This document shows, piece after piece, positions 1 through 64,000 of a DNA stretch of 64,000 nt. The notes beneath the pieces were generated by a model that worked only from the letters and a program-made list of their open reading frames with translations, made no database searches and was not told the DNA's origin. Positions within the stretch are counted from its first letter, which is position 1. The number at the start of each line of letters is the position of its first letter. The stretch is from Sphingomonas sp. 28-66-16. Lineage in GTDB: Bacteria > Pseudomonadota > Alphaproteobacteria > Sphingomonadales > Sphingomonadaceae. Both the position numbers and the translations under genes were made by a program. The stretch covers positions 21,344 to 85,343 of the forward strand of contig NCGF01000014.1 of assembly GCA_002281485.1 (NCBI GenBank), given 5' to 3'.

Positions 1-636
1 GATCACCTGGCGGGTTGGCTGCGAATGCCAGCCGAGCTTGCGCTCGTTCGCGCCGAACGACACGCCGGGCATGTCCTTTTCGATGACGAGGCAGCTGATA
101 CCCTTCGGCCCGTCCTCGCCGGTGCGGACCATCGTGACGTAAACGTCATTCTCGCCCGCGCCCGAGATGAACTGCTTGGTGCCGGTGACGACATAATGAT
201 CGCCGTCCAGCACCGCGCGGGTCTTGAGCGCCGCCGCGTCGGAGCCGCTGCCGGGCTCGGTCAGGCAGTAGCTGGCGATCGTCTCCATCGTCACCAGACC
301 GGGCAGATACTTGCCCTTGACCTCGGCCGAGCCGAACCGGTCGATCATCCACGCGGCCATGTTGTGGATCGAGATGAACGCGCTGGTCGAGGGGCAGCCA
401 TAGGCCATCGCTTCCATGATCAGCGCCGCCTCCAGCCGCCCGAGATTGATCCCGCCAGACTCTTCCGAGACGTAGATCGCCGCAAAGCCAAGTTCGGCCG
501 CTTCCTTGATCGTATCGCGCGGGAAAATATGCTTTTCGTCCCACTCGCCGGCAAAGGGCGTGATCCGATCGGCGGTGAACTTGCGCGCCAGATCCTGGAT
601 CTCGCGCTGGTCGTCGGTGAGGTCGAACTGGGTCAT
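1..636 (-). CDS. Acyl-CoA dehydrogenase, N-terminal 212 residues (partial)
   Basis: Catalyses alpha,beta-dehydrogenation of an acyl-CoA in fatty-acid or branched-chain amino-acid degradation, passing electrons from FAD to electron-transfer flavoprotein. The frame is open from ATG (complement of 634-636) to the window edge, so the C-terminal half is missing. The start MTQFDLTDDQREI is the usual all-alpha N-terminal domain opening, and CLTEPGSGSDAAALKT near residues 125-140 is the conserved flavin/substrate-binding segment. The sequence looks closest to isobutyryl-CoA/short branched-chain dehydrogenases, but the exact substrate cannot be set without the C-terminal catalytic Glu. It is divergent from the AraC-type gene, with a 91-bp gap. 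Confidence 0.9.
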   Translation of the reverse strand, partial: MTQFDLTDDQREIQDLARKFTADRITPFAGEWDEKHIFPRDTIKEAAELGFAAIYVSEESGGINLGRLEAALIMEAMAYGCPSTSAFISIHNMAAWMIDRFGSAEVKGKYLPGLVTMETIASYCLTEPGSGSDAAALKTRAVLDGDHYVVTGTKQFISGAGENDVYVTMVRTGEDGPKGISCLVIEKDMPGVSFGANERKLGWHSQPTRQVI

Positions 637-727
637 GCAACGCGCTCTAACGCGGCCGGGCACCGATTCCCAGCACGCTTTGTGCTGCGGTGGACGGGCC
701 GTCCGGCCCAAGCCATAACACGCGGCC

Positions 728-1777
728 ATGGACCGGCTCATCCTGATCGACAGCGCGATGCGTCTGCTGACGATCGGCCAGCTGGTGCTGATCGCCCTCG
801 TCATCGGGCGGGGCCGCGCGCCGGTGCGACTCCGGATCGCGACGGTCGCGCTGCTGTTCTGCATCTGCGCCTACAGCATGATCGCCACGCCGATCCAGCT
901 CGGAACCGCGGGGCCGGTTTGGGCGGCCATCCAGCTCGCCGCGCAGGCGACGCCGATGCTGCTTTGGGTGTTTGCGCACCTGCTGTTCGAACGTCCGCTC
1001 GACCGTCGACTGGTGACGGGCGGGGCGATCATCGTGGTCAGTTGCTGGATCGGGTTCGGGGTCGCCGGCCCGGTCGCGAGCAATCTGGGCCTGTGGCTGG
1101 GCGCCCTCCAGCGCGGCACATCGCTGGCAATGGTGGCGCACGCGATGCTGATCGCGCTCGGCGAACGCGGCGACGACCTGATCGAGAAGCGCCGACGGCT
1201 GCGCGTCGGATTCGTCGTCGTCGTCGGGGTGCTGGCGGTGATGGTGATGGTGATCGAGATGATCTTCGGCTTTCGCCACACCAGCGCGATCGTCACGCTG
1301 CCCCAGGCCGCCGCGATCCTGATCGGAACGATGGCGCTGGGATCGGCGCTGCTGCAGAGCGATCCCGACATTCTGTTCGCGCCCGTCGTCACTGGCGACG
1401 AGCCACCCGCCCCGTCGCTCTCGCCGTCGGACCATGTCCTGAAACAGAAGCTCGATGCAGTGATGGCGGGCGGCATCCACCGCGAACCGGGGCTCAGCAT
1501 CGGGGTGTTGGCAGAGCGGCTCGGCACCCCCGAGCACCGGCTGCGTGCGCTGATCAACCAGCGGCTGGGCTATCGCAACTTCTCGGCTTTTCTCAATCAT
1601 CACCGAATCGGCGACGCGAAGGCGATGCTCGCCGATCCGGCGCATGTCGACCTGCCGATCCTGACGATCGCCATGGATCTGGGTTATGGCAGTCCGGCGC
1701 CGTTCAACCGTGCCTTTCGCGAGGATACCGGGCAGGCGCCGAGCGATTTCCGGCGTGCGCGCATCGTGCGGAATTGA
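728..1777 (+). CDS. Membrane-anchored AraC-family transcriptional regulator (copy 1)
   Basis: 349 residues. The first ~220 are very hydrophobic, with six or seven likely membrane segments, and an arginine-rich cytoplasmic stretch lies near residue 160. From about residue 235 there is an AraC/XylS DNA-binding domain with two helix-turn-helix units; signature pieces are LSIGVLAERLGTPEHRLR and AMDLGYGSPAPFNRAFRE. This suggests a membrane sensor that binds DNA directly. It is followed 104 bp downstream by a sterol-desaturase family gene in the same direction. The same gene pair recurs at 9.4-11.4 kb, so the regulator probably controls its neighbour. The ligand is unknown. Confidence 0.85.
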   Translation: MDRLILIDSAMRLLTIGQLVLIALVIGRGRAPVRLRIATVALLFCICAYSMIATPIQLGTAGPVWAAIQLAAQATPMLLWVFAHLLFERPLDRRLVTGGAIIVVSCWIGFGVAGPVASNLGLWLGALQRGTSLAMVAHAMLIALGERGDDLIEKRRRLRVGFVVVVGVLAVMVMVIEMIFGFRHTSAIVTLPQAAAILIGTMALGSALLQSDPDILFAPVVTGDEPPAPSLSPSDHVLKQKLDAVMAGGIHREPGLSIGVLAERLGTPEHRLRALINQRLGYRNFSAFLNHHRIGDAKAMLADPAHVDLPILTIAMDLGYGSPAPFNRAFREDTGQAPSDFRRARIVRN

Positions 1778-1784
1778 ATATTGC

Positions 1785-1806
1785 TGATCGATTCCGGAAT
1801 CGATCA
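1785..1806 (+). terminator. 22-bp perfect palindrome with following T tract
   Basis: A perfect inverted repeat centred on CCGG starts 7 bases after the AraC-type stop codon and is followed by TGTTTTT. It fits an intrinsic terminator of the regulator gene. Because it also lies about 75 bp before the desaturase start, it could instead be an operator; the sequence does not decide. Confidence 0.45.
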
Positions 1807-1881
1807 TGTTTTTCCGGGAGAACGGCGCGCGCGCCTTCCGTTTCCGGCACGATCGTCGGGTAGATACAACGGAGCGTCGCG

Positions 1882-2703
1882 ATGTCGCCATTGTCTTCCC
1901 TGCCCCCGGTCCTGCTGACCATCGCCAACGAAATCCGCTGGGCGGTGCAGATCGAGTTCGAACGCTATTTGATCGGCGCGGCGGGCGTGGCCATCTTGTA
2001 TTGGCTGATCCGGCGATGGATCGAGCATCGCCGCATCCAGACCATCAAGGCAAGCATCGCCGATCGGCGGCGCGAGTTCCGCCAGTCGGTCGAGACGATT
2101 CTGGTCTTCTCGCTCGTCAACCTGCTCACCTTTGCGATGTTCGAGGCGGGCTGGCTGCCGGTGGCGCATGGTGAGCCGATCCTCGGGATACTGCTCGCCC
2201 AGATCGTCGCGATGGTGATCATGCACGATGCCTGGTTCTACTGGATGCACCGCACGCTGCACCTGAAGGCGCTGTTCCGCCGCGCCCATGCCGCGCATCA
2301 CCTGAGCCGCACGCCGACCAGCTGGGCCGCGTACAGCTTCGCGCCGATCGAGGCGATATTCGAGAGCATCTATGTCCCGGTGATGTTCGTCATCGTCAGC
2401 CATGTCGCGCCGATGCAGCCCTGGGCGATCTTCGTCTTCCTGGGCCACCAGATCGCCCGCAACGCGATCGGCCATTCGGGGTTCGAGCTGGCGTGGCCGG
2501 GGTTCACCCGTTCGCCGCTGACCGGCTGGCTGACGACGACGACGCACCATGATCTGCACCACACCGAGGGTCGCTATAACTTCGGGCTCTATTTCACCTG
2601 GTGGGACCGGATGATGGGAACCGAGCACCCGAAATATCACGAGAAGTTCGAGCGGGTCGTCGGGCGCCGCTCGCTGGCCCGTTCGCCCGCCGAGACGGCG
2701 TAG
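1882..2703 (+). CDS. Sterol desaturase / fatty acid hydroxylase family protein (copy 1)
   Basis: A 273-residue membrane di-iron oxygenase of the FA_hydroxylase family, which hydroxylates or desaturates lipids such as fatty acids, sterols or carotenoids at the inner membrane. The histidine clusters are complete: H115...H123xxxH127 (HDAWFYWMHRTLH), HAAHH at 136-140, and HHDLHH at 222-227. Hydrophobic segments lie near residues 31-45, 72-92, 100-115 and 165-190. The end FTWWDRMMGTEHP is typical of the bacterial members. It is paired with the upstream membrane AraC-type gene. The substrate is not readable from sequence. Confidence 0.85.
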   Translation: MSPLSSLPPVLLTIANEIRWAVQIEFERYLIGAAGVAILYWLIRRWIEHRRIQTIKASIADRRREFRQSVETILVFSLVNLLTFAMFEAGWLPVAHGEPILGILLAQIVAMVIMHDAWFYWMHRTLHLKALFRRAHAAHHLSRTPTSWAAYSFAPIEAIFESIYVPVMFVIVSHVAPMQPWAIFVFLGHQIARNAIGHSGFELAWPGFTRSPLTGWLTTTTHHDLHHTEGRYNFGLYFTWWDRMMGTEHPKYHEKFERVVGRRSLARSPAETA

Positions 2704-2899
2704 CCAGCGTCGCGGCGCGCGCGACAACCAGACGCCGGCGCCTGCGCCCGCCGGTCTGTGCGCCCCATATTGGGCAGTCGAGCCCGCCTCCGGTCTGCCG
2801 GTTGTTAACCGCCCGAACCTTACCCCGGATTCGCCGGCGTCAATCGCGACGCCGTGCGCTCCCTTTGGGGGCGCGCGCGTCCACAGTGAGGAACAAGGG
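2704..2899. other. Gene-free 196-bp interval
   Basis: GC-rich spacer between the desaturase gene and the hemerythrin-like gene. No convincing ORF, RNA gene or strong terminator was seen. GAACAAGGG just before 2900 may serve as the ribosome-binding site for the next gene. Confidence 0.5.
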
Positions 2900-3340
2900 A
2901 TGAATATCAGCCGGTTGATTACCGACCATGATCGCATCGATCGAATCGTCGTGGGACTTGCCTCGATCGTCGATAGCCCCGTGCCCGCACCGGCTGGCGC
3001 ATCTTCAAAGCTTGCCGAGCTCGCCGAAGCGCTGACCGAACATCTCGGCCACGAGGACAGCTTCATCTATCCGGCGATCATCGCCGGCGACAAGACCGTC
3101 TTTTCGACCGCCGCCACCGATTTCGTCCGCCAGTTCGAGGCGTTGCGGCGCGACTGGGACAACTATCTGCACGCCTGGACGTCCGCCGGAATCGCGCTGG
3201 CATGGCCTGATTTCTGCCGCGAAACGCAGGCGATGATGATCCGGCTCGCGGCGCGGGTCCGGGCAGAAAACGAGCTGCTATACATGACTGCGCTGCAGCA
3301 GGGCGTGATCACCCTGAAGGACATCAGAGCCGCCGCCTAA
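2900..3340 (+). CDS. Hemerythrin-like (HHE) domain protein with an incomplete ligand set
   Basis: 146-residue cytoplasmic four-helix protein of the HHE cation-binding family. Helix 1 carries the usual His (TDHDRID, H10), and helix 2 carries HLGHEDSFIYP (H48, E52). In helix 3 the usual EEH position reads RQF (near residue 79). In helix 4 the usual HxxxE reads RVRAEN, so Arg replaces His near residue 119. Two of the expected iron ligands are therefore missing, and di-iron oxygen binding is doubtful. It is convergent with dsbD, 19 bp apart. The fold assignment is fairly secure; the function is not known. Confidence 0.65.
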   Translation: MNISRLITDHDRIDRIVVGLASIVDSPVPAPAGASSKLAELAEALTEHLGHEDSFIYPAIIAGDKTVFSTAATDFVRQFEALRRDWDNYLHAWTSAGIALAWPDFCRETQAMMIRLAARVRAENELLYMTALQQGVITLKDIRAAA

Positions 3341-3359
3341 GCCGGGCCGCGCGGAAAGC

Positions 3360-5429
3360 TCACCCGCCGGCAAGGTCGCTCAGCATCCCCGGCGTGAGCA
3401 CCTGCGGCAGCACCTCGGGCTCGCTCGCACCCGGCTTGTAGAACAGATACAGCGGCACGCCGGCACGATTGTGCTGCTCGATGAAACGACCGAGCTTGGG
3501 GTCGCCGTCGGTCCAGTCGCCGACCATCACCGCGACATTGTGTTTGGCGAAGGCTGCCTTCACCTGATCGGTGTCGATCGCGATGCGTTCGTTGACCTTG
3601 CACGTCAGGCACCAATCGGCGGTGAAATAGGCGAACACCGGCTGGCCGTTCGCCCGCGCCCGGGCGAGCTTTTCCTCGCTGAAAGCTGCCTTGTTGTCGG
3701 CAGCGAGCGCCGCCGCCCCGGCAGCGCCCTTCGGCACCGCGCGGACGATGCTGGCGGTTGCCCCGGTCACCGCGAGCAGCGCGATCACGCTCAGCCAGTG
3801 CGCCGACAGACCCTTGTGCTGACGCTTGCCGACGACGAACAGCACGATCGCGACCCCCAGTGCGCCGATCAGCCCGAGCGTGATGCCGTTGGTGCCGGCT
3901 TCACCGCCCAGCACCCAGGCGAGCCAGATCGCGGTCAGCCCCATCGGGATGGCGAGTACCTGGCGGAACGTCTCCATCCAGGCGCCGGGCTTGGGCAGCG
4001 CTCGGCGCAGCGACGGCACGAAGCCGATCAGCAGGAACGGGATCGCCAGCCCGAAGCCGAGCCCGAAGAACACCGCCATCGCCGCCGCTGCCGGCAGCAC
4101 CAGCGCCGCGCCGAGCGCAGCGCCCATGAACGGCCCGGTGCACGGCGTGGCGATGACCGCCGCAAGCGCGCCGGTGGCGAACGCGCCGCTCGCGCCGCTC
4201 GCCGAATCGACGAAGCGCGGGGTCGGGATTTCGAACAGGCCCGCCAGATTGAGCGTCAGCGCGACCACCAGCAGCAATAGCACGACGATCGTCGCGGGGC
4301 TTTGCAGCTGGAACGCCCAGCCGACCGCCGCGCCGCCCGCCCTGAGCGCGAGGATCGTCGCCCCCAGCCCCATGATCACCGTCAGCACCCCGCCGGTATA
4401 GGCGAGCGCCTCCTTGCGCGCCTCGCGCTCGTCGACCGAGCCTTTGGCGAGGCTGAGTGCCTTGAGGCTCAGGATCGGGAAGACGCAAGGCATGATGTTG
4501 AGGATGAGCCCGCCGAGCATCGCCCCGCCGAGCGCGATCAGCGTTGCGAGCAGAATGCCGCCGCCGGGGGCCAACGCGGCATCGCCCGACCGGCCCGCCG
4601 CCGCCGCGACGATGCCCGGTGCTGCCGAGACGGTGACCCCCCGAATCGCGCCGATCCGCAGCACGCCCGCGAGCGGGCCTTCGCCCGGCTTGAGCGCGGC
4701 GGTCTCGATCACCAGCCGGTCGCCGTCGCGCGTCACCGTCTGCGGCGCGGCGTAATCGATCAGCCCCTGGGTGATTGGGAAAAAATAAGCTTTGTCGAGC
4801 GGCGCCGTCGCCGGATAGGGGATTGCAAGCCGCAGCGTCTTGCCGTCGACCTGATAGGTCGCGGCCATGCCGATCGGCTTGGGCAGCGCCTGGCGATAAC
4901 CGTCGAACTGGGCGCGGCGCTCGGGGGAGATGCCGCCATCGCCGATCGTCAGCGCGAGCGACAGATCGGCCGCCTCGGGGACGCAGATTTCTTCGGTACA
5001 GACGAGATAATTGGCGCGCAATTTGATCGGCAGTGTGGTCCCTGGCGCGAGGCCGGTGGGCAATTTGAGGTTCAGCAACAGCGTATAATGTTGTTCGAAC
5101 ACGTAATTCATCAGCCCGGCGATCAGCAGGGTGGTCGGCACCGGATAGGCGGGATCGCTAACCGTGACGCCCACAGGCAGCGTCCAGGCGAGCTTCGCCG
5201 GAAAGCCGGCGTCGCCCGGATTCTGCCAATAGCCGTGCCAGCCGGGCTGCGGCGTGACGTCATAAGCCAGCGTCACGGTGCTGCCGGCAGCGGGGGTATC
5301 GGACTCGGCGATCAGCCGGGTCGCGAGGTGCGGCCCCTTCGAATAGGGATCAGGCGCCTGCGCCGCGAGCGGCGACAGGCCGGCCAGCGCCAGCAGCAAC
5401 GTCACAATGGCGAAACTCAACGCGCGCAT
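3360..5429 (-). CDS. dsbD: Protein-disulfide reductase DsbD family, thiol:disulfide interchange protein
   Basis: Carries reducing electrons from cytoplasmic thioredoxin across the inner membrane to periplasmic partners (c-type cytochrome maturation, DsbC/G-type proteins). 689 residues: signal peptide, then a periplasmic N-terminal domain (ScsB-like, with VCTEEICVPE), a membrane domain with the redox cysteines in NIMPCVFPILS and ATPCTGPFMG, and a C-terminal thioredoxin domain with DWCLTCK. The start MRALSFAIVTLLLALAG was chosen because it gives a clean signal peptide; upstream in-frame codons lack one. It is divergent from the PhoK-like phosphatase gene. Confidence 0.9.
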   Translation of the reverse strand: MRALSFAIVTLLLALAGLSPLAAQAPDPYSKGPHLATRLIAESDTPAAGSTVTLAYDVTPQPGWHGYWQNPGDAGFPAKLAWTLPVGVTVSDPAYPVPTTLLIAGLMNYVFEQHYTLLLNLKLPTGLAPGTTLPIKLRANYLVCTEEICVPEAADLSLALTIGDGGISPERRAQFDGYRQALPKPIGMAATYQVDGKTLRLAIPYPATAPLDKAYFFPITQGLIDYAAPQTVTRDGDRLVIETAALKPGEGPLAGVLRIGAIRGVTVSAAPGIVAAAAGRSGDAALAPGGGILLATLIALGGAMLGGLILNIMPCVFPILSLKALSLAKGSVDEREARKEALAYTGGVLTVIMGLGATILALRAGGAAVGWAFQLQSPATIVVLLLLVVALTLNLAGLFEIPTPRFVDSASGASGAFATGALAAVIATPCTGPFMGAALGAALVLPAAAAMAVFFGLGFGLAIPFLLIGFVPSLRRALPKPGAWMETFRQVLAIPMGLTAIWLAWVLGGEAGTNGITLGLIGALGVAIVLFVVGKRQHKGLSAHWLSVIALLAVTGATASIVRAVPKGAAGAAALAADNKAAFSEEKLARARANGQPVFAYFTADWCLTCKVNERIAIDTDQVKAAFAKHNVAVMVGDWTDGDPKLGRFIEQHNRAGVPLYLFYKPGASEPEVLPQVLTPGMLSDLAGG

Positions 5430-5508
5430 TCGGCAGTCCTTGTCTAATGCCCCTGGCCGGTCGATAGCCGGAACCCGGGCGCGGTGCACCCACCTCGGGA
5501 GATGATCG

Positions 5509-7170
5509 ATGAAGAAGATTGCCACGATATTCGCGAGCGCGCTCGTGCTGGTTACACCGGCGGCCCAGGCGCAGGACGCCCCCGCACCGGTAAACGCCGC
5601 GGCGGCACCCGCACCGGCCGCGGCGCCCAAATTGATCGTGACGATCTCGGTCGACCAGTTCTCGGCCGATCTCTTCGCCGAATATCGCAATCATTTCACC
5701 GGGGGCTTTGCAAGGTTGCTGCAGGGCGTGGTGTTCCCCTCGGGCTATCAGAGCCATGCCGCCACCGAAACCTGCCCCGGCCATTCGACGATCCTGACCG
5801 GCATGCACCCTGCGCGCACCGGCATCATCGCCAACAACTGGATCGACCTGACCACTGCGCGCGCCGACAAGACGGTCTATTGCGCCGAGGACGAGGGCGT
5901 TCCCGGCAGCACTTCGTCGGCGTACACCGTTTCCGACAAGCATCTGCTGGTGCCGACACTCGGTGAGCGCATGAAGGCGGTCAATCCGGCGAGCCGCGTC
6001 GTCTCGGTCGCCGGCAAGGACCGCGCGGCGGTGATGATGGGCGGGCACCGGGTCGACGAGCTCTGGTGGTGGGACGGCAAGAAATTCGCAAGCTATGCCG
6101 GACGCCCGACGCCAGCGATCGTCGATCGCGCCAACACCGCGCTGACCGCCCAGATCGCGCAAGGCCAGCCGGCACTGGAGGAGCCGGCCTTCTGCAAGGC
6201 GCATGACCGCGCGGTCGATATCGGCGCGGGCAAGACCGTCGGCACGGGGCGCTTCGAGCGCAAGCCCGGCGACGCGCGCGGCTTCCGCGCCTCGCCCGAA
6301 TTCGACGGCGCGGTGTTCGCGATCGCCGCCGGGCTGATCCGCGACATGAAGCTCGGCCAGGGCAGCGCGCCCGATCTGATTGCGATCGGCGCCTCGGCGA
6401 CCGACTATGTCGGCCACACCTATGGCACCGAAGGCAGCGAAATGTGCCTTCAGCTCGCCGAGCTCGACAAGTCGATGGGCGATTTCTTCGCCACGCTCGA
6501 CGGCCTGGGGATCGATTACGAGGTGGTGCTGACCGCCGATCATGGCGGACATGACCTGCCCGAACGCAACCGCGAACATGCCGCCCCCGGCGCCGCGCGG
6601 ATCGACCCCGCGCTCAACCCGCGCCAGATCGGCGAGAAGATCGCCGCCAAGCTCAAGCTCGGCGGCCAGATTCTCTATGGCGACCCGATCGGCGACGTCT
6701 GGATCGACCCCAAGCTGACCCCCGCCCAGCGCACCGCCGTGCTGCGCGAGGCGCTCGCGCTGTACCGCGCGCATCCGCAGATCGCCGCCGCCTTCTCGCG
6801 CGCCGAGATCGAGGCGACACCCGCGGCGACCGGTCCCGCCGAAACCTGGAGTCTGATCGAGCGCGCGAAAGCGAGCTTCAATCCTGCGCATTCGGGCGAC
6901 ATCGTCATCGCGCTCAAGCCGCGCATCACCCCGATCGCCAGCCCGCTCGGCGGCTATGTCGCGACCCACGGCTCGTTCTGGGATTATGACCGGCGCGTGC
7001 CGATCCTGTTCTGGCGCAAGGGCATCGTGCCGTTCGAGCAGCCGCTGAGCGTCGAGACGGTCGACATCGCGCCGACGCTCGCCGCGACGATCGGGCTGCC
7101 GCTCGGCGCCCCCGCAATGGATGGGCGCTGCCTCGATCTGGACTCGGGGCCGGGATCGACCTGCCGGTAG
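5509..7170 (+). CDS. PhoK-like alkaline phosphatase (nucleotide pyrophosphatase/phosphodiesterase fold), exported
   Basis: 553 residues with a signal peptide (MKKIATIFASALVLV...AQA). It closely resembles the atypical Sphingomonas phosphatase PhoK/SPAP as I remember it: SVDQFSADLF (D49 metal ligand), ATETCPGHSTILTG with T88 as the expected nucleophile, ANNWID (N109/N110), KDRAAVMMGG for phosphate recognition, SATDYVGHTYG and TADHGGHDLPE for metal binding, and ATHGSFWDYDRRVPILFW near the C-terminus. It should release inorganic phosphate from monoesters in the periplasm or outside the cell. No Pho-box was recognised upstream. Confidence 0.88.
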   Translation: MKKIATIFASALVLVTPAAQAQDAPAPVNAAAAPAPAAAPKLIVTISVDQFSADLFAEYRNHFTGGFARLLQGVVFPSGYQSHAATETCPGHSTILTGMHPARTGIIANNWIDLTTARADKTVYCAEDEGVPGSTSSAYTVSDKHLLVPTLGERMKAVNPASRVVSVAGKDRAAVMMGGHRVDELWWWDGKKFASYAGRPTPAIVDRANTALTAQIAQGQPALEEPAFCKAHDRAVDIGAGKTVGTGRFERKPGDARGFRASPEFDGAVFAIAAGLIRDMKLGQGSAPDLIAIGASATDYVGHTYGTEGSEMCLQLAELDKSMGDFFATLDGLGIDYEVVLTADHGGHDLPERNREHAAPGAARIDPALNPRQIGEKIAAKLKLGGQILYGDPIGDVWIDPKLTPAQRTAVLREALALYRAHPQIAAAFSRAEIEATPAATGPAETWSLIERAKASFNPAHSGDIVIALKPRITPIASPLGGYVATHGSFWDYDRRVPILFWRKGIVPFEQPLSVETVDIAPTLAATIGLPLGAPAMDGRCLDLDSGPGSTCR

Positions 7171-7293
7171 GGGGTTGCCCGGTGCCGGCGACCAGACCCA
7201 CATGCCGTTCGGGCTGAGCCTTTCAACCTTTTTCCGTCACCCCGGGCTTGGTTCGATCACAGACGGGTAGCGTCGCGGGCCCAGACTGGAACA

Positions 7294-7325
7294 GAAAAAC
7301 AGCCCTTCGACAGGCTCGGGGCAGA
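7294..7325. repeat. Short intergenic palindromic repeat, TTCGACAGGCTCGG family
   Basis: The segment around 7302-7320 (AGCCCTTCGACAGGCTCGGG) shares its core with an element at 53055-53075. It lies between the convergent phosphatase and beta-helix genes. Similar dispersed elements are common in sphingomonads to my knowledge. It may also help end transcription. Confidence 0.45.
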
Positions 7326-7353
7326 TGGAAGTTGGGATAGTGGGCGATGCCAC

Positions 7354-8286
7354 TCAGCGCAGCTCGAACGGCCGCACGCCCTTGCCGAGCTGGTTCGCGC
7401 CCACCGCCAACCGATCGTGGCTGACGTCGGCGACGAAGGCCGGGCTGTGGGTCTGGCCGGGGGCGAGCGTCGCGACATTGGCTTCGACGCGCAGGCCCGT
7501 CGCGGGATATTTGCGCTGCTCGGCCGAGACGACGATGAATCCCGTCCAATTCTCCTTGTCGGGGCCCTGGACGAAGGTGTTGCGCGCGATCAGCCCGGTT
7601 GCGCCTTCGGGCAGATCGATCATGTAATTGGTCTTGTGCCCGCTCGTGTCGTCGAAGCTGTTGTCGGTGATCGACACGTTGGGGACGCGCAGCTTGACAT
7701 AATGGCCGCCGCGCCCGCGCTCGAAGCGCGAATTGGTGATCGTCACCTTGCCCTGGCTGGCGAGATACACCGAATGCGCGCAATCGGGGGTTTCGTCGCA
7801 CTGACCGAGCCCGGCGAAGGTCGAGCGATCGATCGTCACTACCTGCGCGCCCGAGGTGCCGCCGAGGATGCCCTCCTGGCTATCGAGGAACATCGCGTTG
7901 CGCACCGTGAGATCGCCGATCTCGATGCGGATGCCGGCGCCATTGCCGTCGCCGACGCGGATGTTGCGGAAGATGATCCCGTCGACCACCGATCCCTCGC
8001 CGCGCAGCACCAGCGCCGCCTTGCCCTCGCAGGCGACGCCGTCGAAGATCACGCTGCCCGGCTGGACCGCCTTGAAAGTGATGTGCCCTGCCTGCTGGAT
8101 CGCGCACTGGCGATAGGTGCCCGGCGCGATCAGGATCGTCGCATCGCGCCCGCGGACCGACATCAGCGCGTCGTCGAGCTGGGCAAAGCCCTGCCCGGTT
8201 TCCTGGACGGTGAAGGGCGCGCGCACATTCTGCGCGGCGGCGGGCACGGTGAGCGCCAGGGCGACGATCGGTAGGGCGAAACGCAT
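7354..8286 (-). CDS. Exported right-handed parallel beta-helix repeat protein
   Basis: 310 residues with a signal peptide (MRFALPIVALALTVPAAAQ). From about residue 50 it shows the rhythm of a parallel beta-helix: repeated short strands such as HITFKAVQPGSVIFDGV, GSVVDGIIFRNIRVGDG, LTVRNAMFLDS, VTITNSRFERG and VSITDNSFDDTSG. Two Cys pairs (QC...AC and QCDETPDC) may be disulfides. This fold is typical of pectate-lyase-like polysaccharide enzymes or adhesins, but no catalytic triad could be assigned. It is followed in the divergent direction by the lectin gene, a suggestive but unproven surface-glycan link. Confidence 0.75.
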   Translation of the reverse strand: MRFALPIVALALTVPAAAQNVRAPFTVQETGQGFAQLDDALMSVRGRDATILIAPGTYRQCAIQQAGHITFKAVQPGSVIFDGVACEGKAALVLRGEGSVVDGIIFRNIRVGDGNGAGIRIEIGDLTVRNAMFLDSQEGILGGTSGAQVVTIDRSTFAGLGQCDETPDCAHSVYLASQGKVTITNSRFERGRGGHYVKLRVPNVSITDNSFDDTSGHKTNYMIDLPEGATGLIARNTFVQGPDKENWTGFIVVSAEQRKYPATGLRVEANVATLAPGQTHSPAFVADVSHDRLAVGANQLGKGVRPFELR

Positions 8287-8417
8287 CGGGCAGGCCTCCA
8301 GAGATAGCCCCAGATGCGCGCCAATTGCGCGTGTGTGAAGGCTAATTGAGGGTTAACAATCGCGCGTCGATCGCGACCGATCGACCCGATGCGCGCGCCC
8401 CGATCCGGAGAATTCGA

Positions 8418-8717
8418 ATGGCCGAAGACAATGCCGCCTTCCCCATCACCACCGCGGCGGTGAACTGGTATGATGGCAGCGGGCAGTTGCATATCCGGGT
8501 CTATTCGAGCGACGGCTATACCGTCACCGAGCGCTGCGCCGACGGCCAGGGCTGGACCGACGGCGCGTTCAAGCAGCCGGGATCGCAGGTATCGGCGACG
8601 GCATGGACCGCATCGGACGGCGCCCATATCCGCGTCTATTGCACCGCCAACGACGGCACCACCGAATGGTGCGCCGACCCCGACACCGCCTGGACCAAGG
8701 GCAGTTATACGGATTAG
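8418..8717 (+). CDS. RSL/AAL-type fucose-binding lectin homologue, two repeats
   Basis: 99 residues and no signal peptide. Two tandem ~45-residue repeats match the Ralstonia solanacearum lectin RSL as I recall it: HIRVY...TVTERC.DGQGW.DGAF..PG and HIRVY...TTEWC...AWTKGSYT. In RSL three such chains build a six-bladed propeller that binds L-fucose through Arg, Glu and Trp. Here R27/E38/W46 and R72/E83/W92 keep the Arg, Glu and outer Trp. The inner Trp of each site is Ala (A41, A86), and repeat 2 has one extra residue (CADPDTAW). Start ATG 8418 has CCGGAG seven bases upstream. Family is confident; sugar specificity is inferred. Confidence 0.85.
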   Translation: MAEDNAAFPITTAAVNWYDGSGQLHIRVYSSDGYTVTERCADGQGWTDGAFKQPGSQVSATAWTASDGAHIRVYCTANDGTTEWCADPDTAWTKGSYTD

Positions 8718-8997
8718 GGCTTGGGGGGTGATGGATTCTGCGATTTGGGGTTTTGCCCTAAACCGCGCTTGGGGCTTGGTCTTGGTTCCGCCCCGCAACC
8801 TCCCAAAATCGAGAGCCCGGCTCGGGGCAGTTTCACATGCTGGCCGCCGCCAGATTGTTGCTTACCGGCCATGCGACAATCAGGATCAGCTTCTAGGCCT
8901 TGTTGCTAAGGCTTTGGCTGGCCGCAGCGGACTGGCCCAGGTCTGTCCCGCTCCGATTACCGGGGCGGGACAGCCGGCGGGCTTGGCAGGAATTGGC
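8718..8997. other. Gene-free 280-bp interval
   Basis: Between the convergent lectin and DUF2147 genes. No supportable coding frame was seen. Its only clear structure is the hairpin at 8943-8973. Base composition is less GC-rich near 8718-8790 than in the neighbouring genes. Confidence 0.5.
8943..8973 (-). terminator. Strong hairpin downstream of the DUF2147 gene
   Basis: Arms CTGTCCCGCTCCG (8943-8955) and CGGGGCGGGACAG (8961-8973) pair at 12 of 13 positions around a 5-base loop. No T tract follows on either strand, so it may be a factor-assisted terminator or an mRNA 3' end stabiliser for the minus-strand gene ending at 8998. Confidence 0.45.
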
Positions 8998-9375
8998 TCA
9001 GGCCGCTCGGGCGTACCGAGCCGTCTGGCAAAACACCAAGATGCACACCTTCATCTCGACGACGCGCGGCGACATTAACCGAAGCGTCGCGGGCAATAGC
9101 CGCTTTCCGTCGTGATAAGTGCCACGCCAACGATTGGGCCCGTCGAGCGTGATGTCAGACAACACGATTCCGTCGTCGACTCGTCCTGGCTGGCCATTGG
9201 CCCTGCGGGCAAGGCCGGTGGCACAGAGTCGCGCAGGCCCCTGGTTGCAGGGCTCGATTCGGGCGGCACCGGGCCCGTTAATCTCGGTCCAGATGCCGAG
9301 CAACGGGGAGTGACTGGTCATCGGCACGGCATCGCTCAGAGCCGCCGTCATCAGCATCAACTTGGAAATCCACAT
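8998..9375 (-). CDS. DUF2147-like small exported protein
   Basis: 125 residues. The N-terminus MWISKLMLMTAALSDA looks like a short signal peptide. The body, with GIWTEINGPGAARIEPC, RLCATGL, PNRWRGTYHDGKRLLPATLRL and MKVCILVFCQTARYAR, follows the DUF2147 pattern (G-W-T...v.I..C....LCG...L). The LCG element is altered to LCA, and the protein is at the short end of the family. AAGGA precedes the ATG by five bases. Its function is unknown. It lies 48 bp upstream of the start-distal end of the second desaturase gene, in the same direction. Confidence 0.55.
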   Translation of the reverse strand: MWISKLMLMTAALSDAVPMTSHSPLLGIWTEINGPGAARIEPCNQGPARLCATGLARRANGQPGRVDDGIVLSDITLDGPNRWRGTYHDGKRLLPATLRLMSPRVVEMKVCILVFCQTARYARAA

Positions 9376-9423
9376 GGTCGGTTCCTTTCAGTGTTCAGGT
9401 TGGTTTTTTGGGGATCGGAAAGA

Positions 9424-10230
9424 TCAGGCCGCAGCAGTTGCGGCATTCGGGTTGGTAGACGGTCGCCGGACGGCGGCCGCGAAGTGGTGATGGTAGTCGG
9501 GGTGTTCAGTGCCCATCCAACGGTCCCACCAGGTGAAATAGAGGCCGAAGTTCCAGCCGATCTTGCCGTGGTGCAGGTCGTGGTGCGTGGTCGTCGTCAT
9601 CCAGTCGAACAGCGGGCGGCCATCGCGCCGCGTCGGCATGACCTCAATTCCGCAGTGAAGAAGCGTGTTGCGGATGATTTGATGCAGCACGAACAGGTCG
9701 ACAACGACCCAGGAGGTCGGCACGATCAGCACCCAGAGCGGGACAAAACTGCCCATCAGGACGGCCTCCCCCCAATCGAAGCTATAGGCTGTGAAGGGCG
9801 ATGGATTGTTGCTGAGGTGATGGCGACGATGCACCCAGCGAAACAGACCGCGTATGTGCGACAGCCTGTGCGCCCAGTAGAAATAGGCGTCGTGGGCGAC
9901 GATCATCAGCATCAGGCTGGCCCAGAACCAGATCGGCCCCCATGTCGCGGCGATCTGGCTGCCCTTCCACCAACCGAGATGGTGCGCGACCGTTACCGCG
10001 AGCGAGACGGTGGAAAATACCGCGATCGACCGTAACGAGTAGAGAAACTCCTTGCGAAGTTGTCGACCGGGCGGGCGCTGTTGGCGGATGCGACGATTGG
10101 CGAGCGGCCGCGCCAGCCCATACCAGAGCAGCAACCAGAAACTCGTGGCGAAGATGACATAACGAATGACATCGCCGAGCATGAGCAGCACCCAGTGCGG
10201 CCCCAGCGATGCAAGATAGTCCAACGACAT
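9424..10230 (-). CDS. Sterol desaturase / fatty acid hydroxylase family protein (copy 2)
   Basis: 268-residue membrane di-iron oxygenase and paralogue of the protein at 1882-2703. Histidine clusters are HDAYFYWAHRLSH (H113, H121, H125), HRRHH (H134-H138) and HHDLHH (H216-H221). The end NFGLYFTWWDRWMGTEHPDYH is nearly the same as in copy 1. The start has a strong AAAGGAGGG site. It follows the second membrane AraC-type gene by 118 bp, repeating the arrangement of copy 1 in the opposite orientation. Substrate unknown; likely a membrane lipid or isoprenoid. Confidence 0.85.
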   Translation of the reverse strand: MSLDYLASLGPHWVLLMLGDVIRYVIFATSFWLLLWYGLARPLANRRIRQQRPPGRQLRKEFLYSLRSIAVFSTVSLAVTVAHHLGWWKGSQIAATWGPIWFWASLMLMIVAHDAYFYWAHRLSHIRGLFRWVHRRHHLSNNPSPFTAYSFDWGEAVLMGSFVPLWVLIVPTSWVVVDLFVLHQIIRNTLLHCGIEVMPTRRDGRPLFDWMTTTTHHDLHHGKIGWNFGLYFTWWDRWMGTEHPDYHHHFAAAVRRPSTNPNAATAAA

Positions 10231-10348
10231 GTGCGAACCCTCCTTTGTTCAGGCGGGGCGCTCTTCGCTGCTCGGGGCGGCGATCGTCTCGCCGATATAG
10301 CGGAAATGCTGGCTGATTCCGAAATCGGCGAGGGTTTTCACGAATCGA

Positions 10349-11425
10349 CTAGGCGTAATTCATCGCCAGACGTCGAAATTCGGTTGGCGTCACCCCGGTC
10401 GCCTCACGGAAGGCGCGGTTGAAGGGGCCAAGCGAGCCGAATCCGAGATCGAAGGCAATGCTCGCGACGTTACGCGCTGCGTTGGCCGGATCGCTCAGCA
10501 CCGCGCGCGCCTCGGCGATGCGGCGTTGGTTGACGAAGCTGGCGAAGTTGCGATGCCCGAGCTGGTCGTTGATCAATCGCCGCAGCCGGTGCTCGGGCAA
10601 GCCGACGGCCTTGGCGAGATCGCCGATCGTCAGGCCCTCGCGCCGCCACAGCGCATCGATATCCATCGCCCGTTGCAATCGATCGAGCCAGATGCCGCTG
10701 TCGTCGAGCGTGCGCGATTCGGCCGGCGCAGAACGCCCACCACCCGCGACGCCGAACAGCGCCGGTCGTGCCTCAAGCAGCACCGCCACCCCGGCGATGC
10801 CCAGCATCGCCTGGATCGACGCGTTGGCGAATTCATACCAGCCAGCGTGAATGCCCAGCGTCTGGCCGATCTGGGCCAGGCTCAGCACCATCGAAAAGGT
10901 AGCGATCAGCACCAGAAACGGCACGCGAAGGCGCCGTCGCGCCTCGACCAAGTCGTTGCGGCCCGACTGCACGATTACCACCAGCGCGTGCAGCGCGAGC
11001 AGCAGGCCGACCACATTGTGCAGCGTCCATATCGACGGCGCAGACGCTCGCGGGCCATATTGGCCGACCAACCCGATCAAGGTGAGCGAGGCCGCAGGTG
11101 CGGCGCTCGCCACCGTCAGCGATCGATCCTCGAACAAAGTGACCGCGAACAGCCAGAAATAGCCTGCGCTACCGATCTGAATCAGCCAGAGCAGAAGCTG
11201 AACCGGCCCGAGCAAATTCTCGATGGCGCGAACGCCATTGAGCGTGAAGCAGATATTGCTGATGACGAACAACAACGTCGCTACCCGCAAGCCGCGGTCA
11301 TCAGCGCTGCGCGCGAGCGATATGCCAAGGCCTAACTGGGCACCAACTGCCATTCCGCGAAACAGCAGGTCAAGAAGTTCCCATGGTCCCACCGGTTTCC
11401 ACGCTCCCACGGCCGTCACGGTCAT
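10349..11425 (-). CDS. Membrane-anchored AraC-family transcriptional regulator (copy 2)
   Basis: 358 residues. The N-terminal ~215 form about seven hydrophobic segments, followed by an AraC-type DNA-binding domain (LTIGDLAKAVGLPEHRLRRL and AFDLGFGSLGPFNRAFRE). Its domain plan and several motifs match the regulator at 728-1777. The frame stays open upstream into metH, but ATG at 11425 (MTVTAVGAWKP) is chosen because everything before it is an off-frame reading of metH. The likely target is the desaturase gene just downstream. Confidence 0.83.
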   Translation of the reverse strand: MTVTAVGAWKPVGPWELLDLLFRGMAVGAQLGLGISLARSADDRGLRVATLLFVISNICFTLNGVRAIENLLGPVQLLLWLIQIGSAGYFWLFAVTLFEDRSLTVASAAPAASLTLIGLVGQYGPRASAPSIWTLHNVVGLLLALHALVVIVQSGRNDLVEARRRLRVPFLVLIATFSMVLSLAQIGQTLGIHAGWYEFANASIQAMLGIAGVAVLLEARPALFGVAGGGRSAPAESRTLDDSGIWLDRLQRAMDIDALWRREGLTIGDLAKAVGLPEHRLRRLINDQLGHRNFASFVNQRRIAEARAVLSDPANAARNVASIAFDLGFGSLGPFNRAFREATGVTPTEFRRLAMNYA

Positions 11426-11499
11426 TCTATTCGCGGGGCGGCGGAATTGCCAAGGCTCTCCCGCCTGCCCCCGCCGATCGGCGGGGGCAGCGGCGCGGC

Positions 11500-14103
11500 T
11501 CAATCGAGGTTCGGGCGCAGCCAGCGCTCCGCCGTCGCCAGATCGACGCCGCGCCGCGCAGCATAATCGGCGACCTGATCGGGCCCGATCCGGGCCACGC
11601 CGAAATATTCGGCTTGCGGGTGGCCGAAGTAGAAGCCGCTGACGGCGGCGGTCGGCAGCATCGCGAAGCTCTCGGTGAGCGACACGCCGGTCGCATGGTG
11701 CGCGTCGAGCAGTTTGAACAGGATCGGCTTGAGGCTGTGATCGGGGCAGGCCGGATAGCCCGGCGCAGGGCGGATGCCGAAATATTGCTCCTTGATCAGC
11801 GCCTCGGTCGTCAATTGCTCGTGCTCGGCATAGCCCCAGAGCGCGGTGCGGACATATTTGTGGAGCCGCTCGGCAAAGGCTTCGGCAAAGCGATCGGCGA
11901 GCGCCTTGAGCAGGATATCCGAATAATCGTCCATGCCCGCCTTGAAGCGCGCCAGATGCGGTTCGATGCCGTGGATGCTGACCGCAAAGCCGCCGATCCA
12001 GTCGCCGTCGGGGCTCACGAAATCGGCGAGGCACATGCTCGCCTTGCCCTCGCGCTTGGCGATCTGCTGGCGCAGGAACGGCAGGCGGACGTGATCCTCA
12101 TTGTCGAGATGAATGACGACATCGTCGCCCTCGCGCGCGCACGGCCATAACCCGCACACGCCGCGCGCGGTCAGCCATTTTTCGTCGATGATCCTGTCGA
12201 GCATCTTCTGCGCATCGGCGAACAGGCTCGACGCGCTTTCGCCGACGACCGGATCGGTGAGGATCGCGGGGTAGTTGCCCGCGAGTTCCCACGCGCGGAA
12301 AAAGGGCGTCCAGTCGAAATACTGGCTGAGATCGCGCAGATCCCAATCGGGAAAGCGGTGGACGCCGGGCAGGATCGGGCGCGGCGGCTTCAGCCGCATA
12401 TCGGCTTCGAAGGCGTTGTCGCGCGCGGCCTCGAGCGACAGCAGCGCGTTCTGCGGCTTGCCAGCCCGGGCGGCGCGGACGGCTTCATATTCATCGGCGG
12501 TCTTCTGGACGAACTCGTCGCGGATCGTGTCGCTGACGAGCGTCGAAGCGACGCCGACCGCGCGGCTGGCGTCGAGGACATGGACGACGGGCCCGTCATA
12601 GGCGGGCGCGATGCGCAGCGCCGTGTGGACCTTCGAGGTCGTCGCGCCGCCGATCAGCAGCGGCATCGTCATGCCGGCGCGCTTCATCTCCTCGGCCACC
12701 GTCACCATCTCGTCGAGCGAGGGGGTGATCAGGCCGCTGAGGCCGATCATGTCGGCGTCATTCTCGTTGGCGGCCTTCAGGATATCCGACCAGGGCACCA
12801 TCACCCCCATGTCGACGACGTCGAAGCCGTTGCACTGGAGCACGACGCCGACGATGTTCTTGCCGATATCATGGACGTCGCCCTTGACCGTCGCCATGAT
12901 GATCTTGCCCTTGCCGCGCGCGCCGGGCTCCTTTGCCGCCTCGATATAGGGGAGCAGATGCGCGACCGCCTTTTTCATCACGCGCGCCGATTTGACGACC
13001 TGCGGGAGAAACATCTTGCCCGAACCGAACAGGTCGCCGACGACGTTCATCCCGTCCATCAGCGGGCCTTCGATCACCTCGATCGGGCGCGCGTGATTCT
13101 GGCGGGCTTCCTCGGTATCGTCGACGACGTACATGTCGATGCCCTTGACGAGAGCATGTTCGAGCCGCTTGTTGACCGGCCAGCCGCGCCACTCCTCGGC
13201 GGCCTTTTCGGCGACGGCATCGGTGCCCCGGAATTTCTCGGCTAGCGTGATGAGGTTGTCGGTCGCGTCGTCGCGGCGGTCCCAGATGACGTCCTCGCAT
13301 GCTTCGCGCAGCGCCGGGTCGATGTCGTCATAGATGTCGAGCTGGCCGGCATTGACGATCGCCATGTCGAGACCGGCGGGGATCGCATGATAGAGGAACA
13401 CGCTGTGCATCGCGCGGCGGACGGGCTCGTTGCCGCGGAACGAGAAGCTCAGGTTCGACAAGCCGCCTGAGATATGGACGTGCGGGCACCGCGCCTTGAT
13501 CTCGCGGCACGCCTCGATGAAATCGATCGCGTAGCGGCGATGCTCGTCGATCCCGGTCGCGACCGCGAAGATGTTGGGATCGAAGATGATGTCTTCGGGC
13601 GGGAAGCCGATGCCGGTGAGCAGCTTGTAGGCGCGCTCGCAAATCTCGACCTTGCGCGCCTTGGTGTCGGCCTGGCCGACCTCGTCGAACGCCATCACGA
13701 CGACGGCGGCGCCGTACGCCATCACCTTGCGCGCCTGGTCGAGGAACTGCGCCTCGCCTTCCTTCATGCTGATCGAATTGACGATCGGCTTGCCGCTGAC
13801 GCATTTCAGCCCGGCCTCGATGACCGACCATTTCGACGAATCGATCATGAACGGGATGCGCGCGATATCGGGTTCGGCGGCGATCAGCTTCAGGAAGGTC
13901 GTCATCGCGTGGTGCGCGTCGAGCAGCCCCTCGTCCATGTTGACGTCGAGGATCTGTGCGCCGTTCTCGACCTGCTGGCGGGCGACCTCGACGGCGCGCG
14001 GATAATCGCCCGCCATGATCAGCTTCTTGAACGCGGCCGAACCGGTGACGTTGGTGCGTTCGCCGATATTGACGAAATTGGTGGAGGCGGGAGTGGAAGC
14101 CAA
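11500..14103 (-). CDS. metH: Methionine synthase, pterin/cobalamin/activation subunit (split MetH, C-terminal part)
   Basis: 867 residues covering the methyltetrahydrofolate, cobalamin and reactivation parts of B12-dependent methionine synthase. The pterin-binding domain starts with [11 protein letters not shown] (residue 12) and includes NSISMKEGE and [14 protein letters not shown]. The cobalamin cap and Rossmann domain carry DVHDIGKN (409-416), where H411 is the expected axial cobalt ligand, and [14 protein letters not shown]. The C-terminal AdoMet-binding domain has [14 protein letters not shown]. The homocysteine domain is absent and is encoded separately at 14208. It is the last gene of the regulator-metF-metH operon. 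Confidence 0.95.
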
Positions 14104-14207
14104 GATATTTTCCTAATCGTCGCCCGGAGAAAGCCGGGGTCTTTGCGTGTCAAGCGCGCCCTTGCGGCACGGGACGCCGGCGTTCGCCGGGAACGGACGA
14201 ACGCCTG
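14104..14207. repeat. Palindromic repeat-containing spacer splitting the two metH genes
   Basis: The 104-bp gap contains short inverted motifs (GCCGGCGTTCGCCGG near 14172-14187 and CCGGAGAAAGCCGGGG near 14130) of the kind found in dispersed repeats. The element lies exactly where a single-chain MetH would link its homocysteine and folate domains. Confidence 0.4.
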
Positions 14208-15257
14208 TTACGCCGCCATCGTCATCGGCTCCAGCCCCGCGAGCCGGGTCATCACCGGCGGCACCGGCACCGCGCGGCCCGGCAGCCCCGCCACCGCGCG
14301 CGCCATCGCCGCGATATGCGCCGGGGTCGAGCCGCAGCAGCCGCCGAGTATATTGACCTGCCCCGCCTCGGCCCATTCCTTGACGAGCGCGGCGGTTTCA
14401 TCGGGCATTTCGTCATATTCGCCGAGCTCGTTGGGCAGGCCGGCATTGGGATAGACCATGATCAGCGTATCGGCGATGCCGGCAAGCGTCTTGACGTGAG
14501 GGCGCAATTGCTGCGCGCCGAACGAACAGTTGAGCCCGATCGTCACCGGTCGCGCGTGCCGCACCGCATGCCAGAACGCCTCGACGGTGTGGCCCGACAG
14601 GTTACGGCCCGACAGATCGGTGAGGGTCATCGACAGCATGATGGGAATGTCTCGCCCCAGCTTCTCGCCCGCTTCGATCACCGCCATGATCCCGGCCTTG
14701 GCGTTGAGCGTGTCGAACACGGTCTCGATCAGGATGAAATCGGCCCCGCCCTCGACCAGCGCGAGCACCTGTTCGAGATAGACGTCCTTGAGATAATCGA
14801 AGTCGATCTCGCGAAAGCCGGGATCGTTGACGTCGGGGCTGAGCGACAGCGTCTTGTTGGTCGGCCCGATCGCGCCGGCGACGAAGCGCTGGCGGCCATC
14901 CCTGGCGGCATAGTCATCGGCGAGCCGGCGCGCGATCTGCGCCGAAGCGATGTTGATCTCGCGTACCAGCCCCTCGGCGCCGTAATCGGCCTGGCTGATC
15001 ACATTGGCACTGAAGGTATTGGTCGAGACGATGTCCGATCCGGCATCGAGATAGGCGCGGGTGATCGTCTCGGGCACTTCGGGCTTGGTGAGGGCGAGGA
15101 TATCGTTGTTGCCCTTCTGGTCCCTGGCGAGCTTCAGGTCGCCGGCATAATCGGCCTCGACGAGCTTCCAGTTCTGGATCTCGGTGCCGAACGCGCCGTC
15201 GGTGAGCAGGATGCGCTGGGCGGCGGCGGCGAGGAGTTGGTCACGGGCAGTCATCAT
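14208..15257 (-). CDS. metH: Methionine synthase, homocysteine-binding subunit (split MetH, N-terminal part)
   Basis: 349 residues forming only the homocysteine S-methyltransferase barrel. It opens with RILLTDGAFGTEIQNW. The zinc/homocysteine cysteines are in IGLNCSFGAQQ and GGCCGSTPAHIAAM. The protein ends soon after, about 320 residues being typical for this domain alone. It would supply activated homocysteine to the partner subunit encoded 104 bp downstream. Two adjacent ATGs are possible (15257 and 15254); GGAAGGA lies 4 or 7 bases upstream, which slightly favours the second. Genes annotated as 5-methyltetrahydrofolate-homocysteine methyltransferase are often split this way in sphingomonads. 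Confidence 0.92.
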   Translation of the reverse strand: MMTARDQLLAAAAQRILLTDGAFGTEIQNWKLVEADYAGDLKLARDQKGNNDILALTKPEVPETITRAYLDAGSDIVSTNTFSANVISQADYGAEGLVREINIASAQIARRLADDYAARDGRQRFVAGAIGPTNKTLSLSPDVNDPGFREIDFDYLKDVYLEQVLALVEGGADFILIETVFDTLNAKAGIMAVIEAGEKLGRDIPIMLSMTLTDLSGRNLSGHTVEAFWHAVRHARPVTIGLNCSFGAQQLRPHVKTLAGIADTLIMVYPNAGLPNELGEYDEMPDETAALVKEWAEAGQVNILGGCCGSTPAHIAAMARAVAGLPGRAVPVPPVMTRLAGLEPMTMAA

Positions 15258-15304
15258 TGGTTCCTTCCGAAGCCCCGCCCCTGAAGGAGCGGTGCCTGAT
15301 TGGG

Positions 15305-16252
15305 TTAGGCCGCCGCGACGGCCGGTGCCGCTGCGGGCTTCGCCCGCAAGCCGAGCAAATGGCAGATCGCAAAACTCAGCTCGGCCCGGTTGAGCGTGTA
15401 GAAATGGAAATGGCGCACGCCGCCGGCATAAAGCTTGCGGCACATCTCGGCCGCGAGCGTGGCGGCAACGAGCTGACGCGCCGGGGGATGATCGTCGAGG
15501 CCCTCGAACAGGCGGTCCATCCACGCCGGAATCTCCGCACCGCACATCCCGGCGAACTTGCGCGTCTGGGCGACGTTGGAGACCGGCAGGATCCCGGGCA
15601 CGATTTCGGCACCGATTCCGGCGGCCGCGGCGCGATCCCGAAACCGGAAATAGGCTTCGGGTGAAAAGAAGAACTGGGTGATCGCCCGGTTGGCGCCGGC
15701 ATCCATCTTGCGCTTGAGGTTGTCGATATCGGCGACCGCATCGGCAGAATCGGGATGAAGCTCGGGATAGGCCGCCACCGATATCTCGAACGGGTGAAGC
15801 TTGCGCAGGCCGGCGACCAGCGCGGCGGCATTCTCATAGCCTGCCGGGTGCGGGACGAAGCGCGCGCCGGCGACCGGCGGATCGCCGCGCAGCGCGACGA
15901 TGTGGCGCACGCCTGCCTGCCAATAGGCATCGGCGACGGCATCGATCTCGTCGCGGCTCGCATCGACGCAGGTCAGATGCGCCGCCGCCGCCATGCTGGT
16001 CTCGCGCTGGATCCGCGCGACACTCGCGTGGGTCCGCTCGCGAGTCGAGCCCCCGGCGCCATAAGTGACCGACACGAAGCGCGGGCCCAGCGGCTCGAGC
16101 GTCTTGATCGCTTCCCACAGCGCCTCTTCCATCTTCTCGGTCTTGGGCGGGAAAAATTCGAAGCTGACGACCGAATCGCCGGCGAGATCCGCAAACAAGG
16201 GGGCTTCGAGCGCACGGCGCGCCTCTTCGAGCTGCGAAACAGAAATCATCAT
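15305..16252 (-). CDS. metF: Methylenetetrahydrofolate reductase
   Basis: 315-residue flavoenzyme reducing 5,10-methylene- to 5-methyl-tetrahydrofolate, the methyl donor for MetH. Diagnostic pieces are SFEFFPPKTEKMEE, FVSVTYGAGGSTRERT, AHLTCVDASRDEI, VALRGDPP and KRKMDAGANRAITQFFF. Its ATG overlaps the stop of the upstream regulator gene (ATGATGA), implying translational coupling. MM can be read at the start; the first Met (16252) is used here. The C-terminus is alanine-rich and unremarkable. Confidence 0.95.
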   Translation of the reverse strand: MMISVSQLEEARRALEAPLFADLAGDSVVSFEFFPPKTEKMEEALWEAIKTLEPLGPRFVSVTYGAGGSTRERTHASVARIQRETSMAAAAHLTCVDASRDEIDAVADAYWQAGVRHIVALRGDPPVAGARFVPHPAGYENAAALVAGLRKLHPFEISVAAYPELHPDSADAVADIDNLKRKMDAGANRAITQFFFSPEAYFRFRDRAAAAGIGAEIVPGILPVSNVAQTRKFAGMCGAEIPAWMDRLFEGLDDHPPARQLVAATLAAEMCRKLYAGGVRHFHFYTLNRAELSFAICHLLGLRAKPAAAPAVAAA

Positions 16253-17220
16253 GCCGCCTTCACCTTCTGATCGATATCGTCTTGTCCTGCGCCGAGCTTG
16301 CGGCCGAGCCACAGCTTGACCGTCAGCGCACTGCCTTCGAGGGTTTCGATCCGCGCCGGGGCGAGCCCCGCCGCCTCGAACCAGCCGATCACCTGCTCAT
16401 CCGAAAAGCCGAGCCTGGTATGGGCATCGCGCGCGCGCAATTCTTCGCGATCATGCGGCGCGAAATCGGCGATCAGCAGCCTGCCGCCGCGATCGAGCAC
16501 GCGCGCCGCCTCTGCGATCGCTGCGCCGGGCTGTTGCGCGAAGTGGAGGACATGATGGAGGATCGCCGCATCGGCGGCGCCATCGGCCATCGGCAGCGCA
16601 TAGAGATCGGCCTGGCGAAGTTCGGTGCGTTCGAGTCCGCGCTCGGCGAGCTTGGCGCGCGCAAGGCGGAGCATTTCCGAGCTTCGATCGATCCCGAGCG
16701 ACTGCGCCGCCTGGGGACCGAACAATTCGAGCATCCGTCCCGTGCCCGTGCCGATATCGATCAGCTGACCGATCGGCGAATCGCCGAGCACGCGCTTCAT
16801 CGCGGCTTCGACCTCGCTCTCGGCGACATGCAACGACCGGATTGCGTCCCACTGGCCGGCATTGGCCTCGAACCAGGCGTTGGCGGCTGCCGCGCGATCG
16901 GCCCGCACCGCCGCGAGCCGCGCAGCATCGGCGACGGTCCAATGATCCGACTCACGGGTCACCCACGCTTCGAACGCCGCGAGCACCGGCGCCACCAACG
17001 CGCCGTCGCCGAGCGCCACGAACACCCAGCTGCCCTCCTTGCGGCGCTCGGCAAGCCCGGCATCGCACAGGATCTTGACGTGGCGCGAGACGCGGGGCTG
17101 GCTTTGGCCGAGCACCTGCGCCAGTTCGCCGACCGAGAGCTCCATCGACTGGAGCAGCGCCATGATCCGCAATCGGGTCGCATCGGCGAGCGCGCGAAAT
17201 ATTTCCAGGGCCAGGTTCAT
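16249..17220 (-). CDS. ArsR-type regulator fused to a SAM-dependent methyltransferase domain (SahR-like candidate)
   Basis: 323 residues. The N-terminal ~95 are an ArsR winged helix (LADATRLRIMALLQSMELSVGELA, QSQPRVSRHVKIL). From about residue 140 there is a class I methyltransferase fold with LIDIGTGTGRMLELFG, LGIDRSSEMLRLARAKL, LPMADGAADAAILHHVLHF and RGGRLLIADFAPHD. It heads the metF-metH operon. The methionine-cycle repressor SahR of Proteobacteria is an ArsR-family protein responding to S-adenosylhomocysteine, so a SAH-sensing role is a reasonable inference. A perfect palindrome in its own promoter suggests autoregulation. Confidence 0.85.
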   Translation of the reverse strand: MNLALEIFRALADATRLRIMALLQSMELSVGELAQVLGQSQPRVSRHVKILCDAGLAERRKEGSWVFVALGDGALVAPVLAAFEAWVTRESDHWTVADAARLAAVRADRAAAANAWFEANAGQWDAIRSLHVAESEVEAAMKRVLGDSPIGQLIDIGTGTGRMLELFGPQAAQSLGIDRSSEMLRLARAKLAERGLERTELRQADLYALPMADGAADAAILHHVLHFAQQPGAAIAEAARVLDRGGRLLIADFAPHDREELRARDAHTRLGFSDEQVIGWFEAAGLAPARIETLEGSALTVKLWLGRKLGAGQDDIDQKVKAA

Positions 17221-17228
17221 GCCATCAA

Positions 17229-17257
17229 GATATAAAGATATCTTTATATGCCGTCAA
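17229..17257 (-). promoter_or_regulatory. Promoter with perfect palindromic operator for the regulator-metF-metH operon
   Basis: On the minus strand, TTGACG (complement of 17252-17257) and TATATC (complement of 17229-17234) are separated by exactly 17 bases, a good sigma-70-type arrangement. The perfect 20-bp palindrome ATATAAAGATATCTTTATAT (17230-17249) fills the spacer and overlaps the -10 box. Transcription would begin only about 2-5 bases before the ATG at 17220, so the mRNA may be leaderless; no Shine-Dalgarno sequence is visible. Confidence 0.7.
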
Positions 17258-17352
17258 TGACTGGTGTCGGGTGTTGATGGCATTGCGTCGACAGGGCGGC
17301 TTCCCTAGCTTGGCGCTTCACGCTTTCAGTCGAACCACGAAGGATCAATGCC

Positions 17353-17625
17353 ATGAAAAAGGTCGCCCTCCTGTCGCTCGCCGGGGTCGCGGGGCTGTCG
17401 CTTGCGGCTTGCAGCCCGACCGCGAAGAACGAGACTGCCGAGGCCGGGGAAGCGATTGCCGCCGATGCCAACGCCTCGATCAGCGAGGCAGTCAACGACG
17501 TCGATGCAGCCAGCGACCGCGCTTTCGGCGCCGCCGAGGCGACGATCGACAACGCCGGCGCAGCGATCGACAATGCGACCGACGGCACGACCGGCAATGG
17601 TTCGGGCGCGGTCATCGAAGAGTGA
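17353..17625 (+). CDS. Small putative lipoprotein
   Basis: 90 residues. A lipoprotein signal MKKVALLSLAGVAGLSLAAC has its lipobox (SLAAC) at residues 16-20. The mature part is Ala/Asp/Asn-rich with amphipathic repeats (ADANASISEAVNDVDAASD, GAAEATIDNAGAAIDNATD), likely a short helical periplasmic domain. It is the first of three closely packed genes running into the aldo/keto reductase. No function is recognisable. Confidence 0.65.
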   Translation: MKKVALLSLAGVAGLSLAACSPTAKNETAEAGEAIAADANASISEAVNDVDAASDRAFGAAEATIDNAGAAIDNATDGTTGNGSGAVIEE

Positions 17626-17626
17626 C

Positions 17627-17830
17627 ATGACCGGCAAAAGACCGCTCCTCATGGCGATGATCGTCGCCCTGCCCCTGCTGCTGGCGGCTTGCGGCGGTCG
17701 CGATACCGATTCGAGCGGCGCGACCGCAAGCGAAGCGCGCCAGCTCAACGACGCAGCGGCCATGCTCGACGACCAAAGCGTATCGGCGAATGCCGTGATC
17801 GCCAACGACCAGGAACCCGACCACCCATGA
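17627..17830 (+). CDS. Very small putative lipoprotein
   Basis: 67 residues starting at ATG 17627, just after the stop of the preceding lipoprotein gene. MTGKRPLLMAMIVALPLLLAAC is a good lipoprotein signal (LLAAC), and the remainder (about 45 residues) is polar and without recognised domain. The ATG of the aldo/keto reductase overlaps its stop codon (ATGA), so the two are probably translated together. Confidence 0.6.
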   Translation: MTGKRPLLMAMIVALPLLLAACGGRDTDSSGATASEARQLNDAAAMLDDQSVSANAVIANDQEPDHP

Positions 17831-18777
17831 CGACCCTTCGCCGCCTCGGCAGCACTGATCTGAACATTGCCCCGCTCGTTCTGGGGGGAAATGTTTTCGG
17901 CTGGACCGCCGATCAGGCAAGGAGCTTCGCGATCCTCGATGCCTTTGTCGACGGCGGCGGGACGATGATCGATACTGCCGACGTCTATTCGGCGTGGGCG
18001 CCAGGCCATCGGGGCGGCGAATCGGAAACGGTGATCGGCGCCTGGCTGAAGGCGTCGGGCAAGCGCGATCAGGTGTTGATCGCCACCAAGGTGGGCATGC
18101 TGCCCGGCGAGGGCGGCGCCAAGCTTGCCCCCGCGCGGATCGCTGCGGCTTGCGACGCCTCGCTCGAGCGGCTCGGCGTCGACACGATCGACCTTTATTT
18201 CGCGCATCAGGACGATGAGGACGTGACTCAGGAGGCCGCGCTCGAAGCCTTTGGCCGGCTGGTCGATTCGGGCAAGATTCGCGTCGTCGGCGCGTCGAAT
18301 TTCCATGCCGCCCGGCTGAAATCGGCGCTCGACCTCGCGCGTACCCATGATCTGCCGCATTATCATGTGCTCCAGCCCGAATATAACCTCGTCAGCCGAC
18401 ACAAATTCGAGGGCGAACTCCAGAATCTGTGCGTCGAGCACAATATCGGCGTGGTGCCCTATTTCGGACTCGCCTCCGGCTTCCTCACCGGCAAATATCG
18501 GTCGAGCGACGACCTGGGCAAGAGCGTGCGCGGCAGTCGGGTGGCCGCGCTGCTGGAAGGCAACGGGCTGGCCGTGCTTGCGGCGATGGACGATATTGCC
18601 GATGAAACCGGCGCCACGCTCGCGCAGATTGCGCTTGCCTGGCTTGCGGCGCAGGCCGGCGTCACCGCGCCGATCGCGAGCGCGACCAGCGTCGCCCAGC
18701 TTCAGGAACTGCTGGGATCGATGACGCTCGAGCTGTCACGCGATCAACTCGACCGGCTCACTGCTGCCGGCGCCTGA
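17827..18777 (+). CDS. Aldo/keto reductase family oxidoreductase
   Basis: 316-residue NADPH-dependent TIM-barrel oxidoreductase. It shows LGGNVFGWTAD, the catalytic Asp/Tyr region MIDTADVYSAWAPGHRGGESE, the Lys strand VLIATKVGM, the His loop DLYFAHQDDED, and GASNFHAARL. The C-terminal cofactor loop is VTAPIASATSVAQLQELL. It resembles the YajO/IolS-like AKR subgroup. The start at 17827 overlaps the upstream lipoprotein stop. Substrate unknown. Confidence 0.88.
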   Translation: MTTLRRLGSTDLNIAPLVLGGNVFGWTADQARSFAILDAFVDGGGTMIDTADVYSAWAPGHRGGESETVIGAWLKASGKRDQVLIATKVGMLPGEGGAKLAPARIAAACDASLERLGVDTIDLYFAHQDDEDVTQEAALEAFGRLVDSGKIRVVGASNFHAARLKSALDLARTHDLPHYHVLQPEYNLVSRHKFEGELQNLCVEHNIGVVPYFGLASGFLTGKYRSSDDLGKSVRGSRVAALLEGNGLAVLAAMDDIADETGATLAQIALAWLAAQAGVTAPIASATSVAQLQELLGSMTLELSRDQLDRLTAAGA

Positions 18778-18789
18778 GCGCCGACGGCA

Positions 18790-19083
18790 TCAGTCGCGCG
18801 GCAGTTCCCTGATTTCGACGGTGCCGCCGCCTTCGAAAACGGGATTGCCGACCAGAAACGCCCGGGCTGCGGCGAGATCGGATGCCTCAATCCGGATGAA
18901 CCCGGTGAGATGATCGCTGGCGGGGCCGGCGACGCCGCTCCTGCGATACGCCCTGCCCTCACCGATCGAACTGCCGCCGACGAAGACGCCACTGGCGTGA
19001 AGCATCGCGAAATACGCCTCCCACGCGCCCGGCGACGGATCGTCGTCATTGTCGTCGTGCATCAGCAGAATGAAGTCGGCCAC
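18790..19083 (-). CDS. YCII-related (DGPF) domain protein
   Basis: 97 residues, starting at GTG 19083 (read as Met; MADFILLMHDD) with AGGAAG eight bases upstream. The pattern FILLMHDD...WEAYFAMLHASGVFVGGSSIGEG...GFIRIEASDLAAARAFLVGNPVFEGGGTVEIRELP matches the dimeric ferredoxin-like YCII/PhnB-type superfamily, often found near ECF sigma factors but not here. Convergent with the aldo/keto reductase. Biochemical role unknown. Confidence 0.75.
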   Translation of the reverse strand: MADFILLMHDDNDDDPSPGAWEAYFAMLHASGVFVGGSSIGEGRAYRRSGVAGPASDHLTGFIRIEASDLAAARAFLVGNPVFEGGGTVEIRELPRD

Positions 19084-19118
19084 GGCATGATCTTCCTGTA
19101 GAACCGGCGGCAGCCTGG

Positions 19119-19559
19119 TCAGTTGTCCATGTCGAGGTCGATCTCGCGCACCCGCCGGCGCTGGCGGGCCCCGTCGACAAGCGTGCGCAATTCCTCCCGG
19201 ATCGCCCGCGCGCGCGGTATGTCCGCCAGGATCAAGTCGCCATCGCCGGTCGTGAGATCGCTCGACTTGATCGTGATCGCGCCGATATCGGCCCATTGGT
19301 TCAGCAGCGAATAGGTCACGCTGACGTCCTTGACGCGGTACAGCTCGATTTCATCGGTCTTCTTGTTGAAGATGCCGGTCTGGATGATCAGCCGCTCGTC
19401 GGTCAGCTCATAGTGCGTCGCGACGTTCCGGAACCAGCGCAGCGCCGCGATAACGAGCCCGACGCCGACCAGGCACAACAACAGCGTGCCCCAGCCGGCG
19501 AGGCTGCCGACCAGCCAGCGACTGGTGCTCGATCGAAAGCGCGTGATCGACTTTTCCAT
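19119..19559 (-). CDS. Bacterial PH-domain (bPH2/YdbT-type) membrane protein
   Basis: 146 residues. One or two hydrophobic segments (WGTLLLCLVGVGLVIAALRWF, residues ~23-43) are followed by a bPH2 domain: YELTDERLIIQTGIFNKKTDEIELYRVKDVSVTYSLLNQWADIGAITI. Such proteins sit at the inner membrane with the PH-like domain in the cytoplasm; no specific role is known. The C-terminus is charged (ARQRRRVREIDLDMDN). It is 35 bp upstream of the YCII gene, possibly one transcript. Confidence 0.75.
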   Translation of the reverse strand: MEKSITRFRSSTSRWLVGSLAGWGTLLLCLVGVGLVIAALRWFRNVATHYELTDERLIIQTGIFNKKTDEIELYRVKDVSVTYSLLNQWADIGAITIKSSDLTTGDGDLILADIPRARAIREELRTLVDGARQRRRVREIDLDMDN

Positions 19560-19649
19560 GATGCTCTCCTCGCGCCGCCGTCGTCGACATCATAGCGCAC
19601 ACCCCCCTGCTCCGCAGCCAAAAGATAAATCTTGCGCATTTTCACAAAA

Positions 19650-19667
19650 GTGACATTCTTGTGTCAC
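19650..19667. promoter_or_regulatory. Inverted repeat GTGACA-N6-TGTCAC in a divergent promoter region
   Basis: Perfect 6-bp arms with a 6-base spacer lie in the 157-bp AT-richer gap between the divergent PH-domain and TPR genes. It is a plausible operator for a dimeric regulator, but no factor can be named. Confidence 0.35.
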
Positions 19668-19716
19668 AAAACTGAAACCTTCCCAGCCGGGCGGGTGGTG
19701 AAAAGGAGAAGGAACG

Positions 19717-20076
19717 ATGCGCACCACGATATGCGCGCTGCTTGCCGGCAGCATGATCATCATGGCGACGCCGGTCTGGGCGAGCCAGGACGATCGCAAT
19801 GGCTATCAGCAGATCAAGCAGGGCGATCTCGTCGCCGCCGAAGCGATCATCAATCGCGAGCGCCGGCTCTTCGCGGGCGACCCCGATTTGATGCTCAATC
19901 TCGCGACGGTCTATCAGCGGACCAATCGTCTTCGCGAGGCTCGCGGCCTTTATCTGCAGATCCTCAGCAGGCCCGACGAGCAAATGATGATCGGCAGCGA
20001 CAGCTACGCGTCGGCGCACGCGCTCGCGCGGGCGGCACTGACGCGGCTCGACGGCGCGCAGATCACGTCGCGATAG
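19717..20076 (+). CDS. Small exported TPR-like protein
   Basis: 119 residues with a signal peptide (MRTTICALLAGSMIIMATPVWAS). The mature part holds about one and a half tetratricopeptide-like helices (GYQQIKQGDLVAAEAIINRE, LMLNLATVYQRTNRLREARG). AAGGAGAAGG lies just upstream of the ATG. It probably forms a small periplasmic protein-binding module. No close functional match recognised. Confidence 0.7.
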   Translation: MRTTICALLAGSMIIMATPVWASQDDRNGYQQIKQGDLVAAEAIINRERRLFAGDPDLMLNLATVYQRTNRLREARGLYLQILSRPDEQMMIGSDSYASAHALARAALTRLDGAQITSR

Positions 20077-20146
20077 GCCGGGACGACGAGGATGACGACG
20101 AGGGGACCGGTCGCGCGCTGCCGGCCCCCGCGAGCCGACCATCGGG

Positions 20147-20902
20147 TCAGCCGACGAAGGCGCGCTCCAGCACATAGCTGCCCGGATGCGACATCGCGCC
20201 TTCCGTAAAGCCCATGTCATCGAGCAGCGCCGCGGTTTCCTTGATCATCGCCATCGAACCACACAGCATCACGCGATCGATTGCGGGATCGAGCGGATAG
20301 CTGCCGTCGCGGAGACGATCGGTAATGCGCCGGCAATCGCCCGATGACGCGCCGTTCACCCGCGTGGCAACCCAATCATAATGGAGCTTGAGGGCAGCTT
20401 CCTCCGATACCAGCGGATCGTCGGCGAGCTTGCTGTCGAGCAGCTCGCGATAGGCGAGGTCTTCGAGGTTGCGCACGGTGTGCTGGACGGTGACCTTGTC
20501 GAACCGCGCATAGACATCGGGATCGCGGATCAGGCTCATCCACGGAGCAAGCCCCGTCCCGGTACCGATCATATGCAGATTCTTGCCCGGCAGAAGCGCA
20601 TCGAGCACCAGACTGCCCACCGCCTTGACGCCCAGCAGCAGATCGTCGCCGGGCTTGATGTGCTGGAGCCGCGAGGTCAGCGGGCCGTCCGGCACGATGA
20701 TGCTGAGGAATTCGAGTTCCTCGGCATAATGTTGCGAAGCCATCGAATAGGCGCGCAGCAACGGCTTGCCGTCGACCGGGAGGCCGAGCATCACGAACTG
20801 GCCACTGAGAAAGCGAAAACTCGCCGGCCGGGACACGGTGAAGGAAAACAGCCCGTCATTCCAACGGTGCACGCTCAAGATCTTTTCGACTGTACTCTGC
20901 AT
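20147..20902 (-). CDS. fpr: Ferredoxin--NADP(+) reductase
   Basis: 251-residue cytoplasmic FAD enzyme exchanging electrons between NADPH and ferredoxin or flavodoxin. FAD binding: LLRAYSMAS (RAYS motif) and GPLTSRLQHIKPGD. NADP binding: MIGTGTGLAPWMSLIRDP and VMLCGSMAMIKETAALL. The C-terminal PGSYVLERAFV resembles bacterial subclass I FPRs, where the terminal aromatic or valine residue covers the flavin. Convergent with the TPR-like gene, 70 bp apart. It is a monocistronic housekeeping gene by layout. Confidence 0.92.
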   Translation of the reverse strand: MQSTVEKILSVHRWNDGLFSFTVSRPASFRFLSGQFVMLGLPVDGKPLLRAYSMASQHYAEELEFLSIIVPDGPLTSRLQHIKPGDDLLLGVKAVGSLVLDALLPGKNLHMIGTGTGLAPWMSLIRDPDVYARFDKVTVQHTVRNLEDLAYRELLDSKLADDPLVSEEAALKLHYDWVATRVNGASSGDCRRITDRLRDGSYPLDPAIDRVMLCGSMAMIKETAALLDDMGFTEGAMSHPGSYVLERAFVG

Positions 20903-21043
20903 TCGACGTCCCGAAGTAATGGCCTGTGTCGCGCGGCCTTACAGCTTGCCGCGCCGTTCAAGTCCAGTGCTGATTGCTAGGGCCGGCAACAGCCCCGCTT
21001 TCAGGCCCCGCCGGCCAGCGAGACTGGACAGGACTCGAAAGCG

Positions 21044-21073
21044 AACGGCCCGGGGCGCGCGCACCGGGCCGTT
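21044..21073 (-). terminator. GC-rich hairpin downstream of isocitrate lyase
   Basis: Perfect 10-bp arms AACGGCCCGG and CCGGGCCGTT with a 10-base loop lie 56 bp past the aceA stop codon on the minus strand. The following bases CGCTTTC give only a weak T run. Likely the aceA transcript end. Confidence 0.5.
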
Positions 21074-21129
21074 GCCATGCCACACATTGCTGTCCGGCTT
21101 TTCCTATCTGGTCCGGCGCGCGGCGCCGG

Positions 21130-22725
21130 TCAAGCAGCGAACTGGTTCATCGTATTGTGCGCGCCACCGGCCTTGAGCGCTGCTTCGCCGGCGAAATATT
21201 CCTTGTGATCGTCGCCGATGTCGGAGCCCGACATGTTCTGGTGCTTCACACAGGCGATACCTTCGCGGATTTCCTTGCGCTGCACGCCTTTCACATAGCC
21301 GAGCATCGCCTGCTCGCCGAAATATTCCCTGGCGAGATTGTCGGTCGACAGCGCGGCGGTGTGATAGGTCGGCAGCGTGATCAGGTGATGGAAGATGCCG
21401 GCGCGGGCGGCGGCATCCTTCTGGAAGGTGCGGATTCGCTCATCGGCTTCATCGGCGAGCGCGGTGCCGTCATAATCGACGCTCATCAGCTTCGCGCGAT
21501 CATAGGCCGAGACGTCCTTGCCCTCACCTGCCCAGGCGTCGAACACCTGCTGGCGGAAATTGAGCGTCCAGTTGAAGCTGGGGCTGTTGTTATAGACGAG
21601 CTTGGCGTTCGGGATCACCTCACGGATGCGGTCGACCATCCCGGCGATTTGTTCGATGTGGGGCTTTTCGGTCTCGATCCAGAGCAGGTCGGCACCATTT
21701 TGCAGCGACGTGATGCAATCGAGTACGCAGCGATCCTCGCCCGACCCGGCGCGGAACTGGAACAGGTTCGACGGCAACCGCTTGGGACGCAGCAGCTTGC
21801 CGTCGCGATTAAGGATGACGTCGCCGTTGCGGGCGGTCGACGGATCGATCTCCTCGCAATCGAGGAAGCTGTTATACTGGTCACCGAGATCGCCCGGCTC
21901 TTTGGAGACGGCGATCTGCTTGGTCAGCCCGGCGCCGAGCGAATCGGTGCGGGTGACGATGATACCGTCCTCGACGCCCAATTCCAGGAACGCGTAACGG
22001 CAGGCGCGCACCTTTGCGAGGAAGTCCTCGTGCGGCACGGTGACCTTGCCGTCCTGATGCCCGCACTGCTTTTCGTCGGACACCTGGTTCTCGATCTGCA
22101 GCGCGCAGGCGCCGGCCTCGATCATCTTCTTGGCGAGCAGATAGGTGGCTTCCGCATTGCCAAAGCCGGCATCGATATCGGCGATGATCGGCACGACATG
22201 GGTTTCGTAATTGTCGATCGCGTTTAGCAGGCGCTGCTCCTCGACCTGGTTGCCGGTTGCGCGTGCCTTGTCGAGATCACGGAACATCATGCCGAGTTCA
22301 CGCGAATCGGCCTGGCGCAGGAAGGTGTAGAGCTCCTCGATCAGCGCGGGGACGCTGGTCTTCTCGTGCATCGACTGATCGGGCAGCGGACCGAAATCGG
22401 AGCGCAGTGCTGCGACCATCCAGCCCGATAGATAAAGATAACGGCGCTTGGTCGAGCCGAAATGCTTCTTGATGCTGATCATCTTCTGCTGGCCGATGAA
22501 GCCGTGCCAGCAGCCGAGCGACTGGGTGTAATTGGCCGGATCGGCGTCGTACGCCGCCATGTCCTCGCGCATGATCTTCGCGGTGTAGCGCGCGATATCG
22601 AGTCCGGTCAGGAAACGGTTCTGCGCCCGCATCCGCGCCACGCTTTCCGCGCTGATGCCGTCCCAGGTCCCCTGTTGGCGCTGGATCAGGCCTGCGGTGG
22701 TTGCGATATCGGTCTGGTAGGTCAT
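21130..22725 (-). CDS. aceA: Isocitrate lyase
   Basis: 531 residues, the long ICL form. It splits isocitrate into succinate and glyoxylate, the first step of the glyoxylate shunt needed for growth on acetate or fatty acids. Active-site signature KQCGHQDGK (the classic KKCGH with one change that is usual in this subgroup), metal-binding IADIDAGFGNAEATYLLAKKMIEAGA, and PHEDFLAKVRA are present. The start is ATG 22725 (MTYQTDIATTAG); the upstream in-frame codons are not family-like. No malate synthase gene lies in the window. Confidence 0.93.
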   Translation of the reverse strand: MTYQTDIATTAGLIQRQQGTWDGISAESVARMRAQNRFLTGLDIARYTAKIMREDMAAYDADPANYTQSLGCWHGFIGQQKMISIKKHFGSTKRRYLYLSGWMVAALRSDFGPLPDQSMHEKTSVPALIEELYTFLRQADSRELGMMFRDLDKARATGNQVEEQRLLNAIDNYETHVVPIIADIDAGFGNAEATYLLAKKMIEAGACALQIENQVSDEKQCGHQDGKVTVPHEDFLAKVRACRYAFLELGVEDGIIVTRTDSLGAGLTKQIAVSKEPGDLGDQYNSFLDCEEIDPSTARNGDVILNRDGKLLRPKRLPSNLFQFRAGSGEDRCVLDCITSLQNGADLLWIETEKPHIEQIAGMVDRIREVIPNAKLVYNNSPSFNWTLNFRQQVFDAWAGEGKDVSAYDRAKLMSVDYDGTALADEADERIRTFQKDAAARAGIFHHLITLPTYHTAALSTDNLAREYFGEQAMLGYVKGVQRKEIREGIACVKHQNMSGSDIGDDHKEYFAGEAALKAGGAHNTMNQFAA

Positions 22726-22843
22726 GAGCTTGCGCCTTGCATCGAGAGGTGATGGTCGCGCTGTAGCGTAATTGACAGCCCACCAGCCGATCCAAGACAT
22801 AGTTATGCGGTTCAGCTGTGAATTTGGTGATCCGGCTAATGTG

Positions 22844-23608
22844 TTATTGTGTATTATTTACTAGACGCGCCGCGTCCGCCGCGCTGATGATCGGCACGAA
22901 CTTCGCCGCCGTCAGGCTCGCGCCGCCGACCAGCGCGCCATCGACATTCGCCGCGCCAAGCAGGCCGGCCGCATTTTCGGCGGTGACCGATCCGCCATAG
23001 AGCAGCCGAACGTCGTTGGCCGGCGCGCCGATCAGCCGCGCGAGCTTGGCGCGGATCGCTGCGTGCATCGCGATGACATCGCCGACGCTGGCAACCCGGC
23101 CAGTGCCGATCGCCCAGATCGGCTCATAGGCGATCGCCAGCCAATCGGGCGCCGCGCCGGCAGGCAGCGACCCGGCAAGCTGCGCGGTCACGACTTCCTC
23201 GGCAGCCCCGGCGTCGCGCTGCGCGAGCGTCTCGCCGACGCACAGGATCGCCTCGAGCCCGTGACGCTGCGCCGCTTCGGCCTTGGCCTTCACCTCGGCA
23301 TCGGTTTCGCCCTGATCGGCGCGGCGTTCGCTGTGGCCGACGATCGTGAACCGCGCGCCAGCCTCGCGCGCCATCGCCGCCGAGATACAGCCGGTGTGGG
23401 GACCGCTGTCGGCCGCCGCGACGTCCTGTGCGCCGATCATCAGGCCGAGCGCACGGCTGACGGCAGGGGCGATCAGCGTCGCGGGGACGGCAACGCCGAC
23501 ATCGACACCGGGCGACTCAGCCGCTGCGTCGGCGATCGCATCGAGCTCGGCGAGCGCGGCGAGATTGCCATTCATCTTCCAGTTTCCCGCGATCAGCTTG
23601 CGCCGCAT
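22844..23608 (-). CDS. tpiA: Triosephosphate isomerase
   Basis: 254-residue TIM barrel interconverting dihydroxyacetone phosphate and glyceraldehyde 3-phosphate. Key residues are readable: KLIAGNWKMNGN (catalytic Lys), FTIVGHSERR (catalytic His), AYEPIWAIGTGR (catalytic Glu and mobile loop), LLYGGSVTAENAAGLL and VDGALVGGASL (phosphate binding). Length is normal. Divergent from ppiD with a 142-bp gap. Confidence 0.96.
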   Translation of the reverse strand: MRRKLIAGNWKMNGNLAALAELDAIADAAAESPGVDVGVAVPATLIAPAVSRALGLMIGAQDVAAADSGPHTGCISAAMAREAGARFTIVGHSERRADQGETDAEVKAKAEAAQRHGLEAILCVGETLAQRDAGAAEEVVTAQLAGSLPAGAAPDWLAIAYEPIWAIGTGRVASVGDVIAMHAAIRAKLARLIGAPANDVRLLYGGSVTAENAAGLLGAANVDGALVGGASLTAAKFVPIISAADAARLVNNTQ

Positions 23609-23750
23609 CCTGCTCTCACCTCATTGATTGGCCGTCCCCCGCAGCGATAGCGATGCCACCGAGCCGCACAAGCTTGAAGCGTCGGCCAAGCGCCCCTAAA
23701 GCGTGGCGACTTTTCGCCCTTGCTACTCTCAACGATCGGCCCGTCTCCGC

Positions 23751-25691
23751 ATGCTGACCTTCATTCGCCGGCTCATCAATTCGCGCACCGGCGTGATCTT
23801 CGCCTTCGTGCTGCTCGGCACGATTGCAGTCGCCTTTGCCGTCGGCGACGTGACCGGCATCCGCTCGAACGGGAGCGGCAGCGCGAGCGGTAGCCGCGCC
23901 GTGACGGTCGGCAAGAGCGCGATCAGCGTCGACGAGTTGAAGAAGCGGGTGCAGGACGAGATGGAGTCGTTCCGGCAGCAGCGACCGACGCTGACGATGC
24001 AGGACTTCCTCGAGGGCGGCGGTTTCGAAGGCACGCTCGAACGCTACATCAACACGATCGCGCTCGATCAGTTTGCCCAGGCGCAAGGCATGGTCGTCTC
24101 CAAACAGGTCGTCGACAGCCAGATCGCGAGCATCCCGGGGCTGCAAGGGCCCGATGGCAAATTCAGCCAGACGATTTACGAGCGCCTGCTTGCGCAGCGC
24201 AAGCTGACCGACGCGCAGGTCCGGACCGAAGTGGCGCGCAGCGTGCTGACCGATCAGTTGACACTGCCGACCGTCGGCGCGAGCCAGGTGCCGAACCAGC
24301 TGGCGACACCTTATGCTTCGCTGCTGCTCGAAAAGCGTACCGGGCTTGCCGGCTTCGTGCCGACGCGGGCGATGGGCGCCGGCGCGGTACCGACCGACGC
24401 CGAGATCTCGACCTTCTACACCCGCAATATCGCGCGCTACACGATCCCGGAGCGGCGCGTGATCCGCTATGCGATCGTGACGCCCGATCAGGTCAAGGCC
24501 GGCGCCACGCCGACCGAGAGCGAGATCGCCAAGGCTTATCAGCAACAGGCGGCGCGCTTCGCCGCAACCGAAAAACGCTCGCTGTCGCAGGTCGTGATCG
24601 GCGACAAGGCCGCCGCCGACGCCCTGGTCGCCAAGGTAAAGGCGGGAACGCCGATCGACGCCGCTGCCAAGGCGATCGGGCTGGATGCCGCCAAGATCAA
24701 CGACGTCGATGCCAAGAGCTATGCGACCCAGACCTCTCCCGAGATCGCGGCGCAGGTGTTCAAGGCCGATCGCGGCGCGGTGATCGGCCCGATCAAGGCG
24801 CCGCTCGGCTGGTCGGTCGTTCAGGTCGGCTCGATCGCGCAGATCGCTGCGAAGACGCTCGATCAGGCGCGCCCTGAACTCGTCAAGGAACTGACCGCCG
24901 AAAAGACCGCCAAGGCGATGGCCGATCTGCGCGCGACGATCGAGGACGCGATCAACGACAAGTCGACGCTTGCCGAGATCGCCTCCGACCGCAAGCTGCA
25001 GGTGGCGACGACCAATCCGGTGATTGCCGATGGCCGTGATCCGACCAATCCGACGCCGCCCGACCCCAAGCTCGCGCCGATCGTCGCCGCCGGCTTTGCC
25101 GCCGAAACCGGCGACGATCCGCAGCTCGTGCCGTTCGGCACCGACGACGGGTTTGCGGTGGTCGCGCTCGACCGCGTGGTCGCGCCGGCCGCGCCCCCGA
25201 AAGCCGAGCTGCGCGATGTGCTGATGCGCGATTTCACGATCGATCGCGCGCGCCGCGCCGCGCGCAAGGTCGCCGCCGAGATCGTCGCCAAGGTCAACAA
25301 GGGCACCCCGCTCAAGGACGCGCTCGCGCAGGCAAGCGTCAAGCTGCCCGGCACCCAGCCGCTGGCCGCGACCCGCGCGAGCCTGGCCGCCAATCCCAAT
25401 GGCGCGCCCCCGGCGCTCGCGCTGATGTTCAGCATGGTCAAGAAAACCGCCAAGCTGCTCGAGGCGCCCGAGCAGGGCGGCTGGCTGATCATCTATCTCG
25501 ATACGGTCGAAGAGCGCGACGCCTCGGGCAATCCGCAGATCATCAACGCGATGCGCGCCGATCTCGGCAAGACGATCGGCCGCGAATATGTCCAGCAATT
25601 CACCGAGGCGGTGCGGCGATCGGTCGGCGTGACCAAGAACGATGCCGCGATCGCCAAGGCGCGCGCGGACCTGTCCGGCGCGCAGCGCTGA
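23751..25691 (+). CDS. ppiD: PpiD/SurA-N type periplasmic folding chaperone, peptidylprolyl isomerase
   Basis: 646 residues anchored by one N-terminal membrane helix (RTGVIFAFVLLGTIAVAFAV), with the rest periplasmic. A SurA_N-like chaperone domain (VTVGKSAISVDELKKRVQDE...) is followed by a PPIC-type parvulin region around residues 250-370 (RVIRYAIVTPDQVKAG, FAATEKRSLSQVV, GAVIGPIKAPLGWSVVQV) and a C-terminal alpha domain. It assists outer-membrane protein folding. Start ATG 23751 is chosen as the codon immediately before the membrane helix. It is only 8 bp from trpE, a usual arrangement in alphaproteobacteria. Confidence 0.87.
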   Translation: MLTFIRRLINSRTGVIFAFVLLGTIAVAFAVGDVTGIRSNGSGSASGSRAVTVGKSAISVDELKKRVQDEMESFRQQRPTLTMQDFLEGGGFEGTLERYINTIALDQFAQAQGMVVSKQVVDSQIASIPGLQGPDGKFSQTIYERLLAQRKLTDAQVRTEVARSVLTDQLTLPTVGASQVPNQLATPYASLLLEKRTGLAGFVPTRAMGAGAVPTDAEISTFYTRNIARYTIPERRVIRYAIVTPDQVKAGATPTESEIAKAYQQQAARFAATEKRSLSQVVIGDKAAADALVAKVKAGTPIDAAAKAIGLDAAKINDVDAKSYATQTSPEIAAQVFKADRGAVIGPIKAPLGWSVVQVGSIAQIAAKTLDQARPELVKELTAEKTAKAMADLRATIEDAINDKSTLAEIASDRKLQVATTNPVIADGRDPTNPTPPDPKLAPIVAAGFAAETGDDPQLVPFGTDDGFAVVALDRVVAPAAPPKAELRDVLMRDFTIDRARRAARKVAAEIVAKVNKGTPLKDALAQASVKLPGTQPLAATRASLAANPNGAPPALALMFSMVKKTAKLLEAPEQGGWLIIYLDTVEERDASGNPQIINAMRADLGKTIGREYVQQFTEAVRRSVGVTKNDAAIAKARADLSGAQR

Positions 25692-25699
25692 GCCAGGCG

Positions 25700-27205
25700 G
25701 TGATCGACGGGCTTGAAGCGGCCACGGCGGCGCTTGCGGCGGGGCGGCCGGCCCTGCTCTGGCAGCGTCAGATCGCCGACACCGAAACGCCGGTCGCCGC
25801 CGCGCTCAAGCTGATCGAGCCCGGGCGTGGCGATTTCCTGCTCGAATCGGTCGAGGGCGGCGCGGTGCGCGGGCGCCACAGCCTGATCGGCCTCGCCCCC
25901 GATCTGGTCTTTCGCGCCAACGGGCCCGCCGCCGCGATCAACCGCCGCTGGCTGCGCGACCGCGACGCGTTCGAGCCCTGCCCCGCGCCGACGCTGGCGG
26001 CGCTGCGCGGTCTCGTCGCCGATTGCCTGATGGAGGTGCCCGCCGCGCTGCCGCGGGCGCTCGCCTGTCTGGTCGGCTATTTCGGCTATGAGACCGTCGG
26101 TCTGGTCGAGCGGCTGCCGCGACCGCCAGCCAATGCGCTCGACCTGCCCGACATGATGTTCGTGCGCCCGACGGTGATCCTGATCTTCGATCGGCTCGCC
26201 GATGCGCTGTTCCTCGTCGCGCCGGTGTGGCCCGATGCCGCGCGCGCGCCGAACGCCATTGTCGGCGAGGCGATCGAGCGGATCGAGACGACCGCCGCCC
26301 GGCTGGCGACTGCGCCGCTGCCGGCGCCGGTCCGGGCCGAGCCGATCGCGGTCGAGCTCGCGCCGGTGCTCGCGCCGGGCCGCTATGGCGAGATGGTGGC
26401 GCGGGCGAAGGACTATATCGTCGCGGGAGACATTTTTCAGGTCGTGCTCGCGCAGCGTTTCACCGCGCCCTTCGCGCTGCCGCCGTTCGAGCTTTATCGC
26501 GCACTGCGGCGGATCAATCCCTCGCCGTTCCTCTATCATCTCGATCTGCCGGGCTTCGCGCTGACCGGATCGAGCCCCGAAATACTGGTGCGGGTGCGCG
26601 ACGGCGACATCACCATCCGCCCGATCGCGGGCACCCGACCGCGCGGCAAGACCGCCGCCGAGGACGAGGCCAATCGCGCGAGCCTGCTCGCCGACCCCAA
26701 GGAGCGCGCCGAGCATCTGATGCTGCTCGATCTCGGCCGCAACGACACCGGCCGCGTCGCCGAGGCCGGCAGCGTTCGGGTAACCGACAGCTATACCGTC
26801 GAATTCTACAGCCATGTCATGCACATCGTCTCGAACGTCGTCGGTCGGCTCGGCGCGAAGCACGACGCGATCGACGCGCTGCTCGCGGGGTTTCCGGCGG
26901 GGACCGTCTCGGGCGCGCCGAAAGTGCGTGCGTGCGAGATCATTGCCGAACTCGAGCCCGAGACGCGCGGTGCCTATGCCGGCGGCGTCGGCTATTTTTC
27001 ACCCGACGGATCGATGGATTCGTGCATCGTGCTGCGGACGGCGGTGGTGAAGGACGGCGTGATGCACGTCCAGGCCGGCGCCGGCATCGTCGCCGACAGC
27101 GACCCTGCCTATGAGCAGCGCGAGTGCGAGGCCAAAGCCGGCGCACTGCTCGCCGCCGCGCGCGAAGCGATCAGGGCAGCGGCCGCGACCGGCTTCGGAC
27201 AGTAA
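25700..27205 (+). CDS. trpE: Anthranilate synthase component I
   Basis: 501 residues. Converts chorismate and ammonia to anthranilate, the first committed step to tryptophan. FLLESVEGG near residue 49 carries the LLES feedback element that binds tryptophan. The chorismate-binding core is intact: GDIFQVVLAQRF, LTGSSPEILVRV, RPIAGTRPRGKT, LLDLGRNDTGRV, AGTVSGAPKVRACEII and VQAGAGIVADSDP. The start is GTG, 8 bp after the ppiD stop. Its glutaminase partner trpG lies 1.7 kb downstream, separated by two unrelated genes. Confidence 0.95.
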   Translation: MIDGLEAATAALAAGRPALLWQRQIADTETPVAAALKLIEPGRGDFLLESVEGGAVRGRHSLIGLAPDLVFRANGPAAAINRRWLRDRDAFEPCPAPTLAALRGLVADCLMEVPAALPRALACLVGYFGYETVGLVERLPRPPANALDLPDMMFVRPTVILIFDRLADALFLVAPVWPDAARAPNAIVGEAIERIETTAARLATAPLPAPVRAEPIAVELAPVLAPGRYGEMVARAKDYIVAGDIFQVVLAQRFTAPFALPPFELYRALRRINPSPFLYHLDLPGFALTGSSPEILVRVRDGDITIRPIAGTRPRGKTAAEDEANRASLLADPKERAEHLMLLDLGRNDTGRVAEAGSVRVTDSYTVEFYSHVMHIVSNVVGRLGAKHDAIDALLAGFPAGTVSGAPKVRACEIIAELEPETRGAYAGGVGYFSPDGSMDSCIVLRTAVVKDGVMHVQAGAGIVADSDPAYEQRECEAKAGALLAAAREAIRAAAATGFGQ

Positions 27206-27242
27206 TCAAGCCCCTGGCTGATCAAATCTGATGGGAAACGGC

Positions 27243-27647
27243 TCAGGGCGCCTCGGGGCCGCCCGACGCCTGCGCCTTGCGCTCGGCGGCCCAGCGCTGG
27301 ATCAGCTGCTGAGTGCAACCGGACTGGCCGCCGGTGCCGGTCGGCGAGCAGGTATCGGGCAGCCCGCCGGCGACACGGCCGACTTCGTCGATCGTCGCAG
27401 CGCGGTTCACCCAGCTCTGGTTGGCGGGCGGAATCGGCCGATCACGCAGCGCCTTGGGGATGCGATAGGGGTCCTCGAGCGGCGAACAGACGACGATTTC
27501 GTCACCGGTCGCCTCGGGGCAGCGCTCGCCGACCTTGAGCAGCACGCTGCGAATACGCGTCGGCGGGGCCCCCTTCTCGGTCTGGTCCTGCGCCGACGCG
27601 GCAGCGGGCAAGGCGAGCAGCGCGGCAATGAGAAAGGGGCGAAGCAT
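27243..27647 (-). CDS. Exported hypothetical protein
   Basis: 134 residues from ATG 27647 (MLRPFLIAALLALPAAASA), preceded by GGAGA at the right distance; a TTG twelve bases upstream is less likely. After the signal peptide the protein has four Cys (ERCPEATGDEIVVCSP and DTCSPTGTGGQSGC), possibly two disulfides, and ends in a Gln/Ala-rich tail. The pattern ...EIVVCSP.EDPYRIPKALRD is familiar from uncharacterised sphingomonad proteins. It is transcribed against the trp genes, between trpE and the hydrolase gene. Confidence 0.65.
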   Translation of the reverse strand: MLRPFLIAALLALPAAASAQDQTEKGAPPTRIRSVLLKVGERCPEATGDEIVVCSPLEDPYRIPKALRDRPIPPANQSWVNRAATIDEVGRVAGGLPDTCSPTGTGGQSGCTQQLIQRWAAERKAQASGGPEAP

Positions 27648-27783
27648 GATGCTCTCCAATGGTCGAAGCGAGACTTGTCATGTCGGGGCTTTCGCCCAGC
27701 TGAACAAGGGGTTCCTCGTGCCGCGCCAAGCCTCTGTCGGCAATTGCTTGACCCGCCCCGCCCGGCTGGTAGCGTCGCTGCCC

Positions 27784-28866
27784 ATGATCCGCCTGCTCCT
27801 CGCGCTGTTCGCGTTCGCCGTCACCCCCGCCCTCGCCGCGCCCTGGCCGACCAGCGAGGGCAATGTCGAGCTGCGCGACGTGCGATTCGGTTCGGGTGAG
27901 ACGCTGCCGATGGTGCGGATGCACTATACGACGCTCGGAACGCCGCACCGCGATGCCCGGGGGCAGATCGACAATGCGGTGATGGTGCTGCACGGCACCG
28001 GCGGGTCGGGCAAGAACTTCCTCGTGCCGCAATTCGCCGACGAGTTGTACGGCCCCGGCGCGCCGTTCGACATCACGACGACCTATGTCATCCTGCCGGA
28101 CAATTTCGGCCATGGCGGATCGACCAAGCCGAGCGACGGGCTGAAGGCAGCATTCCCGCATTATGACTATGACGACATGGTGATGCTCCAGCACCGCATG
28201 CTCGTCGAAGGGCTTGGCGTCACCAGGCTCAGGCTGATCCTCGGCACCTCGATGGGCTGCATGCACGCGTTCGTCTGGGGCGAGACCTATCCGGGCTTTG
28301 CCGAGCGGCTGGCGCCCTTTGCCTGCAACCCCGTCGCGCTCGCCGGGCGCAACCGGATGTGGCGCAAGATGGCGATCGACGCGATCAAGGCCGATCCGGC
28401 GTGGCAGGGCGGCACCTATACCACCCCGCCCGCCGCCGGCATTCGCACCGCCGCCGATCTGCTGATCCTCGCCGGGATCAATCCGATCGCCGCCCAGACG
28501 CTTTGGCCGACCCGCGCCGCGACCGAGGCGGCGCTCGATCAGGCGTTCGATCGGGCGAGCAGGCTCGACGCCAATGACGCGATTTATTACCTCGACGCTT
28601 CGCGCAACTATGATCCCTCGGCGCTGCTCGAACGCATCACCGTGCCGGTGCTGTGGATCAATTCGGCCGATGACTTCATCAATCCCCCCGACCTGGGCTT
28701 CGCCGAGCCCGCCACCAAGCGGATGCCGCGCGCGCGCTTCATCCTGATCCCGGCCAGCGCCGACACCAAGGGTCATGGTACCCACACCTGGGCCAAATTC
28801 TGGAAGGCCGATCTCGCCCGGCTCCTCGCCGAGCCGGCCCTTCCCCCGACGGCGCCCGCCCGCTAA
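27784..28866 (+). CDS. Exported alpha/beta hydrolase, homoserine acetyltransferase-like
   Basis: 360 residues with a signal peptide ([18 protein letters not shown]). The alpha/beta-hydrolase core resembles MetX-type acetyltransferases: [14 protein letters not shown] (oxyanion region), [12 protein letters not shown], nucleophile elbow [11 protein letters not shown] with the Ser, INSADDF for the Asp and GHGTHTW for the His. Export to the periplasm argues against homoserine acetylation, so it is more likely an esterase or amide hydrolase. It lies 11 bp before trpG and may be cotranscribed with trpGDC. Confidence 0.82.
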
Positions 28867-28877
28867 GGGCGGCCTCC

Positions 28878-29474
28878 ATGATCCTCGTCATCGACAATTA
28901 TGACAGCTTTACCTGGAACCTCGTCCATTATCTGATGGAGCTGGGCGCCGAGGTGCAAGTGGTGCGCAACGATGCGCTGACCGCCGCCGACGCGCTGGCG
29001 AGCAACGCCCATGCCTTTCTGATCTCGCCCGGCCCGAAGACCCCCAACGAGGCCGGCATCTCGCTCGATCTGGTCGCCGCCTGTGCCGAGGCGCGCAAGC
29101 CGTTGCTCGGCGTGTGCCTCGGCCATCAGGCAATCGGCCAGCATTTCGGCGGGGTGGTGGCGCGCGGCGGCCTCATGCATGGCAAGACGTCGCCCGTGCG
29201 GCACGATGGCAGCGGACTGTTCGCCGACCTGCCCTCCCCCTTCACCGCCACCCGCTATCACTCGCTGATCGTCGAAAACATTCCGGCCGATCTCATCGTC
29301 AACGCCACCGCCGATGACGGTTCGGTGATGGGGTTTCGCCACGCGGCGCTGCCGATTCACGGCGTCCAGTTCCACCCCGAAAGCATCGCCACCGAGCATG
29401 GCCATGCGATGCTCGCCAATTTCATGGCGCTTGCGGGGCTGGAGCCCAAGGCGCTGACAAGGGCGCTGGCGTGA
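28878..29474 (+). CDS. trpG: Anthranilate/aminodeoxychorismate synthase glutaminase component II
   Basis: 198-residue class I glutamine amidotransferase that hydrolyses glutamine and passes ammonia to TrpE (and perhaps PabB). It opens with [19 protein letters not shown]. The triad is seen as the Cys in [13 protein letters not shown], and the His and Glu in [12 protein letters not shown]. Its last codons overlap the GTG start of trpD (GTGA), implying coupled translation. Confidence 0.95.
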
Positions 29475-30466
29475 CCGTCCTCGTGTCGCTGCCCGATCCG
29501 GCCCGCCCGCTCGACCGCGAGGCGGCAGCGCAGGCCTTTGCCGACATCCTCGACGCGCGCACCAGCGAGGCGGCGGTCGCCGATTTCCTGATCGGGCTCA
29601 CCCAGCGCGGCGAGACCGCCACCGAGATCGCCGAGGCGGCGCGCGCGCTGCGGGCAAGGCTGATCCCGATCGAGGCGCCTGAAGGAGCGATCGATGTCTG
29701 CGGGACCGGCGGCGACGGCCATCACACCCTCAACGTCTCGACCGCGGTCTCGCTGATCGTCGCGGCGTGCGGCGTGCCGGTCGCCAAGCATGGCAACCGC
29801 GCCGCCTCGAGCAAGGCCGGCGCCGCCGACACGCTCGAGGCGCTTGGCCTCGATATGGAGCGCGCGGGGCAATCCGCCGAGGCCACGCTGCGCGATCTGG
29901 GAATCGCGTTTCTGTTTGCGGCCAATCACCATCCGGCGATGCGGCGCATCACCCCGATCCGGCGCCGGATCGGCAAGCGGACGATCTTCAACCTGATGGG
30001 GCCGCTCGCCAATCCGGCGCGCGTCACCCGCCAGCTGATCGGCATCGCCCGGCCCGATTACGCGCCGGTCTATGCAAGCGCGCTCGAACAGCTCGGGACC
30101 GAAGCAGCGGTGGTCGTGTCGGGCGAGGAAGGGCTCGATGAACTGTCGGGCGCCGGCCCGAGCATCGCCGTCAGCGTCGGCCGCTTTGCGATCGCGCCGA
30201 GCATCACCCCCGAAGACGCCGGCCTGCCGCGCCATCCGATCGCCGCGATCCGGGGCGGCGACCCCGCCTATAACGCGGCCGCGCTGCGCCGCTTGCTGAA
30301 AGGCGAGACCGGCGCCTATCGCGACGCCGCATTGCTCAATGCCGCAGCGTGCCTGATGCTCGCCGACCGGGCCGCCACGCTCACCGAAGGGGTCGAGGAG
30401 GCGCGCGAGGTGCTCGACAACGGCCTTGCCAACGCGCTGCTCGACTGCTGGATCGCTTACCGATGA
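29471..30466 (+). CDS. trpD: Anthranilate phosphoribosyltransferase
   Basis: 331 residues. Joins anthranilate and PRPP in the second tryptophan step. The glycine-rich PRPP site [18 protein letters not shown] and the anthranilate-binding [21 protein letters not shown] are clear; [20 protein letters not shown] is the usual later signature. Start GTG overlaps trpG by four bases; the stop overlaps the trpC ATG (CGATGA). Confidence 0.95.
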
Positions 30467-31248
30467 CCACCATTCTCAACCGTATCCTCGAAACCAAGCG
30501 CGCCGATGTCGCCGCGCGCAAGGCCTTCGTCTCGCTGGGCGATCTCGATGCCCAGATCGCCGAGCAGACCGCGCCACGCGGCTTTCATGAAGCGCTGGTC
30601 GCGCGGGCGGCGGATGGATTCGGCCTGATTGCCGAGATCAAGAAGGCGAGTCCCTCCAAGGGCTTGATCCGCGAAAATTTCGACCCGCCGGCGCATGCTC
30701 GTGCCTATCAGGCGGGCGGGGCAGCGTGCCTGTCGGTGCTGACCGACGAACATTGGTTCGAGGGATCGGACGCCTATCTCACGGCAGCGCGCCTTGCCTG
30801 CACGCTGCCGGTGATCCGTAAGGACTTCATGATCGATCCCTGGCAGGTACCCGAATCGCGCGCGATCGGCGCCGATGCGATCCTGTTGATCGCGGCAGCA
30901 CTTGACGACGGCGTGATGGCCGAGATCGAGGCGGCGGCGATCGACTGCGGGATGGATGTGCTGGTCGAAGTCCATGACGCCCGCGAACTCGACCGCGCGC
31001 TGCGGCTCAAGACGCGGCTGATCGGGGTCAACAACCGCAATCTGCATGATTTCACGGTCGATTTCCGGCGCAGCTACGAACTGGTGTCGAAAGCGCCCAA
31101 GGACTGCACCTTCGTCGCCGAAAGCGGGCTTTCGACGCATGCCGATCTCGCGGCCATGGCCGACAAGGGCGTGCGCTGTTTCCTGGTCGGCGAAGCGCTG
31201 ATGCGCGCCGACGATATCGAGACGGCGACGCGGACGTTGCTCGGATGA
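30463..31248 (+). CDS. trpC: Indole-3-glycerol-phosphate synthase
   Basis: 261-residue TIM barrel closing the indole ring of tryptophan. Catalytic lysines and glutamates are in [13 protein letters not shown] and [13 protein letters not shown], with [25 protein letters not shown] and [14 protein letters not shown] following. The phosphate-binding end is [13 protein letters not shown] and [12 protein letters not shown]. Start ATG 30463 overlaps the trpD stop. Its own stop overlaps the moaC ATG (GATGAG), so trpGDC-moaC form one coupled string. Confidence 0.95.
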
Positions 31249-31718
31249 GCCGGCTGACCCACCTCGATGCCGAGGGGGCTGCCCACATGGTCGATGTCGG
31301 CGCCAAGCGCGAGACGCTGCGCGAAGCCGTCGCGACCGGTCGGATCGAGATGAGCGCCGAGGCGGCAACCGCGATCCGCGACGGGCTGGTCAAAAAGGGC
31401 GATGTGCTCGCGGTTGCCCGGGTTGCCGGGATCATGGCCGCCAAGCGGACCAGCGACCTGATCCCGCTGTGCCATCCGTTGCCACTGTCACGCGTCGCCA
31501 TCGACCTTGCGCTCGACGCCCGGGGAGTCACCGCCACCGCGACCTGCGCCTGCACCGGACAGACCGGCGTCGAAATGGAAGCGCTCACCGCCGTCTCTGT
31601 GGCGCTGCTGACGGTGTATGACATGGCGAAAGCAATCGACAAGGGTATGACGATCGGCGCGGTGCGGCTGCTCCACAAGACCGGCGGCAAATCGGGCGAC
31701 TGGCACGCCGAGGCCTGA
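31245..31718 (+). CDS. moaC: Cyclic pyranopterin monophosphate synthase
   Basis: 157 residues. With MoaA it converts GTP to cyclic pyranopterin monophosphate in molybdenum-cofactor synthesis. Typical motifs are [49 protein letters not shown], and [28 protein letters not shown], which contains the catalytic Asp and Lys. Overlap with trpC indicates cotranscription with tryptophan genes, a known alphaproteobacterial arrangement. Confidence 0.95.
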
Positions 31719-31738
31719 TTCAACGCGAAAGCGCGTCG

Positions 31739-32554
31739 CTAGCCCGCGCTGATCGCGGCGCCGACGTCGACCATCTTGCCGCGCGTGACGATCACCCTGT
31801 CGCCGAGCTTGACCGCTGCGAACAGCTGCTTCGCGAACGGCGTCGGCACGCCGATGCAGCCGTGCGTCATGAACCCTTCGGCGACCGACGTGCCGTGGAT
31901 GCTGATGCCGTCGTTGGTGAGCCGCAGCATATAAGGCATCTTCGCATCATAGAGATTGGAGACATGGTCGGCGTCTTTCTGGGTAATCGGAAACACGCCG
32001 AGCGGGGTCGGCTTGTCATCGCCGCCATAAAGGATTGCCGAGGTGCCGATCTCAAAGCCGTCGCGAAACACCGACAGCGTCTGCGCGGCGAGATCGACCG
32101 TGATCATGATCGTCCCTGTCGCCGGCGCGCCACGCTCGTCCCAGTAATGATCGCCGAGATGGAGCGGCCCCTCGATCGGCAGGATGTGCTTGATCACATA
32201 GGCCGAACCGCTCGTTGGCGCCGGTTCTGCCGGCGCGGGCGATGCCTGGCTGGCGACAGCTGGCGAGGCTGCTTGCGACGGGGTCACCGCGGCAGGCGAT
32301 ACGTCAGGCGCTGAAACCTGAATTTCGGTGGCCCGAAGCGGCGGCGACGGCGGTGCTGCGGGCGCTGCATCGGCCGGCGATACGGGCGGTCTTGCCCGCA
32401 ACGCGCCGCTGGCCAAAACCAGGACCGCCACGGCCAAAAGCACCGTGAGGCTCATCATCCCGATAACCTGCCCGCCAAGTTTTGCCCGTCTCATGCAGCG
32501 AAGGGGTAGCCAAAATTCGCCCGCGCGCCACCCCCTGCGATCGGCGCGTTTCAT
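31739..32554 (-). CDS. L,D-transpeptidase (YkuD) domain protein, membrane-anchored
   Basis: 271 residues. An N-terminal membrane helix (MMSLTVLLAVAVLVLASGAL) is followed by a Pro/Ala-rich linker to about residue 115 and then a YkuD domain, which makes 3-3 peptidoglycan crosslinks or anchors proteins to the wall. The catalytic region reads SIHGTSVAEGFMTHGCIGVP: His and Cys are present, but the usual residue after CI (Arg or Asn) is Gly and the His-to-Cys spacing is short. Two starts are possible (32554 or ATG 32494), neither with a clear ribosome-binding site. It lies against the moaC/moeA direction. Confidence 0.8.
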   Translation of the reverse strand: MKRADRRGWRAGEFWLPLRCMRRAKLGGQVIGMMSLTVLLAVAVLVLASGALRARPPVSPADAAPAAPPSPPLRATEIQVSAPDVSPAAVTPSQAASPAVASQASPAPAEPAPTSGSAYVIKHILPIEGPLHLGDHYWDERGAPATGTIMITVDLAAQTLSVFRDGFEIGTSAILYGGDDKPTPLGVFPITQKDADHVSNLYDAKMPYMLRLTNDGISIHGTSVAEGFMTHGCIGVPTPFAKQLFAAVKLGDRVIVTRGKMVDVGAAISAG

Positions 32555-32693
32555 CGCAGGACAGTCGCCCCGACCATTAAGATTTCACGGGGCGACCGTG
32601 GTCGGCGGGGGTCTCCGCTTGATCGCCACCGGTGCTGATATATGGGTGGATCGGGATGAAGAGGCAGCGACTGACAGCATCGAAGGGCAGACG

Positions 32694-33890
32694 ATGACGG
32701 ACACGGTCGCAGGCCTGATGCCGGTCGCCGAGGCGCAGGCACGGTTGCTCGCCGATGCGCCGATCGTGGCCACCGAGATGCTGTCGATAGAGTCGGCGGC
32801 GGGTCGCTGGGCGGCGCGCGACATCGCGGCGCTGCGGACTCAGCCCGTTAACGATCTTTCGGCCATGGACGGCTATGCGATCCGCTTCGCCGATCTGCCC
32901 GGCCCCTTCGGCGTGATCGGCGAAAGCGCCGCGGGGCATGGCTTCGACGGCCAAGTCGGCCCCGGCCAGGCGGTCCGCATCTTTACCGGCGCGGCGATGC
33001 CGGCGGGCGCCGACACGGTGATGGTCCAGGAGGAAGTGCGCCGCGACGATGCACGCGCTACCCTCACCGGCGAGGGGCCGGCCTCGATCGGACAAAATGT
33101 CCGGCGCCAGGGGCTCGACTTCGCCCAAGGCGCGACGCTGATCGCCAAGGGCGATCGCCTGACCCCCGCCAGGATCGCGCTCGCCGCCACCGCCGGACAC
33201 GGATCGTTGCAGGTCAACCGGCGGGTGCGAGTGGCGATCGTCGCGACCGGCGACGAACTGGTCGCCCCCGGCGCCCCGCTCGTCGGTGCGCAACTGCCCG
33301 AATCCAACGGGGTGATGCTCGCCGCGCTGCTCGCCGATCTGCCCGTCGAGCTGATCAACCTCGGCATCTTGCCCGACCGGATCGAAGCGCTGACATCGGC
33401 CTTTGCTGCGATCGACGCCGATATCCTCGTCACGACCGGGGGCGCCTCGGTCGGCGATCATGATCTTGTCCGCCCGGCGCTGATCGCCGCTGGCGGCGCG
33501 ATCGATTTCTGGCGGATCGCGCTGCGCCCGGGCAAGCCGATGATGGCCGGCACGCTCGGGCGGGCGATCGTGCTCGGCCTGCCCGGCAACCCGGTTTCGG
33601 CGTTCGTTACGGCGCATCTGTTCCTGCGCCCGCTGATCGCCGCGATGGGCGGCGCCGCCGATCCGCTGCCGCGGTCCCTCCAAGCTATCCTCGGCGCCCC
33701 CCTTCCCGCCAACGGCCCGCGCCAGGATTATCTGCGTGGCCGCACCGAGCAAGGTCGAGTCGTCCCGGCGGCGATTCAGGACAGTTCGATGCTGCTGACG
33801 CTCGCGCGATCGGACTGTCTGATCGTCCGTGCGCCGCATGCCGCGCCCGCCCAGGCGGGCGACTCGGCGGAAATCCATCCCTTCGCTTGA
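32694..33890 (+). CDS. moeA: Molybdopterin molybdenumtransferase
   Basis: 398 residues. Inserts molybdate into adenylated molybdopterin. Recognisable parts: QPVNDLSAMDGYAIRFADL, IFTGAAMPAGADTVMVQEEV, VAIVATGDELV, LPESNGVMLAALL, LVTTGGASVGDHDLVRPAL, FWRIALRPGKPMMAGTLG and GLPGNPVSAFVTAHLFLRP. Start ATG 32694 (MTDTVAGLMPVAEAQ) fits the family. The following gene is lexA, 55 bp away, in the same direction but with its own promoter. Confidence 0.94.
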   Translation: MTDTVAGLMPVAEAQARLLADAPIVATEMLSIESAAGRWAARDIAALRTQPVNDLSAMDGYAIRFADLPGPFGVIGESAAGHGFDGQVGPGQAVRIFTGAAMPAGADTVMVQEEVRRDDARATLTGEGPASIGQNVRRQGLDFAQGATLIAKGDRLTPARIALAATAGHGSLQVNRRVRVAIVATGDELVAPGAPLVGAQLPESNGVMLAALLADLPVELINLGILPDRIEALTSAFAAIDADILVTTGGASVGDHDLVRPALIAAGGAIDFWRIALRPGKPMMAGTLGRAIVLGLPGNPVSAFVTAHLFLRPLIAAMGGAADPLPRSLQAILGAPLPANGPRQDYLRGRTEQGRVVPAAIQDSSMLLTLARSDCLIVRAPHAAPAQAGDSAEIHPFA

Positions 33891-33929
33891 CTTCACCAGA
33901 ACGGTTGCCTAAACGTTCGTCGTCTGTTC
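33887..33929 (+). promoter_or_regulatory. lexA promoter with alphaproteobacterial SOS box
   Basis: The direct repeat GTTC-GTCGTCT-GTTC at 33915-33929 is an exact GTTC-N7-GTTC LexA box. A possible -35 TTGACT (33887-33892, overlapping the moeA stop) and -10 TAAACG (33910-33915) are spaced by 17 bases, so the box covers the region just downstream of -10. This indicates LexA autorepression. Confidence 0.85.
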
Positions 33930-33945
33930 TGGACGGAGGAACATC

Positions 33946-34623
33946 ATGCTCACGCGCAAGCAGCACGAGCTTATCTGCTTCATCAACGATCGCCTGGGCG
34001 AGACCGGCGTTTCGCCCTCGTTCGAGGAAATGAAGGACGCGCTCGACCTCAAATCGAAGTCGGGGGTGCACCGGCTGATCAGCGCGCTCGAGGAGCGCAA
34101 GTTCCTGCGGCGGCTCCCCAACCGCGCGCGCGCGCTCGAGGTGTTGCGGATGCCCGACCGCCCCGAAACCGGCCGTTCGGCTTCGCCCAAGTCATCCCCG
34201 CTGCCCGCCAACATCAGGCCGGTGCCGCAGCCCGCCAACGACGTGATCGAAATCCCGCTCCATGGCCGGATCGCCGCCGGTGTGCCGATCGAGGCGTTCG
34301 AGGATTCGGCGATGCTCGCGGTGCCCGCCGCCTTGCTTGGCAGTGGCGATCATTACGCGCTCGAGGTGGCCGGCGATTCGATGGTGGATGCCGGCATTCT
34401 CGACGGTGACTATGCGCTGATCCGGCGGACCGACGTCGCCCGCGACGGCGAGATCGTCGTCGCGCTGATCGAGGACAGCGAGGCGACGCTCAAATATTTC
34501 CGCCGCGAGGGGGCGATGATCCGGCTCGATCCGGCCAACCGCGCTTATGATCCCCAGCGTTATGATCCGCGCCAGGTACGCGTCCAGGGGAAGCTCGCCG
34601 GATTGCTCCGCCGCTACGATTGA
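33946..34623 (+). CDS. lexA: LexA, SOS response repressor and self-cleaving protease
   Basis: 225 residues. N-terminal winged helix-turn-helix ([40 protein letters not shown]) and C-terminal S24 protease domain. The cleavage site is A111-G112 in HGRIAAGVP; the catalytic pair is S145 ([10 protein letters not shown]) and K183 (SEATLKYF). RecA-stimulated self-cleavage lifts repression of DNA-repair genes. GGAGGA lies six bases before the ATG. Its last 134 bp overlap the convergent comEC gene. Confidence 0.95.
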
Positions 34624-36787
34624 CCTCGATCAGCGGCGGCGCCCGCCACGGATGGGCGTCGCCGGGTCGGGCGACGGTGGTGACCGTGCCGGTGGCCAAG
34701 GTGATCGCAACCCCGCCGGTCCGCGCGAGCACGGGGCGATCGAGCTTGAGCCAGCGCGGCACGCAGCGACGCGGCAGCCAGCGCTCGCTGATGACGATAT
34801 CGGCCCCCCGACAGGCGGCGATCAGCTCGGCCGCCGGCATGCGATAGGCACTGCGGGTGGCGAGGATGCGCCAGCGTCGCCCCGCCGCAACCCGATCGAC
34901 GAGGCAGAGATCGGCGCTGCAGCGCGCATTGCGCTGATCGGCCAGCAGCGAGGGCTCGCCGTCGACTCCGCCATTCTCGGCGAGCATCGCCCGTGTATAG
35001 TCACCCGCGCGGTCGCGGAGCATGGCGATCCCCCCATCGGCGGCGCGGACGCCGATGTGACGGCCATCGCCCGTCACCAGCAGATCGGGCGACGCGACAC
35101 GCGCCGCCATGATCGCCCCGGTCGTCAAGGGGAGCAGGCCGAGCGCACGCCACCGCGTGCGCCACAGGCCGAGCCACAGCCCACCGAGCACGATCAGGCC
35201 AAAGGCGCCGCCGCCCATCGTCGGCAGCGTCGCCACCGCCCCCGGCGCTTCGCCGACCCGGTGTGCGATCCATAGCAGCAGCATGAGCGATCGTTCGAGC
35301 AGCCACCAGAACGGCCACGCGAGTCCGATCGGATCGAGCACCAGCGCCAGCCCCTCGATCGGCATCACGACGAAGGTGGTGAGCGGGATTGCGACGATGT
35401 TCGCGATCGCGCCGTACAGCCCGGCCTTGTGAAAATGGAACAGCGCGATCGGCGAAAGTGCGGCTTCGACGAGGATGCCGGTGAGGAGCAACGACGCGAG
35501 CCCGCGCAGCACCGCGCGGCCCCGCCCCTCTTCGCGCGCCGCAAACCACGCCTTGACGCGCGGCTGTTCGTGGAGTGCGATGATCGCGGCGACGGCGGCG
35601 AACGACAGCTGGAAACTCGGGCCGACCAGGGCCTCTGGCCAGAACAGCAGGACGATCACCGCCCCGGTCGCGACCAGCCGCAGCGTCACCGCCTCGCGCC
35701 CGATCGCCAGCGCGACGAGCACCAGGAGCGCGGCGACGCAGGATCGCACCGTCGGCACCTCGGCGCCCGTGAGCAACGTATAGCCGATCGCGGCGACCGC
35801 CGCCGCCCCGGCCGCGATCAGCCGGAGCGGCAGATGCAGCGCCAGCCACGGGCTGAGCGCCAGCAGCCGCAGCAGCAGCACCATCACCCCGCCGACGACG
35901 GCGGTGATGTGCAGGCCGCTCACCGACAGCAGATGGGCGAGCCCCGCGCGGCGCATCGCCTCGGCATCGTCGATCGGGATCGCGCCCTGATCGCCGGTGG
36001 CAAGCGCGGTGGCGATCCCGCCAGCGCCGCCGGGCAGGTGGCGCTGAATATGCGCCGCCAGCCGTGTCCGCAGCCCGCCCGAATCACGCATGCCTGGTGC
36101 GATGACTTCGACCGGACCGAACCCGCGCCCGGTGGCGCCGATCGCGCCGAACCAGGCGACCCGCGCGAAATCATAGGCACCGGGCACCGATGGCCCCGGC
36201 GGCGGCATCAGCCGGGCGCCGAGGCGAATCACCGCCTGACGCCCGAGGCCGGCGGGCATGTCGGCAGCGGTGAGGTTGACCCGGATGTGCGGGGGCAGCG
36301 CTGCAGGCCGGCGGGCGTCCCCCTGATCGAGCAGCCGCAGCGGGGCCAGCCGCAAGCGATAGAGGTCACGCGCCGGCAGCGGTTCGATCCGCTCGACCCG
36401 CGCCTCGAAACGGACGATGGCAGGCCGACCGAGCACGGGCGCGGCCACCGACTCGGCCTTGGACCAGATCATCGCGAGCCCGCCTGCGACTGCGAGTGCC
36501 GCCATTGCCGTGACCCGGCTCGCGCGCGCGCCGCGATCCATCGCCAACGCGCCCGCCGCCAGCGCGCCTGCGACGAACAGCGCCCCCGCCCACGCCTGCC
36601 GATCGGGCAGCACGAACCAGAGAGAGATGCCGCCGCCGAGCATCACCGGCAGCCACAGAAACAGCTGCTCGCGTTCGGCCTCGAGCCAATGTTCGAGACG
36701 GTCGAAGACGCGCGCGCGCCATTGCCGCACCGCGATTTGAAGCCGCGCGGGGCTCGTGCTAGGGGCGGGCGCGGCTGAACTGGCCAT
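34490..36787 (-). CDS. comEC: ComEC/Rec2-family DNA uptake channel protein
   Basis: 765 residues. Integral membrane protein thought to carry transforming single-stranded DNA through the inner membrane. A DUF4131-type N-terminal region is followed by the Competence domain ([20 protein letters not shown] near residue 310, then about eight helices, with [12 protein letters not shown] and [15 protein letters not shown]). The C-terminal ~190 residues resemble a metallo-beta-lactamase remnant but lack HxHxDH. Start ATG 36787 is chosen after discarding upstream frame shared with gltX. The last ~45 codons run through the end of lexA on the other strand. Confidence 0.85.
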
Positions 36788-36845
36788 CGTTATCAAAGTC
36801 TGGGAGCAGCCGCATTTTGGCGCAAGTTCTGAAATCGGGGCGTTC

Positions 36846-38267
36846 GTGACCGATACGTCCACCACGTCTGCCGTCGTGACGCGCTTTGCGCCCTCGCCGA
36901 CCGGATTTCTGCATATCGGCGGCGCCCGGACCGCCTTGTTCAACTGGCTGTTCGCCCGCCATCACGGCGGCAAGTTTCTGCTCCGGATCGAAGACACCGA
37001 TCGCGCCCGATCGACCCAGGCGGCGATCGACGCGATCATCGACGGGATGAGCTGGCTCGGGCTCGACTGGGATGGCGAGGCGATCTTTCAGTTCGCGCGC
37101 GCAGCGCGCCACGCCGAAGTCGCGGATCAGATGCTGGCGGCGGGCCATGCCTATAAATGCTTCGCCACACCCGAAGAGCTCGCCGCGTTGCGGGCCTCGC
37201 AGCAAGCGGCGAAACAGCCGATGCGCTATGACGGACGGTGGCGCGACCGCGATCCGGCCGAGGGCGGCGACAGGCCCTTCGTCGTCCGGCTGAAAGCCCC
37301 GAAGGAAGGCGCCACGACGATCCACGATCGTGTCCAGGGCGAGGTTACCGTCCAGAATGCCGAGCTCGACGATTTCGTGCTACTGCGCTCCGACGGTACA
37401 CCGACCTATATGCTCGCCGTGGTGGTCGACGATCACGACATGGGGGTGACGCACGTCATCCGCGGCGACGATCATCTCAACAACGCCTTTCGCCAGTTGC
37501 CGATCATCAAGGCGATGGACTGGCCCGAGCCGATCTACGCGCATGTCCCGATGATCCACGGATCGGACGGCGGCAAGCTCTCGAAGCGCCACGGCGCGGT
37601 CGGGGTGGATGCCTATCGCGACGAGCTCGGTATCCTGCCCGAAGCGCTCGACAATTATTTGCTGCGGCTCGGTTGGGGCCACGGCGACGACGAGATCATC
37701 AGCCGCGCGCAGGCGATCCAGTGGTTCGATTTGGCGGCGATCGGAAAATCACCGTCACGGTTCGATTTGAAGAAACTGGAGAACCTCAACGGTCATTATA
37801 TCCGGCTTGCCGATGACGATCGGCTGGCGGCTTTGGTGGCGGGCCGGATCGCCGATATCGACGCCGCCGCGCTCGGCCTGCTCACCCGCGCGATGCCCGT
37901 GCTGAAGGCGCGCGCAGCCAATCTGAACGAGCTCGCCGAGGGCGCCGCGTTCCTGTTCGCGCAGCGCCCGATCGCTATCGACCCCGCCGCCGCCACGCTT
38001 TTGGACGGCGAGGCACCGTCGTTGCTCGAGCACCTCCACGCCGCGCTTGACGCCATCGACGGCTGGGATACGGAGAGCCTCGAAAGCGCCGTCCGGGGAG
38101 TAGCGGAGGCGGCGGGCGTCAAGCTCGGCATGGTCGCGCAGCCACTGCGCGCTGCGCTGACCGGACGAAAGACATCGCCCGGGATTTTCGACGTGCTGAC
38201 ATTGCTCGGGCGCGACGAAAGCCTGGGCCGGATTGCCGACCGGATTCCCGCGGCGGCGCAACGCTGA
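36846..38267 (+). CDS. gltX: Glutamyl-tRNA synthetase
   Basis: 473-residue class I synthetase charging tRNA-Glu. The ATP-binding HIGH equivalent is [20 protein letters not shown], the KMSKS equivalent is [12 protein letters not shown], and RIEDTDRAR is the glutamate-binding segment. The C-terminal helical anticodon-binding domain includes [16 protein letters not shown]. The start is taken as GTG 36846 ([17 protein letters not shown]); upstream in-frame sequence overlaps comEC and has no family match. Only one copy is in the window. Confidence 0.94.
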
Positions 38268-38283
38268 ACAGAAGGACCAGACC

Positions 38284-39567
38284 ATGACCGATACCGCCAA
38301 GCTGACCGTCGACGGCGCCGATCACGATTACCAGGTCGTGTCGGGCAGCGTGGGGCCGCAGGTCATCGATATCCGCAAACTCTATGCACAGACCGGCAAG
38401 TTCACCTTCGACCCCGGCTTCACCTCGACCGCGAGCTGCGAATCGGGGCTGACTTATATCGACGGCGACGAGGGGGTGCTGCTGCACCGCGGCTATCCGA
38501 TCGGGCAGCTCGCCGAACAGTCGAGCTTCATGGAGGTGTCCTACCTGCTGCTCAACGGCGAACTGCCGAGCAGCGACGAGCTGAGCAAGTTCACCTACAC
38601 CATCTCGCGCCATACGATGCTGCACGAACAGCTGATGACCTTTTATCGCGGGTTTCGGCGGGACGCGCACCCGATGGCGATCATGTGCGGTGTCGTCGGC
38701 GCGCTCAGCGCCTTTTACCACGATTCGACCGACATCACCGATCCGTACCAGCGGATGGTCGCGAGCCACCGGCTGATCGCGAAGATGCCGACAATCGCGG
38801 CAGCGGCCTATAAATATTCGGTCGGTCAGCCCTTCCTCTACCCCGACAACTCGCTGTCCTACACGGGCAATTTCCTGCGGATGACCTTCGGCGTTCCTGC
38901 CGAGCCCTATGTCGTCAACCCGGTGGTCGAAACGGCGCTCGACCGGATCTTCATCTTGCACGCCGATCACGAGCAGAACGCGTCGACCTCGACCGTGCGG
39001 CTCGCCGGCTCCTCGGGCGCCAACCCGTTCGCATGCATCGCGGCCGGCATCGCCTGCCTGTGGGGCCCGGCGCATGGCGGCGCCAACGAGGCCGCGCTCA
39101 ATATGCTGCGCGAGATCGGCACGCCGGCGCGCATCCCCGAATATATCGCGCGCGCCAAGGACAAGAACGATCCGTTCCGCCTGATGGGCTTCGGCCACCG
39201 GGTCTACAAGAATTACGATCCGCGCGCGACGGTGATGCAGCAGACGGTGCGCGAGGTTCTCGGCGAACTCGGCGTCACCGATCCGATCTTCGACGTCGCG
39301 CTCCAGCTCGAGGAAATGGCGCTCAACGATCCCTATTTCATCGAGAAAAAGCTGTTCCCCAACGTCGATTTCTATTCGGGCGTGATCCTGTCGGCGATTG
39401 GATTCCCGACGACGATGTTCACCGCCCTGTTCGCGCTCGCGCGCACCGTCGGCTGGGTCGCGCAGTGGAACGAGATGATCGCCGATCCCGAGCAGAAGAT
39501 CGGCCGCCCGCGCCAGCTCTACACCGGCCCGACGCAGCGCGACTACGCCCCGATCAGCGCGCGCTGA
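38284..39567 (+). CDS. gltA: Citrate synthase (type II)
   Basis: 427 residues. Condenses oxaloacetate with acetyl-CoA at the entry of the TCA cycle. Catalytic His residues are in [18 protein letters not shown] and [14 protein letters not shown], and the Asp is in [10 protein letters not shown]. The N-terminal domain [21 protein letters not shown] is typical of the hexameric, NADH-sensitive type. It starts 16 bp after gltX with AGAAGGA upstream, so gltX-gltA are probably cotranscribed. Convergent with the kinase-like gene, 19 bp apart. Confidence 0.96.
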
Positions 39568-39586
39568 CGGCGCGCGCCGCGCGCGC

Positions 39587-40972
39587 CTATTCGCGATAGG
39601 GCAGCGTCAGCACGAAGCGCGCGCCCTGCCCGGGCGCGCTGTCGACGGTGACGTCGCCGCCCATCGCGCGCGCCAGACGGCGGGCGATGTAGAGCCCGAG
39701 GCCGCTGCCACCGGGCTCGCTGGTGTCGACGCGTTCGAATTTTTCGAAGATGCGTGCCTGATCCTCGATCGCGATCCCGCGTCCCTGATCGGCGACGACG
39801 ACGGCGGCCATCGGTCCGTCGCGCTCGGCGCGGATCCAGACCATGGCTTCGTCGGGCGAATAGCGCACGGCATTGCCGATCAGATTGACCAGAATCTGGA
39901 GCGTCCGGCGGAACTCGCCCGTTGCGGGCAAGGCCTCGTCGAGCGGCGGCCGGTCGATCCGGACGTTGGCCGCGGCGGCGCGCACCTGCAGCAAGCCGGC
40001 GGCGCGGCGCGCGATATCGGCAAGGTCGATCGGCTCGGCCGCAACGACGAAATCAGGCCGCTCGATCGCCTGCAGATCGACGAGATCGTCGACCAGGCCG
40101 AGCAGATGGCGCCCGGCCGTCGCGATATCGGCGGCGTAGTCGGCATAGTCCTGCCGCAATGGCCCTTCGGCCTTGGCGTTGATGCTGTCGGCATTGGCGA
40201 TGATCCGCCCCAGCGGCGCGCGCAGCGCGCGATCGAGCCGTTCGCTGAACGCCTCGGGCAGCCCGGACCGCGTGACCGCCACCCCGGTGGTCGCCGGCTT
40301 GTCGACCGGATCGACCATCAACGTCGCCCCGACAAGCCCCGCGAAACCGCCACTGGCATTGAGCCGCGGCGTCGCCGACAGCAGCACCGGACGACCGGTT
40401 TCACGGATCATCGCGGGCTGATCGTCGAAGCGTTGCCGCATCGCCAGCGCGCCGAGGATCGGGAACATGCCGGTATCGGCTTCACCGAGGATGAAGAGCC
40501 GGGTCAGCGGCTGCCCGAGCAACGCCTGGCTGTCAAAGCCGTGCCGTGCGCCGGCGATGATCGAGATCTGGGTGAGGCGCAAGGCGGCGTCGGTTTCCCA
40601 TGTCCAGGCAGCGGCACTGCGCAGGAAATCGCGCGCGCGCACGTCTTCATCGGCGGTCGGCTGCCACGCGGTGCGGGTCTTCCAGCCGCTGATCGCCAGC
40701 CGGACGACATCGGCGGCTGGATCCGGCTCGGCCCGGACCCACATTTCGATATCGTCGTCACCATCTGCCGCGACGATCGAGCGCGACACGAGAATGCCGA
40801 GCCGTCGTGCCAGTCGGACGAGCGTGGCCAAGGGCGGCACCGCGATCGGTGCCCCGATCGCGCCGCCGGCGCGCAGATTGAGATCGTGCAGCCGCAGATC
40901 GGCCTCGACCAGCCGGCCGTCATAGCCGACCACGCCGCGCACCACGGGAAGCTGCGGATCGATCGCGTTCAT
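39587..40972 (-). CDS. Histidine-kinase-like protein lacking the phosphoacceptor His
   Basis: 461 residues, no membrane segment. A PAS-like region spans about residues 110-222. It is followed by a dimerisation helix pair (241-304) and an ATPase domain with N-box NLIGNAVRYSP (363-373), G1 DQGRGIA (395-401) and G2 GGSGLGLYIARRLA (421-434). At the place of the usual SHELRTPL the protein reads DRALRAPL: R248 replaces His and A249 replaces Glu. The rest of that domain is well conserved (GRHLLGLVDDLVDLQAIE). It is therefore likely a pseudokinase, an ATP-binding scaffold or a phosphatase-type partner, comparable in principle to DivL, whose His is Tyr. Its ATG overlaps the stop of the DUF2336 gene. 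Confidence 0.85.
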   Translation of the reverse strand: MNAIDPQLPVVRGVVGYDGRLVEADLRLHDLNLRAGGAIGAPIAVPPLATLVRLARRLGILVSRSIVAADGDDDIEMWVRAEPDPAADVVRLAISGWKTRTAWQPTADEDVRARDFLRSAAAWTWETDAALRLTQISIIAGARHGFDSQALLGQPLTRLFILGEADTGMFPILGALAMRQRFDDQPAMIRETGRPVLLSATPRLNASGGFAGLVGATLMVDPVDKPATTGVAVTRSGLPEAFSERLDRALRAPLGRIIANADSINAKAEGPLRQDYADYAADIATAGRHLLGLVDDLVDLQAIERPDFVVAAEPIDLADIARRAAGLLQVRAAAANVRIDRPPLDEALPATGEFRRTLQILVNLIGNAVRYSPDEAMVWIRAERDGPMAAVVVADQGRGIAIEDQARIFEKFERVDTSEPGGSGLGLYIARRLARAMGGDVTVDSAPGQGARFVLTLPYRE

Positions 40973-42084
40973 GATCGCTCGGCTCTGGCCAGCGCCACCA
41001 CGGCTGCCCTGAGATCAGGGTGGAGCCGGAGCGACGCCAGCGCTTCGCGCGCGTCACCATGCGGAATTGCGGCAATCGCATCGAGCCGATCGGCGAACAC
41101 CTCGACATCGCGGCGCGGATCGGCTTCGCAAAGGGCCAGCCCGATCGTCGCGATCATCGGGCGATCGAGCCCGACAGCGCGCAGCGCCAGCCAAAGCCGG
41201 TCGGCAACGGGATCAATGACGATTTCACGCATCGTCTCATAGCCAAGACCGAGCGCATGCGCGAGCAGCGCGATGAACAGCGACGGCCGGCGATCGCCGA
41301 GTGATTCGGCAAGCAAGCCGGGCAGTTCGTCAGCGGTCGCGGCAAGGGCCGTCGTCAATCGCATCGCCGCCGCTTCGAGCCGTTCGCCCTCGTCGTGCGC
41401 CGCCAGGCTGCGCAGTGCCGCCTCGGTGATCGCGCGATCGAGCGTCTCTTGCGCCGGGCCGGCGCTGCCCGTCAGCTGATCGCGCAAGATCGCGGCCGTC
41501 CACCAGACCAGTCGATGATGCAATTCGGCGGGCAGATCGCTGCGCGGCGCAGTCGGTGCGTCGCCGGCGTTGTGGCGCCGCGCCTCGGCGATCATCAGCG
41601 CGGAGGCCGACGCAGCGACGATCGGGTCGCGATGGCTGGTCAGCCGCACGAGCAGGCTCGGTCGCTCGGCGGTCTCGCCGCCCGCCAGCGGCAGGGCGTC
41701 GCCGATCGCCTCCTGCTCGACCCGCGCAAGCAGTTCGCGGATCAGGCCGGCGTCCTTGATCAGACCCGATCGTTCCAGCCGATCGAGCACCGCAAGACTG
41801 CCGCTGGACAGCGCGATCGCCAGATCGGGCTCGCCGCGCCCGACGAGGAGGCGACCGCCATAATGACGCAATTCGCTTTCGATCGACGTCACGATCATCC
41901 GCAGCAGGCGCGACAGCGCGCCGCGGAGGCGTTCGTCGAGCTGCGCTTCTGCGGGCACGAAAAAGAGATCGATCGCGGCACGGATGCGATCGTCGGCGCG
42001 CACGTCATCAGCTGCTCCGCGCGCGAGCAGGTGGCTGGCGCCAGCGTGGACACCATCGTTCATGTCGCCTTGGTCGATCGACAT
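40969..42084 (-). CDS. DUF2336 family protein
   Basis: 371 residues, soluble, almost entirely helical with repeated Ala/Leu/Arg-rich helices (HEAT-like appearance) such as DRAITEAALRSLAAHDEGERLEAA, GLLAESLGDRRPSLFIALLAHALG and RPMIATIGLALCEADPRRDV. The pattern fits DUF2336, an alphaproteobacterial family without assigned biochemical role that tends to occur with signalling genes. It overlaps the kinase-like gene by four bases (ATGA), so the two are very likely made together. Confidence 0.7.
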   Translation of the reverse strand: MSIDQGDMNDGVHAGASHLLARGAADDVRADDRIRAAIDLFFVPAEAQLDERLRGALSRLLRMIVTSIESELRHYGGRLLVGRGEPDLAIALSSGSLAVLDRLERSGLIKDAGLIRELLARVEQEAIGDALPLAGGETAERPSLLVRLTSHRDPIVAASASALMIAEARRHNAGDAPTAPRSDLPAELHHRLVWWTAAILRDQLTGSAGPAQETLDRAITEAALRSLAAHDEGERLEAAAMRLTTALAATADELPGLLAESLGDRRPSLFIALLAHALGLGYETMREIVIDPVADRLWLALRAVGLDRPMIATIGLALCEADPRRDVEVFADRLDAIAAIPHGDAREALASLRLHPDLRAAVVALARAERS

Positions 42085-42094
42085 GTTTTGAGAC

Positions 42095-43300
42095 CTAGGG
42101 ATTTCTCGTTAAATTCCCGCTAAGGCTTTCGCGAAGTGCTTCGATCGCCGCCGCGAGCGACGCCGTCGCATATAGCGCGGTCATCATTAGACCGGTGAGC
42201 GTTTGGCCTGCAATCGCGAAGGGCAGGAGGATCAGCGGATAGGCGATCGGCGTGCCCCACCAGGATTGGCGAATACGATCGTCGCCCCCGCGCTCGACAA
42301 AGCCGGCGATCACCACCAGCGCCACCGCGACGCTCGTCGCGCTCAGCGTGCCTTCGGAACGGCTGACCGCAATGCCGAGCGCCAGCATCGTCAGTCCCGA
42401 ACCCCCGAGGATCGCGCCGCGCTGAAGGTGCACGAGCGCGGTCTCGTCGCGCATCCAGGCAAGCGCCCCCCCGATCGACAGCCCCGCCATCGCCACCAGC
42501 ACGAACGGCAGGCCGAGCCAGCCCCAGCCCCATCCAGTGATGCCGATCCCCGCCGCGAGCAGCGCCGAACTGCCCGCCGCGATCGCCCAGCCGGGCACCG
42601 ACCGCGCGACGATGCGCGGCAATACTAGCCGCGCCAGCGGGGCGATCAGATAACGATCGACCCAGGGAATGCGGTTCGAGACATGGCCCGTGAGCACCAC
42701 CTCGTTGCGCGCGCGCAACCGAGCGGCATCGCGCTCGACGCCATGCCCCGCGCGCGCCTCGCCCGAGGGCAGGCGCAGATGAACCGCGCCGGATTGCGCG
42801 GTCACCCTGAGCAACGCCGACTGGAAATCATAGTCTCCCGGCAGATGGGCAACATCGGTGATCCGATCGGCGCCGACCCGCGCCATCCCCGCCCAGATCG
42901 CGTCTTGCCCCACGCGCTCGAGGCCCGGCAGCGCATCGACCTCCCCCGTGACCAGCAACGCATCATCACCCGCGCCGGCCAGCAGCGCGAGGATCGTCTC
43001 GTCGGTCACGAGGCCGTCGGCAATCACCAGAACATGCGCGAGGGGGTGGAGCTTCGCGGCGGCCTCGCTGGCCGATCGCACGATATCGACCGAGCCACCG
43101 CGCCGGCCGATGCGGTTGACGGCGCCGACGAGCTCGGGCGTCAGCCGCGCGACGACGACGATGATCTGCCCGGCCCCGGCCGCAATGAGCAGCCGCGCCT
43201 GAAACTCGATCAGCGTCCCGCCGGCGAAGGGCAAGGTCTCAGCGAGCATGTCAGGGCGATCAACCGCGTCTTCGGTCGCAAAAATCAGTCCGGCAAGCAT
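42095..43300 (-). CDS. Membrane protein with degenerate nucleotidyltransferase-like N-terminus
   Basis: 401 residues. The first ~230 look like a Rossmann-type sugar-nucleotide or MobA-like transferase (MLAETLPFAGGTLIEFQARLLIAAGAG, QIIVVVARLTPEL, HVLVIADGLVTDE), but the glycine-rich NTP-binding signature at the very N-terminus is not evident. The C-terminal ~160 residues hold about six hydrophobic segments, starting at WAIAAGSSALLAAGIGITG. It is 10 bp upstream of the DUF2336 gene in the same direction. No defined function; catalytic activity is uncertain. Confidence 0.55.
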   Translation of the reverse strand: MLAGLIFATEDAVDRPDMLAETLPFAGGTLIEFQARLLIAAGAGQIIVVVARLTPELVGAVNRIGRRGGSVDIVRSASEAAAKLHPLAHVLVIADGLVTDETILALLAGAGDDALLVTGEVDALPGLERVGQDAIWAGMARVGADRITDVAHLPGDYDFQSALLRVTAQSGAVHLRLPSGEARAGHGVERDAARLRARNEVVLTGHVSNRIPWVDRYLIAPLARLVLPRIVARSVPGWAIAAGSSALLAAGIGITGWGWGWLGLPFVLVAMAGLSIGGALAWMRDETALVHLQRGAILGGSGLTMLALGIAVSRSEGTLSATSVAVALVVIAGFVERGGDDRIRQSWWGTPIAYPLILLPFAIAGQTLTGLMMTALYATASLAAAIEALRESLSGNLTRNP

Positions 43301-43342
43301 CGCATGGCGCTTAAGCGCTCAGGCCGCTCTTGGCAAAGGGGC

Positions 43343-43636
43343 TCAGAGGCGTTCGATCGCCCGGCGCAGCCGTTGCAGCGCGCGCTTGTCGCCCACCGGC
43401 AGATCGCTGGTCTCGTCGGCGAGTGCCATCAGACGAATCGCCCCGAAGCTCGCGCCGAGGCCCTTCAGCCGCAACGCCGCCGCGCGCCAGTCATCGACGC
43501 TGTCGGCGTGTTCGAGCAGATCCAGCGAGCGCTGCGCGCTATCGAGAAACGCCATGCGGAGTTCGGCGATCAGCGCGGGTTCATCGCCCACCGCCGCCAC
43601 CAGAGCCGCATCTATTGCACCGGGATCATATGCCAT
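43343..43636 (-). CDS. HPt-like domain protein lacking the phosphoacceptor His
   Basis: 97 residues from ATG 43636 (MAYDPGAIDAALV); a TTG seven codons upstream is the alternative. The four-helix histidine phosphotransfer fold is suggested by ALIAELRMAFLDSAQRSLDLLEHA, RAAALRLKGLGASFGAIRLMALADE and the C-terminal helix. The usual AHxLKGxxxxxGA motif is present except that Leu (L55) stands where the phosphorylated His should be. It may bind response-regulator or kinase domains without transferring phosphate. It is the first gene of the minus-strand group reaching the kinase-like gene. Confidence 0.65.
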   Translation of the reverse strand: MAYDPGAIDAALVAAVGDEPALIAELRMAFLDSAQRSLDLLEHADSVDDWRAAALRLKGLGASFGAIRLMALADETSDLPVGDKRALQRLRRAIERL

Positions 43637-43718
43637 CGACCCAAAACTAGGGTGCAATGCTTAACGCATCGTTATTCTATTCGCTTTGCCGCGCCCGGAA
43701 TCGTGGTAAACGAAGGCG

Positions 43719-46022
43719 ATGACGGGGGGATCGCGCATCATAGACATCAGGCCGGGAACCGACGAGTCATCGTCGGTCGACGACGCCGTGCCGATCGGCG
43801 CGCTGCCGAAGAACGAACCGATGGCGATCGATCCCGATGCGCAGCCTGGCGATCTGTCGCGCGGTACCGCCGCCAGACTTCTGCCCGCGCTGGCGATCAT
43901 CGCGCTGCTCGGCTGGTTCGGCGGCATGGGCTGGGTGGTCTGGCCGAGCGTGGCGGCGGGGCTCGCCCCGGTTGCGCTGATCGAACTGATCGCCGCGCTG
44001 TGCGTGCCGCCGGTGCTGCTCGGCATCTTCTGGCTGCTCGCGCTCCGGACGAGCCATGCCGAGGCCCGCCGCTTCGGCGCGACCGCGCGACAGATGCGCG
44101 CCGAGGCCGCCGCGCTCGAGCGGACCATCGCGATCGTGTCGCGCCAGATCGAGGACAATCGCGCGCGGCTCGCCGAACAGACCAACGCGCTGATGGCGAT
44201 GGGCGACGGCGCATCAGAGCGGCTCGCGGCGATCAGCAACGGCATGGCGCATGAGATGGCCGCCGCCGCCGATCAGACGCGGTCGCTCACCGCCTCGACC
44301 ACCGCCGCCCAGGCCAGCCTGAGCGTGCTGCTCTCGTCGCTGCCCCGCGCGCACGCCGAGACCAGCGAGATGGCCAAGACGCTCGAGGCCACTGGGCTCA
44401 CCGCGGGCGAGCATGCCGCCGCGCTCGACGCCCAGATGGCCGCGCTGGCCGAGCGGGGCCGCGAGGCCGAGGGCGTCGCCGGCGGCGCCGCCAAGAAGCT
44501 CGCCGCGCACATCGCCCGGATGGAGGCGACCAGCGAGACCGCCGGCGCCCGCCTCGAAAGCGTGACGGCGTCGATGTCCGACGCGGTCGACGAACTGCTC
44601 GGCCGGACCGCCGGCGCGGTCGACGAGGCCCGCAAGGGGATTACGGCGCAGGGCGAGGCGATGCTGGCGATGCTCGAGGCCAATCAGGCCGCGCTGAGCC
44701 GCGCGAGCAGCGATTCGGTCGATGCGCTCGCCACCCGGATCGCCTCGATCGAAACCGTGATCGATCGCATCGCCGCGCGGATCGACGACCAGCGCCAGGC
44801 GAGCGAGTCACTCGCGGTCGGGCTCGATGCGAGCTTCACCGCCGTCGAGACCAAGGTCGCGTCGTTCCACGACCGGGGCATTGAGCGCACCCAGACGCTC
44901 GCCGCCTCGATCAGCGCGCTCGGCGGATCGGCCGATGCGATGACCGAAGCGCTCAGGGCGGGCGACGACATGGCCCGCAAGGTGATCGCGACTAGCGAGG
45001 ACCTGCTGACCTCGCTCGACGCCGCCGCGCGCGAGATCGACGAGACGCTGCCCGAGGCGCTCGCGCGGCTCGATGCGCGGATCGGCGAGAGCCGGAGCGT
45101 CGTCGCCGGCGCCAAGCCCGAACTGCTCGCGCTGGTCACCGCCGCCGAGAGCACCCATGACGCGATCGAGGCGATCGCCGGGGTGATCCAGGGCCAGCGC
45201 GTCACGCTCGATCAACTCTCGAAGCTGCTGATCGACACGCTGGCGACCGGTCGCGAGCGCGCGAGCGAGATCGGCGAGACGCTCGACGCGACGATCGCGC
45301 ACACGCATGATTTCGCCGAACAGGCCGCCCCCCGGCTGGTCGAGGCGCTGATCCGCGTGCGCGACACCGCCACCGCCGCCGCCGAACGCGCGCGCGAAAC
45401 GCTGGCGACGGTGATCCCCGAGGCCGCCAAGTCGCTCGAACTGGCGAGCGCGCAGGCGATGCAGCGCGCGGTCGGCCATTCGGTCGAGCGCCAGATCAAC
45501 GCGATCACCGACGCCGCCGACGCCGCCGTCGAGGCCGCCGCGCGCGCCTCCGACCGGCTGACGCGGCAGATGATGACGATCGCCGAGACGAGCTCGCTGG
45601 TCGAGAACCGGATCGACGATGCCCGCGCCGAACGCGAGAAGGCCGACAGCGACAGCTTCGCGCGCAAGGCCTCGCTGCTGATCGAATCGCTCAATTCGGC
45701 GTCGATCGACATCGCCAAGAGCTTTTCGAGCGACGTTTCGGACAGCGCCTGGGCGGCGTACCTCAAGGGCGATCGCGGGGTCTTCACGCGCCGCGCGGTG
45801 CGGCTGCTCGATTCAACGGACGTCCGCGAGATCGCGCGGCTCTACGACGACGACGGGCCGTTCCGCGAGCAGGTCAACCGCTATATCCACGATTTCGAGG
45901 CGATGCTGCGCACGATCCTCGCCCAGCGCGACGGCGCGCCGATGAGCGTGACCCTGCTGTCGTCGGACATGGGCAAGCTCTATGTCGCGCTGGCCCAGGC
46001 GATCGAACGATTGCGGGCGTAG
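43719..46022 (+). CDS. Two-TM membrane protein with very long coiled-coil domain
   Basis: 767 residues. An acidic N-terminal ~50 is followed by two membrane segments (about 52-72 and 82-108). Then comes ~550 residues of almost continuous Ala/Glu/Arg heptad-like helix (ARQMRAEAAALERTIAIVSR, VERQINAITDAADAAVEAAA). A conserved-looking globular C-terminal ~95 residues begin at SDSAWAAYLKGDRGVFTRRA and end ...SSDMGKLYVALAQAIERLRA. The architecture (two N-terminal TM helices plus large coiled coil) recalls the polarity factor TipN and apolipoprotein-like alphaproteobacterial proteins, but no homology is claimed. Divergent from the HPt-like gene across an 82-bp gap. Confidence 0.7.
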   Translation: MTGGSRIIDIRPGTDESSSVDDAVPIGALPKNEPMAIDPDAQPGDLSRGTAARLLPALAIIALLGWFGGMGWVVWPSVAAGLAPVALIELIAALCVPPVLLGIFWLLALRTSHAEARRFGATARQMRAEAAALERTIAIVSRQIEDNRARLAEQTNALMAMGDGASERLAAISNGMAHEMAAAADQTRSLTASTTAAQASLSVLLSSLPRAHAETSEMAKTLEATGLTAGEHAAALDAQMAALAERGREAEGVAGGAAKKLAAHIARMEATSETAGARLESVTASMSDAVDELLGRTAGAVDEARKGITAQGEAMLAMLEANQAALSRASSDSVDALATRIASIETVIDRIAARIDDQRQASESLAVGLDASFTAVETKVASFHDRGIERTQTLAASISALGGSADAMTEALRAGDDMARKVIATSEDLLTSLDAAAREIDETLPEALARLDARIGESRSVVAGAKPELLALVTAAESTHDAIEAIAGVIQGQRVTLDQLSKLLIDTLATGRERASEIGETLDATIAHTHDFAEQAAPRLVEALIRVRDTATAAAERARETLATVIPEAAKSLELASAQAMQRAVGHSVERQINAITDAADAAVEAAARASDRLTRQMMTIAETSSLVENRIDDARAEREKADSDSFARKASLLIESLNSASIDIAKSFSSDVSDSAWAAYLKGDRGVFTRRAVRLLDSTDVREIARLYDDDGPFREQVNRYIHDFEAMLRTILAQRDGAPMSVTLLSSDMGKLYVALAQAIERLRA

Positions 46023-46037
46023 CGCCCGATCGGGCGC
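46022..46037 (+). terminator. 16-bp GC palindrome at the end of the coiled-coil gene
   Basis: GCGCCCGATCGGGCGC begins at the last base of the stop codon. It could form a strong hairpin ending the transcript, though no T tract follows. Confidence 0.35.
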
Positions 46038-46252
46038 CGGGCGACTGGCGCGCGACGATCGTGACAGCGGCAAAGATGACACTCGACGCGACCGGCGCGC
46101 CGGGGGCGCCCCCGCAGCGCACTCAACCGATGACAACGCCGCCGCAACATGGTTGAAGCGATGGCGATGATCGCCGGTCTCCGTCGTCACCCGATGCCGC
46201 CACCCGGGGCCCGACCCGGAGTGACGGGCGGGTCGCTATGACCAGCGCCCCC
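46038..46252. other. Gene-free ~215-bp interval with repeat-like inverted sequences
   Basis: Between convergent coiled-coil and DUF1467 genes. It contains GTCACCCGATGCCGCC and CCCGGAGTGACGGG near 46187-46230, an inverted repeat of the GTCACCC...GGGTGAC-like type seen elsewhere in the window. No coding frame supported. Confidence 0.4.
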
Positions 46253-46531
46253 TCACTCGACCGGCTTCATCCCCCCGAAGAAATCGAACGTCTCGGCGCG
46301 CACCCAGCCGAACTCGTAGTTGAGCAGGAACAGCACGAACATCAAGCTCGCGACGATCGTCGTGCGCAGGATGAAGCGACCCGGACGGAAGACATGGGGA
46401 GCGCTGTCGGCCTGGCCGGGGACGCGATCGGTGCCGGCCTCGTCGGCGGTCTTGACGCCGAAGGGCAGGACGAGGAACACCGAAAACGCCCACATCAGGA
46501 AATAGATGGCGAGCATCGAGGTGATCTGCAT
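46253..46531 (-). CDS. DUF1467 family small membrane protein
   Basis: 92 residues with two membrane helices: MLAIYFLMWAFSVFLVLPFGV at the N-terminus and TTIVASLMFVLFLLNYEFGWV near residue 60, linked by a polar loop. The FLVLPFGVKTADEAG...G.ADSAP stretch is the DUF1467 signature as I know it. In alphaproteobacteria it commonly follows the ribonuclease J gene, as here (6 bp gap). Function unknown. Confidence 0.85.
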   Translation of the reverse strand: MQITSMLAIYFLMWAFSVFLVLPFGVKTADEAGTDRVPGQADSAPHVFRPGRFILRTTIVASLMFVLFLLNYEFGWVRAETFDFFGGMKPVE

Positions 46532-46537
46532 GGCGCG

Positions 46538-48178
46538 TCAGGCCTCGATCAGCAGCACGTCGACGAGCGGCTTCTTGCCCGTCCAGCGCCCGGCGACGCG
46601 GCGCACCGCGAGGCGGACCTGCTCGCGGGTCTTGTCGCGATCCTTGCCGCCGTCGCGCACCGCCTTGGCGGCGGCGCCCACCGCTTCGTCGATGAACGGA
46701 TCGCGGTCTTCCTCGACCGGCACGCCCTGCAGCTTGATCTGCGGATCGCCGAGCAGCGCGCCGTTCTTGCCGACCGCGACCGCGACCGAGATCTGGCCGT
46801 TGAGCGAGAGCTTGCGGCGCTCGTTGATCGTCGTGCCATCGGCGGGCAGGATGACGTCGCCGTCGAGCACCAGCCGGCCGACCGGGGCATGGCCGATCTT
46901 TTCGGGCGCGCCGGGGGCGAGCCGGACGATGTCGCCGTCGCTCTGCACCAGCGCGCGCGGCACGCCCTGTGACAGGCCGAAACGGGCATGCTCCATCATG
47001 TGGCGCATCTCGCCATGGACCGGCATCAGCAGCTCGGGCCGGATCCAGCGATACATGGTCGCGAGTTCGGGACGGCCGGGATGGCCCGAGACATGGACGT
47101 GCGCCTGGCGATCGGTGATCATGATCACGCCCTTCGCCGCGAGCGCATTCTGGATGCGGCCGATCGCGACCTCGTTGCCGGGAATCTGCTTCGACGAGAA
47201 GACGACGGTATCGCCGGCATCGAGCGAAATCGTGTGCGAGCCGAACGCGACGCGGGCGAGCGCGGCGCGCTCCTCGCCCTGCCCGCCGGTCGCGACGATC
47301 AGGATCTTGTCGCGCGGCAGCCGCATCGCCGTGTCCCAATCGACCGTCTCGGGGAAATCGGTGAGATAGCCCGTCGCCTGCGCGACCTTGAGGATACGAT
47401 CGAGCGAGCGGCCGGCAACGCAGATCGCCCGGCCACTGTCGAGCGCGACTTCGCCGAGCGTCTTGAGCCGCGCGGCGTTCGAGGCGAAGGTGGTGACGAG
47501 GACGCGCCCCTTCGCGGCGGCGACGACGTCGAACAGGCCCTGGCGCACCGAACTTTCGGAGCCCGAGGCCTCGGGATTGAAGACGTTGGTCGAATCGCAG
47601 ACGAGCGCGAGCACGCCGGCGTCGCCGATCGCGCTGAGCACTTCGGCGCTGGCCGGGGTGCCGATCACGGGCTCGTCGTCGAGCTTCCAGTCGCCGGTGT
47701 GGAACACCTTGCCATAGGGCGTGGTGATCAGCAGCGCGTTGCCCTCGGGGATCGAGTGCGCGACGGGCACGAAGCGGAAGCCGAACGGCCCGAGCTGGAA
47801 TTCCTTGCCGGGCTTGACGATGTTGAGCTTGACGCGGTCGGCGATGCCCTCCTCGTCGAGCTTGCCGCGGATCAGCCCGGCGGTGAAGGGCGAGGCGAAC
47901 AGCGGCACGCCGAGATCCTCGGCGAGATAGGGCAAGGCGCCGATATGATCCTCGTGCCCGTGGGTGAGCACGATGCCGAGCAGATCGTCGAGCCGTTCCT
48001 CGATGAAGGCGAGATCGGGCAGGATCACCTCGACCCCCGGGTAATTGGGATCGGCGAAGGTGATGCCGCAATCGACCATCACCCATTTGCCTTCGCAGCC
48101 ATATAAGTTGACGTTCATGCCGATTTCGCCCGAGCCGCCAAGGGCCAGGAAGAGGAGTTCTTTCTTGGGGGTAGTCAC
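46538..48178 (-). CDS. rnj: Ribonuclease J
   Basis: 546-residue metallo-beta-lactamase/beta-CASP RNase with endonuclease and 5'-exonuclease activity in mRNA decay and rRNA maturation. The metal site is LTHGHEDHIGALPYLAEDLGV, with further ligands in PVAHSIPEGNALLI and FHTGDWKLDD. The beta-CASP part has VTTFASNAARLKTLGE, CDSTNVFNPEASGSE and HVSGHPGRPELATMYRWIRP. The C-terminal domain is short but normal for alphaproteobacterial enzymes. Part of the birA-coaX-rnj-DUF1467 string downstream of nuo. Confidence 0.94.
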   Translation of the reverse strand: MTTPKKELLFLALGGSGEIGMNVNLYGCEGKWVMVDCGITFADPNYPGVEVILPDLAFIEERLDDLLGIVLTHGHEDHIGALPYLAEDLGVPLFASPFTAGLIRGKLDEEGIADRVKLNIVKPGKEFQLGPFGFRFVPVAHSIPEGNALLITTPYGKVFHTGDWKLDDEPVIGTPASAEVLSAIGDAGVLALVCDSTNVFNPEASGSESSVRQGLFDVVAAAKGRVLVTTFASNAARLKTLGEVALDSGRAICVAGRSLDRILKVAQATGYLTDFPETVDWDTAMRLPRDKILIVATGGQGEERAALARVAFGSHTISLDAGDTVVFSSKQIPGNEVAIGRIQNALAAKGVIMITDRQAHVHVSGHPGRPELATMYRWIRPELLMPVHGEMRHMMEHARFGLSQGVPRALVQSDGDIVRLAPGAPEKIGHAPVGRLVLDGDVILPADGTTINERRKLSLNGQISVAVAVGKNGALLGDPQIKLQGVPVEEDRDPFIDEAVGAAAKAVRDGGKDRDKTREQVRLAVRRVAGRWTGKKPLVDVLLIEA

Positions 48179-48334
48179 TAAGGTCTTGTTCTTTCAGTTT
48201 CGGCCACCGGCATCGGCAGGCGGCCATGGGAGGGCGCGGTCAGCGCCGAGAATTTCGTCGAGATGGGGGGAAGCAGCGCGGCGCGTTTCGGCGCGGGCCG
48301 ATGCACCTCTCCAGTCAGATCTCTTTACATTGAC

Positions 48335-48411
48335 CCGTTCGTTTCGAGCGACGTCGGGAAACTTGCCCCAGGCGGGGCACAGGGTGTCTCGACGTCGCTC
48401 GACACGAACGG
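48335..48411. repeat. Long inverted repeat (cruciform-type intergenic element)
   Basis: Left arm 48335-48362 and right arm 48384-48411 are near-perfect reverse complements (CCGTTCGTTTCGAGCGACGT versus the complement of ACGTCGCTCGACACGAACGG). The loop contains its own small hairpin TGCCCC...GGGGCA. It sits in the 267-bp gap between coaX and rnj. A partial relative lies at 55572-55601. No coding frame is seen in the rest of the gap. Confidence 0.7.
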
Positions 48412-48445
48412 ATGGGGATTTGATTTAACCGACGGTCATCTCGCT

Positions 48446-49228
48446 TTAAGCCGCTATATGGGCGCGATCCCACAACATCGCCAGTCCCTGTATCGTCAGA
48501 TCGGGCTCGATGGCGTCGAAAACGTCGGTCTGGCGCTCGAACAGGGTGGCAAGACCGCCGGTGGCGATCACCTTGACCGGGCGGCCCACCTCGGCCTTGA
48601 TCCGCGCGACAAGCCCCTCGAGCATGCCGACATAGCCCCAATAGATGCCGATGTGCATCTGGCTGATCGTGTCGCGCCCGATCACGCTGGTGTCGGCAGG
48701 CGCCTCGATCGCGATGCGCGGCAGCTTGGCGGCGGCGGTGACGAGCGCGTCGAGCGACAGGTTGATGCCCGGGCAGATGATCCCGCCCTTGTATGCGCCG
48801 GTATAGTCGACCACCTCGAAGGTGGTGGCGGTGCCGAAATCCACCACGATCAGATCGCCGGGATAGAGCGCGTGGGCGGCGATCGTGTTGACCGCGCGAT
48901 CGGCGCCGAGCGAGGCGGGCTCCTTGACGTCGATCTCGATGCCCCATTCGACCGGCGGCTGCCCCGCGATCAAGGGCTCGCAGGCGAAATATTTGCGCGC
49001 GAGCGTCTGCAGATTGTGGAGCGCGCGTGGGACGACGGTGGCGATGATCACCCCGGCAATGTCCTTGCGGTCATGCCCCTCGAGCTGGAGCAGCTGGCTG
49101 AGCCAGACCGCATATTCGTCCGCCGTGCGGCGCGGATCGGTGGCGATCCGCCACCGCGCGATGATCGCCTTGTCGCGCACGAGCGCGAACACGACGTTGG
49201 TATTGCCGGCATCGATCGCGAGCAGCAT
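48446..49228 (-). CDS. coaX: Type III pantothenate kinase
   Basis: 260 residues. Phosphorylates pantothenate in the first step of coenzyme A synthesis; ASKHA fold. [19 protein letters not shown] is the phosphate-1 motif, [16 protein letters not shown] the substrate/dimer motif, and [15 protein letters not shown] the phosphate-2 motif; [15 protein letters not shown] and [11 protein letters not shown] follow. Starts with ATG and lies 46 bp after birA in the same direction. Confidence 0.95.
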
Positions 49229-49274
49229 GGCTCAGAACTCCCTTTTCCCTCCGTTGGGGCAAACCGAAGGCGCG

Positions 49275-50015
49275 CTAGATCAAAAATACATCGCCTGCGT
49301 GAATGACACAGCGGCCGCCGTCCGCCAAGCGGAGGATGAGGGCGCCGTCGCCATCGAGCCGATCGAACAGCCCATCGATCGCGCTGCCATCGGGCAGGCG
49401 TGCGGTGAGCGCGGTGCCGCTGGGGTGGGCGCGCGCGGTCCAGCGGTCCCGCACCGGCGCCAGCCCCTCACCGCGCCAGCGCGCGAGCCAAAAGGCGACG
49501 TTCTCGGCCAAGGTCGCGAGGAAATCGTCCGGATCGGTGGCGACGCCCTGCGCGGCGAGGCTGGTGGCCGGACGATCGAGATCGGTCGGGTGATGCGCCA
49601 GGTTGACGCCGAAGCCGATGACGATCGCGTCGCCGGCGCGCTCGAGCAAGATGCCCGAGAGCTTCGCGCCGTCGAGGAGCAAATCATTGGGCCATTTGAG
49701 GGTCGCACGCGCCTCGCCCAGATAGGCCGCCACCGCCGCCTCGAGCGCGACCGCGGCGACGAGCGCCAGCGTCGCCGGCGGCGGATCGGTGGCGCGGAGC
49801 CGCACCAGCGTGCTGGCGTAGAGATTGCCGGGCGGCGACTGCCACGCCCTGCCCTGCCGCCCGCGCCCGGCGGTCTGGCGTTCGGCGCGGAGCCACAGCC
49901 CTTCGCTCGCCCCCGTCGCTGCCAGCCCGATCAGATCGGCGTTGGTCGAGCCGGTCTCGGCGATCGTCCGGATCGACGTCGTCAGAACAGCGCCCGCGCC
50001 GCCGCCATGCTCCAC
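49275..50015 (-). CDS. birA: Biotin--[acetyl-CoA-carboxylase] ligase
   Basis: 246 residues. Attaches biotin to the carboxylase carrier protein. There is no N-terminal DNA-binding domain, so it is a ligase only (group I BPL). Key motifs: ETGSTNADL, ERQTAGRGRQGRAWQSP (biotinyl-AMP loop), LKWPNDLLLDGAKLSGIL (catalytic Lys) and GFGVNLAHHP. The best in-frame start is GTG 50015, which overlaps the nuoN end by 34 bp; a shorter start near the nuoN stop would lack a normal codon. Its position after nuoN is common in alphaproteobacteria. Confidence 0.9.
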   Translation of the reverse strand: MEHGGGAGAVLTTSIRTIAETGSTNADLIGLAATGASEGLWLRAERQTAGRGRQGRAWQSPPGNLYASTLVRLRATDPPPATLALVAAVALEAAVAAYLGEARATLKWPNDLLLDGAKLSGILLERAGDAIVIGFGVNLAHHPTDLDRPATSLAAQGVATDPDDFLATLAENVAFWLARWRGEGLAPVRDRWTARAHPSGTALTARLPDGSAIDGLFDRLDGDGALILRLADGGRCVIHAGDVFLI

Positions 50016-51430
50016 ACGCCCATCGCCGGGATGGCGAGATAGCCGAGCGGCGAGAGGAAAGCGGCCGAAGCAAGGATGAGCCCGCCCTCGACCCGGCTTT
50101 CCATGGGCGCGAAGCCGGCCCCGGCGGGCTCGTCGAAATAGATCGTCTTGACGATGCGGAGATAATAATAGGCACCGATCACCGAGGCGGCGATGCCGAT
50201 CGCGGCGAAGGCGAACAGCCCTGCCTGCACCGCTGCCCAGAACACCGCGAACTTGGCATAGAAGCCGAACAGCGGCGGAATGCCGGCGAGCGAGAACATG
50301 AAGATGCCAAGCGCCAGCGCGAGGCGCGGCTGCGTTCGCGACAGGCCCGACAGGCTGGCGATCGTTTCGATCGGCTGGCCGTCAGCGCCGCGCATCTGGA
50401 GCACGACGAGGAAGCTGCCGAGCGTCATCACGACGTAGATCGCCATATAGACCGCGACCGCCGCGACACCCTCCGGTGTCCCCGCTGCCAAGCCGACCAG
50501 CGCGAAGCCGACATTGTTGATCGACGAATAGGCGAGCAGCCGCTTGATGTTGGTCTGGCCGATCGCCCCCGCCGCGCCGAGCACGATCGAGGCGAGCGAG
50601 GCGAAGATCACGATCTGGCGCCATTCGAAGGTCGCCGGCCCCATCGCCTCGATCGCCACCCGCACCGCGAGCAGCACTGCTGCGACCTTGGGGGCGCTGC
50701 CGAAGAAGGCGGTGACCGGGGTCGGTGCGCCCTCATAGACGTCGGGGGTCCACATGTGGAACGGCACCGCGCTCATCTTGAAGGCGAGCCCGGCAAAGAC
50801 GAACACCAGCCCGAACAACAGCCCCTTCGAATGATGACCGACATAGGCGGTGGCGATCGAATCGAACAAGGTCGTGCCGCTGAAGCCGTAGACCAACGAG
50901 ATGCCGTAGAGCAGGATCCCGCTCGCCAGCGCGCCGAGCACGAAATATTTGAGGCCGGCCTCCGCCGAGCGCTGATCCTGCCGCATGAAGCTCGCGAGCA
51001 CATAGGCGGCGAGGCTCTGGAGCTCGAGGCCGATGTAGAGCGTCAACAGATCACCCGCCGACACCATCATCCCCATACCGACGCACGACAGCAGAATCAG
51101 CACGGGATATTCGGGGCGCAGATCGTCGCCGCTGGTGCGCGCAAAGAAGCGCGGCGCCATGACGATCGCCACCGCTGCGGCGCCGTAGATCAGGATCTTG
51201 GCGAAAGAGGCGAAGGCATCGGCGCGGTAGAGCCCGTAAAAGGCCTCGCCACCGCTCGACGCCGGGCCGATCAGGGCGATCGCCGCCCCGCCGATCACCG
51301 CGACCGCGGTCCAGGAGATGGCGCGCGCTGCCGCCTGCCCGCCCCAGGCGGCGACCAGCATCAGCGCAAGCGCGCCGATCGACAGCACCAGTTCGGGCAA
51401 GGTCATCACCAGATTGGCTGCATAGTCCAT
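49982..51430 (-). CDS. nuoN: NADH-quinone oxidoreductase subunit N
   Basis: 482 residues, about 14 membrane helices. One of the three antiporter-like proton-pumping subunits of complex I. Characteristic segments are LLTLYIGLELQSLAAYVLASF, AGLKYFVLGALASGILLYG, AGLAFKMSAVPFHMWTPDVYEGAP and NIKRLLAYSSINNVGF, with the conserved Glu and Lys residues of the pump. Start ATG 51430 overlaps the nuoM stop (TGATG). Confidence 0.95.
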   Translation of the reverse strand: MDYAANLVMTLPELVLSIGALALMLVAAWGGQAAARAISWTAVAVIGGAAIALIGPASSGGEAFYGLYRADAFASFAKILIYGAAAVAIVMAPRFFARTSGDDLRPEYPVLILLSCVGMGMMVSAGDLLTLYIGLELQSLAAYVLASFMRQDQRSAEAGLKYFVLGALASGILLYGISLVYGFSGTTLFDSIATAYVGHHSKGLLFGLVFVFAGLAFKMSAVPFHMWTPDVYEGAPTPVTAFFGSAPKVAAVLLAVRVAIEAMGPATFEWRQIVIFASLASIVLGAAGAIGQTNIKRLLAYSSINNVGFALVGLAAGTPEGVAAVAVYMAIYVVMTLGSFLVVLQMRGADGQPIETIASLSGLSRTQPRLALALGIFMFSLAGIPPLFGFYAKFAVFWAAVQAGLFAFAAIGIAASVIGAYYYLRIVKTIYFDEPAGAGFAPMESRVEGGLILASAAFLSPLGYLAIPAMGVWSMAAARALF

Positions 51431-52974
51431 CAGTGCGCCTCCGCATGGGCCAGAGGGGCGATCGGCTTGACCAGATTGGCCCGGCCAGGTGTCGGCAGAC
51501 TGTCGCCGGGCGGCTGAGCGCGCGCGACCCGGGCGACGAGCGTCGTCGCGTCGCCGCGCATCGGCGCGAGGAAGCTTTCGGGATAGACCCCCATCCACAA
51601 CACCACCGCCGCGATCGGCGCGAGCAGCGCGATCTCGCGCAACGAGAGATCGGGCATCGCGCGGACATCGTCATGAACGATCTCGCCGAACGCGATCCGG
51701 CGATAGAGATAGAGCATATAGGCAGCGCCCAGGATGATACCGGTGGTGCAGAGCAACGTCGCCGTGGTCGACACCTGATAGGTACCGGCAAGGCTCAGAA
51801 ATTCGCCGACGAAGCCGCTGGTGCCCGGGAGGCCGACCGACGCCATCGTAAACAGCAGGAACAGCACCGCATAACGCGGCATGTTGATGCCGAGACCGCC
51901 ATAGCGGCTGATCTCACGGGTGTGGAGCCGATCGTAGATGACGCCGACGCACAGGAACAGCGCGCCCGAGACGAGGCCGTGGCTGAGCATCACGATCATC
52001 GCGCCTTCGATGCCCTGGCGGTTGAACGCGAACAGGCCGATCGTCACGATCGCCATATGCGCCACCGACGAATAGGCGATCAGCTTCTTCATGTCGGTCT
52101 GCACGAGCGCGACGAGCGAGGTGTAGATCACCGCCACCGCCGACAGGCCAAGGATCAGCCAGGTTAGGCTCGCCGAGGCTTCGGGGAACATCGGCACCGA
52201 AAAGCGCAGGAAGCCATAGCCGCCGAGCTTGAGCAGCACGCCGGCGAGGATCACCGAGCCGGCGGTCGGCGCCTGGACGTGTGCGTCGGGCAACCAGGTA
52301 TGCACCGGCCACATCGGCATCTTGACCGCGAACGAGGCGAAGAACGCCAGCCACAGCCAGGTCTGCGCCTCGACCGGGAAATCATGGTTGAGCAAGGTCG
52401 GGATATCGGTCGTCCCCGCCTGCTGCGCCATCCACAGCATCGCGATCAGCATCAGCACCGAGCCGAGCAGCGTGTAGAGGAAGAATTTATAGCTCGCATA
52501 GATGCGGTTCGCCCCGCCCCAGATGCCGATGATCAGGTACATCGGGATCAGGCCGGCTTCGAAGAAGACGTAGAAGAGGAACAGATCCTGGGCAGCGAAA
52601 GTGCCGATCATCAGCATTTCGGTGACGAGGAACGCCGCCATATATTCGGGCACGCGCTTCTGGATCGATTCCCAGCTCGCGCCGATGCAGATCGGCATCA
52701 GGAACACGCTGAGCATGATCAGCATCAGCGCGAAGCCGTCGATCCCGAGCGCCCAGCCGAAGCGGCCGAACACCGGCAGCTGGGCGTGCTCGACAAATTG
52801 CCACTGCGGGCCGCCGATATCGAAATTGGCCCAGAGCCCGATCCCGAGCAGCAGATCGACCAGCGTCGCGATGAGCGCCAGCCAGCGGGCCCCGCGCGCA
52901 TCGAGAAACAGGCAGAGTATCGCAGCGGCCGCAGGCACCGCGAGCATGATCGAGAGGATGGGGATACCGTTCAT
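51430..52974 (-). CDS. nuoM: NADH-quinone oxidoreductase subunit M
   Basis: 514 residues, about 14 membrane helices; antiporter-like proton-pumping subunit. [19 protein letters not shown] contains the conserved Glu of the fifth helix, and [21 protein letters not shown] and [17 protein letters not shown] carry the conserved Lys/His residues. Start ATG 52974 is preferred because GGGGGAT lies about nine bases upstream; a GTG at 52980 is the alternative. Separated from nuoL by a 136-bp repeat-bearing spacer. Confidence 0.95.
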
Positions 52975-53020
52975 CGTCACAAATCCCCCGCAACCATTTG
53001 CCGCGAGCTCGTCGACGGGC

Positions 53021-53088
53021 CACGCTTTCTCTCGACGGTCGAGAGGAAAAGCCGGGCTTCGACAGGCTCGGCCCGAACAGGGGCAGGG
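53021..53088. repeat. Palindromic repeat between nuoL and nuoM
   Basis: Two hairpins lie side by side: CTCTCGACGGTCGAGAG (53029-53045) and GCCGGGCTTCGACAGGCTCGGC (about 53051-53072, arms GCCGGGC/GCTCGGC). The second shares its core with the element at 7302-7320. Confidence 0.55.
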
Positions 53089-53110
53089 TTGGTGTCAAAA
53101 ATCACGTCGC

Positions 53111-55192
53111 TCACGATGCAATCGCCCAAGTGACGACCGCGGTGAGGCCGATCAGCATCACAAAGGCATAGGTGTAGATATAGCCGCTCTGGAGCATCGC
53201 CGCCGCGCGGCTGCCCGAGACGACCACCGCCGCTGCGCCATTGGGGCCGAAGCGGTCGATCGTCTGCTCGTCGCCGCGATGCCAGAAGAAGCGGCCGATC
53301 GCGAAGGCGGGCTTGACGAAGAGCAGGTCGTACAGCTCGTCGAAATACCATTTGTGGAGCAGCCAATCGTAGACGACGCTCAGGCTGCGCGCCATTTGAG
53401 CGGGCAGTTCGGGGGCGCGGATATAGCTGTACCACGCAGCGGCGAGCCCGATGATCCAGGCGGCGGCGGCGCTGAGCTTCACCAGCAGCGGCACTTCGTG
53501 CGTCGCATGGGCGAGATGCTCGCTGAACGCGATCGCGCCCTTCCAGAAATCCTCGCCCGAGCCGGGCTCGATGAACGCGCCGTGGAACACGAACCCTGCC
53601 GCAACCGCCCCCGCCGAGAGCAGTCCCAAAGGCACCAGCATCGTCCAGGGGCTTTCATGCGGATGATACCCGCCCGTGCCATCGGCGATCTCGTGGGGAC
53701 CGGGCGCATGCGCGGGCGGGGTATGGCCGGCATCCTCGGCCGCGGGATCGTCGTGATGCGCATCGTGCCCGTGGCCGTTCGCGTCATGGAGCGCGTGCTG
53801 GATATGCTCGGATGTCGCCCAGCGCGGTTTGCCCCAGAAGGTCAGGAACATCAGCCGCCACGAATAGAAGCTGGTCAGCAGCGCAACGAGAATGCCGACG
53901 ATCGACGCGCCGGCATGACCCGACGCCCAGGCGCCCTCGATGATCGCGTCCTTCGAGTGGAAACCGGCAAAGCCGATCGCGGGGAGCCCCTCGATCACGC
54001 CGGGAATGCCGACCCCGGTGATCGCCAGCGTGCCCGCCATCATCGCCCAGAAGGTGATGGGGATGGCTTTGCGGAGGTTGCCGTAATGCCGCATGTCCTG
54101 TTCATGGTGCATCGCGTGGATCACCGAGCCCGCGCCGAGGAACAGCAGCGCCTTGAAGAAGGCGTGCGTGAACAGGTGGAACATCGCCGCGCCGTACGCG
54201 CCGACGCCGGCGGCAAAAAACATATAGCCGAGCTGGGAACAGGTCGAATAGGCGATCACGCGCTTGATGTCGGTCTGCACCAGCCCGACGGTCGCGGCGA
54301 AGAAACAGGTCGCCGCCCCGACCGTCATCACCACGGTCATCGCGACCGGGCTCGTCTCGAACATCGGCGACAGGCGGCACACCATGAATACGCCCGCCGT
54401 CACCATCGTCGCGGCGTGGATCAGCGCGGAAACAGGCGTTGGGCCCTCCATCGCATCGGGCAGCCAGGTGTGGAGGCCGAGCTGCGCCGATTTGCCCATC
54501 GCGCCGATGAACAGCAGCAGGCACAATACCGTCATCGTATCGGCGCGCATGCCGAGAAAGCCGATCGTCGACCCCGCCATCCCGGGGGCGAGCCGCAGGA
54601 TTTCGTCGATCGAGACGGTGTTGAACACCAGATAGGTGCCGAAAATCCCGAGCATGAAGCCGAGATCGCCGACGCGGTTGACGACGAACGCCTTGATCGC
54701 GGCGGCATTGGCGCTGGGCTTTTTGAACCAGAAGCCGATGAGAAGATAGGAGGCAAGGCCGACACCTTCCCAGCCGAAGAACATCTGGACGATGTTGTCG
54801 GCGGTCACCAGCATCAGCATCGCAAAGGTGAACAGCGAGAGATAGGCGAAGAAGCGCGGCTGGTCCGGGTCCTCGTCCATATAGCCCCAGCTATAGAGGT
54901 GGACGAGCGCCGAGACGCTGGTGATCACGACGAGCATCACCGCGGTCAGCGCATCGACGCGCAGCGCCCAGGCGATGTCGAGATCGCCCGAGCGGATCCA
55001 TTCGAACACCGGCGTGACGCTGGGGCTCGCCGTCCCGGCGACGAAGCTCAGGAAGATCGGCCAACTAAGCGCTGCCGAGGTGAACAGCGCGACGGTCGTG
55101 ATCAGCTTGGCGGGCACATTGCCGATGGCGCGATTGCCCATGCCAGCGACAAAAGCGGCCAGCAGCGGCAGGAAGACGATGGCTAAAATCAC
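53111..55192 (-). CDS. nuoL: NADH-quinone oxidoreductase subunit L
   Basis: 693 residues, the largest antiporter-like subunit of complex I, with 15-16 membrane helices and the long lateral helix near the C-terminus. Core motifs are [19 protein letters not shown] (conserved Glu), [42 protein letters not shown] and [19 protein letters not shown] His-rich soluble loop ([19 protein letters not shown], about residues 465-490) is longer than usual. Ends 136 bp before nuoM. Confidence 0.95.
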
Positions 55193-55199
55193 CGAATGA

Positions 55200-55505
55200 T
55201 CACCCCTTCATCCGGTTGACGTCGTCGACCGAAATCGTCCCGCGGCCGCGGAAATAGATGACGAGGATCGCCAGCCCGATCGCCGCCTCGCCGGCCGCCA
55301 CCGTCAGCACGAACATCGCGAAAATCTGCCCGACGAGATCGCCGAGATAGGCCGAAAAGGCGACGAAATTGATGTTCACCGCGAGCAGGATCAGCTCGAT
55401 CGCCATCAGAATGACGATGATGTTCTTGCGGTTGAGGAAGATGCCGAGGACCCCCATCGTGAACAGGATCGCGGCCACCACGAGATAATGGACCAGACCG
55501 ATCAT
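55200..55505 (-). CDS. nuoK: NADH-quinone oxidoreductase subunit K
   Basis: 101 residues, three membrane helices. [21 protein letters not shown], then [26 protein letters not shown] with the conserved Glu of helix 2, and the [20 protein letters not shown] end containing the Glu of the third helix. Start ATG 55505 gives the standard family length. Ends 7 bp before nuoL. Confidence 0.95.
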
Positions 55506-55571
55506 TGGCTCGATCCCGTATTGCCGCTTGTATCGAGCGCCGTCGACATACCGGCCCAATGCGCTGCACAA

Positions 55572-55601
55572 GGTTTCTCGACTTCGCTCGAACCGAACGG
55601 G
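55572..55601. repeat. Half-copy of the 48335-48411 repeat between nuoJ and nuoK
   Basis: GGTTTCTCGACTTCGCTCGAACCGAACGG resembles the right arm of the element near 48384-48411. It occupies the 112-bp gap between nuoJ and nuoK, which carries no other feature. Confidence 0.5.
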
Positions 55602-55617
55602 TTGAGGAAATTCTGAC

Positions 55618-56229
55618 TCACAGCTCCACCCCTTCGCGCACCGGCGCATCGACCAGCCGCACCGCATCCTGCGGCCGGCGCGCGACCTGGCGGGCGATAT
55701 CCTGCGGCTTGACCCCGCCGCGCTGGCGGTGAGTCAGCACGATCGCGCCGATCATCGCGACGAGCAGGACGAGCCCTGCCGCTTCGAACAGATACAGGTA
55801 GCGCCCGTAGAGGAGCGTGCCGATCGCCTCGATATTGGGCGTCGCCGGCGCGGTCGGCGCGATTCGGCGCCCGAGCGCAATTGGCCCGGTCGACCAGGCT
55901 CCGAGCGCGACGAACAGCTCCGCCGCGAGGGCGACAGCGAGCGCCAGACCCGGCCAGAGATAGCGCGCAAAGCCGCTCCGCATCTCGGCGAAGTCGATGT
56001 CGAGCATCATCACCACGAACAGGAACAGGACCGAAACCGCACCGACATAGACGATCACGAGCAGCATCGCGATGAACTCGGCGCCGACGAGGATCATCAG
56101 CCCCGCCGCATTGAAAAACGCGAAAATGAGCCACAACACCGAATGCACCGGGTTGCGCGAGGCGATCGTCATCGCCCCCGAGGTCAGCACCGCAAACGCG
56201 AAGAGATAGAAGGCAAAGACCTGGATCAT
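55618..56229 (-). CDS. nuoJ: NADH-quinone oxidoreductase subunit J
   Basis: 203 residues, five membrane helices. Typical early segment [36 protein letters not shown], then [31 protein letters not shown], the conserved gateway region of the membrane arm. C-terminal cytoplasmic tail [24 protein letters not shown]. The ATG overlaps the stop of a possible short upstream reading frame. Confidence 0.94.
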
Positions 56230-56351
56230 GGCCGGCCGACCATCATCGCCACCGCAGCGAGCGACGGGTGGCCGCCGTCACGAGGCGCTCCCGTGCCGCT
56301 CGAGGCCCCAGCATGCGCTGGAGCGGCGTGGTTGTGATGCTGGTGAATCAT
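56226..56351 (-). CDS. Possible 41-codon reading frame coupled to nuoJ, repeat-derived
   Basis: ATG 56351 (MIHQHHNHAAPAHAGASSGTG...) is preceded by CAGGGA, and its stop overlaps the nuoJ ATG (ATGA). The His/Ala/Gly-rich product has no recognised similarity. Part of it reads through a CCCAGCATGCGCTGG palindrome of the repeat type found elsewhere in the operon. It may be a translated spacer that keeps ribosomes moving from nuoI to nuoJ, or simply a chance frame. Confidence 0.25.
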   Translation of the reverse strand: MIHQHHNHAAPAHAGASSGTGAPRDGGHPSLAAVAMMVGRP

Positions 56352-56376
56352 GATGGTCCCTGAAGTCACAGCGCGC

Positions 56377-56862
56377 TTACCGGTACGGGGCATCGGCGGC
56401 AAGGTTTGCGGCGATCGCCGGTTCCCAGCGATCGCCATTGTCGAGCAATTTCGCCTTGTCGTAGATCAGCTCCTCGCGCGTTTCGGTCGCGAATTCGAAA
56501 TTCGGCCCTTCGACGATGGCATCGACCGGGCAGGCTTCGGCGCACAGCCCGCAATAGATGCACTTGGTCATGTCGATGTCGTAGCGGGTGGTCCGCCGGC
56601 TGCCGTCGGCGCGCGGCTCGGCCTCGATCGTAATCGCTTGAGCGGGGCACACCGCCTCGCACAATTTGCACGCGATGCAGCGCTCCTCGCCATTGGGGTA
56701 GCGGCGCAGCGCATGCTCGCCCCGGAACCGCGGGGAGATGGGGTTTTTCTCGTACGGATAGTTGATCGTCGCCTTCGCCTTGAAGAAATAGCGCAAGGTC
56801 AGCGCGTGCGCCTTCAGGAATTCCCACAGCGTGAAGGCTTTGATCGTCTGGGCGATATTCAT
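56377..56862 (-). CDS. nuoI: NADH-quinone oxidoreductase subunit I
   Basis: 161 residues. Peripheral-arm subunit with two [4Fe-4S] clusters (N6a, N6b): [16 protein letters not shown] and [16 protein letters not shown]. The N-terminal amphipathic helix region ([19 protein letters not shown]) contacts the membrane arm. Its ATG overlaps the nuoH stop by four bases. Length and motifs are normal. Confidence 0.96.
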
Positions 56863-57917
56863 CCTGAAACTCCAACGCGAACAAGCATCAGGTACCCGCT
56901 CACCAAAAACACCCAGACCAGGCTCAGCGGCAGGAACACCTTCCAGCCCAGCCTCATCAGCTGATCATAACGATAGCGCGGCACGGTCGCCTTCACCCAG
57001 CTGAACAGGAAAAAGAAGAAACACATCTTCAGAAACAGCCAGATGATCCCAGGCACCCAATAGAGCGGCGCCCAATCGAGCGGCGGCAGATAGCCACCCC
57101 AGAACAAGGTGGCGTTGAGGACGCACATCAGGATGACGTTGGCGTATTCGCCCAGCCAGTAGAGCGCGAACGACATGCTCGAATATTCGGTCTGATAGCC
57201 GGCGACGAGTTCGCTCTCGGCCTCGGTCAGGTCGAACGGCGCGCGCTGGGTTTCGGCGAGCGACGAGATGAAGAACACCACTGCCATCGGGAACAAGAGC
57301 GGATTGAACGCGAAGCCGTTGATCGGCAGCCAGGCGAAGCCCCAGACATTCTTCTGCGCTTCGACGATCGCCGCAAGATTGAAGCTACCCGTCCACAGCA
57401 CGACCGAAATCAGCACGAAACCGATCGCGACTTCGTAAGAGACCATCTGCGCGGCGGCGCGGATCGCCGAGAAGAAAGGATATTTCGAGTTGGACGACCA
57501 GCCCGCCAGGATGATGCCGTATACGCCGAGCGAAGACGCCGCGAGCACGTAGAGCAGCCCGACATTGATGTTCGACAGGATCAGGTTCGGCTGGAACGGC
57601 ACCACCGCCCACACGATCAGCGCGACGGTGAAGGTGATGATCGGCGCGAGCAGGAACAGCCCCTTGTTGGCGCTCGACGGAATGATCGTTTCCTGCAGAA
57701 AGACCTTCAGGCCGTCAGCAAAGGACTGGAGGATCCCGAACGGCCCGACGACATTCGGCCCGCGCCGAAGCGCCATCGATGCCCAGATCTTGCGGTCGGC
57801 ATAAATGATCAGCGCGACCATCAGCATCACCGGCAGCGCGATGAGGAGGATGTCGATCACAGTCCAGACGAACCACGCCCAGCCAAAGCCGATATAGGGG
57901 GAGAGCCAGCTGGTCAT
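56859..57917 (-). CDS. nuoH: NADH-quinone oxidoreductase subunit H
   Basis: 352 residues, eight membrane helices; links the quinone site to the proton channels. [34 protein letters not shown] is the classic signature, with [26 protein letters not shown] forming the quinone-chamber loop. Start ATG 57917 ([17 protein letters not shown]) lies just after a repeat-bearing spacer; upstream in-frame codons are discarded as repeat sequence. Confidence 0.95.
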
Positions 57918-57938
57918 GCGACCGCCTCCACGACCGTC

Positions 57939-58010
57939 ACCCCAGCAACAGCTGGGGTCTCGCAGTAGCGAAGCGGGCGCATGCGGTATGAGACCCCAGC
58001 TTGCGCTGGG
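57939..58010. repeat. Double-hairpin palindromic repeat between nuoG and nuoH
   Basis: ACCCCAGC-AACA-GCTGGGGT (57939-57958) and CCCAGC-TTGC-GCTGGG (57995-58010) are two perfect hairpins. GGGGTCTC and GAGACCCC link them into a larger inverted structure. The 112-bp gap contains little else. Confidence 0.75.
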
Positions 58011-58029
58011 ATTGCGGACAGGTTCACCT

Positions 58030-60030
58030 TCATTCCGCCGCCTCCGCAAAATCCTGCCCGTGGATCAGTTCCGACGAGCAGCGCTGCATCGTCGGGCTCG
58101 CGCGGCAAATGGCGTTGGTGAGGTAGAAATCCTTGATCGGATAATCGACCGTGCCCTCCCCCTTCGCATCGAGCGCAGGCGGTGCCCAATCGAACGTCAC
58201 CAGCCCGAGCCGGCCGAGCGCAGGCACATCGCGCGCCATGGCCGCGCGCAACTGATCTAGCGTATCGAACGGTAGCGGGGTACCCATCACCGCCGACAGC
58301 GCGCGGAAGATCGTCCAGTCTTCGCGCGCATCGCCGGGCGGGAACACCGCGCGCTCGCCGCGCTGGACGCGGCCTTCGAGATTGACCCAGGTACCCGATT
58401 TCTCGGCATAGCTCGCCCCAGGCAGGATGACGTCGGCCTGCGCTGCGCCCTTGTCGCCGTGGTGGCCGACATAGACCTTGAAGCTGCCGGCGAACTGGCT
58501 GAAATCGACCTCGTCCGCGCCCAGGAAGAACGCCAGCTTCGGGGCCGCAGCGACCATGTCAGCAATGCCGCCAGCTTGCGCATAGCCGAGCATCAGCCCC
58601 CCCATCCGGGCTGCCGAGAAATGCACGACGTTGAACCCGTTCCAACCGTCGCGCACCAACTTGTAGGTGCCGGCGAGCTTGAGCGCGGCGGCATGGCCGT
58701 TCTTCAGCGCGGCACCGCCGACGATGATCATCGGGCGCTCGGCCGCCTCGAGCGCGTCCGCCGCAGCCTTGGGGAGTTTGCCAAGCAGCCCCAGATCGTT
58801 GCCCAGCCAGTCGACCTTATAGGTCAGATCGGTCTCGGGTCCGACCGCGAACACCTTGGCGCCCTTCTTGATCGCCTTGCGCACCCGCGTGTTCACCAGC
58901 GGCGCTTCCCAGCGCAAATTGGTGCCGACGAGCAGGATGACATCGGCCTGTTCGGTGCCCGCGATCGTCGTGTTGAAATTGACCGCGGCGAGCGAGGTGA
59001 CGTCATAGTCCATGCCGGTCTGGCGACCTTCGAGCAGCGCCGAGCCCATCCCCGCGAGCAGCGCCTTGGCCGCATACATCGTCTCGCAATCGACCAGATC
59101 GCCCGCGATCGCAGCCACGCTGTCGCCCGCATCGACCGCCGCTATTGCCGCAAAAGCCTCGTCCCAGCTCGCCTCGACCAGCTTGCCGCCCTGTCGCACG
59201 AACGGCCGGTCGAGCCGCTTGCGGACCAGCCCGTCGATCGCGTGGCGGGTCTTGTCGGTCGCCCATTCCTCGTTCACGTCTTCGTTGATCCGCGGCAGGC
59301 AGCGCAGCACCTGGCGCCCGCGACTGTCGAGCCGGATATTGGTGCCGACCGCGTCCATCACGTCGATCGTCAGCGTCTTTTTGAGCTCCCAGGGTCGCGC
59401 CTCGAACGCATAGGGCTTCGAGGTCAGCGCGCCGACCGGGCAGAGATCGACGACGTTGCCCGAGAGCTCGCTGCTGACCGCATGCTCCAGATACGAGGTG
59501 ATCTGCATATTCTCGCCGCGCCCGATCGCGCCGATTTCCTCGACGCCGGCGACTTCCTCGGCAAAGCGGACGCAGCGCGTGCACTGGATGCAGCGCGTCA
59601 TCACCGTCTTGACGATCGGCCCCATATATTTCTCGGTCACGGCGCGCTTGTTCTCGTCATAGCGCGACGAACCCCGGCCATAGGCGACCGACTGATCCTG
59701 CAGGTCGCACTCACCGCCCTGATCGCAGATGGGGCAATCGAGCGGGTGATTGATCAGCAGAAACTCCATCACCCCTTCGCGCGCATTCTTGACCATCGGC
59801 GAATTGGTGAAGATTTCCTGATTCTCGGCGGCCGGGAGCGCGCACGACGCCTGCGGCTTCGGCGGCCCCGGCTTCACCTCGACCAGGCACATGCGGCAAT
59901 TGCCCGCGATGCTCAGCCGCTCGTGATAGCAGAAGCGCGGAATTTCCTTACCGGCAAGCTCGCACGCCTGAAGCACGGTGGCCCCGGCGGGAACTTCGAT
60001 CTCGATCCCGTCGACTTTGAGTTTGGGCAT
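58030..60030 (-). CDS. nuoG: NADH-quinone oxidoreductase subunit G
   Basis: 666 residues. Iron-sulfur subunit of the NADH module carrying clusters N1b, N5 and N4. A [2Fe-2S] ferredoxin domain ([20 protein letters not shown]...ASCALP), the [19 protein letters not shown] segment, and [16 protein letters not shown] with a later Cys in [10 protein letters not shown]. The remainder is a molybdopterin-oxidoreductase-like domain without cofactor. Length is the shorter alphaproteobacterial/mitochondrial type. Start ATG 60030 ([13 protein letters not shown]). Confidence 0.95.
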
Positions 60031-60034
60031 TCCA

Positions 60035-60639
60035 TCAGGCTCCGGAAAGATCGGCGAGCCGGCCATACAGCGACGCCGCCACGAGCAACCGCACCTGGAA
60101 GGCCTTGAGCTGCATCGCGGCATTGGCCGGGACGCAGCTCTGCAGCGCGGGCGACAGCCCACGAAACGCGGACGCCTCTTCGACGCTCCCGGGCGCTGCT
60201 TCGACCAGCGATGCCGCGCGCTGCGGATCTGCCCCCGCGACACAGCGGAACAACGCGGCATCATTGGCGACCTGACTCTTGCCCAATTCAATGCGGCGCG
60301 GCGGGATCACGGGCAGCGCTCGGGCGCGCGCCAGCGCGCCGCCATCGGCTTCCTTCAACAGGGTCTCGGCGAACACGCCGCGCAGGTCGTTGATACGGAT
60401 CAACAGCGACCGCATATCGGGATCGAGGCACGCTGTCAGCGGCGCATCGATGCGACCCGCCGCCTTGTCAAACCGTGGCGTGGCTGGCTCGGAACCGGCA
60501 ATCGCGATCGCATCGGTCCGGTCGCGCTTCAGGACGCAGGCGGCGATCGAGCGGGTCGCATCAACCCGCGACATCAACCCGGATGCGTCGTTCGTCGCCG
60601 GCATGCCCGACAGCAAAAACCCTGCAATCGCGCCCATCA

Positions 60640-60643
<4 letters not shown>
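60035..60643 (-). CDS. Unknown exported protein encoded between nuoF and nuoG
   Basis: 202 residues. [22 protein letters not shown] is probably a short signal peptide. The mature part has four Cys ([30 protein letters not shown]) and many Ala/Arg. The ATG at 60643 overlaps the nuoF stop (AATGATGATG), with GGAGG seven bases upstream, and the gene ends 4 bp before nuoG. It is thus firmly embedded in the complex I operon. No family was recognised; it is not a known Nuo subunit. Confidence 0.7.
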
Positions 60644-61943
<1,300 letters not shown>

Positions 61944-61944
<1 letters not shown>

Positions 61945-62102
61945 CAGCGCCCCTGCCCCACCAGCTTTTCGATGAAGAAATAGGCCGCGACGCCGACGCC
62001 GAGCACCACCGCCAGCACGATCAGCCCGAAGGCGAGCTTCACCAGCGCGACGAGCACGAAAAGCGCGAGCAGCGCGATGCCGAGTGCGATCAGGATGTTC
62101 AT
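61944..62102 (-). CDS. 52-residue membrane protein encoded between nuoE and nuoF
   Basis: A small frame from ATG 62102 ([20 protein letters not shown]) to a TGA that overlaps the nuoF ATG. Its own ATG overlaps the nuoE stop (ATGA). The product has two hydrophobic stretches (residues 3-20 and 24-42, separated by VKLAFG) and a short charged end [10 protein letters not shown]. The double overlap makes chance unlikely. It could be a complex I accessory or assembly peptide; no family recognised. Confidence 0.7.
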
Positions 62103-62767
62103 GCCCATTCTCCGCGATAATCGTGGTTTTCATCGACCATGGCCGCAAGCGACGTCGGGCCACCTTCGGGGCAGCTCGTCTGACGGCCGATCTGCGATCC
62201 CGTCTTCGGACTTTCGCCGCGCGCGAGTGCTTCGAGCACCGCCGTGGTGCGATCATAGTCGAGATCTTCGAAATTGTCGTCGTTGATCTGCACCATCGGC
62301 GCATTGGCGCAGGTGCCGAGACACTCGACCTCGGTGAGCGTGAACAGCCCGTCGGGGGTGGTCTTGCCCTTGATCAGGCCGTGGTTCTTGCAGGCGGCAA
62401 AGACGTCGTCGGAGCCTGCCAGCATACACGGCGTGGTGCCGCAGACCTGCACATGATAGCGGCCGACCGGCGCCATGTTGAACATCGTGTAGAAGGTCGC
62501 GACCTCGTACACGCGCATATAGGGCATGCCGAGCTCGCGCGCGACGAACTCGATCACCGGCACCGGTAGCCAGCCCTGCGTCTGCGTGGCGGCCCCCACC
62601 TGACGCTGGGCGAGATCGAGGAACGGGATCGACGCGGACTGCTGGCGACCCGGCGGATAGCGGCCGACGATCTCCTTCGCCTTCAGGGCGTTCTCCGGCG
62701 TCCAGGCGAAATCGCCCCAGGCAGCGCGGGTTTCGGCTTCGTCGGGGATATGGGCGTGGTCAGCCAT
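62099..62767 (-). CDS. nuoE: NADH-quinone oxidoreductase subunit E
   Basis: 222 residues. [2Fe-2S] (N1a) thioredoxin-like subunit of the NADH module. The four Cys lie in [14 protein letters not shown] and [37 protein letters not shown] is the usual N-terminal helical part, and [17 protein letters not shown] is characteristic. The stop overlaps the ATG of the 52-residue gene, and the start abuts the cupin gene (one-base overlap). Confidence 0.95.
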
Positions 62768-63147
62768 CAGATCGTTTCCAGCGTTGCGCGCGTCAACTCG
62801 GACGGATTGACGCCGGTATTGGGCTCACCCTCGCGATCCATCAGCAGGATATGTGCTTCTTCGTCCGCAAAGGGCTTGTGCTCGGCGCCCCTGGGCACGA
62901 CGACCATCTCGCCCGGGCCATAGCGGCGCACGCCATCGCGGAACGCGATACCGAGCTCGCCCGCGACGACCAGGAACAGCTCGTCGGTATCGGCATGCGC
63001 ATGCCAGCTGAATTCGCCCTGCACCTTGGCCACGCGGATTTCATTGCCGTTGTAATGACCGATGATGCGCGGGTTCCAGTGATCGGCGAACTGCGCGAGC
63101 TTGGCGGCGATGTTGAGGGTGGCGGGGGTGTCACGCGCGTCAGCCAT
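62767..63147 (-). CDS. Small cupin-domain protein
   Basis: 126 residues from ATG 63147 (MADARDTPATLNIAAKL), with GGAG nine bases upstream. A single cupin barrel: motif 1 GEFSWHAHADTDELFLVVAGELGIAF (metal ligands His, His, Glu) and motif 2 GPGEMVVVPRGAEHKPFADEEAHIL (His). Similar small cupins are often annotated as mannose-6-phosphate isomerase-like or as metal-binding sensors. It lies between nuoD and nuoE, fused to nuoE by a one-base overlap, so it is made with complex I. Role unknown. Confidence 0.8.
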   Translation of the reverse strand: MADARDTPATLNIAAKLAQFADHWNPRIIGHYNGNEIRVAKVQGEFSWHAHADTDELFLVVAGELGIAFRDGVRRYGPGEMVVVPRGAEHKPFADEEAHILLMDREGEPNTGVNPSELTRATLETI

Positions 63148-63160
63148 CAAGCCATACTCC

Positions 63161-63249
63161 GTCACCCTGAACTTGTTTCAGGGTCCAACGCGCCGCAAAG
63201 ACGGTCGGTGCAAGTGGCGAACTGGATGCTGAAACAAGTTCAGCATGAC
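63161..63249. repeat. Paired palindromic repeat between nuoD and the cupin gene
   Basis: Left hairpin CCCTGAACTTGTTTCAGGG (63165-63183) and right hairpin TGCTGAAACAAGTTCAGCA (63227-63245) are inverted copies flanked by GTCA and TGAC. The base pairs nearest the ends differ between arms but remain paired within each (CCC/GGG versus TGC/GCA). It occupies most of the 120-bp gap. Confidence 0.75.
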
Positions 63250-63267
63250 GGGGGGAGGACGGTTGGA

Positions 63268-64000
63268 TCACCGGTCGCACTCCCCGAACACGATGTCGAG
63301 CGCGCCCAGGATCGCCGTCGTGTCCGCCAGCATGTGGCCGCGCGACATAAAATCCATCGCCTGCAGGTGCGAGAACGCCGTCGGGCGGATCTTGCAGCGG
63401 TAGGGCTTGTTGGTGCCGTCGCTTACCAGATAGACGCCGAATTCGCCCTTGGGGCTTTCGGTCGCGACATAGACTTCGCCGGCGGGGACGTGGAAGCCCT
63501 CGGTATAGAGCTTGAAATGGTGGATCAGCGCTTCCATCGATCGCTTCATCTCGGCGCGCTTGGGCGGCACCACCTTGCGGTCGAGCGACGCGATCGGCCC
63601 TTCGGGCATTTCGCTCAGGCACTGCTTCATGATGCGCGCCGACTGGCGGACCTCCTCCACCCGCACCATGAACCGGTCATAGCAATCGCCGCGCGTGCCG
63701 ACGGGCACTTCGAACGTCATCCGGTCATAAACATCATAGGGCTGTGCCTTGCGCAGATCCCACGGGATGCCGGCGCCCCGGATCATCGGGCCGGAAAAGC
63801 CCCATTTGATCGCGTCCTCGCGGCTCACCACCGCGATATCGACGTTGCGCTGCTTGAAGATGCGGTTGTCGGCGACGAGGCTGATCGCATCCTCGAACAG
63901 ACGCGGCAGGCGGGTGTCGAGCCAGTCGGCGATGTCGGTCAGCAGCTTGAGCGGCGTATCCTGATGCACGCCGCCGGGCCGGAAATAGGCCGAATGCATC
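63268..64000 (-). CDS. nuoD: NADH-quinone oxidoreductase subunit D, C-terminal part (partial)
   Basis: The frame is open through the right window edge; about 244 residues are seen. This 49-kDa subunit lines the quinone-reduction site. [54 protein letters not shown], the later [25 protein letters not shown] and the terminal [20 protein letters not shown] are all typical. The N-terminal third, and presumably nuoABC, lie beyond the window. Confidence 0.96.

Follow-up and report, generated by a model that had tools for sequence, protein, structure and literature searches.

Remains of a phosphorelay in Sphingomonas that may persist as a non-phosphorylating signaling assembly

The window, the 64,000-nucleotide stretch of Sphingomonas sp. 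28-66-16 DNA that was analyzed, contains a five-gene locus that is well supported as the descendant of an intact phosphorelay taken apart stepwise. The parts that remain were probably retained as a non-phosphorylating assembly that signals by binding. The assembly would be built around a two-TM coiled-coil protein and is probably gated by ATP, through a mechanism that we infer. A non-phosphorylating regulatory assembly had been proposed in a sequence-only reading of this DNA, and it is the best reading because the loss of phosphoacceptor histidine is near-universal in both the histidine kinase (HK)-like and the HPt-like protein and the neighborhood is conserved. Single pseudokinases are known already; in this relay the loss of chemistry extends over several successive parts, and the ATP site is kept. 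The survival of signaling proteins without phosphate becomes directly testable. A literature search on the locus found nothing relevant.

Organization and conservation of the locus

The five open reading frames of that reading were all present where it had placed them (Table 1), including the 4-bp overlap of the HK and DUF2336 genes, which was also found in 32 of 35 relatives.

Table 1. Genes and features of the locus
Feature	Position	Strand	Basis or remark
HK-like protein (461 aa)	39587..40972	-	Phosphoacceptor lost, ATP-binding domain intact
DUF2336 protein (371 aa)	40969..42084	-	Pfam PF10098, 4e-17; 4-bp overlap with HK gene
Membrane protein	42095..43300	-	Nucleotidyltransferase-like head and CDP-alcohol-phosphotransferase-like membrane part without catalytic motif
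HPt-like protein (97 aa from ATG)	43343..43636	-	All-helical model; family profile match to PDB 2ooc
Coiled-coil protein (767 aa, two-TM)	43719..46022	+	Divergent from HPt gene
ATP-binding N, G1, F, and G2 boxes (residues 363-426)	39695..39886	-	Conservation in 83 HKs
R248 codon at phosphoacceptor His site	40229..40231	-	H in 5/5 order-level orthologues
L55 codon at HPt phosphoacceptor site	43472..43474	-	Same-genus HPt comparison
Conserved C-terminal domain of coiled-coil protein	45696..46019	+	Alignment A1; class-wide

The HK, DUF2336, and membrane protein genes were contiguous in all 35 same-genus loci fetched. The DUF2336 gene was split over two frames in genome G015, and the membrane protein gene of G024 was broken by a contig end. 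In 25 of the 35, the fetched stretch also contained the coiled-coil gene, and the HPt gene adjoined and diverged from the coiled-coil gene in every same-genus genome in which an HPt gene was found (29/29). No HPt gene was detected in 8 of 37 same-genus genomes, and the HPt-like protein is therefore dispensable for the function of the rest. The HK-DUF2336-membrane protein genes and the divergent HPt and coiled-coil genes were apart in 9 of 35 same-genus genomes. The locus is thus made up of two modules that are together in most genomes, and a single five-gene unit was rejected. The missing HPt genes and the separation of the modules count against the best reading.

Among 60 family loci from outside the genus, all five genes could be recognized in 28; the 60 are part of 93 such genomes with a match to the membrane protein, mostly the best-scoring ones. 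The grouping put forward from the sequence therefore held as a conserved neighborhood but not as one unit. The dN/dS ratios were 0.02 to 0.34 in ten same-genus pairs (five of the ten for the HPt gene, eight for the coiled-coil gene). A chance grouping was rejected on the grounds of this selection and of synteny within the genus and beyond it.

The term DUF2336 appeared in no paper of the literature searched, and a Pfam search of the window membrane protein gave nothing significant. Its orthologues in G145 and G077 had PF01066 matches over the cutoff, and a search with the window protein (P0003) reached the G145 protein at 3.4e-14. The family profile, which includes four motif-bearing rows, matched 6wm5 (1.8e-6), 4o6m (2.7e-4), and 4mnd (0.018) in the PDB, a likeness to the CDP-alcohol phosphotransferases phosphatidylinositol(-phosphate) synthase, AF2299, and IPCT-DIPPS. 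The D..DG..AR motif of such enzymes and the loop typical of nucleotidyltransferases are both absent from the window protein (model pLDDT, 93.7). The D..DG..AR motif was found in none of 35 same-genus rows, which are without G012 and G024, and in 5 of 60 rows from the rest of the family. By homology, the membrane protein is related to the CDP-alcohol phosphotransferases, and it has lost their catalytic motif. A motif-bearing relative in G145 adjoins a myo-inositol-phosphate synthase gene.

Phosphoacceptor sites of the kinase-like and HPt-like proteins

The HK-like protein matched HATPase_c in Pfam (1.8e-27), and its HisKA match (2.5e-4) fell under the HisKA cutoff. One weak PAS match was obtained (E value, 0.15), and no hydrophobic transmembrane segment was found. 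R248 is in register with the phosphoacceptor histidine of all five order-level orthologues aligned. The same column in 36 same-genus HKs, among which that of G012 is not included, held R (16), Q (7), T (5), K (4), S (3), or G (1). Histidine was thus absent from 36 of 36 same-genus HKs, and it was absent from 46 of 47 in other genera of the family; the 47 lie within 6 kb of the membrane protein gene on its own strand and leave out, from the 60 loci, G145 and G112 (both with histidine intact) and 11 loci with no HK found nearby. Histidine at the site in G168 counts against the best explanation. The N, G1, F, and G2 boxes of an active HisKA histidine kinase are retained, with N363 kept in 82 of 83 HKs and eight other ATP-site positions in all 83. 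DHp segments around the site (LR.pL and Y..YA.dIa.AgRHL) were kept in the genus.

The HPt-like protein is listed with a TTG start at 43657, which adds 7 residues relative to the ATG start, and its Pfam Hpt match (6.4e-3) was under the cutoff. L55 is in register with the histidine of all 12 outside relatives aligned. The site held L (12), W (9), A (7), or F (1) in 29 same-genus HPts, and histidine was absent from all of these and from 35 of 37 in other genera of the family; its presence in G094 counts against the best explanation. The HPt fold is indicated by an all-helical model with five helices (pLDDT, 92.8) and by a family profile, with histidine in 11 of its 37 rows, whose best PDB match was the histidine phosphotransferase 2ooc (7.4e-12), presumably ShpA of Caulobacter. 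The window protein lacks the phosphoacceptor of 2ooc, and its sequence alone had no PDB match above chance. Near the lost histidine, L60 and F64 were present in all 28 same-genus rows and in none of 12 outside rows. Position 58 was K or R in 26 of the 28 same-genus rows, and position 59 was G or S in all of them. Rows L082, L087, L089, and L167 were excluded from alignment A4, and G052 from A3.

AHP6-type pseudo-HPt proteins of plants, like the window HPt, have the HPt fold without the histidine and are derived from active HPts. Unlike them, the window HPt is bacterial and is encoded beside a membrane coiled-coil gene, at a locus whose kinase also lacks histidine.

The phosphoacceptor losses noted from the sequence are therefore real and near-universal among relatives. 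Neither R248 nor L55 is invariant, since both sites take many residues (very rarely histidine), and special chemistry of an invariant Arg or Leu was rejected.

Intact relatives of the relay

Elsewhere in the order, the kinase and HPt of other families retain the histidine, as do those of a few genera within the family itself. At the order level, histidine was present in 5 of 5 HKs examined (from five of 24 genomes), and 11 of 20 loci had an HPt with histidine (HPt1) next to the coiled-coil gene. Within the family, histidine was present in the HKs of G145, G112, and G067, which lie outside the count of 47, and in HPt1 of G145, G116, and G100. In 17 of 20 order-level loci, the coiled-coil gene had a receiver gene and a second HPt gene (HPt2) next to it as a pair. 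The receiver was detected at 1e-30 in 20 of 24 order-level genomes and in none of the 37 same-genus genomes. HPt2 was strong in the same 20 order-level genomes and in 4 of 119 family genomes, with none convincing in the 37 of the genus. Outside the order, one of 13 class-level stretches of 2 kb (L291) had HPt1 near the coiled-coil gene. The relay was already unusual before its loss, since most receivers (17/20) carried Asn in place of the phospho-Asp where histidine was intact, which counts against the best reading.

Extant genomes hold the intermediates: a receiver with Asp, one with Asn, loss of receiver and HPt2 with histidine kept, and loss of histidine. Intact orthologues had been named as evidence that would make the grouping a matter of chance. 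They were indeed found, but their state looks ancestral, which strengthens the case. Because intact orthologues and the receiver and HPt2 genes occur in related families, the losses were probably not independent accidents, as had been supposed, and are more likely parts of one dismantled relay. Linked loss is not shown statistically, since the losses fall on one lineage and the independent-pairs test had a single pair.

On this well-supported history, the ancestral set was a PAS histidine kinase with a DUF2336 protein, together with HPt1, receiver, and HPt2 genes divergent from the two-TM coiled-coil gene. On the lineage to the window, the genes for the receiver and HPt2 were lost, as were the histidines of the kinase and HPt1, and the motif-less membrane protein is encoded in the operon. 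The remaining genes stayed under purifying selection.

Proposed assembly and its alternatives

Binding, rather than phosphate transfer, is the probable mode of action because the remaining proteins, including the ATP site, are under strong selection without phosphate-carrying residues. The kinase-like dimer would still bind ATP and shift its shape with nucleotide and PAS input, and the tightly linked DUF2336 protein may carry this change on to the membrane. With its former phosphotransfer face now apparently hydrophobic and very conserved, the HPt-like protein could serve as an adaptor that docks onto the coiled-coil protein or a receiver domain but passes no phosphate. It is a tentative extension that a full relay became phosphotransfer-free in most of the Sphingomonas family, with an ATP-driven GHKL switch made from the HK and a hydrophobic docking adaptor made from the HPt, which together would control a membrane coiled-coil scaffold.

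DivL of Caulobacter has an N-terminal transmembrane segment. According to the available text of PMC4211667, it is a pseudo-histidine kinase of many alphaproteobacteria that senses DivK~P, with several PAS domains, a conserved Tyr, and weak binding of an ATP analogue; it shares with the window HK the kinase fold, the N, G1, F, and G2 boxes, and the lack of the phosphoacceptor. On this precedent, the dead DHp and dead HPt might bind the phosphorylated receiver of another pathway and report to a TipN-type polarity scaffold, and the conserved DHp surroundings and the K58/R and G59/S positions are consistent with this. However, Tyr is kept in DivL homologues with one stated exception (PMC4211667, same text), whereas the site here is variable, and Tyr was seen in none of the 36 HKs of the genus and none of the 47 from the rest of the family. 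The several PAS domains and N-terminal segment are likewise not seen. Unlike the DivL gene, the one here has a linked DUF2336 gene and, in many cases, a linked gene for an HPt that lacks histidine. DivL was one of many comparable PDB matches, orthology to it is not supported, and the likeness to DivL and TipN suggested earlier was not confirmed. The DivJ-PleC-DivK system is, in the available text of Brilli et al. (PMC2877005), degenerate or wholly lost in Sphingomonadales. A phospho-sensor of this kind seems rather doubtful.

It is slightly less likely still that the intact catalytic domain phosphorylates a different residue or, within a heterodimer, the histidine of a second kinase. The ATP-site residues kept in HKs without histidine are also compatible with such a kinase acting in trans, and the available text of PMC9491836 reports heterodimers formed by two native HKs, ChrS and HrrS. 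However, the pseudokinase in that text lacks the ATPase domain rather than the histidine, and heterodimers of the truncated protein were without significant evidence there. In addition, no partner HK was identified, receiver and HPt2 were undetected in the genus, and the remaining HPt has no acceptor.

Decay of a lost relay into leftovers without joint function, held together by drift, would fit the stepwise loss of partners, the missing HPt genes, and the separable modules, but it is very improbable given the dN/dS ratios, the conserved ATP site, the conserved 4-bp overlap, and synteny beyond the genus.

In the preferred reading, a retained binding assembly, the scaffold would be the coiled-coil protein. 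TipN has two N-terminal transmembrane segments and a long coiled coil, and the window protein is likened to it by architecture: a hydrophobic stretch at residues 49-112 has room for two transmembrane segments, and the coiled coil was judged from sequence. PDB searches with its C-terminal domain gave generic helical matches and no known structure. The locus offers a handle on DUF2336 and on this class-wide coiled-coil family, whose C-terminal domain was found in 57 of 142 class genomes, including two of the same genus. A DivJ model scored over its cutoff in none of 30 genomes of the class; the two highest-scoring, G181 and G316, carry the domain, which says nothing about kinship with TipN. In a tree of the domain, G100 split first, followed by G112, before G145 and the remainder.

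Composition of the locus

The five ORFs, the 4-bp DUF2336/HK overlap, and the residues R248 and L55 described in the sequence-only reading for the histidine kinase-like (HK) and HPt-like proteins were all confirmed in the window sequence, which derives from a 3.14-Mb genome (51 contigs, 86% complete). The ORFs on one side were read as presumed comEC, gltX, and gltA and those on the other as RNase J, coaX, and birA, names that served solely as synteny markers. The coiled-coil protein, DUF2336, and membrane protein were each matched in all 37 same-genus genomes (that of the window and 36 others) and the HPt in 29; membrane protein relatives among named genomes (n = 7) were all Sphingomonas.

The HK, DUF2336, and membrane protein genes were contiguous in all 35 same-genus loci fetched; the 4-bp overlap recurred in 32/35 relatives, and the coiled-coil gene lay within the locus in 25. 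In nine of the remaining 10 the operon was apart from the divergent HPt/coiled-coil gene pair, and in the other, G024, a contig break cuts through the membrane protein gene. Because they separate in nine of 35 loci, the operon and the divergent pair are two modules. The neighborhood is kept beyond the genus, with all five genes recognized in 28 and the coiled-coil gene in 56 of 60 family loci (picked by having a membrane protein match). Across the family, the membrane protein was matched in 95 of 119 genomes.

The coiled-coil C-terminal domain was present in 57/142 class genomes (55/140 outside the genus). The two TMs and long coiled coil of the window protein recall TipN, in a comparison of architecture alone. 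Among 14 named control genomes DUF2336 occurred in Caulobacter vibrioides only, and the term was absent from the literature searched. The DUF2336 gene of one same-genus genome, G015, is in two frames, from either an assembly error or a recent break.

Phosphorelay genes in relatives and their probable order of loss

Orthologues with intact His residues were searched for and are present in the order-level set (24 genomes from other families of Sphingomonadales), where they appear to show the ancestral state. All five order-level HKs examined beside DUF2336 carried the motif SHELRTPLNAIIGF, and HPt1, the orthologue of the window HPt, adjoined the coiled-coil gene with its His in 11 of 20 coiled-coil loci. 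A receiver and a second HPt (HPt2) were found at the coiled-coil gene in 17 of these loci and the complete HPt1-receiver-HPt2 set in 10. Genome-wide searches at 1e-30 detected the receiver in 20/24 order-level and 0/37 same-genus genomes. HPt2 matched strongly (3.6e-55 or better) in the 20 receiver-bearing genomes and more weakly in two more; it was strong in 4/119 family genomes (a match of 2.9e-4 in G091 being taken as chance) and had no convincing match in the 37 same-genus genomes (G036, at 8.7e-4, likewise taken as chance).

The phospho-Asp position of the receiver, a column placed by eye from known motifs, was N in 17 and D in 3 (loci L171, L176, and L179) of 20 aligned sequences. The N-bearing protein is a predicted pseudo-receiver, widespread beside HPts that have kept His. 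This receiver, flanked by HPt1 and HPt2, carries a conserved tail, YFGPDRRR.

Gene arrangements in five family genomes, and coordinates of other features
Genome	Feature	Locus and coordinates
INTERMEDIATES (in-family genomes)		
G116	HPt1(His)-receiver-HPt2-membrane protein, consecutive	
G100	coiled-coil gene divergent from HPt1(His)-receiver-HPt2	
G112	intact HK with DUF2336; receiver-HPt2-membrane protein; HPt1 not found	
G067	HPt1-like stretch (two frames), HPt2 (long frame), membrane protein, DUF2336, intact HK	
G145	intact HK and intact HPt1; position between gltA and RNase J, as in the window	
Other features		
G145/G077	neighbor genes of the membrane protein	L224 5546-8835; L206 5589-8918 and 10378-11220
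G015	DUF2336	L134 9286-10397

Intermediate arrangements were found within the family (see the table; the G067 genome is 86% complete and 7% contaminated). HPt2 was not found genome-wide in G145, nor the receiver in its locus. In a tree built by a quick method from 90 rows and 216 columns of the coiled-coil C-terminal domain and rooted on the 20 order-level rows, G100, on a long branch, split first and G112 next (starred support, 95 and 98, respectively), and G145, the group G063+G098+G172, and the other 64 rows showed no mutual branching order. Going by these intermediates and the branching, the receiver and HPt2 were probably lost earlier than the His residues. An independent-pairs test on loss had one pair and no power, the losses lying on one lineage.

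Phosphoacceptor and ATP-binding sites

R248 and L55 were not invariant. Within the genus, the His column was R16 Q7 T5 K4 S3 G1 in 36 HKs, all of which had also lost the Glu directly after it, and L12 W9 A7 F1 in 29 HPts. In other family genera it was P18 A8 R7 Q3 E2 D2, with V, T, K, S, N, G, and H once each, in 47 HKs, and L11 W10 M7 Q3 H2, with Y, F, E, and V once each, in 37 HPts. The single HK with H was that of G168, within a degraded context; the two HPts with H were those of G145, in which the HK is also intact, and G094, in which the HK has V. The His of the G094 HPt (L191) and G168 HK (L229) is present although near relatives have lost it, and may reflect reversion or chance. The HK site was Pro in 18/20 rows of one starred tree clade (L219-L247) and varied freely elsewhere.

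Of nine ATP-binding residues, eight were kept in 83/83 HKs and N363 in 82. In ten comparisons of same-genus genomes, two of which entered twice (dS, 0.20 to 1.28), dN/dS was 0.02 to 0.34; every comparison covered HK, DUF2336, and the membrane protein, eight of the ten covered the coiled-coil gene, and five covered the HPt. Near the lost His of the HPt, L60 and F64 were present in 28/28 same-genus rows versus 0/12 outside rows and S63 in 28/28 and 7/12, and every one of the 28 same-genus aligned rows had L, W, A, or F at position 55; the old phosphotransfer face looks like a now permanent binding face.

The analysis supports the reading of the locus as a relay that was dismantled and whose surviving parts remain under selection. 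The remaining proteins would act at the membrane as an assembly that is gated by ATP and works through binding. Alternatively, the HK-like protein, with its conserved ATP site, may be a trans-acting kinase, or the locus may be a DivL-like sensor of another receiver. Brilli et al. (PMC2877005) describe DivJ-PleC-DivK as degenerated or completely lost in Sphingomonadales.

The membrane protein

The membrane protein family profile matched the phosphatidylinositol-phosphate synthase 6wm5 (1.8e-6), and the G145 and G077 proteins matched PF01066 over cut-off. The D..DG..AR motif was kept in G145, G077, G098, G172, and G063 and was absent from 35/35 same-genus and 55/60 other family rows. Because the motif is missing from a protein with CDP-alcohol phosphotransferase-type matches, it is the third protein of the locus to lack the chemistry presumed for its ancestor. 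Since the motif was not found in G112, G116, and G067, where relay genes are present, its decay is uncoupled from that of the relay. Pfam assigned the G145 neighbors, in the same chromosomal slot, to a myo-inositol-phosphate synthase, a nucleotidyltransferase, and a Wzi gene; G077 has ORFs similar by eye and one more CDP-alcohol phosphotransferase (Pfam). In both genomes these genes are a predicted inositol-lipid or capsule cluster adjoining the relay.
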